From Haloferax denitrificans ATCC 35960 (GTDB lineage Archaea; Halobacteriota; Halobacteria; Halobacteriales; Haloferacaceae), in NCBI RefSeq assembly GCF_000337795.1, contig NZ_AOLP01000005.1, forward strand, positions 1 through 64,000: a DNA stretch of 64,000 nucleotides, in the 5' to 3' direction. Position 1 is the first letter of the stretch; each line of letters starts with the position of its first letter. Position numbers and translations under genes: made by a program. This document shows, piece after piece, positions 1-64,000 of this stretch. The notes below the pieces were generated by a model. That model worked only from the letters and a program-made list of their open reading frames with translations, was not told the DNA's origin and ran no database searches.

Positions 1-1
1 C

Positions 2-1603
2 GGCGGTCCCGGCGACGAGTTCGCCCACGCGGCCGCGCTGTCGCTCTACCGCGCCCGCGCCGCCGACGTGCCCCGACTGGTCGACGCGGGCGAGACCGAG
101 TTCGCCGCGACGGTGGCGAGCGACGTGTTCGCGCACTTCGAGGGCGCGCGGGCGCACGAGGCCTTAGAGGAGGCCGACCACGACGCCTACGAGGGCTTCG
201 AGGGCGGGCTGGAGTCGCTGACCGAGGCCGCCGGGTCGGGCGACGCCGCGGCGGCCGAGGAGGCGGTGGCGACGGTGGACGAGAACCTGCTCGCGGGAAT
301 CTCGGCGCTCGTCGGCGGCGAGGCCGCGACGGTGCTCGAAGCGGCGTTCTTCCGCGCCCGCCTCGGCGACGCCCGCGAGCTGGTCGCGGTCGGCGAGACG
401 GACCGCGCCGCCGCGGTCGGCGAATCCCTGTTCGCCCGCTTCGAGGAGAACGAGGCGAACCTCCACGAGTCGGTCGAAGAGGAGTCCGAAGACCTCTATC
501 ACCGCTTCGAAGAGGAGCACCTCGCCGGCCTCGTCGAAGACGCGGCCGCCGGGGACGCCGACGCCGCCGCGGCCCACGCCGAGGGCGCGATGGACGCGCT
601 GTTCGAGTTCGAGGCGGCCGTCGGCGCGACCGCCGAGGTGTCGGCCGCCGAGGCCGCGTTCTTCGGTGCCCGCGGGTTCGACGCCGCGGCGCTCGCGCAG
701 GTCGGCGCGTCGGCCCGCGCCGGCGCAGTCGTCCAGTCCACATTCGCCTTCTTCGAGGCCGGCGCGGGCGGCTACCACGAGACCTTGGAGGAGGCCGACC
801 ACGACCTCTACGAGTCGTTCGAGGGCGCGCTCGGCTCGGTCCGAACCGCGGCCGAGGAGGGCGGCGACGCCTACGGCGCGGCCAAGACCTACGGTCAGAA
901 GGCGGTCGATTCGATGTACGCCGTCGTCGCCACCGCGGCCGCGGACGCCGGCCTCGGAGCCGCCGCGTCCGAGCGCATGAGCGGCGTCTTCCAGACGTTC
1001 GAGGAGGCCCGCGTCCACGAGGCCTTAGAAGGAGCCGACCACGACGCCTACGAGGGATTCGAGGCGGCGTTGTCGGACTACGTCGCCGCGTTAGAAGACG
1101 GGAGCGAGGTCGACGCCGCCGCGGAGGCGTACGCGACGGCGACCGCCCGCGCCCAGTTCGCGGTCGTCGGCGAGGTCGGGAAGGCCCCCGAGGCCGGGAG
1201 CACCGACGAAAGCGGCTCCGCGGACGCCGCGCTGTCCGGCGGCCCGAACGTCGTCGCGGGCGTCCCCGAGGACGCAGACCACGTCGTGAAGATGAGCGCC
1301 GTCGCGTTCGAACCGAGCGAACTGACGGTGTCGGTCGGCGACACCGTCGCCTTCGAGCACGCCGCCGGCGAGGCGCACTCGGTCACGGCCTACGAGGACG
1401 AACTCCCCGAGGGCGCGGCGTACTGGGCCTCCGGCGGCTTCGAGTCGCAAGCGGCCGCCGAGACCGGGTGGGGCGAAGGGAAGGGCGCGGTCCAGTCGGG
1501 CCAGTCCTTCGTCCACACCTTCGAGACGGCCGGCGAGCACGCGTACTTCTGCGTCCCCCACGAGGCCGCGGGCATGACGGGAACGGTCGTCGTCGAGGAG
1601 TAG
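2..1603 (+). CDS. DUF5059-type repeat protein with C-terminal cupredoxin domain (5' end outside window)
   Basis: The reading frame is open from base 2, so the start lies upstream of the window. About 400 acidic Ala/Glu-rich residues contain at least four copies of a helical repeat. Each copy has a motif like HEALEEADHDAYEGFE; the copies are near bases 150, 460, 775 and 1015. The last 110 residues form a plastocyanin/halocyanin-type blue copper domain. Its likely ligands are His in GEAHSV, and Cys, His and Met in YFCVPHEAAGMTG. The domain family is known to carry electrons or store copper at the archaeal surface. The repeats recall the haloarchaeal family I know as DUF5059. Export signals would lie outside the window. 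Confidence 0.85.
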   Translation, partial: GGPGDEFAHAAALSLYRARAADVPRLVDAGETEFAATVASDVFAHFEGARAHEALEEADHDAYEGFEGGLESLTEAAGSGDAAAAEEAVATVDENLLAGISALVGGEAATVLEAAFFRARLGDARELVAVGETDRAAAVGESLFARFEENEANLHESVEEESEDLYHRFEEEHLAGLVEDAAAGDADAAAAHAEGAMDALFEFEAAVGATAEVSAAEAAFFGARGFDAAALAQVGASARAGAVVQSTFAFFEAGAGGYHETLEEADHDLYESFEGALGSVRTAAEEGGDAYGAAKTYGQKAVDSMYAVVATAAADAGLGAAASERMSGVFQTFEEARVHEALEGADHDAYEGFEAALSDYVAALEDGSEVDAAAEAYATATARAQFAVVGEVGKAPEAGSTDESGSADAALSGGPNVVAGVPEDADHVVKMSAVAFEPSELTVSVGDTVAFEHAAGEAHSVTAYEDELPEGAAYWASGGFESQAAAETGWGEGKGAVQSGQSFVHTFETAGEHAYFCVPHEAAGMTGTVVVEE

Positions 1604-1621
1604 AATCGCCGAGGAGCGAAC

Positions 1622-1759
1622 TCAGTCCCCGTCGCGCCCGGTCCGTCCGAGCGCGACGAGCACGAGGTAGCCGACGAACCCGGCGGCGAACAGCAAGACG
1701 GGAAGCGCGAAGGGGCCGAACGTCTCGATGAGCCCGTCCACGGGGCCGAGTTGGAGCAT
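1622..1759 (-). CDS. small single-helix membrane protein
   Basis: This 45-residue protein starts MLQLGPVDGL and has one hydrophobic helix (about residues 15-37, FALPVLLFAAGFVGYLVLV) followed by a basic/acidic tail ending in GRTGRDGD. A longer frame continues upstream to 1957, but that part is Arg-rich and overlaps the mscS-type gene, so the internal ATG at 1759 is preferred. It lies between the cupredoxin gene and the MscS gene on the MscS strand. I do not recognise a function. The composition (acidic soluble ends, clean helix) supports a real gene. Confidence 0.55.
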   Translation of the reverse strand: MLQLGPVDGLIETFGPFALPVLLFAAGFVGYLVLVALGRTGRDGD

Positions 1760-1877
1760 ATCCGAGCCACGGCCGCGCCGCGGATAACGTTCCCGGCGGC
1801 GACCGGCGAGGGCGACCGAAGCGGGCGCTCGCGGCGGGCACATCCGTCGAGCGCACCCGCCGAGCGACGCCGCGCGC

Positions 1878-3092
1878 TCACTCGTCGTAGGCGCTGTCGT
1901 CCCCGTCTGAGTCAGTCGCCGCGTCCGCGTCCGCGACATCGTCGGCCACCACGTCATCGGCCGTGTCGCGGGTGCGGGCCGGTCGCCGGACGCCGCCGTT
2001 CGAGAGCCCGGCCGCGGGCGATTGCCGAGTCGCCTCGGCGTCCGCCGAGTGGACGTGCACGTCCCGCTGGGGGAACGGAATCCCGATGCCGGCGTCGTTC
2101 AGGCGCTTGTATATCTCGCGGTTGAGGTTGTGCGTCGCCTTCCCGCGTTTGAGCGGGCTGTTGACCCAACAGACGAGTTCGTACTCCAGCGCGTCGGCGC
2201 CGAACCGGCGGAACCGCGGGCGGGGACGAGGGCTGTCGAGGACCAGCGGCTCGTCGAGGGCGATGTCGGTCAGGAGTTCCTCGAACTCGTCGACGTCGGT
2301 GCCGTAGGCGACGCCGACCGGGACCTTCAGCCGGCGGCGGCGGTTCGGCGCGGACTCGTTGATGATTTTGGCGGCGTTGAGCACGGAGTTCGGCACCGTC
2401 ACGAGCAGTTCGTCGCGGGTGAGAAGCGTGGTCGAGCGGATGCCTACCTTGACGACGGTGCCCGCCTCGCCGGAGTCGAGGACGACGTAGTCGCCGATTT
2501 TGTAGGTGTCGTCGAAGTACAGCGCGATGCCGCCGAAGAAGTTGGCGACGGTGTCCTTTGCGGCGAAGCCGACGGCGATGCCGGCGATGCCCGCGCCGGC
2601 GAAAAGCGGCGTGATTTCGATGCCCCAGATGTACAGGAGCGCGCCGACGGTGCCGACCGAGACGACGATGGTCCAGACGTTCGAGAAGACGGGCGCGAAG
2701 TCGTAGCGGCTTCCCTTGTCCTTGACCGCGTCGACGAGGCGGTTGACGAGGCGGTTGAGCGCCCACGCCCAGACGACGATGCCGACCGACAGCGACGGCA
2801 GGCCGAAGAAGTCGTTGAGGACGCCCTCCTCGACTACGAGCGCCTCGGCGACCGCGGGCGCTCTGGAAAACAGGAAGACGCCGGTCAGCGAGACGGTGAC
2901 GACGATGGGCCACCGAAGCTCTTGGACGACGATGTTGTCGAGCGCCGTCTCGGTCCGACTGGTGTACCGAAACAGGAGGCGGATGACCACCATCTCCATG
3001 ACGAACGCGCCGCCGACGGAGATGAGTAAGACGAGGGCCGTCACCTCAAGCGCCGACAGGCCCGAGAGGAACGACGAGAGGTGTTGGCTCAT
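1878..3092 (-). CDS. MscS-family mechanosensitive channel
   Basis: This 404-residue protein begins MSQHLSSFLSG. Three or four N-terminal membrane helices precede a canonical pore helix and beta domain, with GIAVGFAAKDTVANFFGGIA and then DDTYKIGDYVVL and the VPNS motif. The family releases osmolytes during hypo-osmotic shock, an obvious need in a salt-in halophile. The open frame runs far upstream to 4451, but that extension is Arg/Gly/Glu-rich antisense sequence over other genes, so the ATG at 3092 is the sensible start. The C-terminal 50 residues are acidic and low-complexity (TADDVVADDVADADAATDS). Confidence 0.93.
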   Translation of the reverse strand: MSQHLSSFLSGLSALEVTALVLLISVGGAFVMEMVVIRLLFRYTSRTETALDNIVVQELRWPIVVTVSLTGVFLFSRAPAVAEALVVEEGVLNDFFGLPSLSVGIVVWAWALNRLVNRLVDAVKDKGSRYDFAPVFSNVWTIVVSVGTVGALLYIWGIEITPLFAGAGIAGIAVGFAAKDTVANFFGGIALYFDDTYKIGDYVVLDSGEAGTVVKVGIRSTTLLTRDELLVTVPNSVLNAAKIINESAPNRRRRLKVPVGVAYGTDVDEFEELLTDIALDEPLVLDSPRPRPRFRRFGADALEYELVCWVNSPLKRGKATHNLNREIYKRLNDAGIGIPFPQRDVHVHSADAEATRQSPAAGLSNGGVRRPARTRDTADDVVADDVADADAATDSDGDDSAYDE

Positions 3093-3188
3093 ACCGCGAA
3101 AGTCGCCGCCACCGGGGATAACGATTGCTCCCCTGACGGTCGCGGCGGCCGAAAGGTTTTGTTCGCCGGGGGCGCGAGGGCACACCAG

Positions 3189-3683
3189 ATGTACCGATTC
3201 GGTCACTGGGGCGTCTCGCTCCTCGTGTTCGCCCCGCTCGGCTTCGCGCTCGTGCAGGCCGGCCGCCCGGAACTCGCCTTCGTCGCCGGCGCGGCGATGT
3301 GCTGGCTGGCGATGCTCCCCGACTACGACATTCGCGTCCCCGGCATCTCCCACCGCGGGCCGACCCACACCGTCCTCTTCGCCGCCCTCGTCGGCGGCGT
3401 CGGCGGCGGCGGCGCGTACCTCCTCGCCAGCAACGCGGGCCAACCCGAGGCCGTGGCGACGACGCTCGGCGCGTTCGGCTTCGCCGTGGGCGCACTCACC
3501 ATCCTCGCGCACCTCTTGGCCGACGTGCTCACGCCGGCCGGCATCCGCCCCCTGTGGCCGCTTTCGTCCCGGAAGTTCACGCTCTCGCTTTGGACCGCGG
3601 ACAACACCGTCGCCAACTACGGCCTGTTCGCCGCCGGCGTGTTCGCGGTGGCCGCGGCGGCGTACCTCTCGGTCGCGCTCTGA
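3189..3683 (+). CDS. YdjM/DUF457-type membrane-bound metal-dependent hydrolase
   Basis: This 164-residue membrane protein starts MYRFGHWGVSLLVFAP. The family signature PDYDIRVPG...SHRGPTHT supplies the Asp and His residues expected to bind metal, and four or so helices follow. It also contains HLLADVLTPAGIRPLWP, typical of the LexA-binding/inner-membrane hydrolase family (YdjM, COG1988). The substrate is unknown for the family. It is divergent from the MscS gene, with about 97 bp between the two starts. Confidence 0.85.
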   Translation: MYRFGHWGVSLLVFAPLGFALVQAGRPELAFVAGAAMCWLAMLPDYDIRVPGISHRGPTHTVLFAALVGGVGGGGAYLLASNAGQPEAVATTLGAFGFAVGALTILAHLLADVLTPAGIRPLWPLSSRKFTLSLWTADNTVANYGLFAAGVFAVAAAAYLSVAL

Positions 3684-3758
3684 ACCCCGACACTCGGGAC
3701 GGCGAGCGCCCCTCGAACCTGAGGAATCGTTAAGGTCCGTCCGGGAGAGCGGAGACGC

Positions 3759-4340
3759 ATGGACGACGACGCCATGCGCCGCTTCCCGGTGCCCGACCAC
3801 GACGACCTCCCCGAGGACCTCCGCGAGCGCATCGACGACGAGACCGAGCGCGCCGGCTTCACGCCGAACGTCTTCGCCGCGTTCGCGTACAAGCCCTCGC
3901 ACTTCCGGCCCTTCTTCGAGTACCACGACGCCCTCGTCGAGGACACCGACCTCGAACGCCACGAGGTGGAGATGATAATCGTGGCCGTCTCCGGCGTCAA
4001 CCACTGTTACTACTGCAACGTCGCCCACGGCGCGCTGGTCCGCATCTACGCGAAAGACCCGCTCCTCGCGGACCAACTGGTCGCCAACTACCGCACCGCC
4101 GACATCCCCGAGAAACACAAGACGATGCTCGACGTGGCGGTCAAACTCACCGAGTCGCCCGTCGAGGTCGACGAGGACGACCTCCAGCGACTCCGCGACG
4201 CCGGCTTCTCCGAGGAGGCGGTCTGGGACATCGGCGCGGTCACCGCCTTCTTCAACCTCAGCAACCGCATGGCGATGTTCGCGGATATGCGGCCGAACGA
4301 GGAGTTCCATACTCTCGGCCGGCAACCCCGCGACGACTGA
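3759..4340 (+). CDS. peroxidase-related AhpD/carboxymuconolactone-decarboxylase-family protein
   Basis: This 193-residue protein has the AhpD-type redox motif HCYYCNVAHG (about residues 86-95). The CxxC and following His match the alkylhydroperoxidase-like active site. The DNVFAAFAYKP-like N-terminal region and the C-terminal ITAFFNLSNRMA-like segment fit the uncharacterised peroxidase-related subfamily. The expected activity is thiol-dependent reduction of hydroperoxides, inferred from the family only. It stands alone, about 75 bp after the preceding gene. Confidence 0.85.
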   Translation: MDDDAMRRFPVPDHDDLPEDLRERIDDETERAGFTPNVFAAFAYKPSHFRPFFEYHDALVEDTDLERHEVEMIIVAVSGVNHCYYCNVAHGALVRIYAKDPLLADQLVANYRTADIPEKHKTMLDVAVKLTESPVEVDEDDLQRLRDAGFSEEAVWDIGAVTAFFNLSNRMAMFADMRPNEEFHTLGRQPRDD

Positions 4341-4422
4341 GTCGGCGGGGAGAGAAGCATCATGTTCATTGGTGTCAATTGCCGGAATCCTTATGGACGA
4401 TACCGGCGAGATTCGACACGCA

Positions 4423-4617
4423 ATGGCGAAAGGTAAGGTTGCGTTCTTCAAGTCCTCCGGCGGCTACGGTTTCATCGAGACCGAAGACCACGACGACGAC
4501 GTGTTCTTCCACATGGAGGACATCGGCGGTCCCGACCTCGAAGAGGGGCAAGAAGTGGAGTTCGACATCGAGCAGGCCGACAAAGGCCCGCGGGCGGTCA
4601 ACGTCACGCGGCTCTGA
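4423..4617 (+). CDS. cspA: cold shock domain protein
   Basis: This 64-residue protein, MAKGKVAFFKSSGGYGFIET, is a complete cold shock OB-fold. RNP1 reads GGYGFIE and RNP2 reads DVFFHME. It should bind single-stranded nucleic acid as an RNA chaperone. The ATG at 4423 was chosen because it gives the standard CSP N-terminus; upstream in-frame ATGs at 4369 and 4393 would add unrelated residues. A TATA-like CCTTATGG near 4389 fits a short or absent leader. Confidence 0.95.
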   Translation: MAKGKVAFFKSSGGYGFIETEDHDDDVFFHMEDIGGPDLEEGQEVEFDIEQADKGPRAVNVTRL

Positions 4618-4736
4618 GGCGGGGCGTTCCGCCCGACGGCGACTCGACAGCGAATCAGAGTTCTGCATTTTCAGCCCGCTAGCCGCGGCGCTCGCGGCCG
4701 GCGGCCGTCAGCCTCGGACGACCGGTCTCGCCCGCC

Positions 4737-6233
4737 TCAGAGCGTCCCCGCCCGCCCCATCTGCCGAATCTCGTCGGCCCGCGCCCGGATGGCGTCCCAC
4801 TCCTCGTCGTCCTTCCGGTCGACGTGGGAGTACATGAGTCCCATCCGGCCCGTCCCGCGGAGGCGTGCTTCGTTCTCCTTCAGGAAGTCCCAGTAGAGCG
4901 CGTTGAACGGGCAGGCGTTCTCGCCGGTCGTCTTCGACACCGCGTAGGGACACGACGAGCAGTAGTCTGACATCTCGTTCACGTAGTTGCCCGACGAGGC
5001 GTAGGGCTTCGACGAGAGCACGTCGGTGGCGAACGACCCCATGGCGACCACGTTCGGCGTCGTCACCCAGTGGAACGCGTCGACGAAGCCGAGGTGGAAC
5101 CAGCGGTCGAGTTCCGCCGGGTCGACGCCGTAGACGAGCGCGAAGTTCGAAAGCACCATCAGGCGCTCGATGTGGTGGGCGTAGCCGCGGTCCCGAACGT
5201 GGCCCACGGCTTCCGAGAGACAGTGCATGTCCGTCTCGCCGGTCCAGTACGCCTCCGGGAGCGGTTCGGTCTGGTCGAGTTGGTTCGCCTCTGCCAGTTC
5301 GGGCATCGACCGTCGGTAGACGTGCCGGACGAACTCCCGCCAGCCGAGGACCTGTCGGACGAACCCCTCGACGCTGTTGAGCGGGGCGTCGCCCGCCTCG
5401 TACGCCTCCTCGACGGCCGCGACCGCCTCGCGCGGGTGGAGCAGGCCGAGGTTGATGGCCGCCGAGAGCAGGGAGTGACAGAGCGCCCACTCGCCGTCGA
5501 CCATCGCGTCCTGATACGGGCCGAACTCGGGGAGGCGGACCTCGACGAAGTGCGACAGCGCCTGCCTCGCCTCCTCGCGGGTCACCGGCCAGACGAACGG
5601 CTCGGGCGACCCCCACGCGTCGGGGTAGCGCTCGCGGACGAACGCGATGACCTCGCGGGTCGTCTCGTCCGGGTCGAACCGCGGGGCCTCGGGCGGCGTC
5701 CACCCCTCCGGCGGCGTCTCTCGGTTCCGGTCGTCGTAGTTCCACTCGCCGCCGACGGGGTCGTCGCCGTCCATCAGGACGCCCGTCTCCCGGCGGGCGT
5801 GTCGGTACCACTGTTCCTGTCGGTAGCTGTCGGCGTCGCCGGCCCAGTCGTCGAAGTCGGCGGGCGTCGTGAGAAACAGGTCGTTCTCGACGAGCGTGAG
5901 CGACCCGCCGCGGGCGGAAACGAGGTCCCGAAGCCGCTCGCCCGCCCCGTGGCTCGGCGGGTCGAGCACGACGAGGTCGTCGCCGGGCGCGGCGTCGAAG
6001 TAGCGGTCGAGGCCCTCGCCGAACGTCTCGGCTTGGAGGTAGGTCACCTCGTAGCCGCGGTCGCGGAGGTCGTCGCGGAAGTGCCGCATCGCCGAGAAGA
6101 CGAGCGCGAGCTTCTGGGGATGGTACGGCAGTCGGTCGCCGAAGGCGTACGCCTCTATCATCAGCACGCGGTCGTCGGACTGGAGCGGCGCGGCCGACGG
6201 GTCGAGTTGGTCGCCGAGGACCCAGACGGTCAT
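4737..6233 (-). CDS. cryptochrome/photolyase family protein, FeS-BCP ((6-4) photolyase-like) class
   Basis: This 498-residue protein begins MTVWVLGDQLDPSAAPL, the typical start of the deoxyribodipyrimidine photolyase-related (COG3046) class. The C-terminal FAD-binding half includes GWREFVRHVYR and HHIERLMVLSNFALV. The cysteines in YCSSCPYAVSKTTGENACPF are those that hold a 4Fe-4S cluster in this class. The likely role is light-driven repair of UV photoproducts. It follows arfB on the same strand with about a 49-bp gap. Start chosen at the ATG that opens the DQLDP motif; a 35-residue upstream extension is basic and unlike the family. Confidence 0.93.
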   Translation of the reverse strand: MTVWVLGDQLDPSAAPLQSDDRVLMIEAYAFGDRLPYHPQKLALVFSAMRHFRDDLRDRGYEVTYLQAETFGEGLDRYFDAAPGDDLVVLDPPSHGAGERLRDLVSARGGSLTLVENDLFLTTPADFDDWAGDADSYRQEQWYRHARRETGVLMDGDDPVGGEWNYDDRNRETPPEGWTPPEAPRFDPDETTREVIAFVRERYPDAWGSPEPFVWPVTREEARQALSHFVEVRLPEFGPYQDAMVDGEWALCHSLLSAAINLGLLHPREAVAAVEEAYEAGDAPLNSVEGFVRQVLGWREFVRHVYRRSMPELAEANQLDQTEPLPEAYWTGETDMHCLSEAVGHVRDRGYAHHIERLMVLSNFALVYGVDPAELDRWFHLGFVDAFHWVTTPNVVAMGSFATDVLSSKPYASSGNYVNEMSDYCSSCPYAVSKTTGENACPFNALYWDFLKENEARLRGTGRMGLMYSHVDRKDDEEWDAIRARADEIRQMGRAGTL

Positions 6234-6282
6234 AGGCGTCCCTTCGGCGGCGGCGAAAAGAGCGTGTCGGCCAGTCGATGGG

Positions 6283-7077
6283 TCAGCGACGCGACCCCGG
6301 CTGGGGGTCGACGTGGGCGGGCGCGAGCAGGTCCTCAATCGGCTGGTCGTCGAGCCACGACAGCAGGCGAACGAGCTGGTCGGTCGCGGCCTCGAACAGC
6401 TCTTCGCCGGCCTCCGGCGACGCGTCGGTCTGGTCGCCGAAGACGCCGTTTCCGGAGTTCTCGACGGCGTCGTAGAACGTCCGCGCGCCGTGCTGGCGGA
6501 GGTGGTCGTCGCTCAGGTCCACGACGCCGCCGTCGCGGGCCGAGTCGAGTTCGCCCTCGCGGACGAGGTCGCGGGCGATGTGCATAATCATCGAGGTCTC
6601 CTTCGGCCCGCCGTGGGGGCCGGGGTGGTCGAACAGGTCGGTCACGAGGTCCGGAATCGACTCGTCCCACATCCACTCGATGGCGTACATGGTGCCGTCG
6701 TCGCGGAGGCGACGGCCGACCTCCCGGAGGTGCTGGACGTTGCCGCCGTGGGCGTTGACGAAGACGACCCGGTCGACGCCGTGGTACGCGAGGTTGCGCG
6801 TCATCGACTCCACGTAGTCGCGGAACTGCGGCGGGTCGACCCACATCGTCCCGTGGAACTGGCGGTGGTGGGGGCTGACGCCGACGTTGACGGTCGGCGT
6901 GCAGAGGAAGCCGGTCCGGTCGGCCGCCTCGCGGGCCAACGCCTCCGCGATGAGGTGGTCGGTTGCGAGCGGGAGGTGCGGGCCGTGCTGTTCCGTCGAG
7001 CCGAGGGGGACGACCGCGAGCGAGGATTCGGCCACGTAGTCGCCGAGTTCGGGCCACGTCTGGTCCGCGATGTACAT
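6283..7077 (-). CDS. arfB: creatininase-family protein, probable ArfB (FAPy deformylase)
   Basis: This 264-residue protein starts MYIADQTWPELGDYV. It has the creatininase-family metal sites: GSTEQHGPHLPLATD, VSPHHRQFHGTM and FVNAHGGNVQH. In archaea this family includes ArfB, which removes formate from the ArfA product in riboflavin and F420 synthesis. H. volcanii has such an arfB gene by my recollection. A creatinine amidohydrolase role is unlikely. It lies between an acyl-CoA synthetase and a photolyase on one strand. A photolyase with FAD and deazaflavin-type antenna would need products of this pathway, but that link is only inference. Confidence 0.8.
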   Translation of the reverse strand: MYIADQTWPELGDYVAESSLAVVPLGSTEQHGPHLPLATDHLIAEALAREAADRTGFLCTPTVNVGVSPHHRQFHGTMWVDPPQFRDYVESMTRNLAYHGVDRVVFVNAHGGNVQHLREVGRRLRDDGTMYAIEWMWDESIPDLVTDLFDHPGPHGGPKETSMIMHIARDLVREGELDSARDGGVVDLSDDHLRQHGARTFYDAVENSGNGVFGDQTDASPEAGEELFEAATDQLVRLLSWLDDQPIEDLLAPAHVDPQPGSRR

Positions 7078-7146
7078 GGGCGTCACCAGGCGACGACGCC
7101 TAAAGAAAGGTGCCAAAGGGGAAATGAACTCCCGGTGCGCGCCGGC

Positions 7147-8763
7147 TCAGTCCCGCTCTTGGGACCGCAGTTCGATGCGCCGAATCTTCCCCGAGGAGGT
7201 CTTCGGCAGTTCCGCGACGAACTCGATTTCGCGCGGGTACTTGTACGGGGCCGTCTGCTCTTTCATGAACGCCTGTAACTCCTCGACGAGGTCGTCGGAG
7301 CCCTCGTAGCCGTCGGTGAGGACGACGAACGCCTTGACGATACTGCCGCGTTCCTCGTGGGGGCTGGCGACCGCGGCGGCCTCGGCGACCGCCTCGTGGG
7401 AGACCAGCGCGTCTTCGACCTCGAAGGGGCCGATGCGGTAGCCCGCCGAGATGATGATGTCGTCGGCGCGGCCCTCGAAGAAGAAGTAGCCGTCCTCGTC
7501 GCGGGAGGCGAGGTCGCCGGTGCGGTAGTAGTCGCCCGAGAACGTCTTCTCGTCGAGGTTCGGCTTCTCGTAGTAGCCGTCGAAGATGCCGGGACAGCCG
7601 ACCGGGACGGCGATTTCGCCGATTTCGTCGACGCCGACTTCCTCTTCGTTCTCGTCGATGATGGTCGTGCCGAGGCCGGGCGTCGGCTTGCCCATACTGC
7701 CGGGCTTCACGTCGATGCCGGGGTAGTTCGTGAGGAGCGCGACCGTCTCGGTCTGGCCGTAGCCGTCTCGCGGGATGACGTCGAACGCCTCGCGGAACGC
7801 CTCGATGGGTTCGCGGTTGAGCGGTTCGCCCGCCGACAGCGCCTCGGTCAGTCGCAGGTCGTACGAGCCGAGGTCGCGCTGGGCGAACATCCGGTACTGG
7901 GTCGGAACGGCGCAGAGGCGGGTGACGCCCTCTTCTTCCATGATGTCGAGGAACGCGTCGGGTTCGAAGTCACCGCGGTAGACGAACTGGGTCGCGCCGG
8001 TCGTCAGGCCGACGCCGACGGGGCTCCAGAACCACTTGGCCCAGCCGGTGCCGGTCGTCGCCCAGAGCAGTTCGTCGGAGAGGTCGTCGTCGGCCGTGAC
8101 GCCCCACCAGTAGGGGGCGTTGACGAGTTCGAAACAGCGCATCCAGCGGTGGCGGTGGCGGACCGGCTTGGGCTGGCCGGTCGTCCCCGACGTGTAGTTG
8201 ATGGACATCGGGTCTTCGGCCCGGAGGTCGGGGCCGTCGTGTTCGGCGGACGCGTCGGCGACGAGGTCGGAAAAGGAGGTCCAGCCGTCGGCGTCGTCGG
8301 CGTCGCCGCCGAGGACGACGAAGTTCGAAAGCGGCGTCTCGTCGCGCACCTCGTCGACCATGCCGACGAGCGACTCGTGGACGACGGCGGTCGTCGCCTT
8401 ACAGTCGTTCGCGCGGAACGCGATGTCCTTGGGCTTGAGCATCGACGAACTGGGGACGAGAAGCGCGCCGCGCTTGAGCGCGCCGAGTTGGACGGCGAAC
8501 ACGTCGGGGTCGCGGGGGAGGAGGTGGATGAGCCGGTCGCCCTTCCCGACGCCCATGGATTCGAGCGCGTTGGCGAAGCGGTTCATGTCGTCGCGGAGGT
8601 CGCCGTAGGTCCGCTCCTCGCGGCCGCCGTCGGCGTCGCGGAACTTCAGGGCGACGCGGTCGCCGAAGGCGTCGGCGTGCGATTCGATGACCGCGGGGAT
8701 GTTGTACCCCTCGGGGATGTCCCACTCGAACGATTCCGACTCGGCCGCGTAGTCGACTGCCAT
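7147..8763 (-). CDS. acyl-CoA synthetase (AMP-forming)
   Basis: This 538-residue ANL-superfamily adenylating enzyme has the P-loop-like motif YTSGTTGQPK, GYGQTE in the acyl-adenylate site, and YYRTGDLASRDEDGYF followed by GRADDIIISAGYRIGP. The final LPKTSSGKIRR carries the catalytic Lys. It activates a carboxylic acid as acyl-AMP and then acyl-CoA; sequence layout suits short or medium chains. The start MAVDYAAESESF at 8763 is preferred over an 8-residue upstream extension. It is followed by arfB (69-bp gap). Confidence 0.93.
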   Translation of the reverse strand: MAVDYAAESESFEWDIPEGYNIPAVIESHADAFGDRVALKFRDADGGREERTYGDLRDDMNRFANALESMGVGKGDRLIHLLPRDPDVFAVQLGALKRGALLVPSSSMLKPKDIAFRANDCKATTAVVHESLVGMVDEVRDETPLSNFVVLGGDADDADGWTSFSDLVADASAEHDGPDLRAEDPMSINYTSGTTGQPKPVRHRHRWMRCFELVNAPYWWGVTADDDLSDELLWATTGTGWAKWFWSPVGVGLTTGATQFVYRGDFEPDAFLDIMEEEGVTRLCAVPTQYRMFAQRDLGSYDLRLTEALSAGEPLNREPIEAFREAFDVIPRDGYGQTETVALLTNYPGIDVKPGSMGKPTPGLGTTIIDENEEEVGVDEIGEIAVPVGCPGIFDGYYEKPNLDEKTFSGDYYRTGDLASRDEDGYFFFEGRADDIIISAGYRIGPFEVEDALVSHEAVAEAAAVASPHEERGSIVKAFVVLTDGYEGSDDLVEELQAFMKEQTAPYKYPREIEFVAELPKTSSGKIRRIELRSQERD

Positions 8764-8826
8764 GGCTCGACAGACAGAACAGACCATAATAATTGTTCGT
8801 CCGGGTTGTGCGAGAGCGCCGCGCCG

Positions 8827-9948
8827 TCAGGCCATCGGCGAGCCCTCTTGCGGGCCCTCGTCGGGCGCGCTCACGCTCTCGTCGCCGTCGTCGCCGGACT
8901 CCCCGCGGAGCGCCAGCGCGAACGCGCCGAGCCCGACGAGGAGGACGACGAACTCGAGGACGCCCCCGAGCGGGACGAAATCGAGGACGGCCAGCACGAA
9001 CAGGCCGGCGAACAGCGCGACCCAGCGGTTGTCGTAGTCGGCGAGCGACAGGAGCCACGTCCCGAGGACGAGCGCGCCGTAGATGCCCGCGACCCAGAGG
9101 ACGAGCAGGAAGCCGACCCCGCCGGCCAGCGAGAGCGGGATGCCCACGATGGTCAAAAGCAGGAGCAGGAGGACGATGGGCACCGCGACGATGGCGAGCA
9201 GGCCGACGCCGCCGCTCCGCACGGCCTTCTTCGTTCCGAGACCCGTCACGCGGCGGGCGAACTCGGGGGCGACGAGGACGATAATCGCGCCGACGACGAA
9301 GTTAGCGAGGAGCCAGTAGCCCGAGACCACCCAACCGGGGATGACCGGACCTTCGAACTGGCCGAACTGAACCGGCGTCCCGGCGACGACGGGGCCGGCG
9401 ACCGCGAGGTCGTCGACCTGGCGCACGCCGCCGTCGACGACGGCCGCGGCGTCGACGGTCGCGGTCGCGGCGTCGTATTCGAGCGACCCGCCGACCCGAG
9501 CGGTCGGGCCGACCGCGAGCTCTTCGGCCCCGACGCGGACGTTTCCGTCGACCGCGCCGTCGAGTCGGACGGTGCCGCCGGCGGCGTCTAACGACCCGTC
9601 GATGACGGCGGTGTCGCGGACGAACACCGCGCCGCCAGCGAGGCTCACGTCGCCGTTGACGGTGCCTTCGAGGGTCGCGGAGCCCGCGACTGCGTCGAGG
9701 TTCCCGTTGATGACGCCCGTCTCCGTCACGAGGACGGTCCCGGCCGTCGCAGACACGTCGCCGGTTACCGTCCCGGCGACGACGACCGTGCCGCCGACCG
9801 CGTCGAGGTCGCCGTCGAAGGTCTCGCCTTCGTCGACGACGACGGCACCGCCGGCTGACGGTCCCTGTTGTGCGGCCGCGACGCCCGCGAGCGACCCCAC
9901 CACGAGGAGGCTCACGAGGAGCGCGACCAGTTGTTTCGCTGTGAACAT
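8827..9948 (-). CDS. bactofilin-like polymer-forming repeat protein with membrane anchor
   Basis: This 373-residue protein has an N-terminal signal/anchor (FTAKQLVALLVSLLVVGSLA) and then about 150 residues of short beta-helical repeats such as GDLDAVGGTVVVAGTVTGDV, the pattern of bactofilins (polymer-forming cytoskeletal family). Three or four C-terminal membrane helices follow (about residues 210-345) and an acidic tail. The repeat domain is predicted to lie outside the cell, unlike cytosolic bactofilins. The role may be envelope scaffolding, but this is inference. Upstream in-frame ATGs add a redundant hydrophobic stretch; MFTAKQ at 9948 was chosen. Confidence 0.85.
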   Translation of the reverse strand: MFTAKQLVALLVSLLVVGSLAGVAAAQQGPSAGGAVVVDEGETFDGDLDAVGGTVVVAGTVTGDVSATAGTVLVTETGVINGNLDAVAGSATLEGTVNGDVSLAGGAVFVRDTAVIDGSLDAAGGTVRLDGAVDGNVRVGAEELAVGPTARVGGSLEYDAATATVDAAAVVDGGVRQVDDLAVAGPVVAGTPVQFGQFEGPVIPGWVVSGYWLLANFVVGAIIVLVAPEFARRVTGLGTKKAVRSGGVGLLAIVAVPIVLLLLLLTIVGIPLSLAGGVGFLLVLWVAGIYGALVLGTWLLSLADYDNRWVALFAGLFVLAVLDFVPLGGVLEFVVLLVGLGAFALALRGESGDDGDESVSAPDEGPQEGSPMA

Positions 9949-10158
9949 CGGAATCACCGAGGCTACGCCTCGGATGAATGATACGACGCCGGAGAGCATA
10001 AACCGAGACAGACGGTTTCAGACGCCGGGAAACGGCCGGTTCGACTGACTGTCCGCGTTCGTCGTCCGGTCGTGCGAAGAGCCTCGGATCGCCGACAGGT
10101 CCCCCACCGAAGCTACCGCTTGGTCCATCTTTTTGCCGACTCGCGGAGATGTTCGAGC

Positions 10159-11133
10159 ATGGAGTACACGACGCTCGGAGACACCGGCATGGAGGTCTCC
10201 CGCATCTGTCTCGGCTGTATGAGCTTCGGCACGCCGGAGTGGCGCGAGTGGGTCTTAGACGAGGAGGCGGGGCTCGAACTGGTCGACCGCGCCATCGAAC
10301 TCGGTATCAACTTCTTCGACACGGCGAACATGTACTCGAACGGCGAGTCCGAGCGCGTCCTCGGGAAGGCGCTTGAGGGCCGCCGCGACGAGGCGGTCGT
10401 CGCCTCGAAGGTCTACTTCCAGATGGACGACGAGGACCCGAACTCCGGCGGTCTCTCGCGGAAGGCCATCGAGCAGGAACTCGACAACTCGCTTTCCCGC
10501 CTCGGGATGGACAGCCTCGACCTGCTCCAGATTCACCGCTACGATTACGACACGCCCATCGAGACGACGATGCGCGCGCTCGACGACGCGGTTCGGCGCG
10601 GCAAGACGCGCTACGTCGGCGCGTCGTCGATGTGGGCCCACCAGTTCGCGGAGGCGCAGTACACCGCCGACTCGCTCGGACTGGACCGCTTCGCCACGAT
10701 GCAGAACCACTACAACCTGCTGTACCGCGAGGAGGAACGCGAGATGCTCCCGCTCTGCGAGAAGCAGGGCGTCGGCGTCATGCCGTGGTCGCCGCTCGCC
10801 CGCGGCTACCTCACCCGCCCCCACGAGGAGTTCGAGGCGACGACCCGCGGTCGGACCGACGAGCACGCCAAGGGCCACCCGTACTTCGAGGGCGGCGGCC
10901 GCGAGGTCAACGAGCGCGTCGAGGAACTCGCCGACGAGAAGGGCGTCAAGATGGCGCAACTCGCCCTGTCGTGGGTGCTCCACAAGGACTGGGTGGACGC
11001 GCCCATCGTCGGCACGAGCAGTGTCGAACACCTCGAAGACGCGGTCGAGGCGCTCGACATCAAGCTCTCGGACTCCGACATCGACTACCTCGAAGAACCC
11101 TACCGGCCGGTCCGCGTCTCCGGCCACGACTAA
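10159..11133 (+). CDS. aldo/keto reductase
   Basis: This 324-residue TIM-barrel NADP-dependent oxidoreductase starts MEYTTLGDTGMEVSR. The conserved catalytic tetrad regions are visible: DTANMYSNGESE (Asp, Tyr), VVASKVYF (Lys) and LLQIHRYD (His). The cofactor end carries GTSSVEHLEDAVEALD. It belongs to the AKR subfamily related to Tas/YajO and voltage-gated K-channel beta subunits. The substrate cannot be read from sequence. The start follows a TATA-like CATCTTTTT about 27 nt upstream, which favours a leaderless mRNA from 10159. Confidence 0.93.
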   Translation: MEYTTLGDTGMEVSRICLGCMSFGTPEWREWVLDEEAGLELVDRAIELGINFFDTANMYSNGESERVLGKALEGRRDEAVVASKVYFQMDDEDPNSGGLSRKAIEQELDNSLSRLGMDSLDLLQIHRYDYDTPIETTMRALDDAVRRGKTRYVGASSMWAHQFAEAQYTADSLGLDRFATMQNHYNLLYREEEREMLPLCEKQGVGVMPWSPLARGYLTRPHEEFEATTRGRTDEHAKGHPYFEGGGREVNERVEELADEKGVKMAQLALSWVLHKDWVDAPIVGTSSVEHLEDAVEALDIKLSDSDIDYLEEPYRPVRVSGHD

Positions 11134-11176
11134 GGCTAAGGGAAACAGCCTTCAGCGCCCGTCGAGAGAGTCGGTT

Positions 11177-11671
11177 GTGTACGGGACACTCGCTCGAATC
11201 GCCCGCGACGAGCCGGAGACGGCGATTCTCGGCGTCGAGTCGCTCCTCGCGGCCGGCGTCCTCCTCGGCGTCGCGCTGACGCTCGTCTCGCCGCTCGCGT
11301 CGGCGCTCCCGCTCGTCCACGTCGGCTTCACGCTCGCGGCCGCGGCGACGCTCCTTCTCACGGTCGTCTCGCTTCTGGCCGCGTCGCGGCGAATCGCCCT
11401 CCTCCTCACCGGCCGCGGCGGCCTGCGAATCGAGACGTTCTGGCGGCTCCTCGAACTGATGCTCGCGTTCTTCGTCGCCGGTATCGTCGCCTTCGCGGTC
11501 CAGCTCGGCGAGTTCGCGGCGGCCGTCCCCGACCCGCGGGGCGGCGGCGTCTTCGTCGGGCTGTTCTTGGCGTTCGTCCTCGCGGGCGTCGGCCTCGCCG
11601 TCGTCGTCTGCCTCCGCGGGATGTGGCTCGTCGTGAACGCCGAACTTCAGTCGGCGCTCGACGGCGTCTGA
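11177..11671 (+). CDS. four-helix membrane protein of unknown function
   Basis: This 164-residue protein with a GTG start (MYGTLARIARDEPETAIL) has about four hydrophobic helices and one charged cytosolic loop (SRRIALLLTGRGGLRIE). It lies 43 bp after the aldo/keto reductase and may be co-transcribed. Its 3' end overlaps the convergent MFS gene by 25 bp. I do not recognise the family. Confidence 0.75.
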   Translation: MYGTLARIARDEPETAILGVESLLAAGVLLGVALTLVSPLASALPLVHVGFTLAAAATLLLTVVSLLAASRRIALLLTGRGGLRIETFWRLLELMLAFFVAGIVAFAVQLGEFAAAVPDPRGGGVFVGLFLAFVLAGVGLAVVVCLRGMWLVVNAELQSALDGV

Positions 11672-12864
11672 CCCGCGTCGATACCGTCGAGCCGCTTCAC
11701 CGCCCGGAGCGCGACGATGGCGATGGCGACCTCGGCGAAGCCGACGACGAGGAACGACGGGAGGTAGCCGACCGCGTCGGCGACGACGCCCCCGATGAGG
11801 AAGCCCGCGAGAAAGCCGAGACTCCCGAAGACGTTGAAGCCGCCGAGGGCCGCCCCGCGCTCGCCCGAGTCGGCGAGGTCGGTCACGAGCGCCATCGTCG
11901 CGGGCGCGACGAGCGCGCCGAAGACGCCGACGACGACCATGAGGGCGGCCGCGAGTTCGAAGGCCGGAGCGACGCCGACGGCGACGATTGCGACGCCGTA
12001 GAGCATCGACCCCGCGACGACGGGGACGAACCGGCCGACCCGGTCGGACAGCGACCCCAGCGGGTACTGCAGGAGCGCGAAGGGGACGAAAAAGAGCGCG
12101 AGCACCCCGCCGGCGACGGCGGCGTCCACGCCGAACGCCTCGCGGAAGTAGTACACCCCGACGAGGGCGAAGAAGCCGGCGGTCATGCGGTCGATGAAGC
12201 CGAAGGCGTAGGGCACCGCGAACGCCGGGCGGGCGGCCAGTTTCTTGAGGACGACGCCGACGCCGACGCGGGTCGAATCGGGCGTCCGGTCGGTGACGGT
12301 CGTGACGAGCAGGGCGACGGCGGTGAGCGACGCGGCCGACGCGTACAGCGGCGCGAGCGGGTCGATGGTGGTGAGTTGGCCGCCGACGACCGAGCCGAGC
12401 GCCGCGCCGAGGCCGATGGCGATACCTGCCGCACCCATGTTCCGGCCGTTGCCTCCCGAGAGGTCCGCGAGCATCGTAATCGACAGCGAGAACGCGCCGA
12501 TGGTCATCGCGCCGCCGACGAGGCGGACGGCGAGGACCGCGCCGAACGTGGCGTCGAGCCACGGGAGCGTGGCGAGCGCGAGGAGCGCGACGTAGCTGGC
12601 CGCGCCGCCGAGCGCGCCCGCGACGATGAGCCACGTCCGCCGACCGAGCGCGTCCGAGAGCGCGCCCCAGACGCTGGAGAAGGCGACGAACGAGGCGAAC
12701 TCGGCGACGAGAAACAGCATCCCGGCAGAGAGGTCGTACTCGCCCCGCCCGCCGCCGAGGGCGGTCACGAGGTCGGAGACGCCGGGATAGAGGAGCACCT
12801 GCGAGACGAGGACGCCCCAGACGGCGAGCGCGAGCGTCGCGCGTTCGCGGCGCGTCGAGTCCAT
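11647..12864 (-). CDS. MFS transporter
   Basis: This 405-residue protein starts MDSTRRERATLALAVWG and has about 12 membrane helices. The MFS loop 2-3 signature appears as GALSDALGRRTWL and, in the second half, GSLSDRVGRFVP. The TetA/multidrug-like layout suggests drug or metabolite efflux, but no substrate can be assigned. It is convergent with the preceding membrane protein gene and overlaps its end. Confidence 0.92.
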   Translation of the reverse strand: MDSTRRERATLALAVWGVLVSQVLLYPGVSDLVTALGGGRGEYDLSAGMLFLVAEFASFVAFSSVWGALSDALGRRTWLIVAGALGGAASYVALLALATLPWLDATFGAVLAVRLVGGAMTIGAFSLSITMLADLSGGNGRNMGAAGIAIGLGAALGSVVGGQLTTIDPLAPLYASAASLTAVALLVTTVTDRTPDSTRVGVGVVLKKLAARPAFAVPYAFGFIDRMTAGFFALVGVYYFREAFGVDAAVAGGVLALFFVPFALLQYPLGSLSDRVGRFVPVVAGSMLYGVAIVAVGVAPAFELAAALMVVVGVFGALVAPATMALVTDLADSGERGAALGGFNVFGSLGFLAGFLIGGVVADAVGYLPSFLVVGFAEVAIAIVALRAVKRLDGIDAGQTPSSAD

Positions 12865-12920
12865 ACGGGGTCGGTCGGTCCCGACGAAAATAGCCCTGTC
12901 CTTGTTCGATTCGGTTGCCG

Positions 12921-13988
12921 TTACCCGAGGCGGACGGGGTCGAAGTCGAGGAAGGCCGTCTCGTAGCCCTCGTGGCGAGCGACCTGCGGCGGCACGTCAA
13001 CCGCGAGGTCGACGGTCGCGTCGTCGCCGGCGAGCCCCGGCACCGACGCGCCGTAGTGGAACCCGAGGTCGGCGTCGAGGCCGGGTTCGAGGCGACCGTC
13101 GAAGCGGGTCGAGCCGCCGGACGCGACGGTCGCGGTGAGGCCCAGCCGCGGGACGAGAAGGCGGTTATAGGGCGTCAGCGGGAAGACGGCGAGGTACGGG
13201 TCGTCGTCGTCGCCGAAGCGGTCGGCGTCGAGGGCGGTGCCGACGAGTCTGAGGCTCCCGGTCGTCGCCGAGCCCAGCGCCGTCCCCGGAAGCGTCTCGG
13301 GGCCGAGGCCGAGCGGGAGACCGTCCATCTCCATCGGCCTGACCGCGCCGGAGTCGCCCTGCTGGTCGTCGAACATCGTGTACGGGATGTCGTCGCGGTC
13401 GCCGGAACTGTACTCGAAGTCGAGCGTCGCGCTCGCGGGGGAATCGAACCGCCCGGCGAAGTCGCCGAAGAGGCGCAGGGAGGGCGCGCCCACGTCCACC
13501 GTCACCTCGTAGGTGCCGTCGCCGTCGAGACCGAAGTTCGAGCCGTAGTGGAAGCCCATCCGCTGGGAGAGCATCGCGTAGACGACCTCCTCGCTCACGA
13601 GGTCGCCGTCGCGGGCGATTTCGATAGAGAGGCCGGTGTCGGGGACGACGACGCCCGTCTCGGGGTCCCAGACGGACGCCATGAGATGCACGTCGTCGCC
13701 GGCCTCGACTGAGGTCCGCGACGTGCCGAAGCCGTCGCCCTCGTCGGCCATCACCCAGAAGCGGTGGGGATAGCTGTAGAAGACGCCCACCCGGAGGTCG
13801 CCGGCGTCGGCGGTGCCGACCATGCGCATCCCCTCGGTGTGGGTCGGGACGTACACCTCGTCGGGACGGTTCGAGACGACCGGCGGCTCGTTCGACGTGT
13901 AGAGCCGGCCGAGTTCGGCGAGACAGCCGGAGAGCCCGGCGGCTCCGACGGTCCCGCTCGCCGCGAGGAATCGACGCCGGCTCGTCAT
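12921..13988 (-). CDS. Tat lipoprotein with tandem P19-like metal-binding domains
   Basis: This 355-residue protein has a twin-arginine lipoprotein signal (MTSRRRFLAASGTVGAAGLSGC). The motif MGFHYGSNFGLDGDGTYEV (middle) and its partner LGFHYGASVPGLAGDD (C-terminal) both resemble the Met/His-containing strand of bacterial P19/Tp34 periplasmic iron proteins. The last segment, PPQVARHEGYETAFLDFD, also fits the P19 end. This suggests two P19-like domains in one chain. The start overlaps the SCO1 stop by 4 bp (ATGA), so the two are translationally coupled. The role is likely extracytoplasmic iron or copper handling, by inference. Confidence 0.75.
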   Translation of the reverse strand: MTSRRRFLAASGTVGAAGLSGCLAELGRLYTSNEPPVVSNRPDEVYVPTHTEGMRMVGTADAGDLRVGVFYSYPHRFWVMADEGDGFGTSRTSVEAGDDVHLMASVWDPETGVVVPDTGLSIEIARDGDLVSEEVVYAMLSQRMGFHYGSNFGLDGDGTYEVTVDVGAPSLRLFGDFAGRFDSPASATLDFEYSSGDRDDIPYTMFDDQQGDSGAVRPMEMDGLPLGLGPETLPGTALGSATTGSLRLVGTALDADRFGDDDDPYLAVFPLTPYNRLLVPRLGLTATVASGGSTRFDGRLEPGLDADLGFHYGASVPGLAGDDATVDLAVDVPPQVARHEGYETAFLDFDPVRLG

Positions 13989-14656
13989 GCCTCCCGGAGC
14001 GCGGTGAGGTCGTCGATGAGCGTCTGTTCGTTCGGCTGGTTGCCCCGGTAGGTCCGCTCGACGTAGCCGTCGCCGTTGACGAGCGAGACGAGGCCGAGGT
14101 GGGTGAACATGTAGTTGCCCTCGTCGTTCGGCTCGTTCTTCTGGAAGAAGACGCCGAACTGGTCTTCGACGACGGACTTCGCCTCGGCCTCGTCGGCGGG
14201 CCGGAGGAAGTGCCAGTTGCCCGCGTCCATGTCGACGTTCATCTGGTCTGCCTCCGCGCGGAAGGCGTCGGCGTCGTCGCGGGCGGGGTCGAACGTGATG
14301 GGGTAGAACGACACGTCGTCGGCGTAGCCCTCGGAAATCGAGTGAATCTGGACCTCGCGGAGCGCGCTGATGAGGACCGGACAGACGGTCATGCAGTTGG
14401 TGAAAAAGTACGTGTGGAAGTGCGGCCCGTCGATGTCGCGGACCGACACCTCGCTCCCCGCGATGGGGTCCGAAAGCGTCACGTCGGGGACCCGCTGGCC
14501 CCACGCCGGATACGGGAGGTCCTCGCTGGACACGTCGTTCTCGCGGTCTGGCTTCGACAGCGACACGTTCGGGTTGGCGTCGCCGCCACCGAGACAGCCC
14601 GCCAGCCCGACGGCCGCGCCCGCCCCGGCGGCGCGGAGATACGTTCGTCGTTTCAT
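13985..14656 (-). CDS. SCO1/SenC-family copper chaperone lipoprotein
   Basis: This 223-residue protein has a Tat lipoprotein signal (MKRRTYLRAAGAGAAVGLAGC). Its thioredoxin-like fold keeps the SCO copper site: CMTVCPV (CxxxC) and a distal His in MFTHLGLV. SCO proteins deliver copper to the CuA centre of terminal oxidase. It is the first gene of a coupled pair with the P19-like lipoprotein (ATGA overlap). It is divergent from the DyP-like gene, with 146 bp between starts. Confidence 0.92.
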   Translation of the reverse strand: MKRRTYLRAAGAGAAVGLAGCLGGGDANPNVSLSKPDRENDVSSEDLPYPAWGQRVPDVTLSDPIAGSEVSVRDIDGPHFHTYFFTNCMTVCPVLISALREVQIHSISEGYADDVSFYPITFDPARDDADAFRAEADQMNVDMDAGNWHFLRPADEAEAKSVVEDQFGVFFQKNEPNDEGNYMFTHLGLVSLVNGDGYVERTYRGNQPNEQTLIDDLTALREA

Positions 14657-14802
14657 TGCTCTTCGCTAGAGCTCCGGTACTGAAATGCCGTTTGGTGTGC
14701 GTTTCGAACGCCAGCGCGCGTGTTCTCGTTCCGCACGACCGCGGCCGAATCTTCGACGCACACACCAGAACGGACTTCCCCGCGAGGTGCCTAGCCGGGC
14801 GT

Positions 14803-16101
14803 ATGTTCGACGGGTCTCCGTCCCGCCGGGAGTTCCTGAAGGCCGCGGTCGCCGCCGGCGGCGCGGCGGCGCTGTCCGCCTGCCTCGACAGGGCACCGGA
14901 CGCCCCCGTCCCGGCGGGGACCGACGCGTTCGAGACGCTCCCGAGCCGACAGCACGCGTGGAACGAGTTCTGCCGCGAGGACGACCACGGCAACGCCGAG
15001 ATGCCCAGACATCAGGTGCTCCTCTACCTCGACCTCGACGCCGAGGGGCCGCCCGACGAGGCCGACCGCGAGACCGTCGAGCGCGCCTTCCGCGTCCTCG
15101 ACCGCGCCTACGAGCGGAGCCACGAGGGCGTCGTCTGGTCGGCCGCCTACACCCCGCGGTACTTCGACCGCTTCGACGACCCGCTTCCCGACAGCGTGGA
15201 CCTGCCCGAACCGCGGGCGCTGTCGCCGTTCGAGACGCCCGAGTTCGACCGGCAGGACGCGCTCGTCCACCTCGCGTCGGACCGCGCCGACGCGGTTCTC
15301 GAAGCCGAACAGGCCCTCCTCAGCGAGACCGACGAGGCCAACGGCGTCGCCGTCGACGCCGACCTCTCGGGCGTCTTCTCGGTCGCCTCCCGGCGGACGG
15401 GCTTCGTCGGGGCCGGACTCCCCGCGGAGCACCAGTCCGACCTCAACGGCATCCCCGACGGGAACCCCGTCCCTGAGGAATCACCGCTTTTCATGGGGTT
15501 CAAAGCGGGCTTCGCGGGGAATCAGGCCACCGAGGAGTACGTCACCATCGACGAGGGGCCGTTCGCGGGCGCGACCACGAAGCACGTGGCGAACATCCGC
15601 CAGCGCCTCTCGGACTGGTACGACGAGGAAGACCGCTACCACCGGGTCATGAAGCTGTTTTCGCCCGCGCACGCCGAGCAGGGACTCATCGAAGGCGTCG
15701 GCGACAACCTCGGCGACGACAGCGGTATCGACGCGATGTTGGACAGCCTCCGCGACGACGCTTTCGAGTTCGGCCACGTCGGCCACGCCCAGAAGGCCGC
15801 CCGCGCCAACCGCGACGAGGAGGGCAACGTCAGACTCCTCCGCAGACACTTCGAGTCGGCCGACGACGGCGTGGCGAGCCTGCATTTCCCGTCGCTCCAG
15901 CGCGGCATCTCGGCGTTCGAGGAGGTCCGCGAGGCGATGAACGGCACCGACCTGACCGACGTGCCGACCGTCCGCCAGCGCGTCAACAACGGGATTTTAG
16001 AGTACATCTTCGTCAAGCGCCGCGGCAACTTCCTCGTGCCGCCGCGGGAGATTCGCGCGTTGCCGACGCCGACGGGCGAAGCGCCGGGACTGGACGGCTG
16101 A
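14803..16101 (+). CDS. Tat-exported DyP-peroxidase-like protein (EfeB-like), degenerate active site
   Basis: This 432-residue protein has a Tat lipoprotein signal (SPSRREFLKAAVAAGGAAAL, then SAC). The overall plan is that of dye-decolorising peroxidases/EfeB. The GxxDG motif, whose Asp is the distal catalytic residue in DyP enzymes, reads GFKAGF here (about residues 232-237). The region GHAQKAARANRDEEG (His about 328) resembles the proximal heme-ligand motif. I know the group as a haloarchaeal DUF7405-type family. It may bind heme but lack normal peroxidase chemistry. It lies divergent from SCO1, close to a P19-like protein and c-type maturation genes. Start at ATG 14803, which opens the Tat signal. 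Confidence 0.75.
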   Translation: MFDGSPSRREFLKAAVAAGGAAALSACLDRAPDAPVPAGTDAFETLPSRQHAWNEFCREDDHGNAEMPRHQVLLYLDLDAEGPPDEADRETVERAFRVLDRAYERSHEGVVWSAAYTPRYFDRFDDPLPDSVDLPEPRALSPFETPEFDRQDALVHLASDRADAVLEAEQALLSETDEANGVAVDADLSGVFSVASRRTGFVGAGLPAEHQSDLNGIPDGNPVPEESPLFMGFKAGFAGNQATEEYVTIDEGPFAGATTKHVANIRQRLSDWYDEEDRYHRVMKLFSPAHAEQGLIEGVGDNLGDDSGIDAMLDSLRDDAFEFGHVGHAQKAARANRDEEGNVRLLRRHFESADDGVASLHFPSLQRGISAFEEVREAMNGTDLTDVPTVRQRVNNGILEYIFVKRRGNFLVPPREIRALPTPTGEAPGLDG

Positions 16102-16140
16102 ATCGAGCGCCTCCGATTACGTGTTCAGCCAGTCGCGCCC

Positions 16141-16833
16141 TCAGACGTGTCCCAAGAACGACAGCGCCAGCCAAATCTGCCAGAGGCCGGCGAGCACCAT
16201 CGCGACCGCGGCGACTTTCTGGACCCATCCGACGTAGCCCGAAAGCGAACGGGCGAGTCCGTCGCCGAGCGCGGCCGCGACGGTGACGACCGCAAGCGGG
16301 AGCGCCGCGGCCGCGGCGTAGGCTCCGAGCGAGACGACCGCCTGCGCGGTCGGGAGCGCGAGCGACTGGGTGACGACGCCGAGGAAGATCGGGACGACAC
16401 AGCCGGCCGCCGCGAGGCCGTACACCCCGCCGAAGACGGCGAAGCCGGTCACGGACGACCGGTACTCCGGGAGGACGACGTGGAGGCTCGGCGCGCGACC
16501 GGTGAACATGAGGACGCCGAAGCCGACGAGCGCCGCGCCGACGAGCGGTTCGAGGAGCGCGAGGTGCGAGGCGATGCGGCCGCCGACGACCGCGAGCGCG
16601 CTCCCGATAGCGCCGAGAACGACCAGCGCGGCGAGCGAGGCGGCCGCCCCGCGGACGACCGCGCCGCCGAGGTCGGCCTCCTCGCTGGAGAGGTAGTAGC
16701 CGACGTAGCCGGGCAAAAGCGGGTAGGCGCAGGGCGCGAAGAAGGTGGCGACGCCGGCGCTGACGGCGAACGCGAGCGTGCCGGCGAACGCGGAGTCGAA
16801 CCCCAAGGCGGGGCCGAGACCGAACCCGGGCAT
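16141..16833 (-). CDS. ccdA: CcdA-type cytochrome c biogenesis membrane protein
   Basis: This 230-residue, six-helix protein has the DsbD-gamma/CcdA signatures FFAPCAYPLLPGYV and YGLAAAGCVVP, each with the redox Cys that passes electrons across the membrane. It moves cytosolic thiol reducing power to exported thioredoxins. Its ATG shares one base with the stop of the TlpA-like gene upstream (TGATG), which indicates an operon and a natural redox partner. Confidence 0.92.
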   Translation of the reverse strand: MPGFGLGPALGFDSAFAGTLAFAVSAGVATFFAPCAYPLLPGYVGYYLSSEEADLGGAVVRGAAASLAALVVLGAIGSALAVVGGRIASHLALLEPLVGAALVGFGVLMFTGRAPSLHVVLPEYRSSVTGFAVFGGVYGLAAAGCVVPIFLGVVTQSLALPTAQAVVSLGAYAAAAALPLAVVTVAAALGDGLARSLSGYVGWVQKVAAVAMVLAGLWQIWLALSFLGHV

Positions 16834-17438
16834 CAGGCGACGTCCTCGACGGCGGCGCGGAGGTTCTCCTCGCTGGCGAGGCCGCGGTGCGTCCACGCTA
16901 TCGACCCGTCGGCGTCGAAGACGACGAGATACGGGAGGCCGTTCGCGCGGACCGCGCGCATCAGGTTGCTGTCGGGGTCGTGGCCGACCGTCCAGTTCCC
17001 GTCGTGTTCGGCCCACCAGTCGCGGATATCGTCCATCGTGAGGCCGCCGCCGAGACGCTCGTTCGTCACCGAGACGAACGCCACGTCGTCGCCGAACTCG
17101 TCGTGGAGCGCCCGGAGCGACTCCATCTGGGCGACGCAGGGCGCACACCACGTCGCGAAGAGGTCGAGGACGGTCGGCGTCCCCTCGGCGGGGATTCGAA
17201 CCTCGCCGGCCGACGACCCCTGCGCGTCGACGGTGTCGACGACGAGCGGGAGGTCCCCGGTCCCGGACCCTGACCCGGACCCGGACGACGCCGTCGCTGA
17301 GGCGGTCTCGGTGCTCTCGTCCGCGGCTCCGGCCGTCGTCTCGGTCGTCTCCGAGGGTGCGGACCCGTCGCCGAGACAGCCAGCGAGGCTGGCGACGCCC
17401 GCGCCCGCGAGAAGAGAGAGGAGGGCGCGTCGTCTCAC
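16833..17438 (-). CDS. TlpA/ResA-type thioredoxin lipoprotein
   Basis: This 201-residue protein has a lipobox (MRRRALLSLLAGAGVASLAGC), a long Ser/Thr/Gly linker and a thioredoxin domain with WCAPC (about residue 96). The cis-Pro loop is GLPYLVV. It should reduce exported disulfides, such as apocytochrome c, with electrons from CcdA, whose gene follows with a one-base overlap. The low-complexity linker (SGSGSGSGTG) is typical of haloarchaeal lipoproteins. Confidence 0.92.
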   Translation of the reverse strand: MRRRALLSLLAGAGVASLAGCLGDGSAPSETTETTAGAADESTETASATASSGSGSGSGTGDLPLVVDTVDAQGSSAGEVRIPAEGTPTVLDLFATWCAPCVAQMESLRALHDEFGDDVAFVSVTNERLGGGLTMDDIRDWWAEHDGNWTVGHDPDSNLMRAVRANGLPYLVVFDADGSIAWTHRGLASEENLRAAVEDVA

Positions 17439-17585
17439 GGGTCGTCACCTCGGCGGGGTCGGGAGCGCGGTCGCGTCGGGTGCATAGTCGTGGATAGTGA
17501 ATCTCGCCGTAAAGCGTCGCTGGTGTCGCGCACGAATCCCGTGCGAGAGATGGTGTGGGCGTCGGACCCCGCGAGTCGCGTCCGA

Positions 17586-18269
17586 CTACCGGGCGTTCTC
17601 GACGGCGCTCCGGAGGTCGGACCACCGCGGCGCGACCTGTTCGCCGTCGACGAGGACGGTCGGCGTCCCCTGAAAGCCGCGCTCGTCGACGGCGTCGGTC
17701 CGCTCGGCTTCGACGAGCGGGCGGTAGCGCTCGCGGGAGGCGGCCGCGGCGACCGAACAGCCGTCGAGGTCGGCGTCGTTCGCGAGCGACTGGAGCGTCG
17801 AGAGCGACCCCTCCGCGTCGCCGCCGCCGAACTCCGACTGGTTCTCGTAGAGCGTGTGGGCGAAGTCGAAGAAGGTCTCGTCGTCGGCCTCGTCCTGGGC
17901 GGCGCGGGCCGCCGAAGCGCCCTTCCACGACCACCAGTCGTCGACCGGAATCGGGAAGTCGTGGTGGCGGTAGCGGACGACGCCCTCGGAGACGTACTCG
18001 GACCGGAGTTGCGGAGCGACGTCGACCGCGAACGTCGCGCAGTGGGGACAGGCGAAGTCCTCCCAGACGTCGACGACGACGCTCGCGTCCTCGGCCCCGA
18101 TGACGGGCGTGGGGAGGGAGCTGACAGCGTCGCGTTCGGGGACCTCGCAACCGATGGCGGCGACGGCGTCGTTTCCGGACCCGCCGCTTCCGCCGCCGAG
18201 ACACCCGGCGGTGCCCAGCGTCAGCGCACCCGCCGTGGCGGCGAGATACGCGCGTCGTGTGTTGCGCAT
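17586..18269 (-). CDS. DsbA-family thiol:disulfide interchange lipoprotein
   Basis: This 227-residue protein has a Tat-like lipobox signal (NTRRAYLAATAGALTLGTAGC), a Gly/Ser linker and a thioredoxin fold with DFACPHCATF (CPHC, the DsbA active-site type) plus the helical insertion expected in DsbA. The cis-Pro loop is QGTPTVLVDG. It probably forms disulfides outside the cell. It lies upstream of the TlpA-CcdA pair on the same strand with a 147-bp gap. Confidence 0.92.
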   Translation of the reverse strand: MRNTRRAYLAATAGALTLGTAGCLGGGSGGSGNDAVAAIGCEVPERDAVSSLPTPVIGAEDASVVVDVWEDFACPHCATFAVDVAPQLRSEYVSEGVVRYRHHDFPIPVDDWWSWKGASAARAAQDEADDETFFDFAHTLYENQSEFGGGDAEGSLSTLQSLANDADLDGCSVAAAASRERYRPLVEAERTDAVDERGFQGTPTVLVDGEQVAPRWSDLRSAVENAR

Positions 18270-18449
18270 GGTCGGGTTCGGGGGCGAACGAACTTAGATT
18301 CTCCGAGGCGAATCGGGGGGTTTCGGAGGGCGTTGCCGCTTTTCGTGGTTCGGTTCGGGAACCGCGACGTCGGCGGCCGCCGGCGTCGCCGCGGTTTCCG
18401 TCGTCCCCCAAACGACACTGATTAACCCCCCTGCGGCGTCTCCTCACAC

Positions 18450-18836
18450 GTGCCAACCGTCCACTTCCGCGGCCGGGAAATCGAGTGCGACCGCGGGGAC
18501 GTCCTCCGCGACGTGCTCCGCGCGGCCGGTGAGTCGCCGCACAACGGTCACTCGTCGTGGTTCAACTGCCGCGGCGGCGGCTCGTGCGGGACCTGCGCCG
18601 TCGAGGTCCGCGGCCCCGTGACATATCGGACGAAAAAGGAGCGCCGCCGGCTCCGGTTCCCCCCGCACGACCCCGACTCGGGGCTCCGACTGGCGTGCCA
18701 GACGGTCGTCCTCGGCGACCTCTGGGTGGAGAAGTACCCCGGCTTTTGGGGCCAACACGCCGACGGCGACGACGGCGACGAAACTGAGGAGCGCGACGGT
18801 TCCGACGCGCTCGGAACGCCGAAACGGGCCGACTGA
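18450..18836 (+). CDS. 2Fe-2S ferredoxin-like protein
   Basis: This 128-residue protein with a GTG start (MPTVHFRGREIECDRG) has the plant-type ferredoxin cluster pattern NCRGGGSCGTCAVEV with a fourth Cys in LRLACQ. The C-terminal 30 residues are acidic. It is an electron carrier of unknown partner. The spacing C-x5-C-x2-C...C matches the [2Fe-2S] family. Confidence 0.9.
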   Translation: MPTVHFRGREIECDRGDVLRDVLRAAGESPHNGHSSWFNCRGGGSCGTCAVEVRGPVTYRTKKERRRLRFPPHDPDSGLRLACQTVVLGDLWVEKYPGFWGQHADGDDGDETEERDGSDALGTPKRAD

Positions 18837-18849
18837 GTCGGCGAGCCGG

Positions 18850-19428
18850 TCAGTCGCCGGCGACGTGGTCGAACCACGAAAGCAGGTCGTCGCGGTCGCG
18901 GGTGTCCGCCGGGAGCTCCGAGACGCGGAACCACCGCGCGGCCGATATCTCCTCGTCGGGGTCGTTCACGCTGAGTTCGGCGGCCGCGTCGGCGCGGGCG
19001 CGGTAGACGGGCATCACGCCCCACGTCTGGTGGCCGTCACAGCGGATATCGATTCTGGTGGCCATCGCGAGGCCGCCGTAGTCGGCGCTGATACCGGCCT
19101 CCTCGGCGAGTTCGCGCCGGGCGGCCTCGGTGAAGCCCTCGTCGTCGCCGTCGACGCCGCCGCCGGGGAGGACCCAGAGGTCGACGCCCTCGTGGCGGAC
19201 GAGCAGTATCTCGTCGTCGCGGCGGCGGACGACGGTGTGAACCCCGTAGGGCGTCCCCGTGGACTTCACGCGGGAGGCGAGCGTGCGGAACCGCGGGCGG
19301 GAGACGCGGCGGGTGTGGACCGGTTCGAGGTAGTCGGCGTCGGCGTGGCTCCGGCGCAGGCGGTGGTAGGCCTGCTCGGCGCGCTGTCGCGCCTCGTCCG
19401 CGAGGAACCACAGGTCGTCGACCGTCAT
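18850..19428 (-). CDS. NUDIX hydrolase
   Basis: This 192-residue protein contains a complete Nudix box, GGVDGDDEGFTEAARRELAEEAG, in full agreement with GX5EX7REUXEEXGU. About 60 N-terminal residues (MTVDDLWFLADEARQRAEQA) form a helical extension seen in haloarchaeal homologues. The substrate is some nucleoside diphosphate linked to X and cannot be predicted. The ATG at 19428 is preferred over an upstream frame extension that is Arg/Ser rich. Confidence 0.92.
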   Translation of the reverse strand: MTVDDLWFLADEARQRAEQAYHRLRRSHADADYLEPVHTRRVSRPRFRTLASRVKSTGTPYGVHTVVRRRDDEILLVRHEGVDLWVLPGGGVDGDDEGFTEAARRELAEEAGISADYGGLAMATRIDIRCDGHQTWGVMPVYRARADAAAELSVNDPDEEISAARWFRVSELPADTRDRDDLLSWFDHVAGD

Positions 19429-19560
19429 CGGCGCGCGTCCGGCGGTCGATGTGCGAGCGGGCGACTCGGCATACTCCACGGTTCGGCGCGACTCCACAAA
19501 TCGGCTTCGACACGCGCCGTCCTGAGGGGGAGCCGGCGACTTCGCGGCCAATCATCGCCC

Positions 19561-19568
19561 TTTTATCC
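19561..19568 (+). promoter_or_regulatory. TATA box of leaderless promoter for the 69-aa KOW-like protein gene
   Basis: TTTTATCC is centred about 26 nt before the ATG at 19590 in a GC-rich setting. This is the spacing expected if transcription starts at the start codon, and it supports that start. Confidence 0.6.
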
Positions 19569-19589
19569 GGTGGCGCGGAACCTGTGCGT

Positions 19590-19799
19590 ATGAGCTTCGA
19601 GAAAGACGACAAGGTCGTTCTGCACGACAAGCACAGCGAGTTCGACGGCGAGACCGGCACGGTCACGCAGGTCATCGAGAGCATGTTCGGCGAGCCGACC
19701 TACACCATCAGCTTCGACGAGGGCCAGGAGGTCGGCATCGCGCAGGACCAGCTCGAAGCCGCCGACGCCGACGAAGCCGACGAAGCCGACGAAGAGTAA
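19590..19799 (+). CDS. small acidic SH3/KOW-like protein
   Basis: This 69-residue protein (MSFEKDDKVVLHDKHSEFDG) has a beta-rich core, GETGTVTQVIE...PTYTISFDEGQEVGI, similar to KOW/SH3-like barrels such as DUF1918. The tail is built of ADEADEADEE. It is likely a nucleic-acid or ribosome-associated small protein, but that is a guess from fold. It precedes the RNA-binding protein gene by 34 bp. Confidence 0.8.
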   Translation: MSFEKDDKVVLHDKHSEFDGETGTVTQVIESMFGEPTYTISFDEGQEVGIAQDQLEAADADEADEADEE

Positions 19800-19833
19800 C
19801 GCGACCCACCGACCGACGCCTCCCAGACCCACT

Positions 19834-20262
19834 ATGCCACGCGTTCCGTTCCACTACATCGACCTCCGAACGTTCTGCTACGAGACGGAAGACGAAAAAC
19901 GGGTCGAGGAGGCGCTTCGGGCGTTCCTCCCCGACGAGTTCGACGTCGACCGCGTCGAGAGCACCGGCCACCACGGCGACCGCATCATCGTCTTCTCCGC
20001 GCGCGTCGAGCGCGCCAACGACGTGCGGCACGTCCTCGACAAGATTCGCGACCTCCCCGACTTCGAGACGCTCCTCGACGAACTCGACCAGCGCGTCACG
20101 GACAACACGGAGTTCTTCCTGCGGCTGGACAAACAGGCCGCGTTCAAGGGCGAGGCCCGCCGCGGCGGCGGCCTCACGCTCCGCGCGAAAGTCGAGGCCT
20201 ACCCGGCGAAGAAGGAAGCCGCGGTGGAGAACGCCCGCGAAGCCCTCCTCGGCGACGAGTAG
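19834..20262 (+). CDS. RNA-binding protein, COG1325 (dsRBD-fold, exosome-linked)
   Basis: This 142-residue protein starts MPRVPFHYIDLRTFCYETED. Its conserved block, TDNTEFFLRLDKQAAFKGE, matches the archaeal COG1325/PF01877 RNA-binding family. These proteins are small and cytosolic, and their genes often lie near exosome or ribosome genes. The exact RNA target is unknown. It is probably co-transcribed with the small KOW-like gene 34 bp upstream. Confidence 0.88.
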   Translation: MPRVPFHYIDLRTFCYETEDEKRVEEALRAFLPDEFDVDRVESTGHHGDRIIVFSARVERANDVRHVLDKIRDLPDFETLLDELDQRVTDNTEFFLRLDKQAAFKGEARRGGGLTLRAKVEAYPAKKEAAVENAREALLGDE

Positions 20263-20299
20263 GGCCGTCGCAGTCGGTCGAATTCTCGCGTGAACTATT

Positions 20300-20863
20300 C
20301 TACGCGTCTTTCCACTTGATGGAACAGCCCTGCGAGGGTGACTCCTCGACGGGGATGTCGTCGCCGGCGAGGAGCGCCTCGACGGCCGTCCGCATCTCGT
20401 AGTCGGACACCTCGTCGTCGGGGCTCATCGCGTCGTCGATGCGGGAGTGGAACGCGAGTTCGAAGCCGTCGCCGGTGTTCTCGAAGAGGAACGGGTCGGG
20501 CGTGCAGACCGCGCCGTACTCGGCGGCGACCGCCTGTGACTCGTCGCGGAGATACGCGGTGTACCCAATCGTGCCGTCCTCGACGAGTTCCTGCATCCGC
20601 TCGAAGGAGTCCTCGGGGCGGTCCTCGGCGTCGTTGGGGTTGATGCCGACGACAGCGAGGTCGTCGTAGGCGCTGGCGAGGTGGTTCAGTTCCTCGAACT
20701 TCGCCTTCGCGTACGGACAGTGGTTACACGTGAAGACGAGGAGGAGGGCGTCGTAGTCGGCGAACGACGAGAGGGAGTACGTCTCGCCGTCGGTGCCGGG
20801 GAGTTCGAAGTCGGGCGCGGCGTCGCCGCGTTCGAGCTCGGAGTCGGATTCCAGGAGTACCAT
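20300..20863 (-). CDS. thioredoxin-fold AhpC/TSA-like protein
   Basis: This 187-residue protein has FTCNHCPYAKAKFEEL, the CxxC of the redoxin family often found in place of a peroxidatic Cys. GDAAPDFELPGTDGETYSL precedes it as in peroxiredoxins. A further CTPDPF follows. It likely acts as a cytosolic thiol oxidoreductase. ATG 20863 is preferred to one 8 codons upstream because it opens the MVLLESDSELERGD region. Confidence 0.88.
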   Translation of the reverse strand: MVLLESDSELERGDAAPDFELPGTDGETYSLSSFADYDALLLVFTCNHCPYAKAKFEELNHLASAYDDLAVVGINPNDAEDRPEDSFERMQELVEDGTIGYTAYLRDESQAVAAEYGAVCTPDPFLFENTGDGFELAFHSRIDDAMSPDDEVSDYEMRTAVEALLAGDDIPVEESPSQGCSIKWKDA

Positions 20864-20945
20864 GCCGCCACGTTGGCCCGCGAGCATGAAAAGCGGTTGG
20901 CCCGCGGCAGTCCCGCGTCGGCGTCGGCGGCCCCGAGACGCCCGC

Positions 20946-21371
20946 TCAGTCGAGGGAGACGAGGGCGATTGCGAGGACCGCGAAGCCGATGCCGGCGACC
21001 TTGCGAACCGTCAGCGGCTCGCCGAGCGCGACGATGCCGACGACCGACGAGACAGCGAGGAACATCCCGAAGATTGGCGCGACCACGGAGACGGGACCGA
21101 GCGCGAGCGCCCGGTAGTACGCGAGGATGCCGACCGCGAGGCAGACACCGGCGGCGAGGACGTAGGGGAGGTTCGGGCTGACGACCGAGTCTGTGACGCG
21201 CTGGCCGGAGACGACGATGACCCCGGCCGTCGCCACGACGAGGACGCCGTTGGCGACCAACGCGGCCACGTCGCTCGGGATTTTGTCCTGTCCGGTCGTC
21301 GCCACTTTCATCAGCGGTGCGACGAGCGAGTAGGCCCCGAGCGCGACGACCGCCCACGAGATGTAGTTCAC
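20946..21371 (-). CDS. half-size EamA/DMT-family membrane transporter
   Basis: This 141-residue protein has five hydrophobic helices and one EamA repeat, ending LGEPLTVRKVAGIGFAVLAI. Many EamA proteins have two repeats; this has one, so it probably works as a dimer like small multidrug transporters. Substrate unknown. Confidence 0.88.
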   Translation of the reverse strand: MNYISWAVVALGAYSLVAPLMKVATTGQDKIPSDVAALVANGVLVVATAGVIVVSGQRVTDSVVSPNLPYVLAAGVCLAVGILAYYRALALGPVSVVAPIFGMFLAVSSVVGIVALGEPLTVRKVAGIGFAVLAIALVSLD

Positions 21372-21536
21372 GGATAGAACGCGGCCCCGAGTCGTGTATA
21401 GGGTTACGATTCAGCGCCGAGTCGGCGTGAACGAGCCGTGATAACACGGAGACGGGCCAGTGAAACCAGATTTAGAATCAGGTACATACCAATACCATGT
21501 ATAGACAAACGACAACCCATTCGGCCATCAGCCAAA

Positions 21537-21545
21537 TTTTTATCA
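21537..21545 (+). promoter_or_regulatory. TATA box for the zinc-finger small protein
   Basis: TTTTTATCA within an AT-rich patch is centred about 27 nt before ATG 21569. It supports a leaderless transcript and selects that start over the in-frame ATG at 21560. Confidence 0.55.
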
Positions 21546-21568
21546 AGTATTGTCTCGTAATGGTGTGT

Positions 21569-21766
21569 ATGTCCCAGGAAGTACAACCCTCGGTCATCGC
21601 GCACACGTGGGACGACCCGACTCGGTGTCCGTTCTGTCTCGACGAACTGGAGAGCGAAGGGGAGGGGTTCATGGACCACCTCGAAGAGAGCCCCATCTGT
21701 CAACAGGGGTTCGGCATGTGGCGCGATGCGGTCGCCGACGACGTTCGCGGCGAGTGGTCCGGATAG
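21569..21766 (+). CDS. small zinc-finger-like protein
   Basis: This 65-residue protein (MSQEVQPSVIAHTWDD) has CPFC, then His in FMDHLEES and Cys in PICQQG. The pattern C-x2-C...H-x5-C could bind one zinc. Haloarchaea carry many such small zinc-finger proteins, mostly without known roles. The start was fixed by the TATA spacing. Confidence 0.8.
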   Translation: MSQEVQPSVIAHTWDDPTRCPFCLDELESEGEGFMDHLEESPICQQGFGMWRDAVADDVRGEWSG

Positions 21767-21803
21767 GCGGCCAAAAACGGTTGTTTTTCGCGGTTCGGTC
21801 TGC

Positions 21804-22250
21804 TCACTCGGGAGCGACGCCGAGTTGCGACAGCATGGTCATGATGTCGGTGCTGTTCCACTCTTCGACGCACAGGCCGCCCTCGTAGCGCGCCTGCACG
21901 ATTCCCCACGTCTCCATCTTGCGGTGGGTCGCCGGGATGTCGCCGCGGGCGCTCCGGAGCGTCCCGTCGTGGGTTCCGGTCAGGCGATACCGACCGTAGA
22001 CGCTGTCGTCTCGCGCCGTCACGTCGAACAGTTCGACGTGGAAGTCGGAGAAGGCGTCGTGATACCGGCGCGCCCACTCTTCGACCGCGTCGGTGCCGAT
22101 GAGCCCCTCGGGCTCCGAAAACGTGTGGACCTCGACCAGCGGGTCGTACTCCTCCCTGATGACCTCGTAGTCGCGTTTGTTCCACAGTTCGTCCGCCACG
22201 CGCATGAACGAGTCTCGGTGCTGTTGTTCTCTCTCGGATGTTGCCGACAT
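21804..22250 (-). CDS. SnoaL/NTF2-like ester-cyclase-family protein
   Basis: This 148-residue protein (MSATSEREQQHRDSFMRVAD) matches the SnoaL-like cone fold. Markers are LWNKRDYEVIREEYDP, GTDAVEEWARRYHDAFSDFHVE and VEEWNSTDIMTMLSQLGVAP. Members act as isomerases, cyclases or small-molecule binding proteins, so no activity is assigned. It stands alone between a zinc-finger gene and an MFS gene. Confidence 0.88.
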   Translation of the reverse strand: MSATSEREQQHRDSFMRVADELWNKRDYEVIREEYDPLVEVHTFSEPEGLIGTDAVEEWARRYHDAFSDFHVELFDVTARDDSVYGRYRLTGTHDGTLRSARGDIPATHRKMETWGIVQARYEGGLCVEEWNSTDIMTMLSQLGVAPE

Positions 22251-22375
22251 TTCCACCACCGTTCGGAGAGACGGCCGACAGCGGCTTAGTTATGGATTCT
22301 TGCTCTCACGAACGTCGCCGGAGAAGGGAACCGAAGACCGGTCGCACCTGCCGGTCGCTCCGCGCGCAACCGCCC

Positions 22376-23614
22376 TCAGTCGCTCGGGGTCGCCTGCGGC
22401 CGCCGCGCCGACCCGTCGACCCGACCGAGGAGCCACCGGGTCAGCCCGAACGAGAGCAGGCCGAGGACGGCGACGACGCCGAAGGTGACGCGGACGCCCG
22501 CGAGGTCGATGAGCGCCCCGAACGCCGGGGGCGCGACGGCCCCACCGAGCGAGATGCCGATAGTGACGACGGCGAAGTTCTTCCCGAGGTCGGCGCGCTC
22601 GGAGAGGCGGTCGGCGAGGGTCGAGCGCGCGGGCCGCGAGACGCTGATAGTCCCGCTGAAGGGGAGAATCAACACGACGAGCGCGAGCGGGAGCGACCCG
22701 GTCGCGAGGAGCGCCGCCAGTCCCGCGAGCGCGGCGTACCCGCTGAGGGCGACGGTGCCGGGGCCGACGCGGTCGGTGAGCGCGCCGCCGACGAGAATCG
22801 TCCCCGCGCCGACGACGAGCATCGCCGAGACGAGGAGGTTCGCCGTACCCGGCGCGAGGCCGTAGCCGGCGGTGAGCAACTGCGGCGCATACGTCCGGAT
22901 GCACCACGCGGCCGCCGAGGTGAGAAACGACAGGAGCGTGAGACCCATCAGCCCCGACGACGAGAGGAGCTCCGACGCGCCCCGCCGAATCCCCGCGAGC
23001 GTGGGGCGCGACGACGGGCGGTCCTCCGCCGCCGGCTTCCGGATTCGCTCGGGGAAGCCGCGGGCGACCGGGAGCGCGACGAGCGCGAACGCCGCGCCGA
23101 AGACGGCGATTCCCGCGACGGTCCAGCGCCAGCCGAGGCCGAGCGCGCCGACGCCGGCGGCGATGGCGTAGGAGACGGCGAAGCCGAGCGACCCGCCGAG
23201 CGCGTGGAGCGAGTACGCCCGCCCGCGGTTCGTCTCCGAGGAGGCGGTCGCCAAAAGCGGGTAGTGGGCGGGGTGGTGGCCCGCGATGCCGACGCCGAGA
23301 AGCGCCTGCGAGGCGAGGAGCCACGGGTACGAGGGCGCGAGCGCGGTGGCGACGATGCCCGCCGCGCCGAAGCCGAGCGAGATTGCGAGGACGAGCGTCC
23401 GGCTCCGCGCGTCCGAGAGGTAGCCGAAGGGGAGTTGCAGGAGCGTCACGACGCCGCCTTGGACGCCGATGGCGAGGCCGACGGCGGCGATACTCACGCC
23501 GAAGTCGTCGGCGACGAGGCCGATAACGGGTGCGAGCGCGACCAGATACGCGTGGTTGACGACGTGCGAGCCGGCGACGAGGCCGACCACGCGGCGCTCC
23601 TGTGTCTCCGTCAC
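22376..23614 (-). CDS. MFS transporter (Fsr-like layout)
   Basis: This protein of about 412 residues has 12 membrane helices. The MFS signature is GYLSDARSRTLV, with GIAGHHPAHYPLLA in helix 4, which recalls fosmidomycin-resistance type carriers. A GTG at 23614 (MTETQERRVVG) is taken as start; a TTG at 23623 is the alternative. Substrate unknown. Confidence 0.88.
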   Translation of the reverse strand: MTETQERRVVGLVAGSHVVNHAYLVALAPVIGLVADDFGVSIAAVGLAIGVQGGVVTLLQLPFGYLSDARSRTLVLAISLGFGAAGIVATALAPSYPWLLASQALLGVGIAGHHPAHYPLLATASSETNRGRAYSLHALGGSLGFAVSYAIAAGVGALGLGWRWTVAGIAVFGAAFALVALPVARGFPERIRKPAAEDRPSSRPTLAGIRRGASELLSSSGLMGLTLLSFLTSAAAWCIRTYAPQLLTAGYGLAPGTANLLVSAMLVVGAGTILVGGALTDRVGPGTVALSGYAALAGLAALLATGSLPLALVVLILPFSGTISVSRPARSTLADRLSERADLGKNFAVVTIGISLGGAVAPPAFGALIDLAGVRVTFGVVAVLGLLSFGLTRWLLGRVDGSARRPQATPSD

Positions 23615-23678
23615 ACCGGTCAATGGGAGGTGATTCGTGAAAAGCCCGCCGTCCGCGGCGACGGTGGTCCGGCGTGTG

Positions 23679-23726
23679 GGTCAGCCGCCACCCCGGTCAG
23701 CCACCACCCCGGTCAGCCGCCACCGC
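23679..23726. repeat. three tandem copies of a 16-bp repeat at the 3' end of the DUF58 gene
   Basis: Three copies of GGTCAGCCRCCACCSC (23679-23694, 23695-23710, 23711-23726) run through the stop codon of the DUF58 gene (stop at 23713-23715, minus strand). Two copies lie beyond the stop. Because 16 is not a multiple of 3, the expansion does not lengthen the Gly-rich C-terminus. It looks like slippage. Confidence 0.85.
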
Positions 23727-24612
23727 GGCCACCGCGCCGCTCGCCGCCGAGCCGCGCGCCGAGCCAGAGGTCGGCGAACGTGTCGAAGAAGTCCGCGCCG
23801 GTGTCGACGAGTTCGCGCTCGACGCCGAGCGCCTGACACCGCTCGTCGACAGCCGCGAGGTGTCGCTGGAGCCGGTCCGTGTACTGCCGGGCCGCCGACC
23901 CGCCGAAGTAGGTCCGGCGCGTCGCCTCGGACTCGGGGTCCTCGAAGATGGCGTCGCCCGTCGCCTCCGGGCCGAGCTCCTCCGGAGTGAGCACCTGCGC
24001 GACGAGCACGTCGTTGCGCGCGAGCGCGGCGAGGCCGGAAGCGACGTCGTCGGGGTCGAAAAGCAGGTCGCTCACGACGACCACGAGCGACCGCGAGTGG
24101 ATGGTCTCGGCGTAGGTCGACAGCGCGGCCGTGATGTCGCCGTCGCCGCCGGGCGTCGTCTCGTTGAGCCGCTCGACGAGCCGGAGCACCTCGCCGCGGC
24201 TCGACGCGTCGGTGTCGATGCGGTCGGGTAAGTCGCCGAGGAGCGTAAACCGGAAGTCGTTGTTCTCCTCGGCGGTGAGGTGGCAGAAGCCGAGGCCGAG
24301 CTTCGCGCCGTACTCGAACTTGTTCGCGCCGGCCTCGCCGAAGTCCATCGACGCCGAGGCGTCGAGGAGGACGTGGACCGTCAGGTTCCGCTCGGCCTCG
24401 AACCGCTTGATGAACAGCTCCTCGGTCCGGGCGTACACCTTCCAGTCGATGAGCCGCGGGTCGTCGCCGGCGGCGTACCGGCGGTGGTCGCTGAACGTGA
24501 GCCCCTCGCCCACGTCCGGCGACTCCTGTTCGCCCTGCCGCCGGGCGTTCGAGACGCGCTTCAGCGAGGTGTCGAAGCGGTCGAGTTCGTCGAGGAAGCC
24601 GGGGTCTATCAT
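23713..24612 (-). CDS. DUF58/vWA-type protein
   Basis: This 299-residue protein has the DUF58 signature RRYAAGDDPRLIDWKVYART and a MIDAS-like LLDASASMDFGE, so it adopts a vWA fold. DUF58 proteins pair with MoxR AAA+ ATPases as metal-dependent chaperone modules. The MoxR gene ends 7 bp upstream on the same strand. It is the last gene of a six-gene operon. The C-terminus is Gly/Arg rich (RGGRGGG). Confidence 0.93.
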   Translation of the reverse strand: MIDPGFLDELDRFDTSLKRVSNARRQGEQESPDVGEGLTFSDHRRYAAGDDPRLIDWKVYARTEELFIKRFEAERNLTVHVLLDASASMDFGEAGANKFEYGAKLGLGFCHLTAEENNDFRFTLLGDLPDRIDTDASSRGEVLRLVERLNETTPGGDGDITAALSTYAETIHSRSLVVVVSDLLFDPDDVASGLAALARNDVLVAQVLTPEELGPEATGDAIFEDPESEATRRTYFGGSAARQYTDRLQRHLAAVDERCQALGVERELVDTGADFFDTFADLWLGARLGGERRGGRGGG

Positions 24613-24619
24613 CGCTCGG

Positions 24620-25636
24620 TCACTCGTTCAACAGCCGCTGAATCACGTCGTCGGGGTCGAGTCCCTCGCGCTCCGCCCGGAAGTCGAGGATTATGCGGTG
24701 TCTGATGACCGGCGGGGCCATCTCGACGACGTCCTCCCACGAGACGTGGGTGCGCCCGTGGACGAACGCCCGCGCCTTCGCGGCGAGGACGAGCGCCATG
24801 CTCGCGCGGGGGCTCGCGCCGAACTCGACCTGCTCGTCCTCGCGGGTCTTGCGGACCAGTTCGATGGTCCGGTCGCGGATGTCGTCGGAGATGGGGACCT
24901 GCCGGACGAGCCGTTGGGCCGCAAGCAGGTGCGTCCGCGGCAGGACGCGCTCGACCTCGGGCGACGCCGCGCCCTCGGCGTACTGCTTGACGATGGTCCG
25001 CTCCTCGTCGAACTCGGGGTAGCCGACGAGAATCTTCATCAGGAAGCGGTCGGTCTGCGCCTCCGGGAGCGGGTAGGTGCCGCCCTGGTCGATGGGGTTC
25101 TGCGTGGCGAGGACGAAAAACGGGTCCGGAAGCTCGTAGGTCTCGCCCGCGGCGGTCACCTGCTTTTCCTGCATGGCTTCGAGGAGCGCGGCCTGCGTCT
25201 TCGGCGTCGCCCGGTTTATCTCGTCGGCGAGAACGACGTTGGCGAAGATGGGGCCGCGCTCGAACACGAAGTCCCGGCCCTCCGGCGTCTCGCGGATGAT
25301 TTCGGTGCCCGTGATGTCCGAGGGCATCAGGTCGGGCGTGTTCTGCACGCGCGAGAACTGCAGGTCGGTCGCGTCCGAGAGGGCGCGCACGAGCGTCGTC
25401 TTCCCCAGTCCGGGGTTCGATTCGAGGAGCGCGTTGCCGTCGCAGAGGACGCAGACGAGCAGTCGCTCGACCACGTCGTGCTGGCCGATGATGCGCTTTC
25501 CGACCTCGTCTCTGACCGCGCCGACGCTCGCTTGGAGCTCCTCGATGCTGAGGTCGTCGTCTGTCGGGGCCGCGGCGTCGCCGTCGACCGCGGTCCGCTG
25601 TCCGTCGTCTCCGAGCCGGTCTGGGTTGTCACTCAT
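24620..25636 (-). CDS. MoxR-family AAA+ ATPase
   Basis: This 338-residue protein has Walker A SNPGLGKTT, Walker B NVVLADEINR, sensor 1 ATQNPIDQGG and the arginine-finger region EAQTDRFLMK, all typical of MoxR. It should remodel or metallate a partner using ATP, with the vWA proteins encoded beside it as adaptors. Its start overlaps the upstream gene by 8 bp. Confidence 0.95.
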   Translation of the reverse strand: MSDNPDRLGDDGQRTAVDGDAAAPTDDDLSIEELQASVGAVRDEVGKRIIGQHDVVERLLVCVLCDGNALLESNPGLGKTTLVRALSDATDLQFSRVQNTPDLMPSDITGTEIIRETPEGRDFVFERGPIFANVVLADEINRATPKTQAALLEAMQEKQVTAAGETYELPDPFFVLATQNPIDQGGTYPLPEAQTDRFLMKILVGYPEFDEERTIVKQYAEGAASPEVERVLPRTHLLAAQRLVRQVPISDDIRDRTIELVRKTREDEQVEFGASPRASMALVLAAKARAFVHGRTHVSWEDVVEMAPPVIRHRIILDFRAEREGLDPDDVIQRLLNE

Positions 25637-26582
25637 CTTCGGTCTCTCGTATCTCTAAGGTGTAGTCGCGAATCAGGTCGGCCTCTTCGAGCGTGTCGTC
25701 GGCGAGGTAGCCGGCGCGCTGGCTCTCGACGGCGCTGTCGCCGCCGTAGCCGGTCGAGTCGTAGGCCGCGGCCGCCGACTCCGGCCCGTCTCCGTCGCCA
25801 CTGCCGCCGGTCCCGGCGACGGTGGCGTTCAACTGCTCCGACCCGGCGGCCACGTCCTCGGGGTCGCCGAGGATGGAACTCCCGTTCTGGAGCCGCGTCT
25901 CCTCGTCGGAGAACCGGTCGGGGCGGTCGCCCGCGGACGCGGCGTCGCCGGCGAGCCCCTCGAACTGGATGTCCGAGATGGCGACCTGAATGCTCCCCGC
26001 CGAGAGGAGCAAGGCGACCACGAGCGCGCCGACGATGCGGCGGGTCGGAAGCAGTTCCACCGACGACGACTCCCGCAGGCGGGACAGCACGTCGTCGTAG
26101 AGCGCGACCGACATGCGCGAATCGCGGTTCGGGTTCCCCTCGTCGGCGACGAGGTCGCGGGCGGTCCGGAGCGCCTCGGCGACCGACGGGTTCACCGCCT
26201 CGAACTGCTCGACCGGCGGCTCCCGCATCAGAATGAGGTACTCCGCGACGCCGACGAGGAGGCCCACCGCGAGGGCGAGCGGGACGGCGACGTGGACCGA
26301 GACGGCCGGGTCCACCCGCGGGAGGAAGCCGAGCGACACCGACGACTCGACGGGGAGTTCGACGACCCGGAACGCGACGTTCGCCAACAGCGTCGCCACC
26401 GCCGCGTCGACGACGCTGGAGACGGCGGCGGCCTTCGCGGCCTCGCGGCGAACCTCGCGGACGGCGTCGGCCATCGCCTCGCGGCGAGCGGGTGTCGCGT
26501 CGCCGGGCGAACCCCCCGCGTCGTCGGGCGACCCGCCCTCGTCAGCGGCGGCGTCGTCGGGGGTCGAGGTCGGTTCAGACAC
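25629..26582 (-). CDS. membrane protein of the MoxR-vWA operon, unknown function
   Basis: This protein of about 317 residues probably starts at GTG 26582 (MSEPTSTPDDAAADEGG). This start overlaps the coiled-coil gene by 8 bp; an internal ATG (MADAVREVRREA) is an alternative. Three or four hydrophobic helices (about residues 55-75, 95-125 and 185-205) precede an extracellular or cytosolic acidic tail with repeated Gly/Asp. The family appears haloarchaeal. Its location between vWA and MoxR genes implies it belongs to the same complex. Confidence 0.75.
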   Translation of the reverse strand: MSEPTSTPDDAAADEGGSPDDAGGSPGDATPARREAMADAVREVRREAAKAAAVSSVVDAAVATLLANVAFRVVELPVESSVSLGFLPRVDPAVSVHVAVPLALAVGLLVGVAEYLILMREPPVEQFEAVNPSVAEALRTARDLVADEGNPNRDSRMSVALYDDVLSRLRESSSVELLPTRRIVGALVVALLLSAGSIQVAISDIQFEGLAGDAASAGDRPDRFSDEETRLQNGSSILGDPEDVAAGSEQLNATVAGTGGSGDGDGPESAAAAYDSTGYGGDSAVESQRAGYLADDTLEEADLIRDYTLEIRETEDE

Positions 26583-27198
26583 CGCTACACACCGCCGGTT
26601 CACTGCCGTCTTGGTAGCCGGCACAGGCCTCCCGGAGGTCGACTTCGAGCGCGTCGACCCGGTCTTCGAGGCGGGAGACCTCGGACTGAAGCGAATCAAT
26701 CCGGTTCTCCAGTCGGTCGTTCGTCGCTTCGAGCTCCTCGTTGTCCGCTTCGAGGTCGTCTATCTGGTTTTCGAGGCGGTTGCGCTGTTCTTCGAGGTCG
26801 TCGAGCGTCGCCGTGAGGTCGTTGATTCGGTTGCGGGCGTCTTCGAGGCTGTTTTCCGTCTCCTGAAGCTCGCCCCGCGTCGACGACAGTTCGCTCTGCG
26901 TCGACGACAGCTGTGACTCCGTGTCTTCGAGGCTGTCGGAGACCTGCGAGACGTCGCCGCGGGTGCGTTCGAGGCTGTTGTTCAACTCCCGTAGCTCCGT
27001 CCGCGTCGCCGACAGGTCCTGTCGGGTCTCCGAAAGGTCCTCTTCGAGCGCCTCGTTTCGCTCGCGCAACTGCTCGTTCTGTTGGTCGAGCGAGTCGACC
27101 GAGTACTGGTAGAACATCGTCGCGCCGACGGTTCCGGCGGTGAGGAGGACGACGATGACGACGAGACCGAGGTTCAGGGACCGACCCAGCGCACTCAT
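26575..27198 (-). CDS. coiled-coil membrane-anchored protein
   Basis: This 207-residue protein has one N-terminal helix (LGLVVIVVLLTAGTVGATMF) and then about 150 residues of heptad-rich sequence (EALEEDLSETRQDLSATRTEL and similar). Near the C-terminus lie two Cys, in EACAGYQDG and AVCSGV, which could form a disulfide. It is likely a parallel dimer or trimer projecting from the membrane. Its ATG overlaps the stop of the large vWA gene by 4 bp (ATGA), within the MoxR operon. Confidence 0.82.
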   Translation of the reverse strand: MSALGRSLNLGLVVIVVLLTAGTVGATMFYQYSVDSLDQQNEQLRERNEALEEDLSETRQDLSATRTELRELNNSLERTRGDVSQVSDSLEDTESQLSSTQSELSSTRGELQETENSLEDARNRINDLTATLDDLEEQRNRLENQIDDLEADNEELEATNDRLENRIDSLQSEVSRLEDRVDALEVDLREACAGYQDGSEPAVCSGV

Positions 27199-29657
27199 AT
27201 CAAACCACCTTCACTTTGCGTTCGACCCCGATACACTTGAAGACGCCGGGCGAGCACCTCGGTGAGATACAGGAGGAACGCGGCGGCGACGAACGCGACC
27301 GCCCAGTCGTCGCGCACGGGCTGGACGCCCGCGGCGTTGTCGCGGGCTGACGCGGCGATTTCGGCGGCGTCGTTGGGTCCGTATATCGTCCCGCCGCTGT
27401 CGGAGACGGCGGCTTCGAGCGCGGCCGACCGGCCGAACCCGGCGTACTCGACGGGGTAGTTCACCGCGAAGGCGGTGTCGAGCACGTCTCGGTAGCCCGT
27501 CTCCGTGGGGACGACGGTCGCCTCGTAGACGCCGGGACTGACCGCCGAGAAGCTCAGTTCCTCGACGCCCCGCGGGCGCTCGCCGCCGCGGTAGACGACG
27601 GTCGTCGGCTGGTCGACGCGGGTGTCCGACACCTCGGCGACGCCGGACGCCTTCCGCTCAGGGTCGCCGATGACGTAGTTCGTGGTCTTCGTGAGCAGAA
27701 GCGAGTCGGGGCGCTGGAGCAGGCCGTCGAGCGTGCCGTCGCCCGCGTAGGCGGTGACAGTGGCGACGCGACCGAGGCCGTAGCGCCACGAGGCGACCGC
27801 GGGGGTGCCGTCGTCGGCCGCGACGAGGAAGTTCGCGCCGCTCCTGACCGACACGTCGTTGACGCTCCCGGGGTTCGCGGTCAGCTCCACCCCGGCGGTG
27901 ACGAAGTCGTTCTGGTCGACGACCGTGAGGCCGTCGCCGGCGTACTGGCGGTTCGACCCGCCGAAGAGGATGCGGAGCCGGTCGGTCTCGTCGGCCCTGA
28001 GGTAGTTCCCGCCGGACGCCCGCGCGATGGCCCGGAGGGTCTGTTCGTTCGGGCTCGGGCCGGTCCCGATGGCGATGACGCGGACGCCGTCGCGACCGAG
28101 TTGGTCCGCGAGCGTCGCGGCGTCTTGGAACCGGTCGTGACCGTCGCTGATGAGGATAATCGTCCCGCGCCTGTCGCCGAGTTGCTGGGCCGCGCCGTCG
28201 AGGCCGACGGCGATGTCGGTCGCGCCGCCCGACTGGAGGCGGCGGATGAGGTCGGCGGTCGACTCGCGGTTCGGCCCGAGCGGGCGGAGCGGCGCGACGT
28301 CGTAGGCGCGGTAGTTGAAGCCGACGATGCCGACTCGGTTCTCGTCACCGAGCTGGTCGAGCGCGTCGAGCGCGACCGACTTCTGGACGCGCATGCCGCT
28401 TTCGGCGCTCCCCGAGACGTCGATGGCGAAGACGAGGTTCGTCTGCTGGGACGCGCCCTCGCCGGTCGTCACCGGGAGCATCGACGCGAGGCTCGACCCG
28501 TCGTACCCGCCGTTTTCGAACGAGTTGCGCCCGCCGACGGTCAGCAGACCGCCGCCGTCGATGACGAACCGCTGGAGCGAGTCGGTGTTGCCAACGTCCT
28601 CGGCGCGGAGGTCCTGGAGGACGACGGCGTGGTACGACGAGAGGTCCGCGGGAACGGTCTCGGCGGTCTCCACGTCGTACAACTGCGAGAGGTAGTCGCG
28701 GAACGGGTAGTCGCCGCGGGAGACGTACAGCACCCGCGGCGGCTCGACCACCCGGACCGTCTTGCGGAACACGTCGTTCGTCTCGAAACGGTCGTCGCCG
28801 GCGATGCGGGCGGTGACGCGGTGGGTGCCGGTCGTCTCGAACGTCCGCGTGAACTCGACGCCGTCGGTGGTGTTGACCGTCTCGCGGGCGACCTCCTCGC
28901 CGTCGATTTCCACGACGAGTTCGACGGTCGCGGTCTCGACGTCGTCGGGGACGACGCCGTCGACCTGCGCGAGGAACGCGTTTTCGACGCCGACGCTGGT
29001 CTTCGACGGGCCGCTGACGGTGACGTACTGTTCGGTCTCGGTCGGTTCGACCCCGACCGCGCTCACGGTCGCGTTGAGGTCGCGGGCGAGCGTCGTCGCG
29101 GACGCGAGACTCCGCCCCGAGGTGACCTGCCCGTCGGAGACGAGGACGACCGTTCCGTCCGGCCTGAGGTTGGCCGCGACGGCGTCGCCGATGGGCGAGG
29201 AGTCACCGCGGGCGACCGTCGAGGTCGTGACGGGGACGCCCTCGTCCTCGATGTCGGCCGCGAGTTGCGACGCCACGTCCTCGGTGACCGCCGCGCTGTC
29301 GGAGTCGTCGACGAGGAGCGTCACCTGCGGGTCGCCGTCGGTCATCCGCGTCGTGACGGTGTACGGTCCTGCGGCCGCGACGACCAACAGGAGGACGACG
29401 AGGAACCGGGACGCGAACAGGAGTCGCCGGGAGCGCCCGCCTGCGGTCCCGTCGGCCCCGCGGAAGATGAGCGCCCACGCGAGGAGCGCGGCCACCGGGA
29501 GCGCGACGAGGAACAGCGGGCGCTGGAGGCCGAGGGTCCGCCCGGCGGCCTCGACCGTCCACGCGAGGGGCGTCGTCGCGGCGGCGGGAGCCGTGCCGGC
29601 GACGGCGACGTCCGCCAGCGCGGCCAGCGCGGCCGACGCCGACCCAAGCACCGCCAT
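27195..29657 (-). CDS. large membrane vWA protein with glutamine-amidotransferase-like domain
   Basis: This 820-residue protein has two N-terminal membrane helices (about residues 47-66 and 83-101) and a first degenerate vWA segment (QVTLLVDDSDSA). A GATase1-like region follows (PPRVLYVSRGDYPFRDYL...). A second vWA domain has an intact MIDAS, FAIDVSGSAESG. The last helix is near the C-terminus (WAVAFVAAAFLLYLTEVLA). This is the BatA/BatB-like architecture seen in MoxR operons. One-base overlap (TGATG) with the upstream BatA-like gene. Confidence 0.9.
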   Translation of the reverse strand: MAVLGSASAALAALADVAVAGTAPAAATTPLAWTVEAAGRTLGLQRPLFLVALPVAALLAWALIFRGADGTAGGRSRRLLFASRFLVVLLLVVAAAGPYTVTTRMTDGDPQVTLLVDDSDSAAVTEDVASQLAADIEDEGVPVTTSTVARGDSSPIGDAVAANLRPDGTVVLVSDGQVTSGRSLASATTLARDLNATVSAVGVEPTETEQYVTVSGPSKTSVGVENAFLAQVDGVVPDDVETATVELVVEIDGEEVARETVNTTDGVEFTRTFETTGTHRVTARIAGDDRFETNDVFRKTVRVVEPPRVLYVSRGDYPFRDYLSQLYDVETAETVPADLSSYHAVVLQDLRAEDVGNTDSLQRFVIDGGGLLTVGGRNSFENGGYDGSSLASMLPVTTGEGASQQTNLVFAIDVSGSAESGMRVQKSVALDALDQLGDENRVGIVGFNYRAYDVAPLRPLGPNRESTADLIRRLQSGGATDIAVGLDGAAQQLGDRRGTIILISDGHDRFQDAATLADQLGRDGVRVIAIGTGPSPNEQTLRAIARASGGNYLRADETDRLRILFGGSNRQYAGDGLTVVDQNDFVTAGVELTANPGSVNDVSVRSGANFLVAADDGTPAVASWRYGLGRVATVTAYAGDGTLDGLLQRPDSLLLTKTTNYVIGDPERKASGVAEVSDTRVDQPTTVVYRGGERPRGVEELSFSAVSPGVYEATVVPTETGYRDVLDTAFAVNYPVEYAGFGRSAALEAAVSDSGGTIYGPNDAAEIAASARDNAAGVQPVRDDWAVAFVAAAFLLYLTEVLARRLQVYRGRTQSEGGLI

Positions 29658-31453
29658 CAGAGGTCACCCCGCCGGCGCAGGTAGGCCAACTCGACCATCG
29701 TCGCCGCGAGCGCGACCAGCGCGGCCCACTCGGTCAGCGGGTCCGGGACCTCGCGCTCTTCGACCCGGGTCGGGTAGTCCGCGGGGGCCGACTCGCCGTC
29801 CAGCGGCGCGGCGGCCACGTCGGACTCGGCCTCGCTGAGGAGCGACGCCGCGAACCGCTCGTCGCCGACGCGGTAGAAGCCGGCGTCGCCGAGGCGGACC
29901 TCCGGGCCGGTCGCCTCGCCGGCGGGCGTCTCGACGGTCTGGTTCGCGCCCGCCGCGAGCGACCCGCCAGTCGCCCGATTCAGCTCCGAGAGCGTCGAGC
30001 GCCCGGCGAGGTAGAACACGGAGCGCTTCCAGAACACGGGGTACTGGTAGTTGTACTTGAACGCCGAACTGTCCTCCATGAAGCCGTAGTAGAGGACGCG
30101 ACCGGCCCCGCGGCGCTCGACGGCGACGAGCGAGGTGCCGCCGGTCGTGTTCACGAGCGACTGGCCCGACCGGAGGTCGCCCGCGACGTACTCGGTCGGC
30201 GGCGGGAAGGTGATGTCGCGGGTAATCGGGTGGCTCTCGACGGTCCCGATGGTCGGGTTCGTCTCGACGCTCCCCTGCGAGACGAGGCGCAGGTCGCCGT
30301 AGTTCGGCGACTCCTCTTGGGCCTGAATCGCCACGCCGCCGCCGTCGGCGACGATTTCGCGGCCGGCCTCGACGTTGCCCGCGAGCAGGCGACCGGGGTT
30401 GACGTTGCTGTAGATGACCACGTCGTAGTTCGTCGAGACGGCCGTCGGCGGGTTGTCCACGGTCAGAGACACCTCGGGGATGACAGACAGCGCGGCCGTC
30501 AGATAGCGGTTCTCGTCGTTCGTGAGGACGAGCACGTCCACCGAGGCGTCCTCGGGGGCCGCGACGAACAGCGCGTCGTCGGTCGGGAAGGCGTCGCCCG
30601 GCGAGAGCGCGACGCGACCGCCGCCCGCGGGGACCGGGAGCGTCGCGGTCGCCACGTCGCCGGAGTCCATTCGGACCTCGCGGGTGGCTCCGCCGAGCGA
30701 GACCGTCCGCGTGACGGCCGACTCGCCGTAGTTCTTCACCGTCACGGTGACGTTCGCGCCGGAGAAGCGCCGGTCGACGATGCCGACGTTGCCCCGTCCG
30801 CCGCCCGCGAACTGCTGGAGTTGGACGACGAGGCCGCGGGCGCGGGCCTCGCGGACCGCGTCGCTCCACGGCGAGTCGTCGGCGAAGTCGCTCAGAACGA
30901 CGACGCGGGCGTCCTCGCCGGCGACGGAGGCGGCGGCGGTAATCGCGGAGCGGAGGTCGCCCGGCGCGTCGCTCGCCTGCAGGCCGTCGAGGGCGGCGCG
31001 GGCGTCGGTCGCGCTCCCCCGGCGGAGCACCACGTCCGCGTTCGCCCCCGCCGCGACGACCGAGGTCGTGCTGGAGACCTCGTCTCGCGCCGCGGCGAGG
31101 GCGCTGTCGAATCGCGTCCCGCCGCCGTCGCGGACGCCCATGCTCGCGCTCGTGTCCACGACGAGGACCGTCTCTTGGACCGTCTCCGACTCCGGCACCA
31201 GCACGTACGGCGTCGCCAGCGACCCGACGAGCGCGACGAGCGCGACCAGTTGGATGAGGAGGAGCAGGCTCCGAAGCAGGCGGTCGAAGATGGGGTTCGA
31301 AGCGTTTCGTCCCGCCGAGTCCGCGAGAAACCGGAAGGTCGGGAGCGTGCGCCGGACCGGTTCCGGCCGGAGCAGATAGAGGATGACGAGGGGGACCACC
31401 CCCAAGAGGGCGACTAACCCGAGGGGGAACAAGAAGAACTCGGAGAGGGCCAT
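29657..31453 (-). CDS. BatA-like membrane vWA protein
   Basis: This 598-residue protein starts MALSEFFLFPLGLVALLG. It has the BatA N-terminal helices, with LLRPEPVRRTLPTFRFL between them, then a vWA domain with MIDAS LVVDTSASMGVRDG, an extended beta-rich region and a C-terminal helix (WAALVALAATMVELAYL). It is the first gene of the six-gene MoxR-vWA operon. Start at ATG 31453; the 39-residue frame upstream is not protein-like. Confidence 0.92.
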   Translation of the reverse strand: MALSEFFLFPLGLVALLGVVPLVILYLLRPEPVRRTLPTFRFLADSAGRNASNPIFDRLLRSLLLLIQLVALVALVGSLATPYVLVPESETVQETVLVVDTSASMGVRDGGGTRFDSALAAARDEVSSTTSVVAAGANADVVLRRGSATDARAALDGLQASDAPGDLRSAITAAASVAGEDARVVVLSDFADDSPWSDAVREARARGLVVQLQQFAGGGRGNVGIVDRRFSGANVTVTVKNYGESAVTRTVSLGGATREVRMDSGDVATATLPVPAGGGRVALSPGDAFPTDDALFVAAPEDASVDVLVLTNDENRYLTAALSVIPEVSLTVDNPPTAVSTNYDVVIYSNVNPGRLLAGNVEAGREIVADGGGVAIQAQEESPNYGDLRLVSQGSVETNPTIGTVESHPITRDITFPPPTEYVAGDLRSGQSLVNTTGGTSLVAVERRGAGRVLYYGFMEDSSAFKYNYQYPVFWKRSVFYLAGRSTLSELNRATGGSLAAGANQTVETPAGEATGPEVRLGDAGFYRVGDERFAASLLSEAESDVAAAPLDGESAPADYPTRVEEREVPDPLTEWAALVALAATMVELAYLRRRGDL

Positions 31454-31650
31454 GCCCGACCCGTGGCGCGCCTCCGGTATGGCTGTTTCCCTACTCGTTG
31501 ACACGTTCCGAATTATCGACCTGTCCGAGTACGTGAACGATGGGGTCGCTCGCGCGGGTCGGTTCGGCAAAATAATTACTGAAGTGTATTATACTGTCAT
31601 CCAAAAGTACGTCATTGCATAACAATGCTCTTGAATCATAACACGACACA

Positions 31651-31659
31651 ATTTTATGC
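31651..31659 (+). promoter_or_regulatory. TATA box of the NhaC-type antiporter gene
   Basis: ATTTTATGC lies in an unusually AT-rich stretch (about 31560-31683). It is centred about 29 nt before ATG 31684 and supports a leaderless or near-leaderless transcript. Confidence 0.55.
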
Positions 31660-31683
31660 TCTAAAGTTATTTGTCGAGCTACG

Positions 31684-33141
31684 ATGGGAACTGATAGGTA
31701 CACACCGCGGTCGTACGACGACATCGCCCCGGACCAGCGTCCGACGCTGAAACAGGCGCTCGTTCCGGTGCTCGGACTCGTCGCCTTCCTCGGCCTCGGG
31801 TCGGCGTGGCTGGGACTCGACCCGCACATCCCGCTCATCTGGAGTATCGCGCTGGTCGGCCTCCTCGGCCGGTTCGTCTGGGGGTACACCTGGGAGGACC
31901 TCTACGAGGGCATCGAACGCAGTCTGGCGATGGGACTACAGGCGATTCTCATCCTGTTTACCATCTACGGCGTCGTCTCGACGTGGGTCGCCGCGGGGAC
32001 GATTCCGACGCTGATGTACTACGGCCTCGACCTGCTGTCGCCGCAGGTGTTCCTGCCCGCGACGGCGCTTCTCGTCGGTATCGCCACCTTCGCCATCGGC
32101 TCGTCGTGGACCGCGGTCGGCACGCTCGGCGTCGCCTTCATCGGCATCGGCTCGGGACTCGGCGTCCCCGAACCGATGACGGCCGGCGCGATTCTCACCG
32201 GCGCGTACGCGGGCGACAAGCAGTCGCCGCTGTCGGACACGACGAACCTCGCGGCCGCCGTCACGAACACCGACCTCTACGACCACATCCGCGCGATGCG
32301 GAGTGGGACGGCCGTCGCGTTCGGCCTCTCGCTCGCCGGCTTCGTCGTCCTCAGCCTCGGCATCACCGGGACGATTCCGGCCGGCCAAATCGCCGAGATT
32401 CAGACCGCGCTCGCCTCCTCGTACGACATCACGCTCCTCGCGTTCCTGCCGCTCGCGGTCACCTTCGGCCTCGCCGCCGCGGGCTACCCCGCGCTGACCG
32501 TCCTCCTCGCCGGCGCGTTCGCCGGCGCGTTCACGAGCGTCCTCGTGCAGGGCGCGTCGTTCGTCGCGGCGTGGCAGACGTTCATGAGCGGCACCGGCCC
32601 GGAGACCGGCTCCGAACTCGTCAACAGCCTGCTCGCCTCCGGCGGCGTCTCCGGCTCCGCGTGGACCATCGCTATCGTCGTCGCGGCGCTGACGCTCGGC
32701 GGCCTGCTCGAACAGACGGGCGTCCTCGCCGTCCTCGCCCACCGGCTTCAGCGCGGGATTCGGAGCCCGCGCCTGCTCGTCGCCTCGACCGGCATCTCGG
32801 CGATGCTGACCAACGCGCTCACCGCCCAGCAGTACATGAGCATCGTCGTTCCCGGCATGACGCTCCGCGACACCTACGACGAGTTCGGCCTCGACAGTTC
32901 GGACCTCTCACAGGCCATCGAGTCCGCCGGGACGCCGACCGGAGCGCTCCTCCCGTGGCACGCCGGCGGCGCGTACATGGCCGGTGTCCTCGGCGTCTCG
33001 ACGCTCCAGTACGCCCCGTACTACTTCTTCGGCTACCTCTCGCCGCTCGTGCTGTTCGCCTTCGTCCTCGCGGGCGTCGGCTTCTCGGGGAACAGCGCGG
33101 CACAGCCCGGTCCCGCCGCTACCGCGTCTGACGACGACTGA
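31684..33141 (+). CDS. nhaC: Na+/H+ antiporter NhaC family
   Basis: This 485-residue protein has about 11 membrane helices. Family markers are FAIGSSWTAVGTLGVAF, the GDKQSPLSDTTNLAA loop and TALTAQQYMSIVVPG. NhaC-type carriers exchange Na+ for H+ or for organic anions (malate/lactate). The family assignment is firm but the exact ion pair is not. It lies divergent from the MoxR-vWA operon across about 230 bp that includes an AT-rich promoter zone. Confidence 0.93.
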   Translation: MGTDRYTPRSYDDIAPDQRPTLKQALVPVLGLVAFLGLGSAWLGLDPHIPLIWSIALVGLLGRFVWGYTWEDLYEGIERSLAMGLQAILILFTIYGVVSTWVAAGTIPTLMYYGLDLLSPQVFLPATALLVGIATFAIGSSWTAVGTLGVAFIGIGSGLGVPEPMTAGAILTGAYAGDKQSPLSDTTNLAAAVTNTDLYDHIRAMRSGTAVAFGLSLAGFVVLSLGITGTIPAGQIAEIQTALASSYDITLLAFLPLAVTFGLAAAGYPALTVLLAGAFAGAFTSVLVQGASFVAAWQTFMSGTGPETGSELVNSLLASGGVSGSAWTIAIVVAALTLGGLLEQTGVLAVLAHRLQRGIRSPRLLVASTGISAMLTNALTAQQYMSIVVPGMTLRDTYDEFGLDSSDLSQAIESAGTPTGALLPWHAGGAYMAGVLGVSTLQYAPYYFFGYLSPLVLFAFVLAGVGFSGNSAAQPGPAATASDDD

Positions 33142-33203
33142 CGCGACGCGAAACCTTCCCTGCGTCGCGATACCGATACCGAACCGAAACTATCGCTTTT
33201 CTA

Positions 33204-33851
33204 CTATCGCTCTAGGGCCGCCCTGAGCGCCCGAACCTCGTCGCGGACGGCGGCCCACTGCTCGACCGTGCCGGGGAGTTCGTCGCCATCGCGGTCGTCG
33301 CGGCCCTCGATTCGGTCGCGCACGGCACCGGGGTCGTCCACGTCATCGAACCGGATTGCGCCGCCGCCCGCGGCCTCGACCGCGACGGTCCCGTAGCCGA
33401 ACAGCGACCCGGTGACGCCCTGCGAGAGCGCGCTGTTCTGGACGCGGTCGAGGGAGACGCGCTGGACCGTCCGGGAGAGGACGCCCGTCTTCCGGTAGAG
33501 CGCCCGGTCGGTGACCACGTAGCGGGTGTTGGTGACGCGGAGGTACGACCACGCGGGCAAGAGGAAGCCGACGAGGCCCGCGACCGCGAGTTCGGGCACG
33601 CCGTTCGCGGCGGCCGCGACGGCCGCGACGACGACGATGGCGAGACCGACGACCGCGGCGGGGATGACGGTCTGTATCCGGGGTCTTCCCTCCCAGCGGA
33701 CGGTCTCGTCGTCGCCGCGAGCCAGCCAGTCGTCGACGGCCGCGACAGGCTCCGAGTCGGTCGCTGAGCCGGCCGTCGAGTCGGTCGCCGACTCGGTCAC
33801 GTCGGGGTCGTCCGGCGTCGACCCGGCGGGTCCCGAATCGCCGCCCGTCAT
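33204..33851 (-). CDS. bacterial-PH-domain (DUF304) membrane protein
   Basis: This 215-residue protein has an acidic N-terminus and two helices (about residues 64-105). The bPH2 signature follows: TNTRYVVTDRALYRKTGVLS and a core with VQRVSLDRVQNSALSQG. It is a paralogue of the neighbouring upstream gene, with the same YRKTGVLSR-VQR block. The two overlap by 4 bp (ATGA), so they are co-translated. Known relatives sit in the membrane with an unknown role. Confidence 0.9.
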   Translation of the reverse strand: MTGGDSGPAGSTPDDPDVTESATDSTAGSATDSEPVAAVDDWLARGDDETVRWEGRPRIQTVIPAAVVGLAIVVVAAVAAAANGVPELAVAGLVGFLLPAWSYLRVTNTRYVVTDRALYRKTGVLSRTVQRVSLDRVQNSALSQGVTGSLFGYGTVAVEAAGGGAIRFDDVDDPGAVRDRIEGRDDRDGDELPGTVEQWAAVRDEVRALRAALER

Positions 33852-34513
33852 CGCTCGTCGGTCGTCGCGTCGAACTCGAAGTCGCTCGGTTCGATGGCGT
33901 CGGCCGACGCGTCGGAGCCGGGGTCGGCGTCGGGTTCGTCGCCCGCTCGGTCGGTCACGTCGTCGCTCGTGTCGGCGACGTTCTCGCCCTCGCCCCCGTC
34001 GTTGCCCTCACCTTCGACGGCCCGCCGAATCGCGCGGAGTTCGGTCAGGATGTCGTCGAGGACGGCCGCCTTCCCCTCCGCGTCGGTCTCCGGCCCGGCG
34101 CGGCGCTTGATTCGCTCGTTGACGAGCGTCTGGAGCGACTGCGGGTCGGCGACGTTCTGGAAGCTCATCTCGATGCCGCTCCCGCCGGCCGTGCTGATGT
34201 TGACGGAGCCGTAGCCGAACTGCGCGCCGAGGAACGTCTGGCTGTAGGAAGTGTCCTGTACCTTGTCGAACTCGATGCGCTGGACGCTCCGGGAGAGGAC
34301 GCCCGTCTTCCGGTAGAGCGCGTCGGAGGTGACGACGTAGTTCGTGTTCTTGTGCGAGAGGTACGACCCGACGAGGAGCGGAATGCCCACGAGGACGAAC
34401 GAAAGCGGGACGCCGACGATGAAGGAGGGCACGAGGCTGTAGGGATGCGGGGTGTCGGCCCAGAGGACCGCTTCGTCGTCGTCGAGGGTGAGCCAATCGA
34501 ACTCGGTGTCCAT
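33848..34513 (-). CDS. bacterial-PH-domain (DUF304) membrane protein, paralogue
   Basis: This 221-residue protein (MDTEFDWLTLDDDEAVLWAD) has two helices (PSFIVGVPLSFVLVGIPLLVG) and a bPH2 domain (KNTNYVVTSDALYRKTGVLS). A long acidic C-terminal tail follows. It is the first of two paired PH-domain genes. ATG 34513 was chosen because it opens the conserved LTLDDDEAVLW segment; the upstream frame is low quality. Confidence 0.9.
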   Translation of the reverse strand: MDTEFDWLTLDDDEAVLWADTPHPYSLVPSFIVGVPLSFVLVGIPLLVGSYLSHKNTNYVVTSDALYRKTGVLSRSVQRIEFDKVQDTSYSQTFLGAQFGYGSVNISTAGGSGIEMSFQNVADPQSLQTLVNERIKRRAGPETDAEGKAAVLDDILTELRAIRRAVEGEGNDGGEGENVADTSDDVTDRAGDEPDADPGSDASADAIEPSDFEFDATTDER

Positions 34514-34623
34514 GGCGGACAGGTTCCCGCCGGCGGTGGAATAGTGTTCCGCCGGGCGGGGCTGTCGCCGTCCCTGACTATTGCTACCGTGTGACGCGAC
34601 AATTCCGCCCGGTTGGGCAAACC

Positions 34624-34630
34624 ATTTTAC
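34624..34630 (+). promoter_or_regulatory. TATA box of the Lrp-type regulator gene
   Basis: ATTTTAC is centred 26 nt before ATG 34653, the spacing of a leaderless haloarchaeal promoter. It supports that start. Confidence 0.6.
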
Positions 34631-34652
34631 GGATGCCTGCAACGGACTGTCC

Positions 34653-35138
34653 ATGGACAAGCAGTCACTGCTCGACTTGCTGCGTCACGACGCTCGCGAG
34701 AGCGTAGATGACATCGCCCGCCAACTGGGCGCAGACGCCGAAGCAGTGGCAGCAGCGCTCGAAGAACTCGAAGACGACGGGGTCATCCGGGGCTATCAGG
34801 CGGTCGTCGACTGGAACAACGTCGACGAGGAACGCGTCCGCGCGCAGGTCGAAGTCGACGTGGAACTCGACCGCGAGACGGGCTACGAGGAGATTGCCCG
34901 CCGCATCGCGCGGTTCCCCGAGGTCGCCACGCTCAGACTCGTCTCCGGCGACTACGACTTCTTCATCGAGGTCGAAGGCGAGTCGATGCACGACGTCTCG
35001 AACTTCGTCTCCGAGCGCATCGCCCCCATTCCCGAGGTCACGAAGACGGTCACGCACTTCGTGATGGACTCCTACAAGGAGGAGGGCATCGAACTCGGCG
35101 ACGGCGACGACGACGACCGGCTGTCAGTGTCGCCATGA
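34653..35138 (+). CDS. Lrp/AsnC-family transcriptional regulator
   Basis: This 161-residue protein begins MDKQSLLDLLRHDARESVDD. An N-terminal winged HTH is followed by an AsnC/RAM ligand domain with LRLVSGDYDFFIEVEG. It probably senses an amino acid and controls the adjacent aminotransferase, whose start overlaps its stop by 4 bp. This Lrp-aminotransferase pair is a common haloarchaeal arrangement. Confidence 0.93.
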   Translation: MDKQSLLDLLRHDARESVDDIARQLGADAEAVAAALEELEDDGVIRGYQAVVDWNNVDEERVRAQVEVDVELDRETGYEEIARRIARFPEVATLRLVSGDYDFFIEVEGESMHDVSNFVSERIAPIPEVTKTVTHFVMDSYKEEGIELGDGDDDDRLSVSP

Positions 35139-36286
35139 CGCTCGGCGACCAGCTTTCGGACCGCGTCGAACAGGTGCCGCCGTCGGGCATTCGGAAGTTC
35201 TTCGAACTCGCCGAGGAGGTCGACGACGTCATCTCTCTCGGCGTCGGCGAGCCCGACTTCTCCGCGCCGTGGGCCGCCCGGACCGCCGCCATCGACTCGC
35301 TCGAACGCGGCAAGACCTCCTACACGTCGAACCGCGGGATGCGCGAACTCCGCGAGGCCATCTCGGAGCGCGTCACCCGCTACGGGCAGGAGTACGACCC
35401 CGAAGACGAGATAATCGTCACGACGGGCGCGAGCGAGGCCGTCGACCTCGCGTTCCGGGCGTTCGTCGACCCCGGCGACGTGGTGGCGATTCCCCAGCCG
35501 TCGTACATCTCGTACACGCCGGGGGCCATCTTCGCCGGGGGCGAGCCGCTTCCGGTCCCCACCCGCGCCGAAGACGAGTTCAAACTCACCCCCGAGGCGC
35601 TCGAAGCCGCGGGGGCCGACGAGGCCGACGTGCTGGTGCTCTGCTACCCGAACAACCCGACCGGCGCGGTGATGACCGACGACGAACTCGCCGACGTGGC
35701 CTCGTTCGTCAGGGACCACGACCTCGTCGTGCTCTCCGACGAGATTTATTCGGACCTCCGGTACGAGGACGACCACGCCTCCATCGCCACCCATCCCGGG
35801 ATGCGCGAGCGGACCATCGTGTTCAACGGCTTCTCGAAGGCCTACGCGATGACCGGCCTGCGCCTCGGCTACGCCATGGGGCCGCCGGGGGCCATCGACG
35901 CGATGAACAAGGTCCACCAGTACGCGATGCTGTCGGCGCCCACGACGGCGCAGTACGCGGCGCTCGAAGCCCTGCGCTCTTGCGACGACTCCGTCGAAGA
36001 GATGCGCCGCGAGTACGACCGCCGCCGCCGGTTCGTCCTCGCCCGCTTCGAGGAGATGGGACTCGACTGCTTCGAGGCGAAAGGCGCGTTCTACGTCTTC
36101 CCCGAGGCCCCCGACGGCGACGACGAGGCGTTCGCCGAGGGCCTCCTCGAAGAACAGAACGTCGCGCTCGTCCCCGGAAGCGTCTTCGGCGAGGGCGGCG
36201 CGGGCCACCTCCGCGTCTCCTACGCGACGGGGATGCGCGAACTCCGCGAGGCGATGGACCGCATCGAAGCGTACGTCAGCGACTGA
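35135..36286 (+). CDS. class I/II PLP aminotransferase (aspartate aminotransferase-like)
   Basis: This 383-residue enzyme has SLGVGEPDF near the N-terminus, NNPTGA, SDEIYSDL, and the PLP-Lys motif NGFSKAYAMTGLRLGY. RVSYA near the end holds the substrate carboxylate-binding Arg. It transfers amino groups between amino and oxo acids; substrate range cannot be fixed. It is coupled to the Lrp-type regulator by a 4-bp overlap. Confidence 0.93.
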   Translation: MTLGDQLSDRVEQVPPSGIRKFFELAEEVDDVISLGVGEPDFSAPWAARTAAIDSLERGKTSYTSNRGMRELREAISERVTRYGQEYDPEDEIIVTTGASEAVDLAFRAFVDPGDVVAIPQPSYISYTPGAIFAGGEPLPVPTRAEDEFKLTPEALEAAGADEADVLVLCYPNNPTGAVMTDDELADVASFVRDHDLVVLSDEIYSDLRYEDDHASIATHPGMRERTIVFNGFSKAYAMTGLRLGYAMGPPGAIDAMNKVHQYAMLSAPTTAQYAALEALRSCDDSVEEMRREYDRRRRFVLARFEEMGLDCFEAKGAFYVFPEAPDGDDEAFAEGLLEEQNVALVPGSVFGEGGAGHLRVSYATGMRELREAMDRIEAYVSD

Positions 36287-36381
36287 GCCGACCGGCCGAC
36301 ACCCGCAACCCGATTTTTTCCGAACGAACCCCACCATGAGTATGCGAAGCATTCACACGGATGGGGCGCGTACGTCCAGCG

Positions 36382-36807
36382 ATGTACGACGAAATCCTGC
36401 TCCCCGTCGACGGGAGTCCGGCGGCAGAACAGGCGTTGCCGCACGTGTTCGACCTCGCGGTGCGGTGCGACGCGACGGTTCACGTGTTGTTCGTCGTGAA
36501 CACGACGCGGGACAACGCGGGCATCGTCGGCGGGACGGTCCTCGAAACGCTGGAGCGAGAGGGCAACCGCGTCGTCGACGACCTCGTCGAGCGCGGCGAG
36601 CGCCGCGGTATCGAGACGGTCGGGGCCGTGCGTCGAGGCGCGCCGCACGACGTCATCCTCGACTACGCGACCGAACACGGCGTGGGAGTCATCGCGATGG
36701 CGACTCACGGCCGAACGGGCGTCGAGCGCGTGCTCCTCGGGAGCGTCACCGAGCGCGTCGTCCGCACCGCGTCGGTTCCCGTGTTGACCGTCCGCGCCGC
36801 CGAGTAG
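36382..36807 (+). CDS. UspA-type universal stress protein
   Basis: This 141-residue protein (MYDEILLPVDGSPAAEQAL) has the ATP-binding signature GRTGVERVLLGSVTERV, matching G-2x-G-9x-G(S/T). Such proteins act in stress tolerance as nucleotide-binding dimers. A 7-codon upstream extension exists, but the chosen ATG gives the usual start. Confidence 0.93.
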   Translation: MYDEILLPVDGSPAAEQALPHVFDLAVRCDATVHVLFVVNTTRDNAGIVGGTVLETLEREGNRVVDDLVERGERRGIETVGAVRRGAPHDVILDYATEHGVGVIAMATHGRTGVERVLLGSVTERVVRTASVPVLTVRAAE

Positions 36808-36834
36808 GCGGTCCGAATCGGGTACGACGGCTCT

Positions 36835-36870
36835 ACCGGGCGGACCGGGCGGACCGGGCGAACCGGGCGA
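36835..36870. repeat. four tandem copies of a 9-bp repeat after uspA-like gene
   Basis: Four copies of ACCGGGCGR follow each other with no gap (36835-36843, 36844-36852, 36853-36861, 36862-36870), about 28 bp after the stop codon. No inverted symmetry to suggest a terminator. It is a microsatellite-like slippage product between genes. Confidence 0.85.
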
Positions 36871-36956
36871 ACTGACCGTTGACACCGCCGACTGGAGAAG
36901 TGTGTCATCGATTGTCATATACGGCGGTACATTTCGGGAGAACAACACGCAAAGTC

Positions 36957-36967
36957 TTATTAAATAT
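36957..36967 (+). promoter_or_regulatory. TATA box for the RecA-like gene of the CHAT locus
   Basis: TTATTAAATAT stands out in local GC-rich sequence and is centred about 26 nt before ATG 36988. It implies a leaderless transcript beginning the CHAT locus. Confidence 0.6.
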
Positions 36968-36987
36968 CGTTTCGTCGTGCAAAACGA

Positions 36988-37704
36988 ATGGTTTCGGGAG
37001 GTGACGCGGACACCGCCGTAACAGATGACACGTCCACGTTCCAACTCGGGTTGGACGACCTCAAACGACGAGGGAGCGCGCTCCTCGTCGTCGGGTCGGT
37101 TCCGACCGAGCTCTACTCGCGGGCGTCCAAGCAGATGCTCGGTGCTCCCGACGAGCCGCGGCGGCGTCTTTTGGTTCTCAACGACTCGACGCCGCTCGAC
37201 GACCGGCTCGACGTCGACATCCAACGCACCACGGAGTGGACGCGCGTTGTTCGGTACGGGTCGCTCGAACGGAGCGCGGCGGCATCGCCGTCACCGTCGA
37301 CCGCCGTGCCGAGTGCGGTCGACGCCTGCGAGCGCCGGGTCGGCGGCGGTCTCGGCCAGCTCGGCGCGGCACTCGCCAACGACGTGACCGAGTTCGACAC
37401 GCTCGCCGGCGGGCTCTCCCCGGCCGAACTCCGGGTCGCGTTCGACTGTCTCCCGTCGCTCCTCTCGCGGTACGACCGAGACCACGTGTTTCGGTTCCTC
37501 CACGTCATGACCACCCACATCCGCTCGCGAAACGGGATGGTCCACGTCTGGTCCCCCGGTGAGCGCGAAGGCGAGGTCAACCGACTGTTCGAGCCGCTTT
37601 TCGACGCCGTCGTCGAACTCGACGTCGAGGGTTCCGAGGCCCGTCAACGCTGGCATCTCCGGCAGAAGGACGTCTCGTCCGGCTGGTTCCCGTTGGAGTC
37701 GTGA
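36988..37704 (+). CDS. RecA/KaiC-like-fold protein without visible Walker A, CHAT locus
   Basis: This 238-residue protein (MVSGGDADTAVTDDTSTFQL) has an early strand ALLVVGSVPTELYSRASKQM where RecA/KaiC-type ATPases carry the P-loop, but no GxxxxGK[ST] is present. Later blocks (AFDCLPSLLSRYDRDHVFRF, HIRSRNGMVHVW) fit the rest of that fold. I recall related haloarchaeal proteins as DUF7504; this was not checked. It may be a scaffold or a pseudo-ATPase. It lies 50 bp upstream of the CHAT-type gene on the same strand. Confidence 0.75.
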   Translation: MVSGGDADTAVTDDTSTFQLGLDDLKRRGSALLVVGSVPTELYSRASKQMLGAPDEPRRRLLVLNDSTPLDDRLDVDIQRTTEWTRVVRYGSLERSAAASPSPSTAVPSAVDACERRVGGGLGQLGAALANDVTEFDTLAGGLSPAELRVAFDCLPSLLSRYDRDHVFRFLHVMTTHIRSRNGMVHVWSPGEREGEVNRLFEPLFDAVVELDVEGSEARQRWHLRQKDVSSGWFPLES

Positions 37705-37754
37705 ACTTCTCACGACCAGTACGTTTTTCACCTTAATCGTGTCACGTAGACACA

Positions 37755-39869
37755 ATGGAACCGACCGGGGAGGGCGAGCGGGCCGACACGTCTTCAACGC
37801 TGGAAGTCGGCTTTTCGCTCCCTTCAGACGGGGCGGGGTTAGTCGTTCGGGACAACGTCGAACGCCACCAGTTCGTGCTCCGAACGCCGTCACCGGTCGA
37901 CCCGGAACCGACAGATAGCAGTCGGTTCTCGCTTCCGACGGACGCCGCGGTTCGCATCGAGACCGGCCGCATCGGGCTGGCGGCGAACACGGTCGTCTGC
38001 GTCCGCGACGAGGCGGGGTCGATGCTCGCACAGGTCGACCAACAGGGGCGCGAGGAACTCGGGGCGGGGACCTACAGCATCGAACTCTTCGGCGCGGTCA
38101 AGACGTATCTCCGGGCCGACGGGCCGCTGACCGTCGACGCGCAACCGCTCGAAACAGTGCTCTCCTTCGAGGAGCCCCAGACGGTGTCCGTCGGCGCGCG
38201 GTCGTCCCACGAGAGTCCCGCGACGACGATTACGACGACCGACGACCCCCTCGACGTGATGGCGGCCGTCTCGGCGTTCAGCTCCGCGCTCAAGACCACG
38301 AGCGTCGAGCGGTCGTACCCGACGCTCCGGGGACACCCGCCGCTTCTCGAACTGGGCGACGAACTCGACGTCCCCGATGCTCTCGACGTCCCCGAGACCG
38401 GCGTCCGAATCGAACTCCCGCCGACGCTGAGCCACGTCTTCGTGGCGACGCCACTGGCGTACTACCTCGGCGCGCGGGTCGTCCCCGGCGACTCGCCCCG
38501 ACTCGTCGCGGAAGGCGGGTTCGTCCACGACTTCGACGGCCCCCACGGCTTCGAGGAGGCGGTCGAACGCGCGCTCAAGCGGACGTTCTTCCTCGACTGC
38601 GTCGTCCGAACGGAGGGTATCTACGACGTGCCGCTCCACGAGCGCCAGACCGTCGAGTCGCGGACGGATATCGACGTCGAGGGGTTGTACGACGCGTCGC
38701 TCGGCGAACGGCTCTCGGCGTACTTCGAGATACCGTACGAGGATATCGCCGACCTGCTCCCGGAGTGGAAGCTGACGACGCACGTCGCGCCGCGGGCCGA
38801 CAACATCGAGCTTCTCCCCTTCGTCACGAACGACCTCGCGGTCGTCCGGACGCCGTCGGGGACCGAAGTCCCCCACTCGGAGGTGCAGGCGGCGGTCGTC
38901 GACGACTTCCTCCGGGACGACGCCGACGCCGGCACCGTCAGGAGCGCGGGCACGACGACGCCGAGCGAGACGTACGTCAAGCCCAGTTCGACCGACTCGG
39001 TCGAGCAGGCGTGGATTAGCGACGGAACGCCCGTCGGCGCGAGCAAGACCACGCCCGCCGCCTACCGGAACCGCCTCCAGCGGGAGCCGACGCAGGGCGA
39101 CATCGGCATCACGGTCGTCTGTAACGACCCCGAGATGCTCGCCGAGACGGACATCGTCGACGAGGTGTACGGCTCGCGCGACGGGCTCTCGTTCGACGTC
39201 GACGCTCACTACGACCTCAGCAGGGCGGAGCTTCGGGCGACGCTCGCGGAGCCGACCGACTTCCTCCATTACATCGGCCACATCGACGACGACGGCTTCC
39301 AGTGTCGCGACGGCAAGGTCGACGCGGAGACGCTCGACACCGTCGGAACGGGGGCGTTCTTCCTCAACGCGTGTCAGTCGTACGACCAGGGGTTGGCGCT
39401 CGTCGAAGCCGGCGCAATCGGCGGCATCGTCACGTTCAGCGAGGTCATCAACAGTCAGGCGGTCGGCGTGGGACGCACGCTGGCCCGACTCCTCAACGGG
39501 GGGTTCCCGCTACAGGCGTCGCTTGAGGTGGTCCGAATCGACAGCGACGTGGCACACCAGTACGGCGTCGTCGGGGACGGGAGTCTCTCTGTGGTACAGT
39601 CTGAGAGCGGAGTCGCGGTCTACTGCGAAGTATTTGATAAATCGGGCGGCCAGTTCGAAGTGTCGTATCACGCATTCAATACTTCGAGGGCGGGAATCGG
39701 GTCGCTGATTAGGCCCGCCCTCACCGACAGTATGCCGTATTATCTCTCTTCTTCCGGCGTCTCGAATACAGATTTGACTGAGGACGAGCTCAGGGACTTC
39801 CTCTCGCTAGAACAAATTCCGGTTATCTACGACGATGCCGTCTACTGGGACCGCGAGTTCCTCTCGTGA
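37755..39869 (+). CDS. CHAT-domain (caspase-like) protein
   Basis: This 704-residue cytosolic protein has about 450 residues of N-terminal, largely beta-rich sequence without recognised domains. The C-terminal region carries the CHAT dyad: His in DFLHYIGHIDDDGF (H509) and Cys in GAFFLNACQSYDQG (C540), then GGIVTFSEVINSQAVGVGRT. CHAT proteins are clan CD peptidases related to caspases and separase. No TPR repeats are seen, so the N-terminal part is unlike the TPR-CHAT proteases of type III CRISPR systems. A 46-aa membrane-peptide gene ends at the very next base on the other strand. The substrate is unknown. Confidence 0.8.
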   Translation: MEPTGEGERADTSSTLEVGFSLPSDGAGLVVRDNVERHQFVLRTPSPVDPEPTDSSRFSLPTDAAVRIETGRIGLAANTVVCVRDEAGSMLAQVDQQGREELGAGTYSIELFGAVKTYLRADGPLTVDAQPLETVLSFEEPQTVSVGARSSHESPATTITTTDDPLDVMAAVSAFSSALKTTSVERSYPTLRGHPPLLELGDELDVPDALDVPETGVRIELPPTLSHVFVATPLAYYLGARVVPGDSPRLVAEGGFVHDFDGPHGFEEAVERALKRTFFLDCVVRTEGIYDVPLHERQTVESRTDIDVEGLYDASLGERLSAYFEIPYEDIADLLPEWKLTTHVAPRADNIELLPFVTNDLAVVRTPSGTEVPHSEVQAAVVDDFLRDDADAGTVRSAGTTTPSETYVKPSSTDSVEQAWISDGTPVGASKTTPAAYRNRLQREPTQGDIGITVVCNDPEMLAETDIVDEVYGSRDGLSFDVDAHYDLSRAELRATLAEPTDFLHYIGHIDDDGFQCRDGKVDAETLDTVGTGAFFLNACQSYDQGLALVEAGAIGGIVTFSEVINSQAVGVGRTLARLLNGGFPLQASLEVVRIDSDVAHQYGVVGDGSLSVVQSESGVAVYCEVFDKSGGQFEVSYHAFNTSRAGIGSLIRPALTDSMPYYLSSSGVSNTDLTEDELRDFLSLEQIPVIYDDAVYWDREFLS

Positions 39870-40010
39870 TTACGGCCCGTAGATGACGCTGGTGTTTCCG
39901 GCCGCCACGCTCCCGGCCTGTGAGAGCAGGAGCGTGAGCGTGAACAGGACGCCCATCATGCGGGGATTCTGACGCAGGTACGCGAGCATCTGGTTGCTGT
40001 CGTCGGACAT
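39870..40010 (-). CDS. 46-aa single-helix membrane peptide abutting the CHAT gene
   Basis: This frame encodes 46 residues, starting MSDDSNQMLAYLRQNPRM and ending NTSVIYGP. One hydrophobic helix spans about residues 19-38. The stop (TAA) is directly adjacent to the CHAT stop: the two genes meet at 39869/39870 with no spacer. A minus-strand TATA element at 40037-40047 is about 30 nt upstream, which supports a leaderless gene. Many haloarchaea have similar peptides; I recall a family called DUF7503, unchecked. Function unknown. Confidence 0.75.
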   Translation of the reverse strand: MSDDSNQMLAYLRQNPRMMGVLFTLTLLLSQAGSVAAGNTSVIYGP

Positions 40011-40036
40011 GTGCACTTACCCCAAGGGCCGAGCCC

Positions 40037-40047
40037 AAAATATAATT
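40037..40047 (-). promoter_or_regulatory. TATA box of the 46-aa membrane peptide gene
   Basis: On the minus strand the sequence reads AATTATATTTT, in an AT-rich patch. It is centred about 30 nt before the ATG at 40010, as expected for a leaderless transcript. Confidence 0.6.
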
Positions 40048-40246
40048 TTTCGTGTAAATCTGATATGAAATTAAATGAATTAAGTGACAGGGCCCCGCAA
40101 GTAATCGTCAGTCAGACGAACGGTACCCGTGGGAGTGCGAAACCGGCCTTGCAGATGCGAGAACGACCCGTCAGAGACGAGAACTATCCGCTACGACGAA
40201 CACGGAGAACAGAGAAAACGGTTGGCGTCCGAAACGTGTGGGTCGT

Positions 40247-40837
40247 TCAGGAGTTGTCGATATCGGCTTCGCCGCCGATGTCCCGGTACACCGCGGAGAT
40301 TCCTTCGGTCTCGTCGAGCCGGCCGAGCGTCTCGTCGAGCTCGCGCCGGAGCTCGGTCAGGCGGGCGGTGAGCCGCTGGTACTCCTCGTTTTCTTCGAGC
40401 GCCGCCTCGTCCTTTTCGGACTCCAACAGCGCCTTCTTCGATGCGAGGGAAAACAGGTCCTGGATACCCACGTCGTAGGCGTTTCGCAGGATGAGGTTAG
40501 AGACCGTCTCGGTCAGCGCTTCGCGCGAGACGGGCTTGACGAGGTAGTCGTCGAAGCCCATCGCGATGATGTCGAAGTCGGGTTCGACCGCGGTCACCAT
40601 CGCGACGCGGCACTCGAAGCCACGGTCCCGAATCTCCGAGAGCGCCTCGTCGCCCGAGAGGTCGGGCATTCGACGGTCGAGGAGAACAACGTCAACCTCG
40701 TCGTCGAGCTTATCGAGCGCCTCGCGGCCGCCGTAGGCGACACGAACGCTGTAGTCGTTCCTAAGCCAGGTTGCGTACAGGTCGGCGAGGTCAGGCTCAT
40801 CTTCAACGATGAGCACCAGTGGCTGTTCTGCGCTCAT
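40247..40837 (-). CDS. HalX-domain response regulator
   Basis: This 196-residue protein has a receiver domain with VEDEPD, the phospho-acceptor VVLLDRRMPD (D54) and Lys in DYLVKPVSREAL. A C-terminal HalX-type region follows: KKALLESEKDEAAL... then an alpha-helical segment ending GLLDETEGISAVYRD-like sequence. It has no HTH, as is normal for HalX proteins. No histidine kinase is encoded nearby. It may act with the CHAT locus genes next door, but the 236-bp gap leaves this open. Confidence 0.92.
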   Translation of the reverse strand: MSAEQPLVLIVEDEPDLADLYATWLRNDYSVRVAYGGREALDKLDDEVDVVLLDRRMPDLSGDEALSEIRDRGFECRVAMVTAVEPDFDIIAMGFDDYLVKPVSREALTETVSNLILRNAYDVGIQDLFSLASKKALLESEKDEAALEENEEYQRLTARLTELRRELDETLGRLDETEGISAVYRDIGGEADIDNS

Positions 40838-40990
40838 TGGTATTGTAGTGGTGTTCCGGGGACGCTCACGAAACTCAATGTCGTGCAGTGGTATATCAAA
40901 ATACCTCTTGTCTAACGCCGTCCGAAACCGCGCTTGTGGGCACTAATTACCCCCCGGAGTTGTTATACATTCCGGCGAACCGGACAGATG

Positions 40991-42079
40991 CTACCCGTCA
41001 GTCGTCCCCGAAATCGACTCGATAGTGATGCGGTTCGCCTCGACGTCTTCCAACACCGCACCCCACCCGCCGACGGTGTAGGTCTCGCCGTCGGCCTCGA
41101 CGGTCAGACAGACCTGTCCCGCGAGTTCGGAAAACGACAGCGTGTCCGTCGGCGTCGAAACGGCCGTGTAGTACACGTCGGTCACCTCACCGGTGAACTC
41201 GATGGGGTCTCGACCGTCGGTCTCGTAGCCCTTGATGTGCGCGACGATTCGGTTCCCGTCGCGGACGAGCGGCTCCGCGTCCTGAACGAAGTGTCTGATA
41301 TCGGAGTACACGATCGGCGGTTCGCCGGTCTGGGCGTCGTAGACGACGTCCCAGACCTCCCACAGCGCCGTCTGGAAGTACCAGTGGAAGACGTACGTGA
41401 GCGTGTAGTCGTCGACGAGGACGCCGTACTGGTTCACCGAGTTGTCGTGCGGCGCGAAACACGCGCCCGTCCGGTCGACGATGGCGACGAACGGCGTCGG
41501 CAGTGTCCGGTGTCTGACTTCCGTGGCGACCCCGCGGTACTCCCGCTGTGCGAGCGCTTCGAGGTCGTCGGTCCGCTCGGGGTGGAGCACGACCTTCACC
41601 AGCGCGCCGTTCTCGTACGCCTCCGAGAGCGCCGGCTTGAGCTCGTCGAACTGCTCGGGGGTGACGGACAGTTGGACCTCGCCGTCCGCCTCCCGAATCA
41701 TCTCTTCGGCCCGACTGAACACCGTCTCGAAGCGTTTGACGATGCTCAGCATGTGCCGGTCGACCGCGGGCTGTTGCCAGCGAGCCTCGATTTCCTCCGC
41801 CGCCTCGTCCAGTTGGACGGCGCGGCTCTTGAGGTCCTCCATCACCGATTTCGGGTCGCACGCCCGCGCGTGGAGACTGTCCTGCTCGTAGGTCTCGATG
41901 TAGCCCTTCGATTCGAGGTCGCGGAGAACATCGTAGATGCGGGCGGTCGGTACGGCGCAGGCGTCGGCGAGCTCGGTCGCACTCGCCGCTCCGAGTTGGA
42001 GGAGCGCGACGTACGCCTCTGCCTGATACTGTGACAACCCGGCGTTCCGAAGTGCGGTGCGTAGCTCCGCGGTATCCAT
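40991..42079 (-). CDS. TrmB-family transcriptional regulator
   Basis: This 362-residue protein (MDTAELRTALRNAGLSQYQA) has an N-terminal winged helix (ASATELADACAVPTARIYDVL) and a C-terminal TrmB sugar-binding-like region. Members respond to sugars and control metabolism. The ATG at 42079 is preferred over the in-frame ATG at 42103. A minus-strand AT-rich TAATTAAT near 42112 is too close to 42103 but well placed for 42079. Confidence 0.92.
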   Translation of the reverse strand: MDTAELRTALRNAGLSQYQAEAYVALLQLGAASATELADACAVPTARIYDVLRDLESKGYIETYEQDSLHARACDPKSVMEDLKSRAVQLDEAAEEIEARWQQPAVDRHMLSIVKRFETVFSRAEEMIREADGEVQLSVTPEQFDELKPALSEAYENGALVKVVLHPERTDDLEALAQREYRGVATEVRHRTLPTPFVAIVDRTGACFAPHDNSVNQYGVLVDDYTLTYVFHWYFQTALWEVWDVVYDAQTGEPPIVYSDIRHFVQDAEPLVRDGNRIVAHIKGYETDGRDPIEFTGEVTDVYYTAVSTPTDTLSFSELAGQVCLTVEADGETYTVGGWGAVLEDVEANRITIESISGTTDG

Positions 42080-42253
42080 CGCTTGTGGATGGACGATGTA
42101 CATCCCTATTAATTATCGCATGTCCTCGTCTCGCGGCCGTTCGGGAGTCACGCCGGGGGCGACGAACTCGAGCGGACCGGACACGGGAGAGACGGGGAAA
42201 TCGGAAACGGAGGAACCGAGAGACGAGAGAAACGGCGGAGTCGCGAGAACGCG

Positions 42254-43750
42254 TTACTCGCTCGGGCTGTAGTTCGGCGCTTCGTCGGTAATCATCACGT
42301 CGTGGGGGTGGCCTTCGGTCTGGCCGGCAGACGAGACGCGGACGAAGCGAGCGCGCTCTTTGACCTCGGAGATAGTCTCCGCGCCGACGTAGCCCATCCC
42401 GGACTGCATGCCGCCGACGAGCTGGTGGAGTTCGGACGCGAGCGAGCCCTTGTACGGCGTCGCGGCCTCGACGCCCTCGGGGACGTACTCCTCGTCTTCG
42501 TTGTCCTCTTTGAGGTAGCGGTCGGCACCGCCGGACTGCATCGCGCCGACGGAGCCCATGCCGCGGTACTGCTTGTACTTCTTGCCGTTCATCGTGATGA
42601 CGCGGCCGGGTGCCTCGTCGGTGCCGGCGAAGTAGGAGCCGAGCATGACGGCGTCGGCACCGGCGGCGACCGCCTTGATGGCGTCGCCGGAGTAGCGGAT
42701 GCCGCCGTCGGCGATGACGGGGATGTCGTAGTCGGCGGCGACGTCGGCGACTTCCGCGACGGCCGAAATCTGGGGCATACCGGAGCCGGAGACGACGCGG
42801 GTCGTACAGATGGAACCGGGGCCGATGCCGACCTTGATGCCGTCCGCGAAGTCGACGAGTTCGGACGCGGCCTCGCGCGTGCCGACGTTCCCGACGACCA
42901 CGTCCGCTTCCACGGACTCCTTGATTTCGCGGGCGGTGTCGATGACGTTGAGGTTGTGCGCGTGGGCGCAGTCGATGAAGATGACGTCGACGCCGGCGTC
43001 GTCGGCCATCTGCGCGCGCTCGTCGTCGAACGGGCCGACGGCGACGCCGCAGACGAGGCGGCCGTCGTCGTCGCGGGCGGCGTTCTCGTACTCGCGGCGC
43101 TGGAGAATACCCTGCATCGTGACGAGGCCGACGAGGTGGCTCTCGTCGTCGATGATGGGGACGCGCTCTATCTTGTGGTCGTACATGAGTTCGAGCGCGT
43201 CGCGGGCGGTCACGTCGCGCTCGGCCGTGATGACCTCGTCCGTCATGGCCTCGACGACCTCGTCGGACTCGCCGACCTCGAGGTACGGGCGGATGTCCGT
43301 GCCGGAGATGATGCCGAGGACCACGTCGTCGTCGTCGACGACGGGCGCGCCGGAGACGCCGGCGCGCTCCATCATCTCGTCGACCTCGCTTATCGTCTGG
43401 CCGGGGTTGGCCGTGACCACGTCTTCGCGGCGGATGACGAGTTCGTCGGCGCGCTTGACGCGCTCGATTTCGCGGACCATCTGCTCGGCGTTCATGTTGC
43501 GGTGGAGCACGCCGAGGCCGCCCTCGCGGGCCATCCCGATAGCCATCCCGCTTTCGGTGACGGTGTCCATCGCCGCCGAGAGGATGGGAATGTTGAGTTC
43601 GACGTTCTTCGAGACGCGCGTCGACACGTCGGCGTCGTCGGGTTCGACGCGACTCTCCATCGGGCGGAGCAGTACGTCGTCGAATGTGAGGGATTCGGGT
43701 ACCCGTAGCTTCTCGGTGAAGGGTTCTCGGTCAGGAACGTCGTTCGCCAT
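42254..43750 (-). CDS. guaB: inosine-5'-monophosphate dehydrogenase
   Basis: This 498-residue enzyme has two CBS domains inserted in the barrel. The catalytic loop GIGPGSICTTRVVSG holds the active Cys and the flap region MGSVGAMQSGGADRY follows. It oxidises IMP to XMP with NAD, the committed GMP step. The start MANDVPDREPFTEKLRV at 43750 fits haloarchaeal GuaB; the frame upstream to 43816 is not conserved in character. Confidence 0.97.
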   Translation of the reverse strand: MANDVPDREPFTEKLRVPESLTFDDVLLRPMESRVEPDDADVSTRVSKNVELNIPILSAAMDTVTESGMAIGMAREGGLGVLHRNMNAEQMVREIERVKRADELVIRREDVVTANPGQTISEVDEMMERAGVSGAPVVDDDDVVLGIISGTDIRPYLEVGESDEVVEAMTDEVITAERDVTARDALELMYDHKIERVPIIDDESHLVGLVTMQGILQRREYENAARDDDGRLVCGVAVGPFDDERAQMADDAGVDVIFIDCAHAHNLNVIDTAREIKESVEADVVVGNVGTREAASELVDFADGIKVGIGPGSICTTRVVSGSGMPQISAVAEVADVAADYDIPVIADGGIRYSGDAIKAVAAGADAVMLGSYFAGTDEAPGRVITMNGKKYKQYRGMGSVGAMQSGGADRYLKEDNEDEEYVPEGVEAATPYKGSLASELHQLVGGMQSGMGYVGAETISEVKERARFVRVSSAGQTEGHPHDVMITDEAPNYSPSE

Positions 43751-44001
43751 ATCAAGCGTGGTTGCGGCGACGACAAAAGGGTTGCGAGACAGCACGGGCG
43801 TGTCGATGTATCGCAAACCACGTCAACGATATGTACACGTGTGTGCTTACGCGGACGCCTCGCGCACACCTACACGACCGCCCCTCTCTCGGCGGGCGGG
43901 GCGCAATCGGACGACGTGGTCGTCGCCGCATCGGGGGATTCCCTCGACACGACTGTCGAGACACTCGTCCCCTCGTCACGGTATACCGAATGACAAGACT
44001 G

Positions 44002-44026
44002 TCGTGAATAATCGCCATATTCACGA
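44002..44026. promoter_or_regulatory. perfect 9-bp inverted repeat, probable regulator site
   Basis: Arms TCGTGAATA (44002-44010) and TATTCACGA (44018-44026) are separated by 7 bp. The AT-rich symmetrical form suits an operator for a dimeric regulator better than an RNA terminator, since no T tract follows. Confidence 0.5.
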
Positions 44027-44136
44027 ATGTGCACCACGGTATTTTCGAGATTTCAGAGTACAGCCGACGAATCATTGCCTTCGTTTATAAACAAGGCAGA
44101 AATTCCTGTGTCCCGTGCGGTCGTATCCCACACAAC

Positions 44137-44144
44137 GTTTAATA
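44137..44144 (+). promoter_or_regulatory. TATA-like element 27 nt before a small ORF
   Basis: GTTTAATA is centred about 27 nt upstream of the ATG at 44168. It is a good leaderless promoter match. The transcript could equally be a leader for the DUF5794-type gene at 44372. Confidence 0.45.
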
Positions 44145-44167
44145 CTCCTGTCCTATTGTAATCTCGT

Positions 44168-44365
44168 ATGGACTCCACGTGTCCCGCCGCATCGCGCATT
44201 GCCGGTCAAACGACCTCCGACTCCGGCATTCTCTTTACAGCGATGTGGCAGACATTTAAACGGGAGTTCAATATCGGACGAAACGGGCTTCGCGTGCGGA
44301 GCGCCCGTACCCCGTTGTCCGAATTGCGATCCTATCGCCGCTTAGGCCATGGTGACGGCCAGTAA
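44168..44365 (+). CDS. doubtful 65-aa ORF
   Basis: This ORF encodes MDSTCPAASRIAGQTTSDSG...RRLGHGDGQ, ending 6 bp before the next gene. For it: an ideal TATA spacing and start. Against it: it is basic (many Arg), not acidic as the neighbours are, with no recognisable domain. It could be a leader peptide, or the transcript could be the 5' UTR of the downstream membrane protein. Confidence 0.25.
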   Translation: MDSTCPAASRIAGQTTSDSGILFTAMWQTFKREFNIGRNGLRVRSARTPLSELRSYRRLGHGDGQ

Positions 44366-44371
44366 CATCGA

Positions 44372-45337
44372 ATGAGTGTCTCACGCCACCCAGTCGCCCT
44401 TCGCCTCGAGCAACAGGTCGGGGGTGCCACCCGTCTGCTCGCAACCGTCATGGGACTGCCCCTCGTCGACGGTATCTTCCCCGCACTCATCATCGCGGGG
44501 GCGCTGACGACCGCCGCCGGAGACCCCTCGGTCGCGGGCATCCTCCAGACCGGTCTGCTCATCTTCGGCGGGTCGGCGACGGTCGCGGTCATCCTCGCCG
44601 AGATGGACGGCACGCGCCGCGAACAGCTCACGTCCATCCTCCTGCTCGGCGCACTGCTCATCCCGGTCGCCGTCGCCGAAGCCGCCGTCGCCGAGACCAT
44701 CGAGACGCTCCTGAACTTCGAGGTGTTCCACCGCTTCGCCGGCCTCGTCATCCTCGCCGTGGCGGCGAAGACGGCCTCCTCGAAGGTCGGCGAGTACCTC
44801 CCGTCGCCGAGCATCATCATCGGCCTCGGCCTCGTCGCGAGCTTCAACCCCGCCGGGTTCGAACTCATCGTCACCCCCGACCCGATGCGTCTGCTCAGCG
44901 CCGGCGCGGCGGCCGGCACGGGCGTCGGCTTCGCCGGTGCCGTCGCGCTGTTCGCCCCGCGGCTCCGCGGCAACGTCGACATCGACCTCTTCCGCTTCGG
45001 AAGCTCGGTCGCCCTCGGCATGCTGGCGCTCGAAGTGCTCGGCCTGATGCCGACGCAGGCGCCCGTCGCCCTCGGCGTCCTCGGCGTCACCGCGCTGTTC
45101 GCGTTCGACCCCGGCTCCGACGGCGCTGACCTCGACGAGTTCGTCGACGACGCCCCCGCCACCGAGTCGGCCACGCCCGACGCCAACGCCAACGGGGCGG
45201 TCGCCGACGGCGGCGACGACGTCGAGACGTCCGAGGGCTACGACGCGCTGGTCGACGACGACGACGACGATGACGACGGCTCCGCTCCGGGGTACGGTTA
45301 CCCCGGCGAAGAGGAGTCCCGCGCGCCCTGGCTGTAA
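44372..45337 (+). CDS. DUF5794-type haloarchaeal membrane protein
   Basis: This 321-residue protein has six to eight hydrophobic helices (GLPLVDGIFPALIIAGALT and others). A long acidic C-terminal tail includes a run of nine Asp (about residues 290-300). I recall the family as DUF5794, found across haloarchaea with no known role. It precedes a YjbQ-family gene by 42 bp. Confidence 0.82.
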   Translation: MSVSRHPVALRLEQQVGGATRLLATVMGLPLVDGIFPALIIAGALTTAAGDPSVAGILQTGLLIFGGSATVAVILAEMDGTRREQLTSILLLGALLIPVAVAEAAVAETIETLLNFEVFHRFAGLVILAVAAKTASSKVGEYLPSPSIIIGLGLVASFNPAGFELIVTPDPMRLLSAGAAAGTGVGFAGAVALFAPRLRGNVDIDLFRFGSSVALGMLALEVLGLMPTQAPVALGVLGVTALFAFDPGSDGADLDEFVDDAPATESATPDANANGAVADGGDDVETSEGYDALVDDDDDDDDGSAPGYGYPGEEESRAPWL

Positions 45338-45379
45338 CCCGTCGGGCGACTTTTTCTCCCGGCCGACGAACCCCGTCGC

Positions 45380-45766
45380 ATGCGACGGACCTTCGATATC
45401 CGAACCGAGCGCCGGCTTCAGGTCGTCGATGTGACCGACGAAGTCGAGGCGGCGCTTCCGTCCGACTCAGACGGTGTCTGTACGGTCTTCTCGAAACACA
45501 CGACGACCGGCGTCTGCGTCAACGAGGCCGAATCGCGGCTTCTCGGCGACATCGAGTCGATGCTCGCCGAGGCGGTCCCCGACGACGGCTGGGGCCACGA
45601 CGAACTCGACGGCAACGCCGACTCGCACCTCCGCGCGCTCCTCGTCGGCAACGGCGTCTCGATACCCGTCGCCGACGGCGACCTCGACCTCGGCCGGTGG
45701 CAGTCGGTCCTCCTCGTGGAGTGCGACGGCCCGCGCACCCGGACCGTGACGGTGGCGACGCCCTGA
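45380..45766 (+). CDS. YjbQ-family protein (secondary thiamine-phosphate-synthase fold)
   Basis: This 128-residue protein has the UPF0047/YjbQ signatures SKHTTTGVCVNE, WGHDELDGNADSHLRALLVG and GRWQSVLLVECDGPR. Bacterial YjbQ has a weak thiamine-phosphate synthase activity, but the real role is unsettled. It is likely cytosolic. Confidence 0.92.
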   Translation: MRRTFDIRTERRLQVVDVTDEVEAALPSDSDGVCTVFSKHTTTGVCVNEAESRLLGDIESMLAEAVPDDGWGHDELDGNADSHLRALLVGNGVSIPVADGDLDLGRWQSVLLVECDGPRTRTVTVATP

Positions 45767-45867
45767 ATCCCCTCGGGGTGCGGTCTCGTGGACGCCGGGG
45801 TTGTCGACTCTCAACCGACGCCGACCGCTGGCGGAGGGCTTACTTACTTCGGGACGGTTGCACGGGT

Positions 45868-46095
45868 ATGAGCAACCGCGTCGTACAAGGACGGATGGTC
45901 ACGCCCGAGACGCTCGCCGAACTCGTCGAGGGCGAGCGCCCGATGGACGCCGAGCCGATTCAGGACGCCGACTTCGACTGCCCGGAGTGCGGCGAGAACG
46001 TCATCCAAGTGGGCTATATGCCGAGCGTGACGGAGTTCGTAACGGCCTACAAGTGTCAGGAGTGCGACTGGGCCGACGACGACCGCGACGAGTAG
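45868..46095 (+). CDS. small zinc-ribbon protein (DUF5795-like)
   Basis: This 75-residue protein (MSNRVVQGRMVTPETLAELV) has CPECGENV and CQECDWADDD, a C4 zinc ribbon. The start at 45868 follows a TTACTTAC element by about 25 nt. Conserved in haloarchaea in my memory as DUF5795; role unknown. Confidence 0.85.
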   Translation: MSNRVVQGRMVTPETLAELVEGERPMDAEPIQDADFDCPECGENVIQVGYMPSVTEFVTAYKCQECDWADDDRDE

Positions 46096-46151
46096 AATCG
46101 AAACCCCTTTAAGAAAAATCGCCATACGAGAGAGTGCAGACAGAACGAATC

Positions 46152-46328
46152 GGGGCTGTGGCCAAGCCCGGCATGGCGACTGACTCCAGAGGCTTGGCGC
46201 CCGGGACGACACTCCAGCTGATATACTGAGCGACCGACTGATCATCGGTCGTGTTGACGACCCTCTGGAGTTCCGAGGTGCCCACCGGAGATATCAGTCG
46301 ATCGGGGGTTCAAATCCCTCCGGCCCCA
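46152..46328 (+). tRNA. trnW: tRNA-Trp (CCA) with intron
   Basis: Exon 1 is 46152-46190 and exon 2 is 46294-46328, giving 74 nt. The anticodon CCA is 46186-46188. The acceptor GGGGCTG pairs with CGGCCCC, the anticodon stem ACTGA with TCAGT, and the T arm is GGGGG TTCAAAT CCCTC; the discriminator is A and CCA is not encoded. The intron (46191-46293, 103 nt; splice boundaries are ambiguous by a base) sits after position 38, the place known for H. volcanii tRNA-Trp. A TTTAAG element at about 46108 can serve as promoter. Confidence 0.95.
46191..46293 (+). ncRNA. tRNA-Trp intron, likely a box C/D guide RNA
   Basis: In H. volcanii the excised tRNA-Trp intron is a box C/D RNA that guides 2'-O-methylation of C34 and U39 in the same pre-tRNA. 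This intron contains several CTGA (D/D'-type) boxes. The segment 46262-46271 is fully complementary (10 nt) to 46183-46192, which covers the anticodon. A second near-copy of the anticodon sequence, ACTCCAG, lies at about 46210 in the intron. Confidence 0.75.
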
Positions 46329-46341
46329 CTCTAAACTTAAT
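46316..46341. repeat. attL (tRNA-Trp 3' end)
   Basis: The sequence begins CCCTCCGGCCCCACTCTAAA. The first 13 bp form the tRNA T-arm 3' strand, acceptor 3' strand and discriminator, so the tRNA stays whole on this side. The next 13 bp are outside the tRNA. It is identical to the copy at 52169-52194. Confidence 0.92.
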
Positions 46342-46415
46342 CCTTTCGTAGGGTTTTATTTAGTAGCAGAGGCGCTGTACCACCGGTTTAGCAGAACCCG
46401 GGAGGTGCGTTCTCT

Positions 46416-47090
46416 GTGAGCGATTCTCCACCAGAGAAGAGCCACAGCGCCGTCGACGACGGAGACGGCGACCTCTGGTACGACGCCGAAGTCGACGAGT
46501 CGGAGCTTGCGAAGAAACGGGCTCACGAGTTCTCAGCGAAGCCGACTGAGCACGGCCGGAAGGTCGCGTTCAGCAGGCTCCCAGTCGAAGCGACTCGGTC
46601 CGGTGGTCGATACAAGAACTACTGGACGGACCCTGAACCACCCTACGAAGCGAAGACTGACGTTCAAGATAGTCCCTCACGCGACCCACCTGCACCAGAG
46701 AACGCGTGGCGACTCGTCGAGTACCGCTGTGGGCCCTGCCACAAGTGGTGCCTCGTCGATCACGGAGAGCGCGCCGCGAAACTGCGTCAATGCCGTGACT
46801 GCGCGCGGGTCCCTGCTGCGGAGGATGAAATCAAGGACCACCGAGTCACATCCTTGTTGTGGGCGCATTTGGCCGCCCGGGATTCCACCGCAAGGTCCGG
46901 AGAGGCGACGACCGTCTTGCCCGCGCCGAGCGCCCCGAGGCGCGGGAGGGAGGAGCCCGCCGGAAGCGAGGGCTCGCCCCTCGACCCGGAAGCCGGGCCG
47001 CACCGAGGGGTCCCCGACCCCGAGGGACGTGAAAAGCCCCAGCGGCGTCTGAGCGATTACGAAGTCGCGGACGACGGGGAGCGTGAGTAG
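46416..47090 (+). CDS. element-borne zinc-motif protein, upstream of rep
   Basis: This 224-residue protein has a GTG start preceded by GGAGGTG (46401-46407), a good Shine-Dalgarno site that decides the start. It contains CGPCHKWC and CRDC, a likely zinc ribbon, and an Arg/Pro-rich C-terminus (APSAPRRGREEPAGSEG). It overlaps rep by 8 bp, so the two are co-translated. It may assist replication or copy control; this is inference. Confidence 0.75.
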   Translation: MSDSPPEKSHSAVDDGDGDLWYDAEVDESELAKKRAHEFSAKPTEHGRKVAFSRLPVEATRSGGRYKNYWTDPEPPYEAKTDVQDSPSRDPPAPENAWRLVEYRCGPCHKWCLVDHGERAAKLRQCRDCARVPAAEDEIKDHRVTSLLWAHLAARDSTARSGEATTVLPAPSAPRRGREEPAGSEGSPLDPEAGPHRGVPDPEGREKPQRRLSDYEVADDGERE

Positions 47091-49005
47091 CGATGGCGAC
47101 CAGCCCACCGGAGGAGTTGAAGGGACTCAACCGGGGGCTGAGCCTTGGCCCTCCAAGGAGACTAACTCTGTAGAGGCTCAACGCGAGCGTTCACGGGACT
47201 CTGACGAACCCGACGAACTCGTACACGAACGAGTTCTAGAGTTCGCACAGAAGTACCCGGAACTGGCCGAGACGCCCCTGTGCGAAACACACGGGCGCAA
47301 GCTGAGACGCATCGTTACGGAAGCAGACTGGCGAGACCAGTGGGTCGAACCAGAACAGCCTACGGAAAACGCGTTCCAAGTGACGGAGCTAACGAAACGT
47401 GAAGCCTCGACGTGGGCGGACGCGTTGAGTGCCTTCCTCACCGCGCACGCACGGTACGACGGACTCCGCGCCCGGTTCGCCAACGAACAGGGCGACGAGT
47501 TCGAGATACCGCTGGTAGATGCGTGGGGAGAAGAGTACTCGAAGAAACAGTACGCACGGGCGATGGCGCTCCAGCGGCAGATGGCCGGCGGCGACCGACC
47601 GAGTGGCGGTGAATCAATCGCGGCGTGGGACTCGCCCGCGACCGCGATGCTCACCCTCACCGCGTCGTCGGTTCCTGACGGGACTCGGGTACCGCCGGTA
47701 GAACATGCTGACGCCGTACACGACTCGTTCTCGTACGACGGCGTACGCGACACACTCCGCAACACGATGGAGTATCATCTCGGGCTCGACGCCGACCAGT
47801 GGGGCTACTGGCTACAGGCAGAGCCGCACGGAATGGACGGCGACGGAACCGGGATGAACGCGTGCTACACGCATCTCCACGTGGGCGTGTACTTCGATAC
47901 GGAACCGCTGGGACGCGACGACGACCTACACAGCGTCGGCTCCGAGTTCGAGCGGGTCATCGACAAACACGTCGAAGTGTGCGAGTACGCCGGTCGGTCG
48001 GCACACGACTACGATACGATAACCGACTACGTAGAGGAGTCGAACGGCTGTATCTCCCTGAACGCGAGCGTGGAGAACATGGGTTCGTACCTCGCGGCGT
48101 ACATGGGCGGATACACCGAAGAACTCCTAGAGAAGCCAATCGAGTACCTCGCGTGGGGCTCGATTTACTGGTCGGCGGCGCGCCGTCGAACCTCACGCTC
48201 GAAGGTGCTCACTGAAGCGATTGCCGCGGACGCCTGCGAACAGCGGGCTGAGTCCGACGAGTCGAACCAGACCGATGCGCACGGCGATGCGGTCGTGTGG
48301 GACGACGGCCGTGGCCCTGATGTTGTCTGCGAGTGCTGTGGTTCTGGATGGGCGATAGACCAGTCACGGCTCGACGCGCCCGTCTCCGACGACGACCTGA
48401 GCGACGCCCTCGACGCCGAAGGACAGTCGGACGAGACTGAGCGCGAGCTGACGTTGGCCGAACGCTGGCCGACCGCGACCGCGGCGGCAAGCGTCGGAGA
48501 GTCGACCACGAAGACTCGAATACGGAAGCGCGTAGAAGAAGAGCTGAAATACTGTGACGAGACGCCCTCGGTGGCTTCGATGCTTGGGCGGAACATGATT
48601 GATCCGAAGCACGCCGAGTTCGTCGAATCGGTGATGCGAGGGGAGGACGACTCCGAACCGGAATCGTTCCGCCGGGCGTCGCTCGATTCCGAGTGGCACT
48701 TGGAGGCCATCGTCGACCGCGACGGCGAGGAGCACGCCCCGAACGGTGGCGGTGTCGATATGGTGTCACTGAAATTGCCGGTGCAGCGTATCCTCGACGA
48801 GACGAGACTGCAGTACGAACTCGAAAAAGGCGAGATGTGGCGGTGCTCGAAGTGTAACTTCGGGACGTACAGCAAGCGTGCGATGGCTCGCCACTTCGTC
48901 AACGATGGAGTAGACGACCCGAAGAGTGCGGAGCACGTGTTGCACGTAGAGGACTACTACGGTAGAGACAGGCGTTGCATGCGACACCCGTTGTCAAAAT
49001 CGTGA
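47083..49005 (+). CDS. rep: rolling-circle replication initiator (HUH Rep)
   Basis: This 640-residue protein begins at GTG 47083. Motif 1 is MLTLTAS (189-195). Motif 2 is THLHVGVYF, the HUH metal site (H264, H266). Motif 3 is GSYLAAYMGGY, with candidate Tyr nucleophiles at 336 and 340. The C-terminal half has CECCGSGW and a C2H2-like CSKCNFGTYSKRAMARHF. The order of motifs is that of rolling-circle Reps of haloarchaeal plasmids and pleolipoviruses. It would nick the element origin. Confidence 0.88.
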   Translation: MSSDGDQPTGGVEGTQPGAEPWPSKETNSVEAQRERSRDSDEPDELVHERVLEFAQKYPELAETPLCETHGRKLRRIVTEADWRDQWVEPEQPTENAFQVTELTKREASTWADALSAFLTAHARYDGLRARFANEQGDEFEIPLVDAWGEEYSKKQYARAMALQRQMAGGDRPSGGESIAAWDSPATAMLTLTASSVPDGTRVPPVEHADAVHDSFSYDGVRDTLRNTMEYHLGLDADQWGYWLQAEPHGMDGDGTGMNACYTHLHVGVYFDTEPLGRDDDLHSVGSEFERVIDKHVEVCEYAGRSAHDYDTITDYVEESNGCISLNASVENMGSYLAAYMGGYTEELLEKPIEYLAWGSIYWSAARRRTSRSKVLTEAIAADACEQRAESDESNQTDAHGDAVVWDDGRGPDVVCECCGSGWAIDQSRLDAPVSDDDLSDALDAEGQSDETERELTLAERWPTATAAASVGESTTKTRIRKRVEEELKYCDETPSVASMLGRNMIDPKHAEFVESVMRGEDDSEPESFRRASLDSEWHLEAIVDRDGEEHAPNGGGVDMVSLKLPVQRILDETRLQYELEKGEMWRCSKCNFGTYSKRAMARHFVNDGVDDPKSAEHVLHVEDYYGRDRRCMRHPLSKS

Positions 49006-49081
49006 AAACACGATAATGTGTTACTTGATGGAATGTACAATAACGTGACCTATTTTGTGCCTGCCGAGTTCTTACTGTGTA

Positions 49082-49927
49082 ATGACGGAGAAATTGTTTG
49101 AACGAGTCGGAGATCTGCGGCCAAATAATACTGTACTTGCTGTTTTCTCTTTTTTCATCGTCGGTATTCTCATTACTGGTGTAGTCACTGCTACTCTTAT
49201 TGGTGACATTAGCGGGAATGTTGCCTCACTAGTCATCTCCGCAATTCTGGCAATCGTGACGTTCGGTTACGTACTACTCACATTTGTTATGGCGAGTACA
49301 ATGAAACAGCAGACTGAGCATGCAGAACAGTCACTGAAACTCCAACGAAAACCCGATATTGTAAAAATAATCGAAGAAGAAATTGATCCACGTATTTCTG
49401 AGATACATCAACATAGAATGTCATTTAAAGCTCAGTCCACTGATGCGTACGACCGCCACCAAATTGATGAGACCACGTTTGTTGAGCGGTACCCGAAAAT
49501 TGAAACAGATTATTTGGATCCTCAACTCGCAGCGGTGATCTCTGAGGAGGTTGATGTGAACGCTGGTGACGTGTTCATGTACTATCACAAAGTAGACGAG
49601 TATTGTGATGTGTACGACCAGGCAGTTAACGACCTATCACATCTACTTCTCAAACAAGACGATCTGGGGATTGTATCAAATAAAGTCCATGAATATGCGA
49701 AGTCTGCTTTTGCATTAGAACCGACTGGGGATATGCCACAGCATGAATGGCGCGACTGTAAAGACGAAGTAATTCAACTTAGGTTAGAACTTGATGATGA
49801 GTACATAGAACAACTAAGCAAATTGAAAAACGAAATTAAGGAACGCGGGCACGAAATCCAGCAGGAGCTTGGTCGTGCGAAGGCGGATTTACGACAGGAG
49901 TATCATATCTCTAGAGCAGATCTATAA
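49082..49927 (+). CDS. AT-rich two-helix membrane cargo protein
   Basis: This 281-residue protein starts MTEKLFERVGDLRPNNTVLA. Two helices (about residues 20-45 and 52-75) are followed by about 190 residues of helical, charged cytosolic sequence. Codon use is AT-rich (for example GAAGAAGAAATTGATCC) unlike every neighbour, so it has come from elsewhere. TATA-like CTATTTTG (about 49050) fits a leaderless start at 49082. No domain recognised; the layout (two helices plus helical cytosolic domain) resembles some phage-exclusion effectors, but this is only analogy. Confidence 0.75.
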   Translation: MTEKLFERVGDLRPNNTVLAVFSFFIVGILITGVVTATLIGDISGNVASLVISAILAIVTFGYVLLTFVMASTMKQQTEHAEQSLKLQRKPDIVKIIEEEIDPRISEIHQHRMSFKAQSTDAYDRHQIDETTFVERYPKIETDYLDPQLAAVISEEVDVNAGDVFMYYHKVDEYCDVYDQAVNDLSHLLLKQDDLGIVSNKVHEYAKSAFALEPTGDMPQHEWRDCKDEVIQLRLELDDEYIEQLSKLKNEIKERGHEIQQELGRAKADLRQEYHISRADL

Positions 49928-50075
49928 CCTGCATACCGTTTCACCTGTTGAAATCCATCTAAACTTCCTTATTCGGAGACGTGAGTGCACAAGCAGAACG
50001 GGACGCACCACCAGCGAAACCACCGGTTTCGCCACCCATCCACCCGCCCCCTTTACGGGTCAGGGTGGTGGGTGC

Positions 50076-50387
50076 TCACTCGTCGGCGTCGAGTTCGCTG
50101 GCGTCGAGTTCGCCTGAAACGTAGGCCTTGCCCAACTCAGAAATCTCGTAGTAGCCTTCCTCACCGACCTTTTCGACGAGCCCGTACTTCTGCAGTCGCT
50201 GGAGTCGTCTCTTGATAGTCGAACGATGCGGAGAAGCGATCTCCCTACGTTCGAGGTTGAATAGAATCACCCGTGGTGGAACAGCGGCACCAGTATCGGC
50301 TAACAACTGGAGGATAGGGTCGTCGTACTTGCTCCACCAAGTGGGTTGCACGTCCACAGGGACACAGGTTAGTTTCTTAATGCTCAC
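50076..50387 (-). CDS. PhiH1-repressor-like winged-helix protein
   Basis: This protein of 103 residues (GTG start at 50387, or shorter from GTG 50357) has SKYDDPILQLLADTG, a helix-turn-helix with SPHRSTIKRRLQRLQKYGLVEKV and a wing GYYEISELGKAYVSG. This pattern matches haloarchaeal PhiH1-type repressors. It is the only minus-strand gene in the element, divergent from the integrase side, so it likely keeps the element quiet by acting on the region 50388-50807. Confidence 0.85.
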   Translation of the reverse strand: MSIKKLTCVPVDVQPTWWSKYDDPILQLLADTGAAVPPRVILFNLERREIASPHRSTIKRRLQRLQKYGLVEKVGEEGYYEISELGKAYVSGELDASELDADE

Positions 50388-50807
50388 GGAAATGATAAGT
50401 TAGCCCTATCTGTTGCAGGATGCAACGAACAGGGTTAGGTTTATTGCGCAGTCCCACACAGAAGGAGAGTAACGGAAGCTACACGCGGACCTGACTGTGG
50501 TCGGGTCCATCCAGAATCAAAGCGGACCCAGTGTTGCACCACTGGCCCGCGGTGGCTCCCGTAAACAGGCTACGGAAGCATGTTCAACAACAATCCGAGG
50601 GGCCTTGAACCCCTACGAATCCCGGCAGAATCGACCTCGGCGGCACGCCCGAGTTTCACTTTCGCTAGAACCTTCACTTTCACTCCGGGGAGTGGATTTG
50701 CGGTTTATACGTCTACCCACCAACGTCTCTCTCGGTTGAAGGTCCGGCGCGGGGAGAACAAGTCTGACAGGACGCTCCCCGCGCGTATCGGCCCCGATAC
50801 CGAAGCC
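50388..50807. other. hairpin-rich non-coding region of the element
   Basis: This 420-nt stretch has no convincing gene. It holds hairpins at 50487-50508 (GGACCTGAC...GTCGGGTCC), 50528-50545 (CCAGTG...CACTGG) and 50598-50614. The last, on the minus strand, is AGGGG TTCAAGG CCCCT, the size and loop of a tRNA T arm. It lies inside a wider stem (CCGAGG 50595 with CCTCGG 50635). A 9-bp direct repeat TTCACTTTC occurs at 50655 and 50673. It may contain the replication origin, an operator, or integrase arm sites. Confidence 0.6.
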
Positions 50808-50885
50808 ATGAGCGACTACGAAAGCCCCCACCGTAAGCGTAGCGACCGGAGTGTAGCCGAACCGGAGGTGCGGCACGATGAGTAA
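50808..50885 (+). CDS. possible 25-aa leader ORF before the integrase operon
   Basis: ATG 50808 opens MSDYESPHRKRSDRSVAEPE and ends in a stop that overlaps the next ATG by 8 bp (ATGAGTAA). A very short ORF could be translationally coupled to the next one. Evidence is limited to overlap and start codon. Confidence 0.3.
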   Translation: MSDYESPHRKRSDRSVAEPEVRHDE

Positions 50886-51069
50886 GGAACTCACCGTGCT
50901 ACAGCTGTCCGAGGAACAGCGGGAAGCCCTCGCCGATGGTCGAAGCGCGACCTTCGGTTTCGACGAGTCAATCATCTTCGTGACGCCGGAAGAGATCGAC
51001 GCGGAGAGACTGGCCGACTTCCTCGACGCCGAGGTGAACACTCGGCGGGTGACGCGGGAGGTGCTGTGA
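50878..51069 (+). CDS. 63-aa protein coupled to the integrase
   Basis: It begins MSKELTVLQLSEEQREALAD and ends NTRRVTREVL; its stop (TGA) shares a base with the integrase ATG at 51069. In the pleolipovirus SNJ2, small ORFs next to the integrase promote integration, as I recall; the position and size fit such a helper. No domain is recognised. Confidence 0.7.
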   Translation: MSKELTVLQLSEEQREALADGRSATFGFDESIIFVTPEEIDAERLADFLDAEVNTRRVTREVL

Positions 51070-52106
51070 TGAGCGACGAACTGCGGGACCTCTCACCGCG
51101 TGAAGCGCGTGAGCGGTTCCTCGCTCGACGGGCGCAGACACAGGCGAAAGCGACGATTCGGTCGTACCGGAATCGGCTGAACGCGTTCGTTCACTGGTGC
51201 GAGTCGGAGAACGTGGAGTCGATGGCGGACCTAAACGGCTGGCTCGTCGACGAGTATCAGGCGTACCGTGAGAGACAGGGCGTGTCGCCGTCGACGGTGA
51301 AGGGCTCGGTTGTCGCGCTACGGCAACTGGTGAAGTACTGCCACCGCATCGAGGCCGTGGACCCGGACCTGCTGGACAAAATCAAGGTGCCGAAGCTCTC
51401 GAAGGCTCAGCAGACCAGCGACGAGACGCTGGCCGCTGAGGACGCGCTGAACCTGCTGTCGATGTACCGTGAGTCTCGTCGGCTCTACGGAACGGCGTGG
51501 CACGCGTTTCTGGAGGTGACGTGGCACACGGGCGCTCGGATGGGCGGCATCCGCGCGCTCGACCTCGGCGATTTCGATAGGGAAGAACGGTCGCTGGAGT
51601 TCCGTCACCAGCCGGAGACTGAGACGCCGCTGAAGAACAAGGAGGACGGCGAGCGTGTCGTCGGTCTCCCCCAGCAGGTGGTCGATGCCCTCGACGAGTA
51701 CATCGTGCGGGAACGGTCGGACAAGCGCGACGAGTACGGGCGTCAACCGCTGTTCTCCTGCCGGCAGGGGCGGCCGTCGCGGACGACGATTCGGTCGTGG
51801 TCGTACCTCGGGACGCAACCGTGTCTGTACAGAGATTGCCCCCACGGTCGGGAGCGTCACGCGTGTTCGTACACGACTCGCGGCGCTGGGAGTAAGTGCC
51901 CGTCTTCTCGGTCGCCGCACGCGATTCGGACGGGGTCGATTACGTGGCAACTCGACCGCGGGGTTCCGATTGAACTCGTGGCCGAGCGTGTGAACGCGAC
52001 GCCTTCGACGATTCGCCGGTACTACGACAAGGCGGACGAGCACGAGCGGTTCCGTGAGCGGCGTCGTGAACTGAGCGCATCTCTCGATATCCAGAACCAT
52101 GACTGA
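51069..52106 (+). CDS. int: tyrosine recombinase/integrase (SNJ2-type-like)
   Basis: This 345-residue protein has an N-terminal SAM-like core-binding domain (KATIRSYRNRLNAFVHWCES) and a catalytic domain. Arg I is in GARMGGIRALDL (R157), the H-x-x-R box in SPHAIRTG (H284, R287) and the nucleophile in STIRRYYDK (Y318 or Y319). A Cys-rich insert (CLYRDCPHGRERHAC) before the box may bind zinc. It is the last gene of the element, 62 bp before attR. Start at ATG 51069, coupled to the small gene. Confidence 0.93.
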   Translation: MSDELRDLSPREARERFLARRAQTQAKATIRSYRNRLNAFVHWCESENVESMADLNGWLVDEYQAYRERQGVSPSTVKGSVVALRQLVKYCHRIEAVDPDLLDKIKVPKLSKAQQTSDETLAAEDALNLLSMYRESRRLYGTAWHAFLEVTWHTGARMGGIRALDLGDFDREERSLEFRHQPETETPLKNKEDGERVVGLPQQVVDALDEYIVRERSDKRDEYGRQPLFSCRQGRPSRTTIRSWSYLGTQPCLYRDCPHGRERHACSYTTRGAGSKCPSSRSPHAIRTGSITWQLDRGVPIELVAERVNATPSTIRRYYDKADEHERFRERRRELSASLDIQNHD

Positions 52107-52168
52107 GGGTGTGCGCGAATTCGACGGTCTCACGGGCCACCGTGCCGCTGTCTGCCGATTTTACTCAA

Positions 52169-52194
52169 CCCTCCGGCCCCACTCTAAACTTAAT
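52169..52194. repeat. attR (copy of tRNA-Trp 3' end)
   Basis: An exact 26-bp copy of attL. Upstream bases differ (TTACTCAA in place of the tRNA T loop), so only the acceptor side is copied. It marks the right end of the element. Confidence 0.92.
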
Positions 52195-52245
52195 TCTAAC
52201 GCAGGGCTTTACCACGGAGTAGCAACGCTCTCGCGTGGATTCTTC

Positions 52246-52290
52246 ATGAGCGATTTATCATCAACGAAGAGCCCCGGTATCGACGAACGT
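52246..52290 (+). pseudogene. decayed start of a related element's first gene
   Basis: ATGAGCGATTTATCATCAAC (52246 onward) aligns with the start of the element's first gene at 46416: 22 of the first 30 bases match, including GAGCGATT and GAAGAGCC. The stretch between the att copies and these starts also resembles, with GTAGGGTTTTAT matching GCAGGGCTTTAC. Homology fades after about 45 bp. It suggests an older related insertion at the same tRNA. The right boundary is uncertain. Confidence 0.45.
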
Positions 52291-52338
52291 TGGCTGACCC
52301 GACGTTCCGAGACGTCTTCCGCGAGAGCCACGCCGCCC

Positions 52339-52596
52339 TCACAGGAGCACTGCGACGGCACCCAGTGCGACGCCTGCGGCCACGACGACCAGCAGACGCG
52401 CCGCCCGCCAGTCGGGCGCTCGAAAAACGCCGGCCGCCATCACCGAGACGAACCCGCCGAGGAGCGCGCCCCGGAGGAACTCGGCAGTGCCCGTGACCGA
52501 GTCCGCCGGAACCGACACGGAGAGCGCGACCAGTCCCGCGAGTCCGACGAGAACCAACGCGCCGTCGCGGCGGAGGTCCCGCGGCTGTTTCTCCAT
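52339..52596 (-). CDS. small two- or three-helix membrane protein
   Basis: This 85-residue protein (MEKQPRDLRRDGALVLVGLA) has helices at about residues 13-28, 40-58 and 64-84. A TTTTCAAA element lies about 30 nt upstream of ATG 52596. It is the first chromosomal gene after attR. Function unknown. Confidence 0.6.
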   Translation of the reverse strand: MEKQPRDLRRDGALVLVGLAGLVALSVSVPADSVTGTAEFLRGALLGGFVSVMAAGVFRAPDWRAARLLVVVAAGVALGAVAVLL

Positions 52597-52672
52597 CGCG
52601 CTGAGTTAGTGTGCTCTGTTTGAAAACTATTGGTGTCCGTCCCGGAAGATATTACCACAAAAATACCAATCG

Positions 52673-52679
52673 ATTATAG
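52673..52679 (+). promoter_or_regulatory. TATA box for the 126-aa haloarchaeal protein
   Basis: ATTATAG is centred 26 nt before ATG 52702 and supports leaderless transcription. Confidence 0.6.
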
Positions 52680-52701
52680 TCGCTCGGAGTGACGGCGCGG
52701 T

Positions 52702-53082
52702 ATGGTACGGGACACAGCGCATCGACTCGCCGAGTATCTGAGCAGGCGCATCGGCGACGGGCTTCGGACGGTCGTCATCGCCGCCGACGACGACTACGAA
52801 CTGGAATACATTCGCGACGACCTCTCGGAGCGATACACCGAACGGACGCTGGGGGAGGCCGTCTCCGACCTCAGCGTCGAGACGCCGTTCACAACTCCCG
52901 GTGCCGACTCGCATCCGGCCGGCGAGCGCCGCGCCGTCGTCTACTACTACGAGAACGCGTTCGTCCTGCAGTTTCCCTTCTCCGAGGCGGAGCGAATCAT
53001 CATCAGCATCGGAACCGACGCGGGGACCGACCTCCTGCGGTTCATCGAGGACTGCCGGCGCATCGTCGACCGGAGCAACTGA
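52702..53082 (+). CDS. conserved haloarchaeal protein (DUF7522-like)
   Basis: This 126-residue acidic protein ([20 protein letters not shown]) has no membrane helix. Blocks are [19 protein letters not shown] and [21 protein letters not shown] recall the family as DUF7522; unverified. It may sense or bind something through a small alpha/beta fold. Isolated, 90 bp before hdrA. Confidence 0.75.
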
Positions 53083-53171
53083 GCGCCGGGGCGTTCGCGT
53101 CGCGGGCCCGCCGGCCGCGGCGACGTCGCCGGGGCACAACGATTTTCTCTCAGGCGGCCGAGGGGAGAGTG

Positions 53172-53651
53172 ATGGAACTCGTCTCTGTCGCCGCGCTCGC
53201 CGAGAACCGCGTTATCGGCCGCGACGGCGAACTCCCGTGGCCGAGTATCCCCGCCGACAAGGAGCAGTACCGCGCCCGCATCGCCGACGACCCGGTCGTC
53301 CTCGGTCGGGCGACGTTCGAGTCGATGCTCGACGACCTGCCGGGGAGCGCCCAAATCGTCATGAGCCGAAGCGAGCGGTCGTTTTCGGTCGACACCGCCC
53401 GCCGCGCGGCGAGCGTCGAGGACGCGGTGGACATCGCGGAGTCGCTGGGCGCGGAGACGGCCTACGTCATCGGCGGCGCGGCCATCTACGCCCTGTTTCA
53501 GCCCCACCTCGATCGGATGGTGCTGAGTCGCGTCCCCGGCGAGTACGAGGGCGACACGTTCTATCCCGAGTGGGACGACGACGAGTGGGCGCTCGACTCG
53601 GAGGCGGACTACGAGGGATTCACGCTCCAAGAGTGGGTCCGCTCGGGCTAG
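53172..53651 (+). CDS. hdrA: dihydrofolate reductase
   Basis: This 159-residue protein ([20 protein letters not shown]) has [14 protein letters not shown] with the active-site region, GRATFESM, and [17 protein letters not shown]. It reduces dihydrofolate with NADPH. It is very close to my memory of H. volcanii HdrA (of known structure), with changes such as [11 protein letters not shown]. The ATG at 53172 opens the known protein. Confidence 0.96.
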
Positions 53652-53725
53652 CTCTGCTCGGTCGGCTCCGGCGAGGGTCGCTGGGGCGCGTAGCTTGATA
53701 CGCCGGAGGGCCGTAGCGGGCGACG

Positions 53726-55033
53726 ATGCGTCCGAACGTCGACACGCGGATTCTCGCGCTCGCGTTGGCTCGGATGGTCGACGCCCTCGCCAACTCGTTT
53801 CTGGTCGTCGTCCTCCCGCTGTACATCGGGAGCCAACTGGTGTCGATGCCGTCGTTCGTCGGGACGACGCTCTCTTTCGGTCCCGTTGGGATTCCTCTCT
53901 CGACCGAACTCCTCATCGGCATCGTGCTCTCGCTTTTCGGCTTTCTCAACAGCTTGAGCCAGCCGTTCACGGGATCGCTGTCCGACCGGACGGGACGCCG
54001 GCGGGTCTTTCTCCTGACTGGCCTCGCGCTCGTCGCCGTCGGGAGCGCCGGCTACCTCGTGTTCACGGACTACGGCTCGATACTCGTCATGCGCGCGTTG
54101 CAGGGCATCGGCGCGGCGTTTACCATCCCGGTCACGGTGGCGCTCGTGAACGAACTCTCCGGGGAGGACGAACGCGGCGGCAACTTCGGCCTGTTCAACA
54201 CCTTCCGACTGCTCGGCTTCGGGACCGGCCCGCTCGTCGCCGGCGGCGTGGTCACCGCCGGCCCCTACTCGCTCGCCGGCGTCGAACTCTCCGGCTTCGA
54301 CGCCGCGTTCCTCGTCGCCGTCGTCGGCGCGGCGGTCAGCTTCGTCCTCATCGTACTGCTCATCGAGGACCCCGAACGGACCGACAGCGAGGCGGCCGAC
54401 GACATCTCGCTTTCGGTGCGGAACCCCGACGGGTCCGGCCTCGACCCCGTGTTCGCCCTCGGCGTCGCCACCGTCGTGATGGCGTTGAGCATCGCCATGT
54501 ACGCCCCGCTCGCCAACGTCATCAACGAGCGCCTCGACCAGGGGACGTTCCTGTTTTCGGTGCAGTTCGGCGCGACCGTCCTCGCCAACGTCGTCTTCCA
54601 GTACCCCATCGGCCGGCTGAGCGACCGCTACGGACGGCGGCCGTTCCTCGTCGGCGGCTTCGTCCTCCTGCTCCCGACGACGCTCGCACAGGGGTTCGTC
54701 CAGACGCCGGGGCTGATGATTCTCGCGCGGTTCCTGCAGGGCGTCGCGGTCGCGGCCGTCTTCGCCCCCTCGCTCGCCCTCGCGGGCGACCTCGCCAAGG
54801 CGGGGCAGTCGGGGTCGACGCTCTCGATTCTCACGATGGGGTTCGGTCTCGGCGTCGCCATCGGCGCGCTGTTTTCGGGCGTCCTCGTCGGCTTCGGCTT
54901 CGCGGTCCCCTTCGTGGCCGCGACGGCGCTCGGCGCGGTCGGACTCCTCCTCGTCTACACGCAGGTCGGAGAAACCGTCGATGTCGACGGCGGTGGCGGC
55001 GGTGGCAGTCCCGCGCCCGCCGGCGGCGACTAA
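53726..55033 (+). CDS. MFS transporter
   Basis: This 435-residue protein (MRPNVDTRILALALARMVDA) has about 12 helices, MFS motif A GSLSDRTGRRRVF and its second-half copy GRLSDRYGRRPF. The final residues are Gly/Asp rich (VDGGGGGGSPAPAGGD). Substrate unknown. It overlaps the next gene tail to tail by 4 bp. Confidence 0.93.
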   Translation: MRPNVDTRILALALARMVDALANSFLVVVLPLYIGSQLVSMPSFVGTTLSFGPVGIPLSTELLIGIVLSLFGFLNSLSQPFTGSLSDRTGRRRVFLLTGLALVAVGSAGYLVFTDYGSILVMRALQGIGAAFTIPVTVALVNELSGEDERGGNFGLFNTFRLLGFGTGPLVAGGVVTAGPYSLAGVELSGFDAAFLVAVVGAAVSFVLIVLLIEDPERTDSEAADDISLSVRNPDGSGLDPVFALGVATVVMALSIAMYAPLANVINERLDQGTFLFSVQFGATVLANVVFQYPIGRLSDRYGRRPFLVGGFVLLLPTTLAQGFVQTPGLMILARFLQGVAVAAVFAPSLALAGDLAKAGQSGSTLSILTMGFGLGVAIGALFSGVLVGFGFAVPFVAATALGAVGLLLVYTQVGETVDVDGGGGGGSPAPAGGD

Positions 55034-56139
55034 CGCCGATTCGGCGGTGAGTGCAAAGTCGATCCCGCGCCCGAATCCCCAACGATATCGCACAGGAACG
55101 ACCGAATCGCCGCCGCCGTCTCGTCCCACGTCGGATGCGCGAGGAATCGGTCGCGCGCCGAAAGCGACAGCGACTGCAGACGACGGCGATTCCGACACAG
55201 CGGCGACACGGCGTCGGTGATTTCGGCCGAGTCGGTCGGGTCGACGAGAAAGCCGTTTTCGCGGTGTGCGACGAGTTCGCTCGCGCCGCCGGCCGACGAG
55301 ACGAGCGCCGGGAGGCCGAACCCCATCGCCTCGACCGCGGCGATGCCGAACCCCTCGTAGTGCGAGGGGAGCGCGAACAGGTGGGACTCTCGGAGCGTCG
55401 CCGCGAGGTCGGCGTCCGAGAGCCGGCCCGCGAACGTCACGCGGTCGTCGATGTCGCGGTCGACCGCGAGGTCGGAAAGCGAGTCGGCGTAGTCGGCGTC
55501 GACCGCCGCGCCGACGACCGTTAGCTCCCAGTCGCCGCGGACGCGGGCGAGACCGCGGAGCAGGCCGTCGACGTTCTTCCGCGGTTCGAGGTTGCAGACC
55601 GTGACGACTCGGAGCGGCCCGTCGGCGGCGCGCGCCCGTATCTCGTCGTCGCCGAGGGGCGCGCCGAACGACGAAAAGCGGTCGCCGGCCGGGTACGCCA
55701 CGACGCTCGGGTCGGGGTCGGTGACGGCCGCGACCGTCCGTTTCGTCGTCTCGCTGTTGAACACGAACGCGTCCGCAGAACGGAGGTAGCGACGCTCGAC
55801 CGCGCGGCGGGCGCGTCGTCGCCACGCCCACAACGGCTCCAGCGAGCTGAGGTGGTGGACGACCGAGACGACCGGAACGTCGTCGGCGAGCAGGGCGTTC
55901 GGGCCGACGAGCGAGGGGTGACACAGTTCGTCCTGCAGGACGACGTCCGCGTCGAGGTCGCGGAGGCGGCGGACGGCGGTGACGTTGTCTCGGAGCCGCT
56001 TTCGGTACGGCCGCTCGGGGAGCGAGACGACCGTCACGTCGTCGCCGGCGGCGCGGAGTCCGCGGACGAGTTCGGTGTCGTAGCGATAGCCCCCCGAGCG
56101 GTCGTCGAGCGGGCCGTAGACGACGAGGGCGACCCGCAC
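55030..56139 (-). CDS. family-4-like glycosyltransferase
   Basis: This 369-residue GT-B enzyme starts MRVALVVYGPLDDRSGG. The C-terminal donor site is HYEGFGIAAVEAMGFGLPAL with the E-x7-E pattern, preceded by LEPRKNVDGLLRGL. It transfers a sugar from a nucleotide sugar, with an unknown acceptor. It is the last gene of a minus-strand run that includes ptpS and arfA. Confidence 0.93.
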   Translation of the reverse strand: MRVALVVYGPLDDRSGGYRYDTELVRGLRAAGDDVTVVSLPERPYRKRLRDNVTAVRRLRDLDADVVLQDELCHPSLVGPNALLADDVPVVSVVHHLSSLEPLWAWRRRARRAVERRYLRSADAFVFNSETTKRTVAAVTDPDPSVVAYPAGDRFSSFGAPLGDDEIRARAADGPLRVVTVCNLEPRKNVDGLLRGLARVRGDWELTVVGAAVDADYADSLSDLAVDRDIDDRVTFAGRLSDADLAATLRESHLFALPSHYEGFGIAAVEAMGFGLPALVSSAGGASELVAHRENGFLVDPTDSAEITDAVSPLCRNRRRLQSLSLSARDRFLAHPTWDETAAAIRSFLCDIVGDSGAGSTLHSPPNRR

Positions 56140-56140
56140 G

Positions 56141-56518
56141 TCAGAGCGAGGTCTCGTAGGTCGCGCTCGCCACGTCGTCTTCCCAGACGCGGACCGAGAC
56201 GTGCTCGGGCGCGTCGAGGGACGACGCCTCGACGAACTGCTCGCACACCTCGCGCGCGAAGCGCTCGACGCTCGGGTTCTGCCCGGCGAACTCCACGAGT
56301 TCGTTCATCGTCTCGTCGCGGTAGCGGGACAGCGTCGCGTCCAGTGCGGCCTTCACGTCGTCGATGTCGACGAGGTAGCCGTACTCGTCGAGCTCCGGGC
56401 CCGAGAGTTCGACCTCGACGGTGAACGCGTGAGAGTGCAACTCACCCTCCGGGCCGGGGTTCGGAACCGTCAGGTAGTGCTGGGCGATGAGGTCCCTGCG
56501 AACCGAGACGCGGTACAT
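56141..56518 (-). CDS. ptpS: 6-pyruvoyl-tetrahydropterin synthase family protein
   Basis: This 125-residue protein (MYRVSVRRDLIAQHYLTVPN) has the QueD/PTPS zinc His residues in IAQHYL and HSHAFTVEVEL, and ends with the conserved RVWEDDVASATY region. It lies next to the arfA gene and an alcohol-dehydrogenase-like gene on one strand, which is a pterin/deazapurine neighbourhood. Whether it works in queuosine/archaeosine or in pterin synthesis cannot be settled here. Confidence 0.9.
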   Translation of the reverse strand: MYRVSVRRDLIAQHYLTVPNPGPEGELHSHAFTVEVELSGPELDEYGYLVDIDDVKAALDATLSRYRDETMNELVEFAGQNPSVERFAREVCEQFVEASSLDAPEHVSVRVWEDDVASATYETSL

Positions 56519-56524
56519 GAACTG

Positions 56525-57523
56525 TCAACCGTTCCGGTAGGTAAAGAGGATTTGGACGGCCTCGTCGGGGGCGTCTTCGAGGAGTCGGTACGCGCGCGCG
56601 GCGGCATCGACGTCGATTCGGTGGGTCACGAGGGGGTCCAGCGGGAGGTCTTCGAGGTGGTCCCACGCCAACGAAAAGCGCCGGTCGGCGTCCCAGCGCC
56701 CCCGCAAGTCGGGGTCGATGGTGCTGACCTGACTGCTCTCGACGCTGATGCGCGAGCGGTGGAACCGCCCGCCGAGGTCGAGCGTGGCGGGCTTCGTGCC
56801 GTACCACGACCCGACGACGACCCGGCCGTCGTACCGCGTCACCGACAGCGCGTCGTCGAGCGCGTCGGGGTCGCCCGAGAGTTCGAGCGTCAGGTCGGCC
56901 CCGTCGGCGGGCGCGTCCAGCGACTCGGGATGGACGGCCTCGTCGGCACCGAGGGCTTCGGCGATTCCCCGGCGCTCGGCCACGCAGTCGACCGCGGTCA
57001 GGCTTCCGAGCGGGAACTGTGCGAGGAGCGCGGTGGTCACGAGGCCGACGACGCCCTGTCCGAAGACGACGACGTGCTCGCCGATGAGCGGCCGGCCGTC
57101 CATCACGAAGTTGAGCGCGGTCTCCATCGTCGGCAACAGCGCGGCGCGCTCGTCGGTCACGCCGTCGGGGACGGAAATGAGTTCCGAGGGAGCGGCGAGA
57201 AAGCGGCTCTCGTGGGGGTTGAACGCGAAGACGCGGCTCCCGAGCCGCGAGTCGGGCACGTCGTCGCCGACGGCCTCGATTTCGCCGACTGCGGCGTAGC
57301 CGTAGCGGAGCGGAAACGAGAGGTCGCCGTCGAGCGCCGCGATTGACTCGTCGGCGGCGAGGTCGGTCGGGGCCTCGCCGCGGTAGACGAGCCGCTCGGT
57401 CCCGGAGCTCACGGCGGAGGTCAGCGTGCGGACGCGGACCTCGCCGGGGCCGGGCGCGGGCACGTCGCGGTCGCGGACCTCGACGCGTTCGGGGGCCACG
57501 AAGTAGACCGCGCGACCCTCCAT
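56525..57523 (-). CDS. zinc-binding-dehydrogenase-like MDR protein
   Basis: This 332-residue protein has a GroES-like N-terminus (RTLTSAVSSGTERLVYRGEA) and a Rossmann domain with VVFGQGVVGLVTTALL. A canonical structural zinc Cys cluster is not seen, as in the bacteriochlorophyllide-reductase/oxidoreductase branch. It lies 3 bp from the arfA end and 6 bp from ptpS, so it is in one operon with them. Confidence 0.88.
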   Translation of the reverse strand: MEGRAVYFVAPERVEVRDRDVPAPGPGEVRVRTLTSAVSSGTERLVYRGEAPTDLAADESIAALDGDLSFPLRYGYAAVGEIEAVGDDVPDSRLGSRVFAFNPHESRFLAAPSELISVPDGVTDERAALLPTMETALNFVMDGRPLIGEHVVVFGQGVVGLVTTALLAQFPLGSLTAVDCVAERRGIAEALGADEAVHPESLDAPADGADLTLELSGDPDALDDALSVTRYDGRVVVGSWYGTKPATLDLGGRFHRSRISVESSQVSTIDPDLRGRWDADRRFSLAWDHLEDLPLDPLVTHRIDVDAAARAYRLLEDAPDEAVQILFTYRNG

Positions 57524-57526
57524 CGC

Positions 57527-58312
57527 TCAGTCGTCTGCGGTCTCGACGGCGGCGTCGGCGAACTCGACGGTCGTGCCGCGGTGGCGGCAGTCTTCGAGCG
57601 CGTGCTTCGCCGCGAAGCCGGCCTCGTGGGCGTTCGACGCCGTGCCGACGCCGACTTTGAGTTCCACGTCCGCCTCGGCCTCGACGTGGTCGATGGCGTC
57701 GCGGTACTGGTCTTCCGTGAGGTCGGGCGTGACCGAGATGATGTTGTCGCCGCCGACGAAGAACGACAGCGCGCCGTGTTCCTCGCGCAGGTGGCGCATG
57801 AGCGACGCGTAGCCCTGTTCGATGTGGATGAACGTGTCGAACTCGTTGAGGCGGTCGGTGTACTTGCCCGTCGCGTCGTTCACGTCGAAGTGCGCGATTT
57901 GGAGGTCGGTGTCCGAGCGGTCGGCGTCCGCGAGGGTCTCACCGGAGAGGACTTCGCGGCGGTCGCCGTCCTGTGCGCTCCCGACGCGCTGGATGCGGTC
58001 GGTGGCGCGTTCGAGCGCCACCGCGGGCGACCGGTCGACGCCGATGCCGAGACTGAGCGTCACGGGATAGCGGTTCGCGATAGACTCCTGCAACAGTTCG
58101 TGGTCGTCGCGGTCGAGCCCGTTCGTGACCGCGACCATGTTGTCGAACCGGGTGAAAAACGCGTACCCGTCGCGAGAGCCGACGAACTGGGCCAAGTCGG
58201 CGAAGAGCCGCGACTGGAGCGTCTGGAGGTCCATCTCCCGCCGCGGGTCCGGAGTGACCGTCCACGGCCCGTAGTTGTCGATTTGGACGAGTGTCAACTG
58301 CGTGTTCGTCAC
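57527..58312 (-). CDS. arfA: GTP cyclohydrolase III (ArfA)
   Basis: This 261-residue protein has a GTG start (MTNTQLTLVQIDNYGPWTVT). The archaeal GCH III signature is present: QIDNYGPWT, FTRFDNMVAVTNG and FFVGGDNIISVTPD, with two palm-like halves. It opens GTP to the formylamino pyrimidine (FAPy) that ArfB deformylates for riboflavin and F420. Gene order arfA, dehydrogenase, ptpS matches H. volcanii from memory. Confidence 0.95.
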   Translation of the reverse strand: MTNTQLTLVQIDNYGPWTVTPDPRREMDLQTLQSRLFADLAQFVGSRDGYAFFTRFDNMVAVTNGLDRDDHELLQESIANRYPVTLSLGIGVDRSPAVALERATDRIQRVGSAQDGDRREVLSGETLADADRSDTDLQIAHFDVNDATGKYTDRLNEFDTFIHIEQGYASLMRHLREEHGALSFFVGGDNIISVTPDLTEDQYRDAIDHVEAEADVELKVGVGTASNAHEAGFAAKHALEDCRHRGTTVEFADAAVETADD

Positions 58313-58382
58313 GGTAGACGAGTAGGGCGACGCGCATATTGGTCTTTGGTTCTGTGACGGTTCCGCCGCAACCCCGAGCCGC

Positions 58383-58637
58383 TCAGTCACCCGACTCCCG
58401 AATCGTCCGGCTGGCGACCACGTCGAGGACCGCCCACGTCACCAGCCACACGCCGACCGACAGGAGGGCGATAGCCGTCGTCGACAGAAGCGGGCCGACG
58501 ACGGAGACCGTGGCCACGATGGAGTACGTCAGAAACACCGCGACCATGGCGGTCACGAGCCCGTAGACGCCGACGGCGCTGTTGCCGGTCGCCGGGCCGC
58601 GAAGCCACCCGGTCAATCGCTTCGAAGAGACATCCAT
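58383..58637 (-). CDS. small two-helix membrane protein
   Basis: This 84-residue protein (MDVSSKRLTGWLRGPATGNS) has helices at about residues 25-45 and 52-75. ATG 58637 is favoured over 58664 because a minus-strand CATTATGTT near 58664 is about 27 nt away. It precedes arfA by 70 bp. Function unknown. Confidence 0.7.
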   Translation of the reverse strand: MDVSSKRLTGWLRGPATGNSAVGVYGLVTAMVAVFLTYSIVATVSVVGPLLSTTAIALLSVGVWLVTWAVLDVVASRTIRESGD

Positions 58638-58715
58638 GCGACGACATATGTCACCAACGAACATAATGGTTCTCTCGGGCGAACGTTCAACAGCCCCGGC
58701 TCCCTACCGAGGACG

Positions 58716-59498
58716 ATGGACTACCGAGGTGTCGTCTTCGACGTCGACGGAACCGTCGTCCGCGGTGACGAAGCGATTCCGGGCGCGCTCGACGGGCTCG
58801 CCGCCGTCGACGCCGCCGGACTCGACCGACTGTTCGTCTCGAACAACCCGACGAAAGCGCCCGTCGCCTACGAGGCGCGGCTCCGCCGGGCCGGCATCGA
58901 GGCGACCGCCGACGAGGTGGTCACCTCCGGCACGACCACCACGGCGTACCTCGCCGACCGGCATCCCGGCGCGCGGACGTTCGCCATCGGCGAGGCGGGC
59001 TTCCGCGACCAACTCCGCGACGCCGGCCTCGAACTCGTCGGCCCCGGCGACGACCCCGCGGTCGTCGTCGTCGCCATCGACCGCGAGTTCCACTACGACG
59101 ACCTCCGCGACGCCAACCGCGCGCTCCGCTCCGGGGCCGCCTTCTACGGCACCGACCCCGACGTCATCATCCCGACCGCGGACGGCGACATCCCCGGGTC
59201 GGGCGCGATTATCAACGCCGTCGCGGGCGTCGCCGAGCGCGACCCCGACGCGATTCTCGGCAAGCCCTCGCGGGTCGCACAGGAGTACGTCCTCGACAAG
59301 TTGGGCCTGCCGCCCGAGGAGGTGCTCATCGTCGGCGACCGCCTCGACACCGACATCGCGTTCGGCCTCGACGCGGGCATGGGCACCGCGCTCGTCCGCA
59401 CCGGCGTGACCGACGACGCGACGCTCGCGGCCAGCGAGTACGAACCCGACCACGTCCTCGACGGCCTCGGCGACATCGGGCGCATCGTCTCGGAATAG
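58716..59498 (+). CDS. HAD-IIA family phosphatase (NagD/PNPase-like)
   Basis: This 260-residue protein has motif [13 protein letters not shown], motif [12 protein letters not shown], and motifs [15 protein letters not shown] and [12 protein letters not shown]. The cap is of the NagD type. It is a Mg-dependent phosphatase for small phosphorylated molecules. Confidence 0.94.
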
Positions 59499-59616
59499 CC
59501 CGGTTCGACCGCGAGGGCGTTCGACCGCGAGGGCGGCCGAACCTCGACTTCCGAACCGCCGCCATCCCCACCTGCACAATCGTTATCGTTCTGACGCGAC
59601 AACTACCGACTGGGTG

Positions 59617-60219
59617 ATGCCCATGTCCGGAAAGAAGATTCTGCTCCTCGCCGGCGACTTCGTCGAGGACTACGAGATTATGGTACCGTTTCAGGCGCTC
59701 CAGATGGTGGGTCACGAGGTCCACGCGGTGTGCCCCGAAAAGGAGGACGGCGACCGGTGTAAGACCGCCGTCCACGACTTCCGCGGCGACCAGACGTATC
59801 TGGAGACCCGCGGCCACGACTTCGCGCTGAACGCGACGTTCGCCGATATCGACCCCGCGGACTACGACGCGCTCGTCGTCCCCGGCGGCCGCGCGCCGGA
59901 GTATCTCCGCGGCTACGACGAGGTGCTGGACGCCGTCCGGCACTTCTTCGACGAGGGCAAGCCGGTCGCCGCAATCTGCCACGGCCCGCAGATTCTCGCC
60001 GCCGCGGGCGTCCTCGACGGCTACGAGATGACCGCCTACCCGGCCGTCCGCGCGGAAGTCGAGCGCGCGGGTTGCTCGTGGGTCGACGAGGTGACCGTCG
60101 ACGGCAACCTCGTCACCGGGCAGGCGTGGCCGGACCACCCCGAGTGGCTGGCGGCGTTCCTCGACGTACTCGGCACCGAAATCAGCCACGAACCGGCCGC
60201 GGCGGCCGCTGACGACTGA
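59617..60219 (+). CDS. DJ-1/PfpI family protein
   Basis: This 200-residue protein ([20 protein letters not shown]) has the nucleophile elbow [10 protein letters not shown] (Cys in CHG) and the Glu of FVEDYE. Members include deglycases, chaperones and peptidases, so activity is open. A TATA-like CGTTATCG centred near 59585 sets a leaderless start at 59617 (or GTG 59614). Confidence 0.92.
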
Positions 60220-60268
60220 TTCGCCGAACCGCTCACACGATATCGCGTGTGAGAATGTCTGACAAAGA

Positions 60269-60277
60269 TTTTTATTA
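60269..60277 (+). promoter_or_regulatory. TATA box for the 44-aa protein
   Basis: TTTTTATTA is centred about 26 nt before ATG 60298 and implies a leaderless transcript of a very small gene. Confidence 0.6.
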
Positions 60278-60297
60278 GGGGCCGCGAAGGGAGTGGT

Positions 60298-60432
60298 ATG
60301 GAAGAGCCGAACAGCCCGTACTTCCGCGAACAGGTCGACGACGTCGTCGAATCGGACCCCCAAGACCGCGAGGTTATCATCGTGGAAGGCGAGGCTATGA
60401 GTCTTCGAAGCTATAAGAAGCGCCGCTACTGA
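60298..60432 (+). CDS. 44-aa small protein
   Basis: The frame gives MEEPNSPYFREQVDDVVESD...LRSYKKRRY. It is acidic at the N-terminus and has a basic end. The TATA spacing is exact. Haloarchaea encode many such small proteins; no domain is recognised here. Confidence 0.65.
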   Translation: MEEPNSPYFREQVDDVVESDPQDREVIIVEGEAMSLRSYKKRRY

Positions 60433-60533
60433 CCCGGCGGGGCGGCCCCGAGTCCGCCGCGACACCCGTCGCTGGCGGCCGTCGGTTTCTGCGAAAAATG
60501 CGAGTGCGTGTCGGCGCGAGCCGCGAGCGACGC

Positions 60534-60932
60534 TTAGAACGCGTCGCCGACGACGGTCACGTCGGCCTGAAGCTCGTCGCGGAGCGCGTCGTGGACGTGG
60601 CAGATGTCCTCGGCGAGTTCCGTGATCTCGGCGAACTCGTCGTCCGAGAGGTCGGACTCCACGTAGACGTCGAAGCTGATGCTCGTGAGGTCGTCGCCGT
60701 CGTCGAGGTCGGCGTCGGCGTCGATCTGGACCTTACCGAGGTCGTCGAAGCCCGTCTTCTGACCGCCGACGCGGAAGGCGGGGAGGAAACAGGAGGCGTA
60801 CGTCGCGACGAGCGCGGCGTTCGGGTTCGGTCCCGTCTCGTCGGTGGCGTCGATCTGGAGGTCGAAGTCGCCGACCTGGCTCGTGCATGCGAAACCTTCC
60901 TCGCTGACAGTAGAGGTCTGGATGTCGGACAT
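60534..60932 (-). CDS. OsmC-family peroxidase/thiol protein
   Basis: This 132-residue protein has the two Cys of OsmC: ATYASCFLPAFRVGGQ and EDICHVHDAL. The fold reduces organic hydroperoxides with thiols. Upstream of it there is about 100 bp before the MBL hydrolase stop. Confidence 0.92.
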   Translation of the reverse strand: MSDIQTSTVSEEGFACTSQVGDFDLQIDATDETGPNPNAALVATYASCFLPAFRVGGQKTGFDDLGKVQIDADADLDDGDDLTSISFDVYVESDLSDDEFAEITELAEDICHVHDALRDELQADVTVVGDAF

Positions 60933-61036
60933 TCACTCCGAAGGAAGGAGCGACCGACCCTAAAAGTTCCTCAATAGGACAACGGTGTGCACAAGCGCCG
61001 ACCCCAAAACGGGTCGCCGCCGACCGGGGCGCGGGG

Positions 61037-61753
61037 TTATTCGAGCGTGAACGACTCGTCGCCGTCGAGGGCGTGGACCTCGGCGTGACTGCCGGCGGCC
61101 TTGACCTCGCGCTCGAAGTCGCGCACGTCGATTTCGATGGCCGGGAACGTGTTGTAGTGCATCGGGAACACGTGGTCGACGTCGAGCCAGTCGGCGGCGA
61201 TTGCGCCCTGCCACGGGCCCATCGTGTAGTGGTCGCCGACCGGGAGCGCGGCCGCGTCGGGTTCGAAGTACGCGCCGAAAATCTCGCGCATGTCGGTCAT
61301 GAGCCCCGTGTCGCCGGCGTGGTAGAACGTCGTGGAGTCGGCGTCGGACTCCTGTGTCGGCACCGTGTCGCTAATCATGTAGCCGCCCGGCATGCCGGCC
61401 TCGTGCTCGTAGCCGGTGTTGATGCCGTTGGTGTGGTCGGCGCGGACCATCGTGACGAACGCGTCGCCGAGTTCGACCGTCCCGCCGATGTTCATCCCGA
61501 TGGTGTCGTCGACGCCCATCTCGGCTTCGACGTAGCCGGTGAGTTCGGGCGTGCCGACGACCGTCGCGCCGTCGAACTCGCCTGCGTGGGCGATGTGGTC
61601 CGCGTGCCCGTGAGTGAGAAGCACGTAGTCCGGCGTCTCCACGTCGCTCGGGTCGAGAGACGTGGCGGGGTTGTCGAAAAACGGGTCGATGAGAAGCGAG
61701 GTGTCTCCGACCGTGACGTACCACGTCGAGTGACCGTGCCAGGTGAGTTCCAT
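61037..61753 (-). CDS. MBL-fold metal-dependent hydrolase (UPF0173)
   Basis: This 238-residue protein ([20 protein letters not shown]) has the zinc motif LTHGHADHI and further His/Asp in RADHTNG, YHAGDTG and [12 protein letters not shown]0173 members are related to lactonases and nucleases. Start ATG 61753 opens the conserved WHGHST. Confidence 0.93.
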
Positions 61754-62083
61754 AGCGCCCGAAACTACACGCGAAATACACAAAAAGCTATTCGCAGGGG
61801 GCGGTGTGACCGCTTTTCGGCGGGCGCGCTCGTCGGCGGGTCGCGGCGATGCTCGTCGGATGTTTCACGGCGACGGTCGGCGAGACGGCCCCGCCGCTCT
61901 CGCGTCGAGTCCGACAGCAGAATCGGCCGCCGGAGTCCACTCGAACGAACTGTCCGGGGCGGCCGATACAGGTCCGTCATCCCACGGCTACAAAAGCGAT
62001 GAGAATCGTGCAAGAATGTCGCACGCCACCGGCTGTCTCGCGCGATGTAAAAGCCTATCACGCCCCCCACCGAGGCGTGGGGC
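61754..62083. other. 330-nt intergenic region
   Basis: No gene is evident on either strand. Its right end holds a dyad (62065-62082) and a TATA-like AAGCCTATC for the FAH-family gene. A few AT-rich bases near 61775-61790 may hold the MBL promoter on the minus strand. Confidence 0.6.
62065..62082. promoter_or_regulatory. dyad directly before the FAH-family start codon
   Basis: CCCCAC (62065-62070) and GTGGGG (62077-62082) flank a 6-bp spacer and end one base before ATG 62084. TATA-like AAGCCTATC (62051-62059) is about 28 nt before the start. If the mRNA is leaderless, the dyad lies between TATA and start site, where a repressor would act. Confidence 0.45.
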
Positions 62084-62815
62084 ATGCATCACGTTCGATT
62101 CCGCGACCCCGCGGGCGCAGTGCGAACCGGCGAATGGCACGGCGATTCCGTCTCGTTCGGCGGCGAGGACTACGACCTCGGCGAGGTCGACGTGCTCCCC
62201 CCGTGCGAGCCGTCGAAAATCGTCTGTATCGGCCGCAACTACGCCAAACACGCCGAGGAGCGCGACGAGGAAGTCCCCGACCGGCCGCTTTTGTTCCTCA
62301 AGCCGCCGAACGCGGTCGCCGGCCACGGCGACACCGTGACGCTCCCCGCGGGCAAAGAGCAGGTCGAACACGAGGCCGAACTCGCGGTCGTCATCGGTGA
62401 GCAGTGCCGGAACGTCGCGTCCGAGGACGCCGAGGACGTCATCGCGGGCTACACCGTGATGAACGACGTGTCCAACCGCGACGACCAGGACATCGAGACG
62501 AACTGGGTCCGCGGGAAGGCGTTCGACGGCTCCGCCCCGCTCGGGCCGGTCCTCGCCGACCCCGACCACCTCCCCGACGACGCGAGCATCTCGCTTCGCG
62601 TGAACGGCGAGACGCGACAGGACTCCAGCATCGAACACCTCATCTTCTCGATTCCCGACCTCGTCGCCGAAATCACGACCTACATGACGCTCGAAGCCGG
62701 CGACGTCATCTCGACGGGGACGCCCGAGGGCGTCGGCCCGCTGGAAGACGGCGACCACGTCGAAGTCGAAGTCGAGGGCGTCGGCGTCCTCGAACACGAC
62801 GTGCGACAGGACTGA
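62084..62815 (+). CDS. fumarylacetoacetate-hydrolase-family protein
   Basis: This 243-residue protein has the FAH metal-binding signature VEHEAELAVVIG, GYTVMNDVSNRD, and GDVISTGTPEGVGP. It acts on 2-oxo or 1,3-dicarbonyl acids (for example acylpyruvates or 2-hydroxyhepta-2,4-diene-1,7-dioate). The substrate is unknown. Confidence 0.93.
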   Translation: MHHVRFRDPAGAVRTGEWHGDSVSFGGEDYDLGEVDVLPPCEPSKIVCIGRNYAKHAEERDEEVPDRPLLFLKPPNAVAGHGDTVTLPAGKEQVEHEAELAVVIGEQCRNVASEDAEDVIAGYTVMNDVSNRDDQDIETNWVRGKAFDGSAPLGPVLADPDHLPDDASISLRVNGETRQDSSIEHLIFSIPDLVAEITTYMTLEAGDVISTGTPEGVGPLEDGDHVEVEVEGVGVLEHDVRQD

Positions 62816-62863
62816 GCGCGACCGCCAGCGCGTTTTTTCATCGCCGAGTCACAACCCGGCCGT

Positions 62864-63271
62864 ATGCGTGCCCCTCGGTTGACACTCGTCGGCGTCGCGA
62901 TACTCGCGCTCAGCGCCGTCGCTGGCGTCGCGGCCCTCCCCGTGCTCCCCTCCTCGGTCGCGATTCACTTCGGCGTCGGCGGCGACCCCGACTCCTTCGT
63001 CGCCGCCCCGCTCGGCGTGCTTCTCGTCCCGGTCACCGGCCTCGGCGCGCTCCTCGTCACCCGGTTCGCCCGGGCGGCGGGACGCGGAGCCAGCGTCCCG
63101 CCCGCCTTCGACTCGGTACTGGCGACGTTCCTCGCGTACGTGCAGGCGCTCGTCCTCGCGTACAACCTCGGCGCGCGGTTCGATATGCTCGTCGCGGTCG
63201 TCCCCGCCGTCGTCACGTTCGGCGTCGTCGCCGTCGTCCTCGACCGCGCGGGCCGAGAGGACAAGGCCTAA
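62864..63271 (+). CDS. DUF1648-type membrane protein
   Basis: This 135-residue protein has four helices and the DUF1648 segment LPSSVAIHFGVGGDPDSFVA, as found at the start of SdpI-type proteins. It may act with signal or immunity functions, though the family is mostly uncharacterised. Confidence 0.8.
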   Translation: MRAPRLTLVGVAILALSAVAGVAALPVLPSSVAIHFGVGGDPDSFVAAPLGVLLVPVTGLGALLVTRFARAAGRGASVPPAFDSVLATFLAYVQALVLAYNLGARFDMLVAVVPAVVTFGVVAVVLDRAGREDKA

Positions 63272-63272
63272 G

Positions 63273-63288
63273 ATTAGGCTGACCTAAT
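63273..63288. promoter_or_regulatory. perfect inverted repeat resembling a DtxR/IdeR iron box
   Basis: ATTAGG (63273-63278) and CCTAAT (63283-63288) flank a 4-bp spacer, ten bases before ATG 63298. The core TTAGG-CTGA-CCTAA is very like the iron-box used by DtxR/IdeR and the haloarchaeal Idr regulators. The dyad overlaps the core promoter of the dehydrogenase operon. Confidence 0.6.
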
Positions 63289-63297
63289 TCCCGTCGA

Positions 63298-63933
63298 ATG
63301 CGACTGACCCGACGGGACGCGCTGGCCGTGCTCGCCGGTCTCGGCGTCACCGGTGGGGCCGTCTCGCTGACGCAGTTCGACCCGCCGACCGCCGATTCGA
63401 CCGGCGAAGGGAGTGGTTCGGACGGCGACCTCGGTGGTGGCGGCGACGATGACACCCCACCGACCGCGGTGCGCGAGACGATGGTCGCCGCCGGCGAAGT
63501 CGTCTACCCGAGCGCCGTCGAAGGAATCCCCGAGTTCGTCGAGACCTACGTCGTCGGCCGCGCCCGCGACGACGCGCGCCGGGACGCGATGGTCGACGCC
63601 GCGACCGAGTTGGACGGCGTGGCCCGCGACTGGGAGAACGCGGCCTTCGCCGACCTGCCGGCGGGCGACCGCGACCGTCTCCTGCGCGAACTCGGAGTTA
63701 ACACCGCCGACCCGGTTCCGGACGGGACGCTCTCGGAGCGCCTCCGGTTTCACGTCGTGAACGAACTGCTGTACGCCTTCTACGCCTCGCCGACCGGCGG
63801 CCGCCTCGTCGGCATCGAGAACCCCATCGGCCACCCCGGCGGGACCGAGAGCTACCGGCGGGCGACGATGGACGGGGGAGAGACGGCCGAGAGTGGCGGG
63901 ACGGCCGACTCCGGCGGTGAGAGCGATGGATAG
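63298..63933 (+). CDS. gluconate 2-dehydrogenase subunit 3-like Tat protein
   Basis: This 211-residue protein has a twin-arginine start (MRLTRRDALAVLAGLGV) and an acidic Gly/Asp linker. A domain with ETMVAAGEVVYPSAVEGIP and FYASPTGGRLVGIENPIGHP follows, the signature of the small subunit of membrane gluconate dehydrogenases. It overlaps the next gene, the large FAD subunit, by 8 bp. Confidence 0.88.
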   Translation: MRLTRRDALAVLAGLGVTGGAVSLTQFDPPTADSTGEGSGSDGDLGGGGDDDTPPTAVRETMVAAGEVVYPSAVEGIPEFVETYVVGRARDDARRDAMVDAATELDGVARDWENAAFADLPAGDRDRLLRELGVNTADPVPDGTLSERLRFHVVNELLYAFYASPTGGRLVGIENPIGHPGGTESYRRATMDGGETAESGGTADSGGESDG

Positions 63934-64000
63934 AACCCCCGTCTCAGACGCCGACGTGTGTATCGTCGGTGCCGGCCCGGCCGGCGGCATCGTGGCCCAT
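63926..64000 (+). CDS. GMC-type FAD oxidoreductase, large subunit (3' end outside window)
   Basis: Only 25 codons are visible: MDRTPVSDADVCIVGAGPAG followed by GIVAH. The VGAGPAGG dinucleotide-binding motif is the GMC/gluconate dehydrogenase N-terminus. Coupled to the small subunit by an 8-bp overlap. Confidence 0.85.
   Translation, partial: MDRTPVSDADVCIVGAGPAGGIVAH

Follow-up and report, generated by a model that had tools for sequence, protein, structure and literature searches.

Introduction

CHAT proteases that come with a dedicated partner are already known. In Craspase the TPR-CHAT protein Csx29 is joined by Csx30, and the haloarchaeal protein described here, a predicted CHAT protease, resembles Csx29 both in its fold and in its genetic pairing with a dedicated partner. 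Unlike Csx29, however, it shows no TPR repeats, its identified neighbours include no Cas7-11 or CRISPR gene, its partner is a 46-residue hydrophobic peptide, and it belongs to a pair that is near-universal in haloarchaea rather than to a sporadic defence locus. The closest solved CHAT domain is that of a SAVED-CHAT protease (PDB 8tl0), but only the CHAT domain (residues 445-615) aligns with it, and no SAVED sensor was seen when the full-length protein was compared. Separase, which shares the clan CD fold, is matched from a point before the catalytic domain, and with securin it offers a model of inhibition by a partner. Whereas securin is long and disordered, the haloarchaeal partner is a microprotein. 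A third gene often found at the haloarchaeal loci encodes a protein with the fold of KaiC and archaeal KaiC-like ATPases, from which it differs in having a single domain and in lacking the Walker A motif.

Caspase-like activity has a history in this genus. Reported from Haloferax volcanii in 2010 and characterised in 2012, it is high in cell extracts, inhibited by zVAD-fmk, directed at Asp (LEVD, VEID, IETD) and found in diverse archaea; no gene was assigned to it, and the authors urged that the protein be identified (PMC3615174).

Here we examine a locus in Haloferax denitrificans ATCC 35960 for which the original prediction, made from the letters of the DNA, had proposed a small proteolytic switch of a kind not known to have been described. 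A search of open-access papers agrees with the second part: it found no paper on DUF7503 or DUF7504, the families of the two companion proteins, and none joining ‘CHAT domain’ and ‘haloarchaea’. What is new is not a CHAT protease with a partner but a near-core haloarchaeal pair with a Gly-Pro tail.

Results

Layout of the locus

The window analysed is a stretch of 64,000 nucleotides from contig NZ_AOLP01000005.1. On recheck, the coordinates and protein lengths first given for all three genes proved correct (Table 1). The coordinates likewise confirm the 50-bp spacer between the DUF7504 and CHAT genes and the zero-gap convergent peptide gene, whose stop directly abuts the CHAT stop on the opposite strand (39869/39870). 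The neighbouring genes are AspAT, Usp, DUF7504, HalX, TrmB and GuaB. A HalX gene had been placed beside the locus, and this holds in Haloferax but not as a general feature: outside Haloferax and Halobellus, HalX was seen beside the CHAT locus in just one weak case, so we dropped it as a module component and regard it as mere local context.

Table 1. Features of the locus, with positions in the window, and the dead CHAT paralogues, with positions in their own loci.
Feature	Position	Strand	Basis or character
DUF7504 protein gene, 238 aa, pseudo-ATPase with KaiC/RecA fold	36988..37704	+	Pfam PF24336
CHAT-domain cysteine protease gene (predicted), 704 aa, H509/C540 dyad	37755..39869	+	Fold and dyad
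DUF7503 microprotein gene, 46 aa, single hydrophobic segment, C-terminal Gly-Pro	39870..40010	-	Pfam PF24335
TATA-like A+T-rich box (AAAAATTATATTTT and flank), about 30-42 bp before the microprotein ATG	40037..40052	-	Comparison of upstream regions
Dead CHAT paralogue L145	2652-5090		His/Cys dyad lost, N-terminal half kept
Dead CHAT paralogue L146	3131-5335		His/Cys dyad lost, N-terminal half kept
Dead CHAT paralogue L147	3810-7172		His/Cys dyad lost, N-terminal half kept
Dead CHAT paralogue L148	2861-4909		His/Cys dyad lost, N-terminal half kept

The 704-residue protein has a predicted CHAT fold with an invariant dyad

Profile searches of Pfam, NCBIfam and PADLOC returned no match for the CHAT protein; the Pfam CHAT profile (PF12770) reaches 10 of 44 relatives, weakly (best E 3.7e-4), and leaves this member unmatched. 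Most relatives are annotated as hypothetical, one as ‘CHAT domain-containing’ and one as ‘caspase family’, and comparing the sequences of this protein and the DUF7504 protein with those of solved structures was of no help in either case. An AlphaFold2 model built from 44 homologues (mean pLDDT 80.8) shows a CHAT/caspase fold over residues 445-615, as foreseen. The best match of this region is to the SAVED-CHAT protease 8tl0_B (Z 17.9, rmsd 2.4, 169 residues, 18% identity), Foldseek agrees on the fold (prob 1.00, E 6.8e-7), and wider stretches of the protein match gingipain (Z 17.4), separase (Z 16.8) and Craspase (Z 13.7). The proposed catalytic residues, H509 in HYIGH and C540 in LNACQS, follow the canonical core strands (501-507 and 532-538) in the model, and none of the 49 distinct homologues departs from either residue, which supports the dyad. 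The absence of TPR repeats was also read correctly: Pfam finds none, and in the model the N-terminal half starts with a beta-rich part that gives way to an alpha/beta one. A Foldseek search with that half of the full-length model yielded no convincing fold.

By its modelled fold, then, the protein groups with the CHAT peptidases of clan CD, and its most likely role is that of a caspase-fold endopeptidase active in the cytosol. Its counterpart in H. sulfurifontis is 98% identical. More distant relatives (E about 1e-70) occur at four loci (L133-L136) of a family that shares the phylum but lies outside the Halobacteria; in one of them, L135, R and D replace the H and C of the dyad.

The convergent gene encodes a selected microprotein with a fixed Gly-Pro end

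The 46-residue peptide belongs to Pfam family DUF7503 (E 1.4e-21, 76.2 bits against a gathering cut-off of 27). Among 70 distinct family peptides, P16 and F23 are invariant and L12, G20, L22, Q31 and G33 nearly so; position 35 is only V, A, S or T and position 37 only A or G. Residues 38-44 are highly variable and are followed by a conserved terminal G45-P46. Column conservation shows the N-terminal tail to be as variable as the C-terminal one. The terminal Gly-Pro is conserved at the protein level, since all four glycine codons, and all four proline codons, are used to write it. The conserved body of the peptide looks like a signal sequence.

Within Haloferax, pN/pS of the gene is 0.28 overall, 0.09 across the core (residues 11-37) and 0.67 in the tail; the gene is real and under purifying selection. 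The peptide had been credited with a leaderless promoter of its own, and comparison of 70 distinct homologous upstream regions supports this: A+T content before the ATG peaks at 91% at -35 to -31 and stands at 36% at -20 to -16, which is the pattern expected when a TATA box serves a gene with little or no leader.

Three loci depart from the usual form in details. At L022 (3561-3704) and L027 (3550-3720) the DUF7503 peptides have no Gly-Pro end and finish ..TID, and the DUF7504 gene lies on the peptide side rather than upstream. At L019 (about 1376-1471) the DUF7503 gene is broken by a run of masked N, and its readable part ends GNAGP.

CHAT and DUF7503 form a strict, ancient module

In a survey of 195 haloarchaeal genomes, 173 encoded the CHAT protein and 163 encoded DUF7503. 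DUF7503 occurs without CHAT in none of the 195, and each genome that lacks CHAT also lacks DUF7503. A separate, phylum-wide sample yielded 59 DUF7503 genes from 44 genomes; 58 of them are arranged tail-to-tail with a CHAT gene, and 6 to 233 bp separate the two as measured between profile ends. Counted from the other side, a convergent peptide gene follows the CHAT gene at 48 of 50 loci, and L019 adds one more behind its masked bases. At most loci the two stop codons touch or overlap, with a median gap of 0 bp, and the pairing is kept where the gap exceeds 100 bp. The CHAT gene is often multi-copy in haloarchaea, single-copy in this Haloferax genome, and multi-copy relatives repeat the pair; a Halomarina plasmid apparently carries the whole three-gene set with its order kept.

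We conclude that CHAT and DUF7503 constitute a strict, ancient module. The expectation that three genes would be conserved together thus holds for the pair, given the 58 of 59 tail-to-tail arrangements and the absence of any peptide-only genome, but not for DUF7504, which adjoins CHAT at only 32 of 50 loci.

DUF7504 is a frequent, non-obligate partner

The upstream protein is a confident DUF7504 member (PF24336; E 3.1e-53, 181.3 bits, gathering cut-off 27), and its AlphaFold model (pLDDT 87.6) matches KaiC with Z 16.2 over 184 residues. A Walker A motif (GxxxxGK[ST]) is found in 0 of 65 members. Both halves of the original description, RecA/KaiC-like and P-loop-less, are therefore sound, and because the modelled protein has the KaiC/RecA fold while Walker A is missing from all 65 members, ‘pseudo-ATPase’ is a fair term.

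Of the 195 genomes, 190 encode members of this large haloarchaeal family, some with at least 16 copies, and mere presence therefore says little. What can be judged is position. At the 32 of 50 distinct loci where it adjoins CHAT, the DUF7504 gene is upstream and co-directional at 25, divergent at 5 and on the peptide side at 2; it is absent from the other 18 type-1 loci, within the flanks examined. None was found beside the type-2 CHAT genes examined. We accordingly rejected DUF7504 as an obligate partner and regard it as a frequent, non-obligate one. Other DUF7504 paralogues of this Haloferax genome (L150 3442-4095, L151 3679-4344 and L152) have no CHAT gene beside them and adjoin UbiA and SerA/HAD-phosphatase genes.

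A second CHAT clade has a different partner with the same end

The CHAT family tree contains a second clade (type 2) with an intact dyad, at whose loci we found neither DUF7504 nor a gene passing the DUF7503 cut-off. In one haloarchaeal family, f7, a convergent microgene nonetheless follows the CHAT stop at 12 of 12 loci. Its product has a variable N-terminal part and no membrane helix, and it ends [VI]S[ST]YxGP; varied synonymous codons show that this end, too, is conserved at the protein level. A TATA-like box lies upstream of the ATG in several f7 microgenes, and one or two basic residues often stand before VSTYGGP. A CHAT protein of a second clade with a different, non-membrane convergent microgene, again Gly-Pro-ended, is new here.

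In the Haloferax family, second-clade CHAT genes have a diverged membrane peptide at 4 loci, with a Gly-Pro end in 3 of the 4, and at the type-1 locus L170 the hydrophobic segment is lost and the Gly-Pro end kept. As background, 1.3% of the open reading frames in these loci end in Gly-Pro. Partner type goes with CHAT phylogeny: mapped on the tree it changes 4 times, as compared with 28.8 times on average after shuffling. No Gly-Pro microgene was detected beside catalytically intact type-2 CHAT genes of several other families. Neither is there a conserved Gly-Pro microgene beside the four dead paralogues L145-L148 (Table 1); these form one clade of the CHAT tree, and any argument from them rests on a single loss event. 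At second-clade loci (L137-L144 and L149) a conserved regulator-like gene (..ASKATFSRTKTKLEDMGLIDTEKVPIDVGRPRLRL..), which we tentatively take to be TbsP, adjoins CHAT.

Discussion

Two genes make up the core of the system, one for a predicted CHAT protease and one for its own Gly-Pro-ended microprotein, and a KaiC-like pseudo-ATPase is often found with them. It is plausible, as first suggested, that the system acts as a proteolytic switch in which the peptide would be substrate or effector. We infer protease activity, tail binding, cleavage of the partner and a trigger. The microprotein would be the cognate target of the CHAT protease, which would read the partner's C-terminal Gly-Pro tail and, once activated, cut it; cleavage would change the state of a small membrane peptide, and the trigger may be carried by the N-terminal half of the CHAT protein, by the P-loop-less DUF7504 protein, or by both. 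Since the Gly-Pro tail is the only element common to nearly all partners, it is the likely recognition element, read either by the protease or by a shared downstream receptor.

That CHAT recognises and cleaves the Gly-Pro microprotein is, in our judgement, the most likely reading, though we hold it tentatively. In its favour are the fold, the invariant dyad, the strict pairing, the microprotein's own promoter, a shared tail on different carriers and one clade of dead paralogues without a partner. Against it stands topology: the positive-inside rule, if valid here, puts the Gly-Pro end of DUF7503 outside, beyond a cytosolic CHAT protein. A cytosolic protease would then meet the tail only if the C-terminus faced inward or before the peptide was inserted. 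The signal-sequence-like body of DUF7503 and the partnerless intact type-2 CHAT genes also weigh against cleavage, as do the single loss behind the dead-paralogue case and the two DUF7503 peptides, at L022 and L027, without a GP end.

The same topology is a real difficulty, in DUF7503, for a second reading, in which the microprotein is a membrane tether or a securin-like pseudo-substrate inhibitor. A hard-to-cut Gly-Pro would fill the active cleft and silence CHAT until released, the true substrates lying elsewhere. Strict 1:1 pairing, a separate leaderless-type promoter, the recurrence of one end on otherwise different carriers and the partnerless dead clade would all suit an inhibitor, and separase, with its own inhibitory partner, is among the closest folds; intact CHAT genes with no adjacent partner, however, speak against it. 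We consider this possible but rather unlikely.

Another reading is that of a haloarchaeal peptide-processing system in which CHAT or signal peptidase frees short, Gly-Pro-ended C-terminal peptides that act as signals or membrane effectors. We think this unlikely, but if true, it would amount to a caspase-fold signalling pathway of archaea, near-universal, in which one conserved tail is borne by interchangeable carriers. In its more specific version, which we find distinctly doubtful, the microprotein would be a precursor of a Gly-Pro-ended peptide signal, made of its C-terminal 7-9 residues and either exported or released; signal peptidase would cut DUF7503 after an A-x-A-like site, and CHAT would cut the non-membrane type after Lys-Arg. 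The residues allowed at positions 35 and 37 fit the -3/-1 rule and are followed by a variable stretch and the fixed GP; the basic residues before VSTYGGP and the weaker constraint on the tail in Haloferax (pN/pS 0.67, core 0.09) point the same way. Yet small residues at 35 and 37 may instead reflect helix packing, the N-terminal tail of DUF7503 is equally variable, and the one Haloferax density signal to have been characterised, the disk-forming quorum-sensing signal, is proteinase K-resistant and described as a small molecule (PMC12240190). A link between the locus and that signal is rejected on the same ground.

It is very improbable that the two genes share only a transcription end, with antisense regulation, a common terminator and products that make no contact, because although the stops abut or overlap in most loci, the pairing survives gaps above 100 bp and apparently a move to a plasmid, and the Gly-Pro end is conserved at the protein level, even in the second clade's differently built partner. 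Anti-phage defence is likewise not favoured: none of the PADLOC defence models matches any of the three proteins at E up to 10, there is no match in phage records, and the distribution is near-core.

The CHAT protein is also a candidate source of the caspase-like activity of Haloferax. Activity and protein come from the same genus and are of caspase type, and this CHAT gene is single-copy in this Haloferax genome; the Asp specificity of the activity and its spread in diverse archaea are as yet unexplained by CHAT.

Taken at the strength of the preferred reading, in which the microprotein is cleaved, the protease-peptide pair may be a proteolytic switch. A predicted caspase-fold protease with an intact dyad is present in about nine of every ten haloarchaeal genomes sampled and comes with a built-in candidate partner, and if the tail rule holds, it would represent a new way of matching a caspase-fold protease to its partner.
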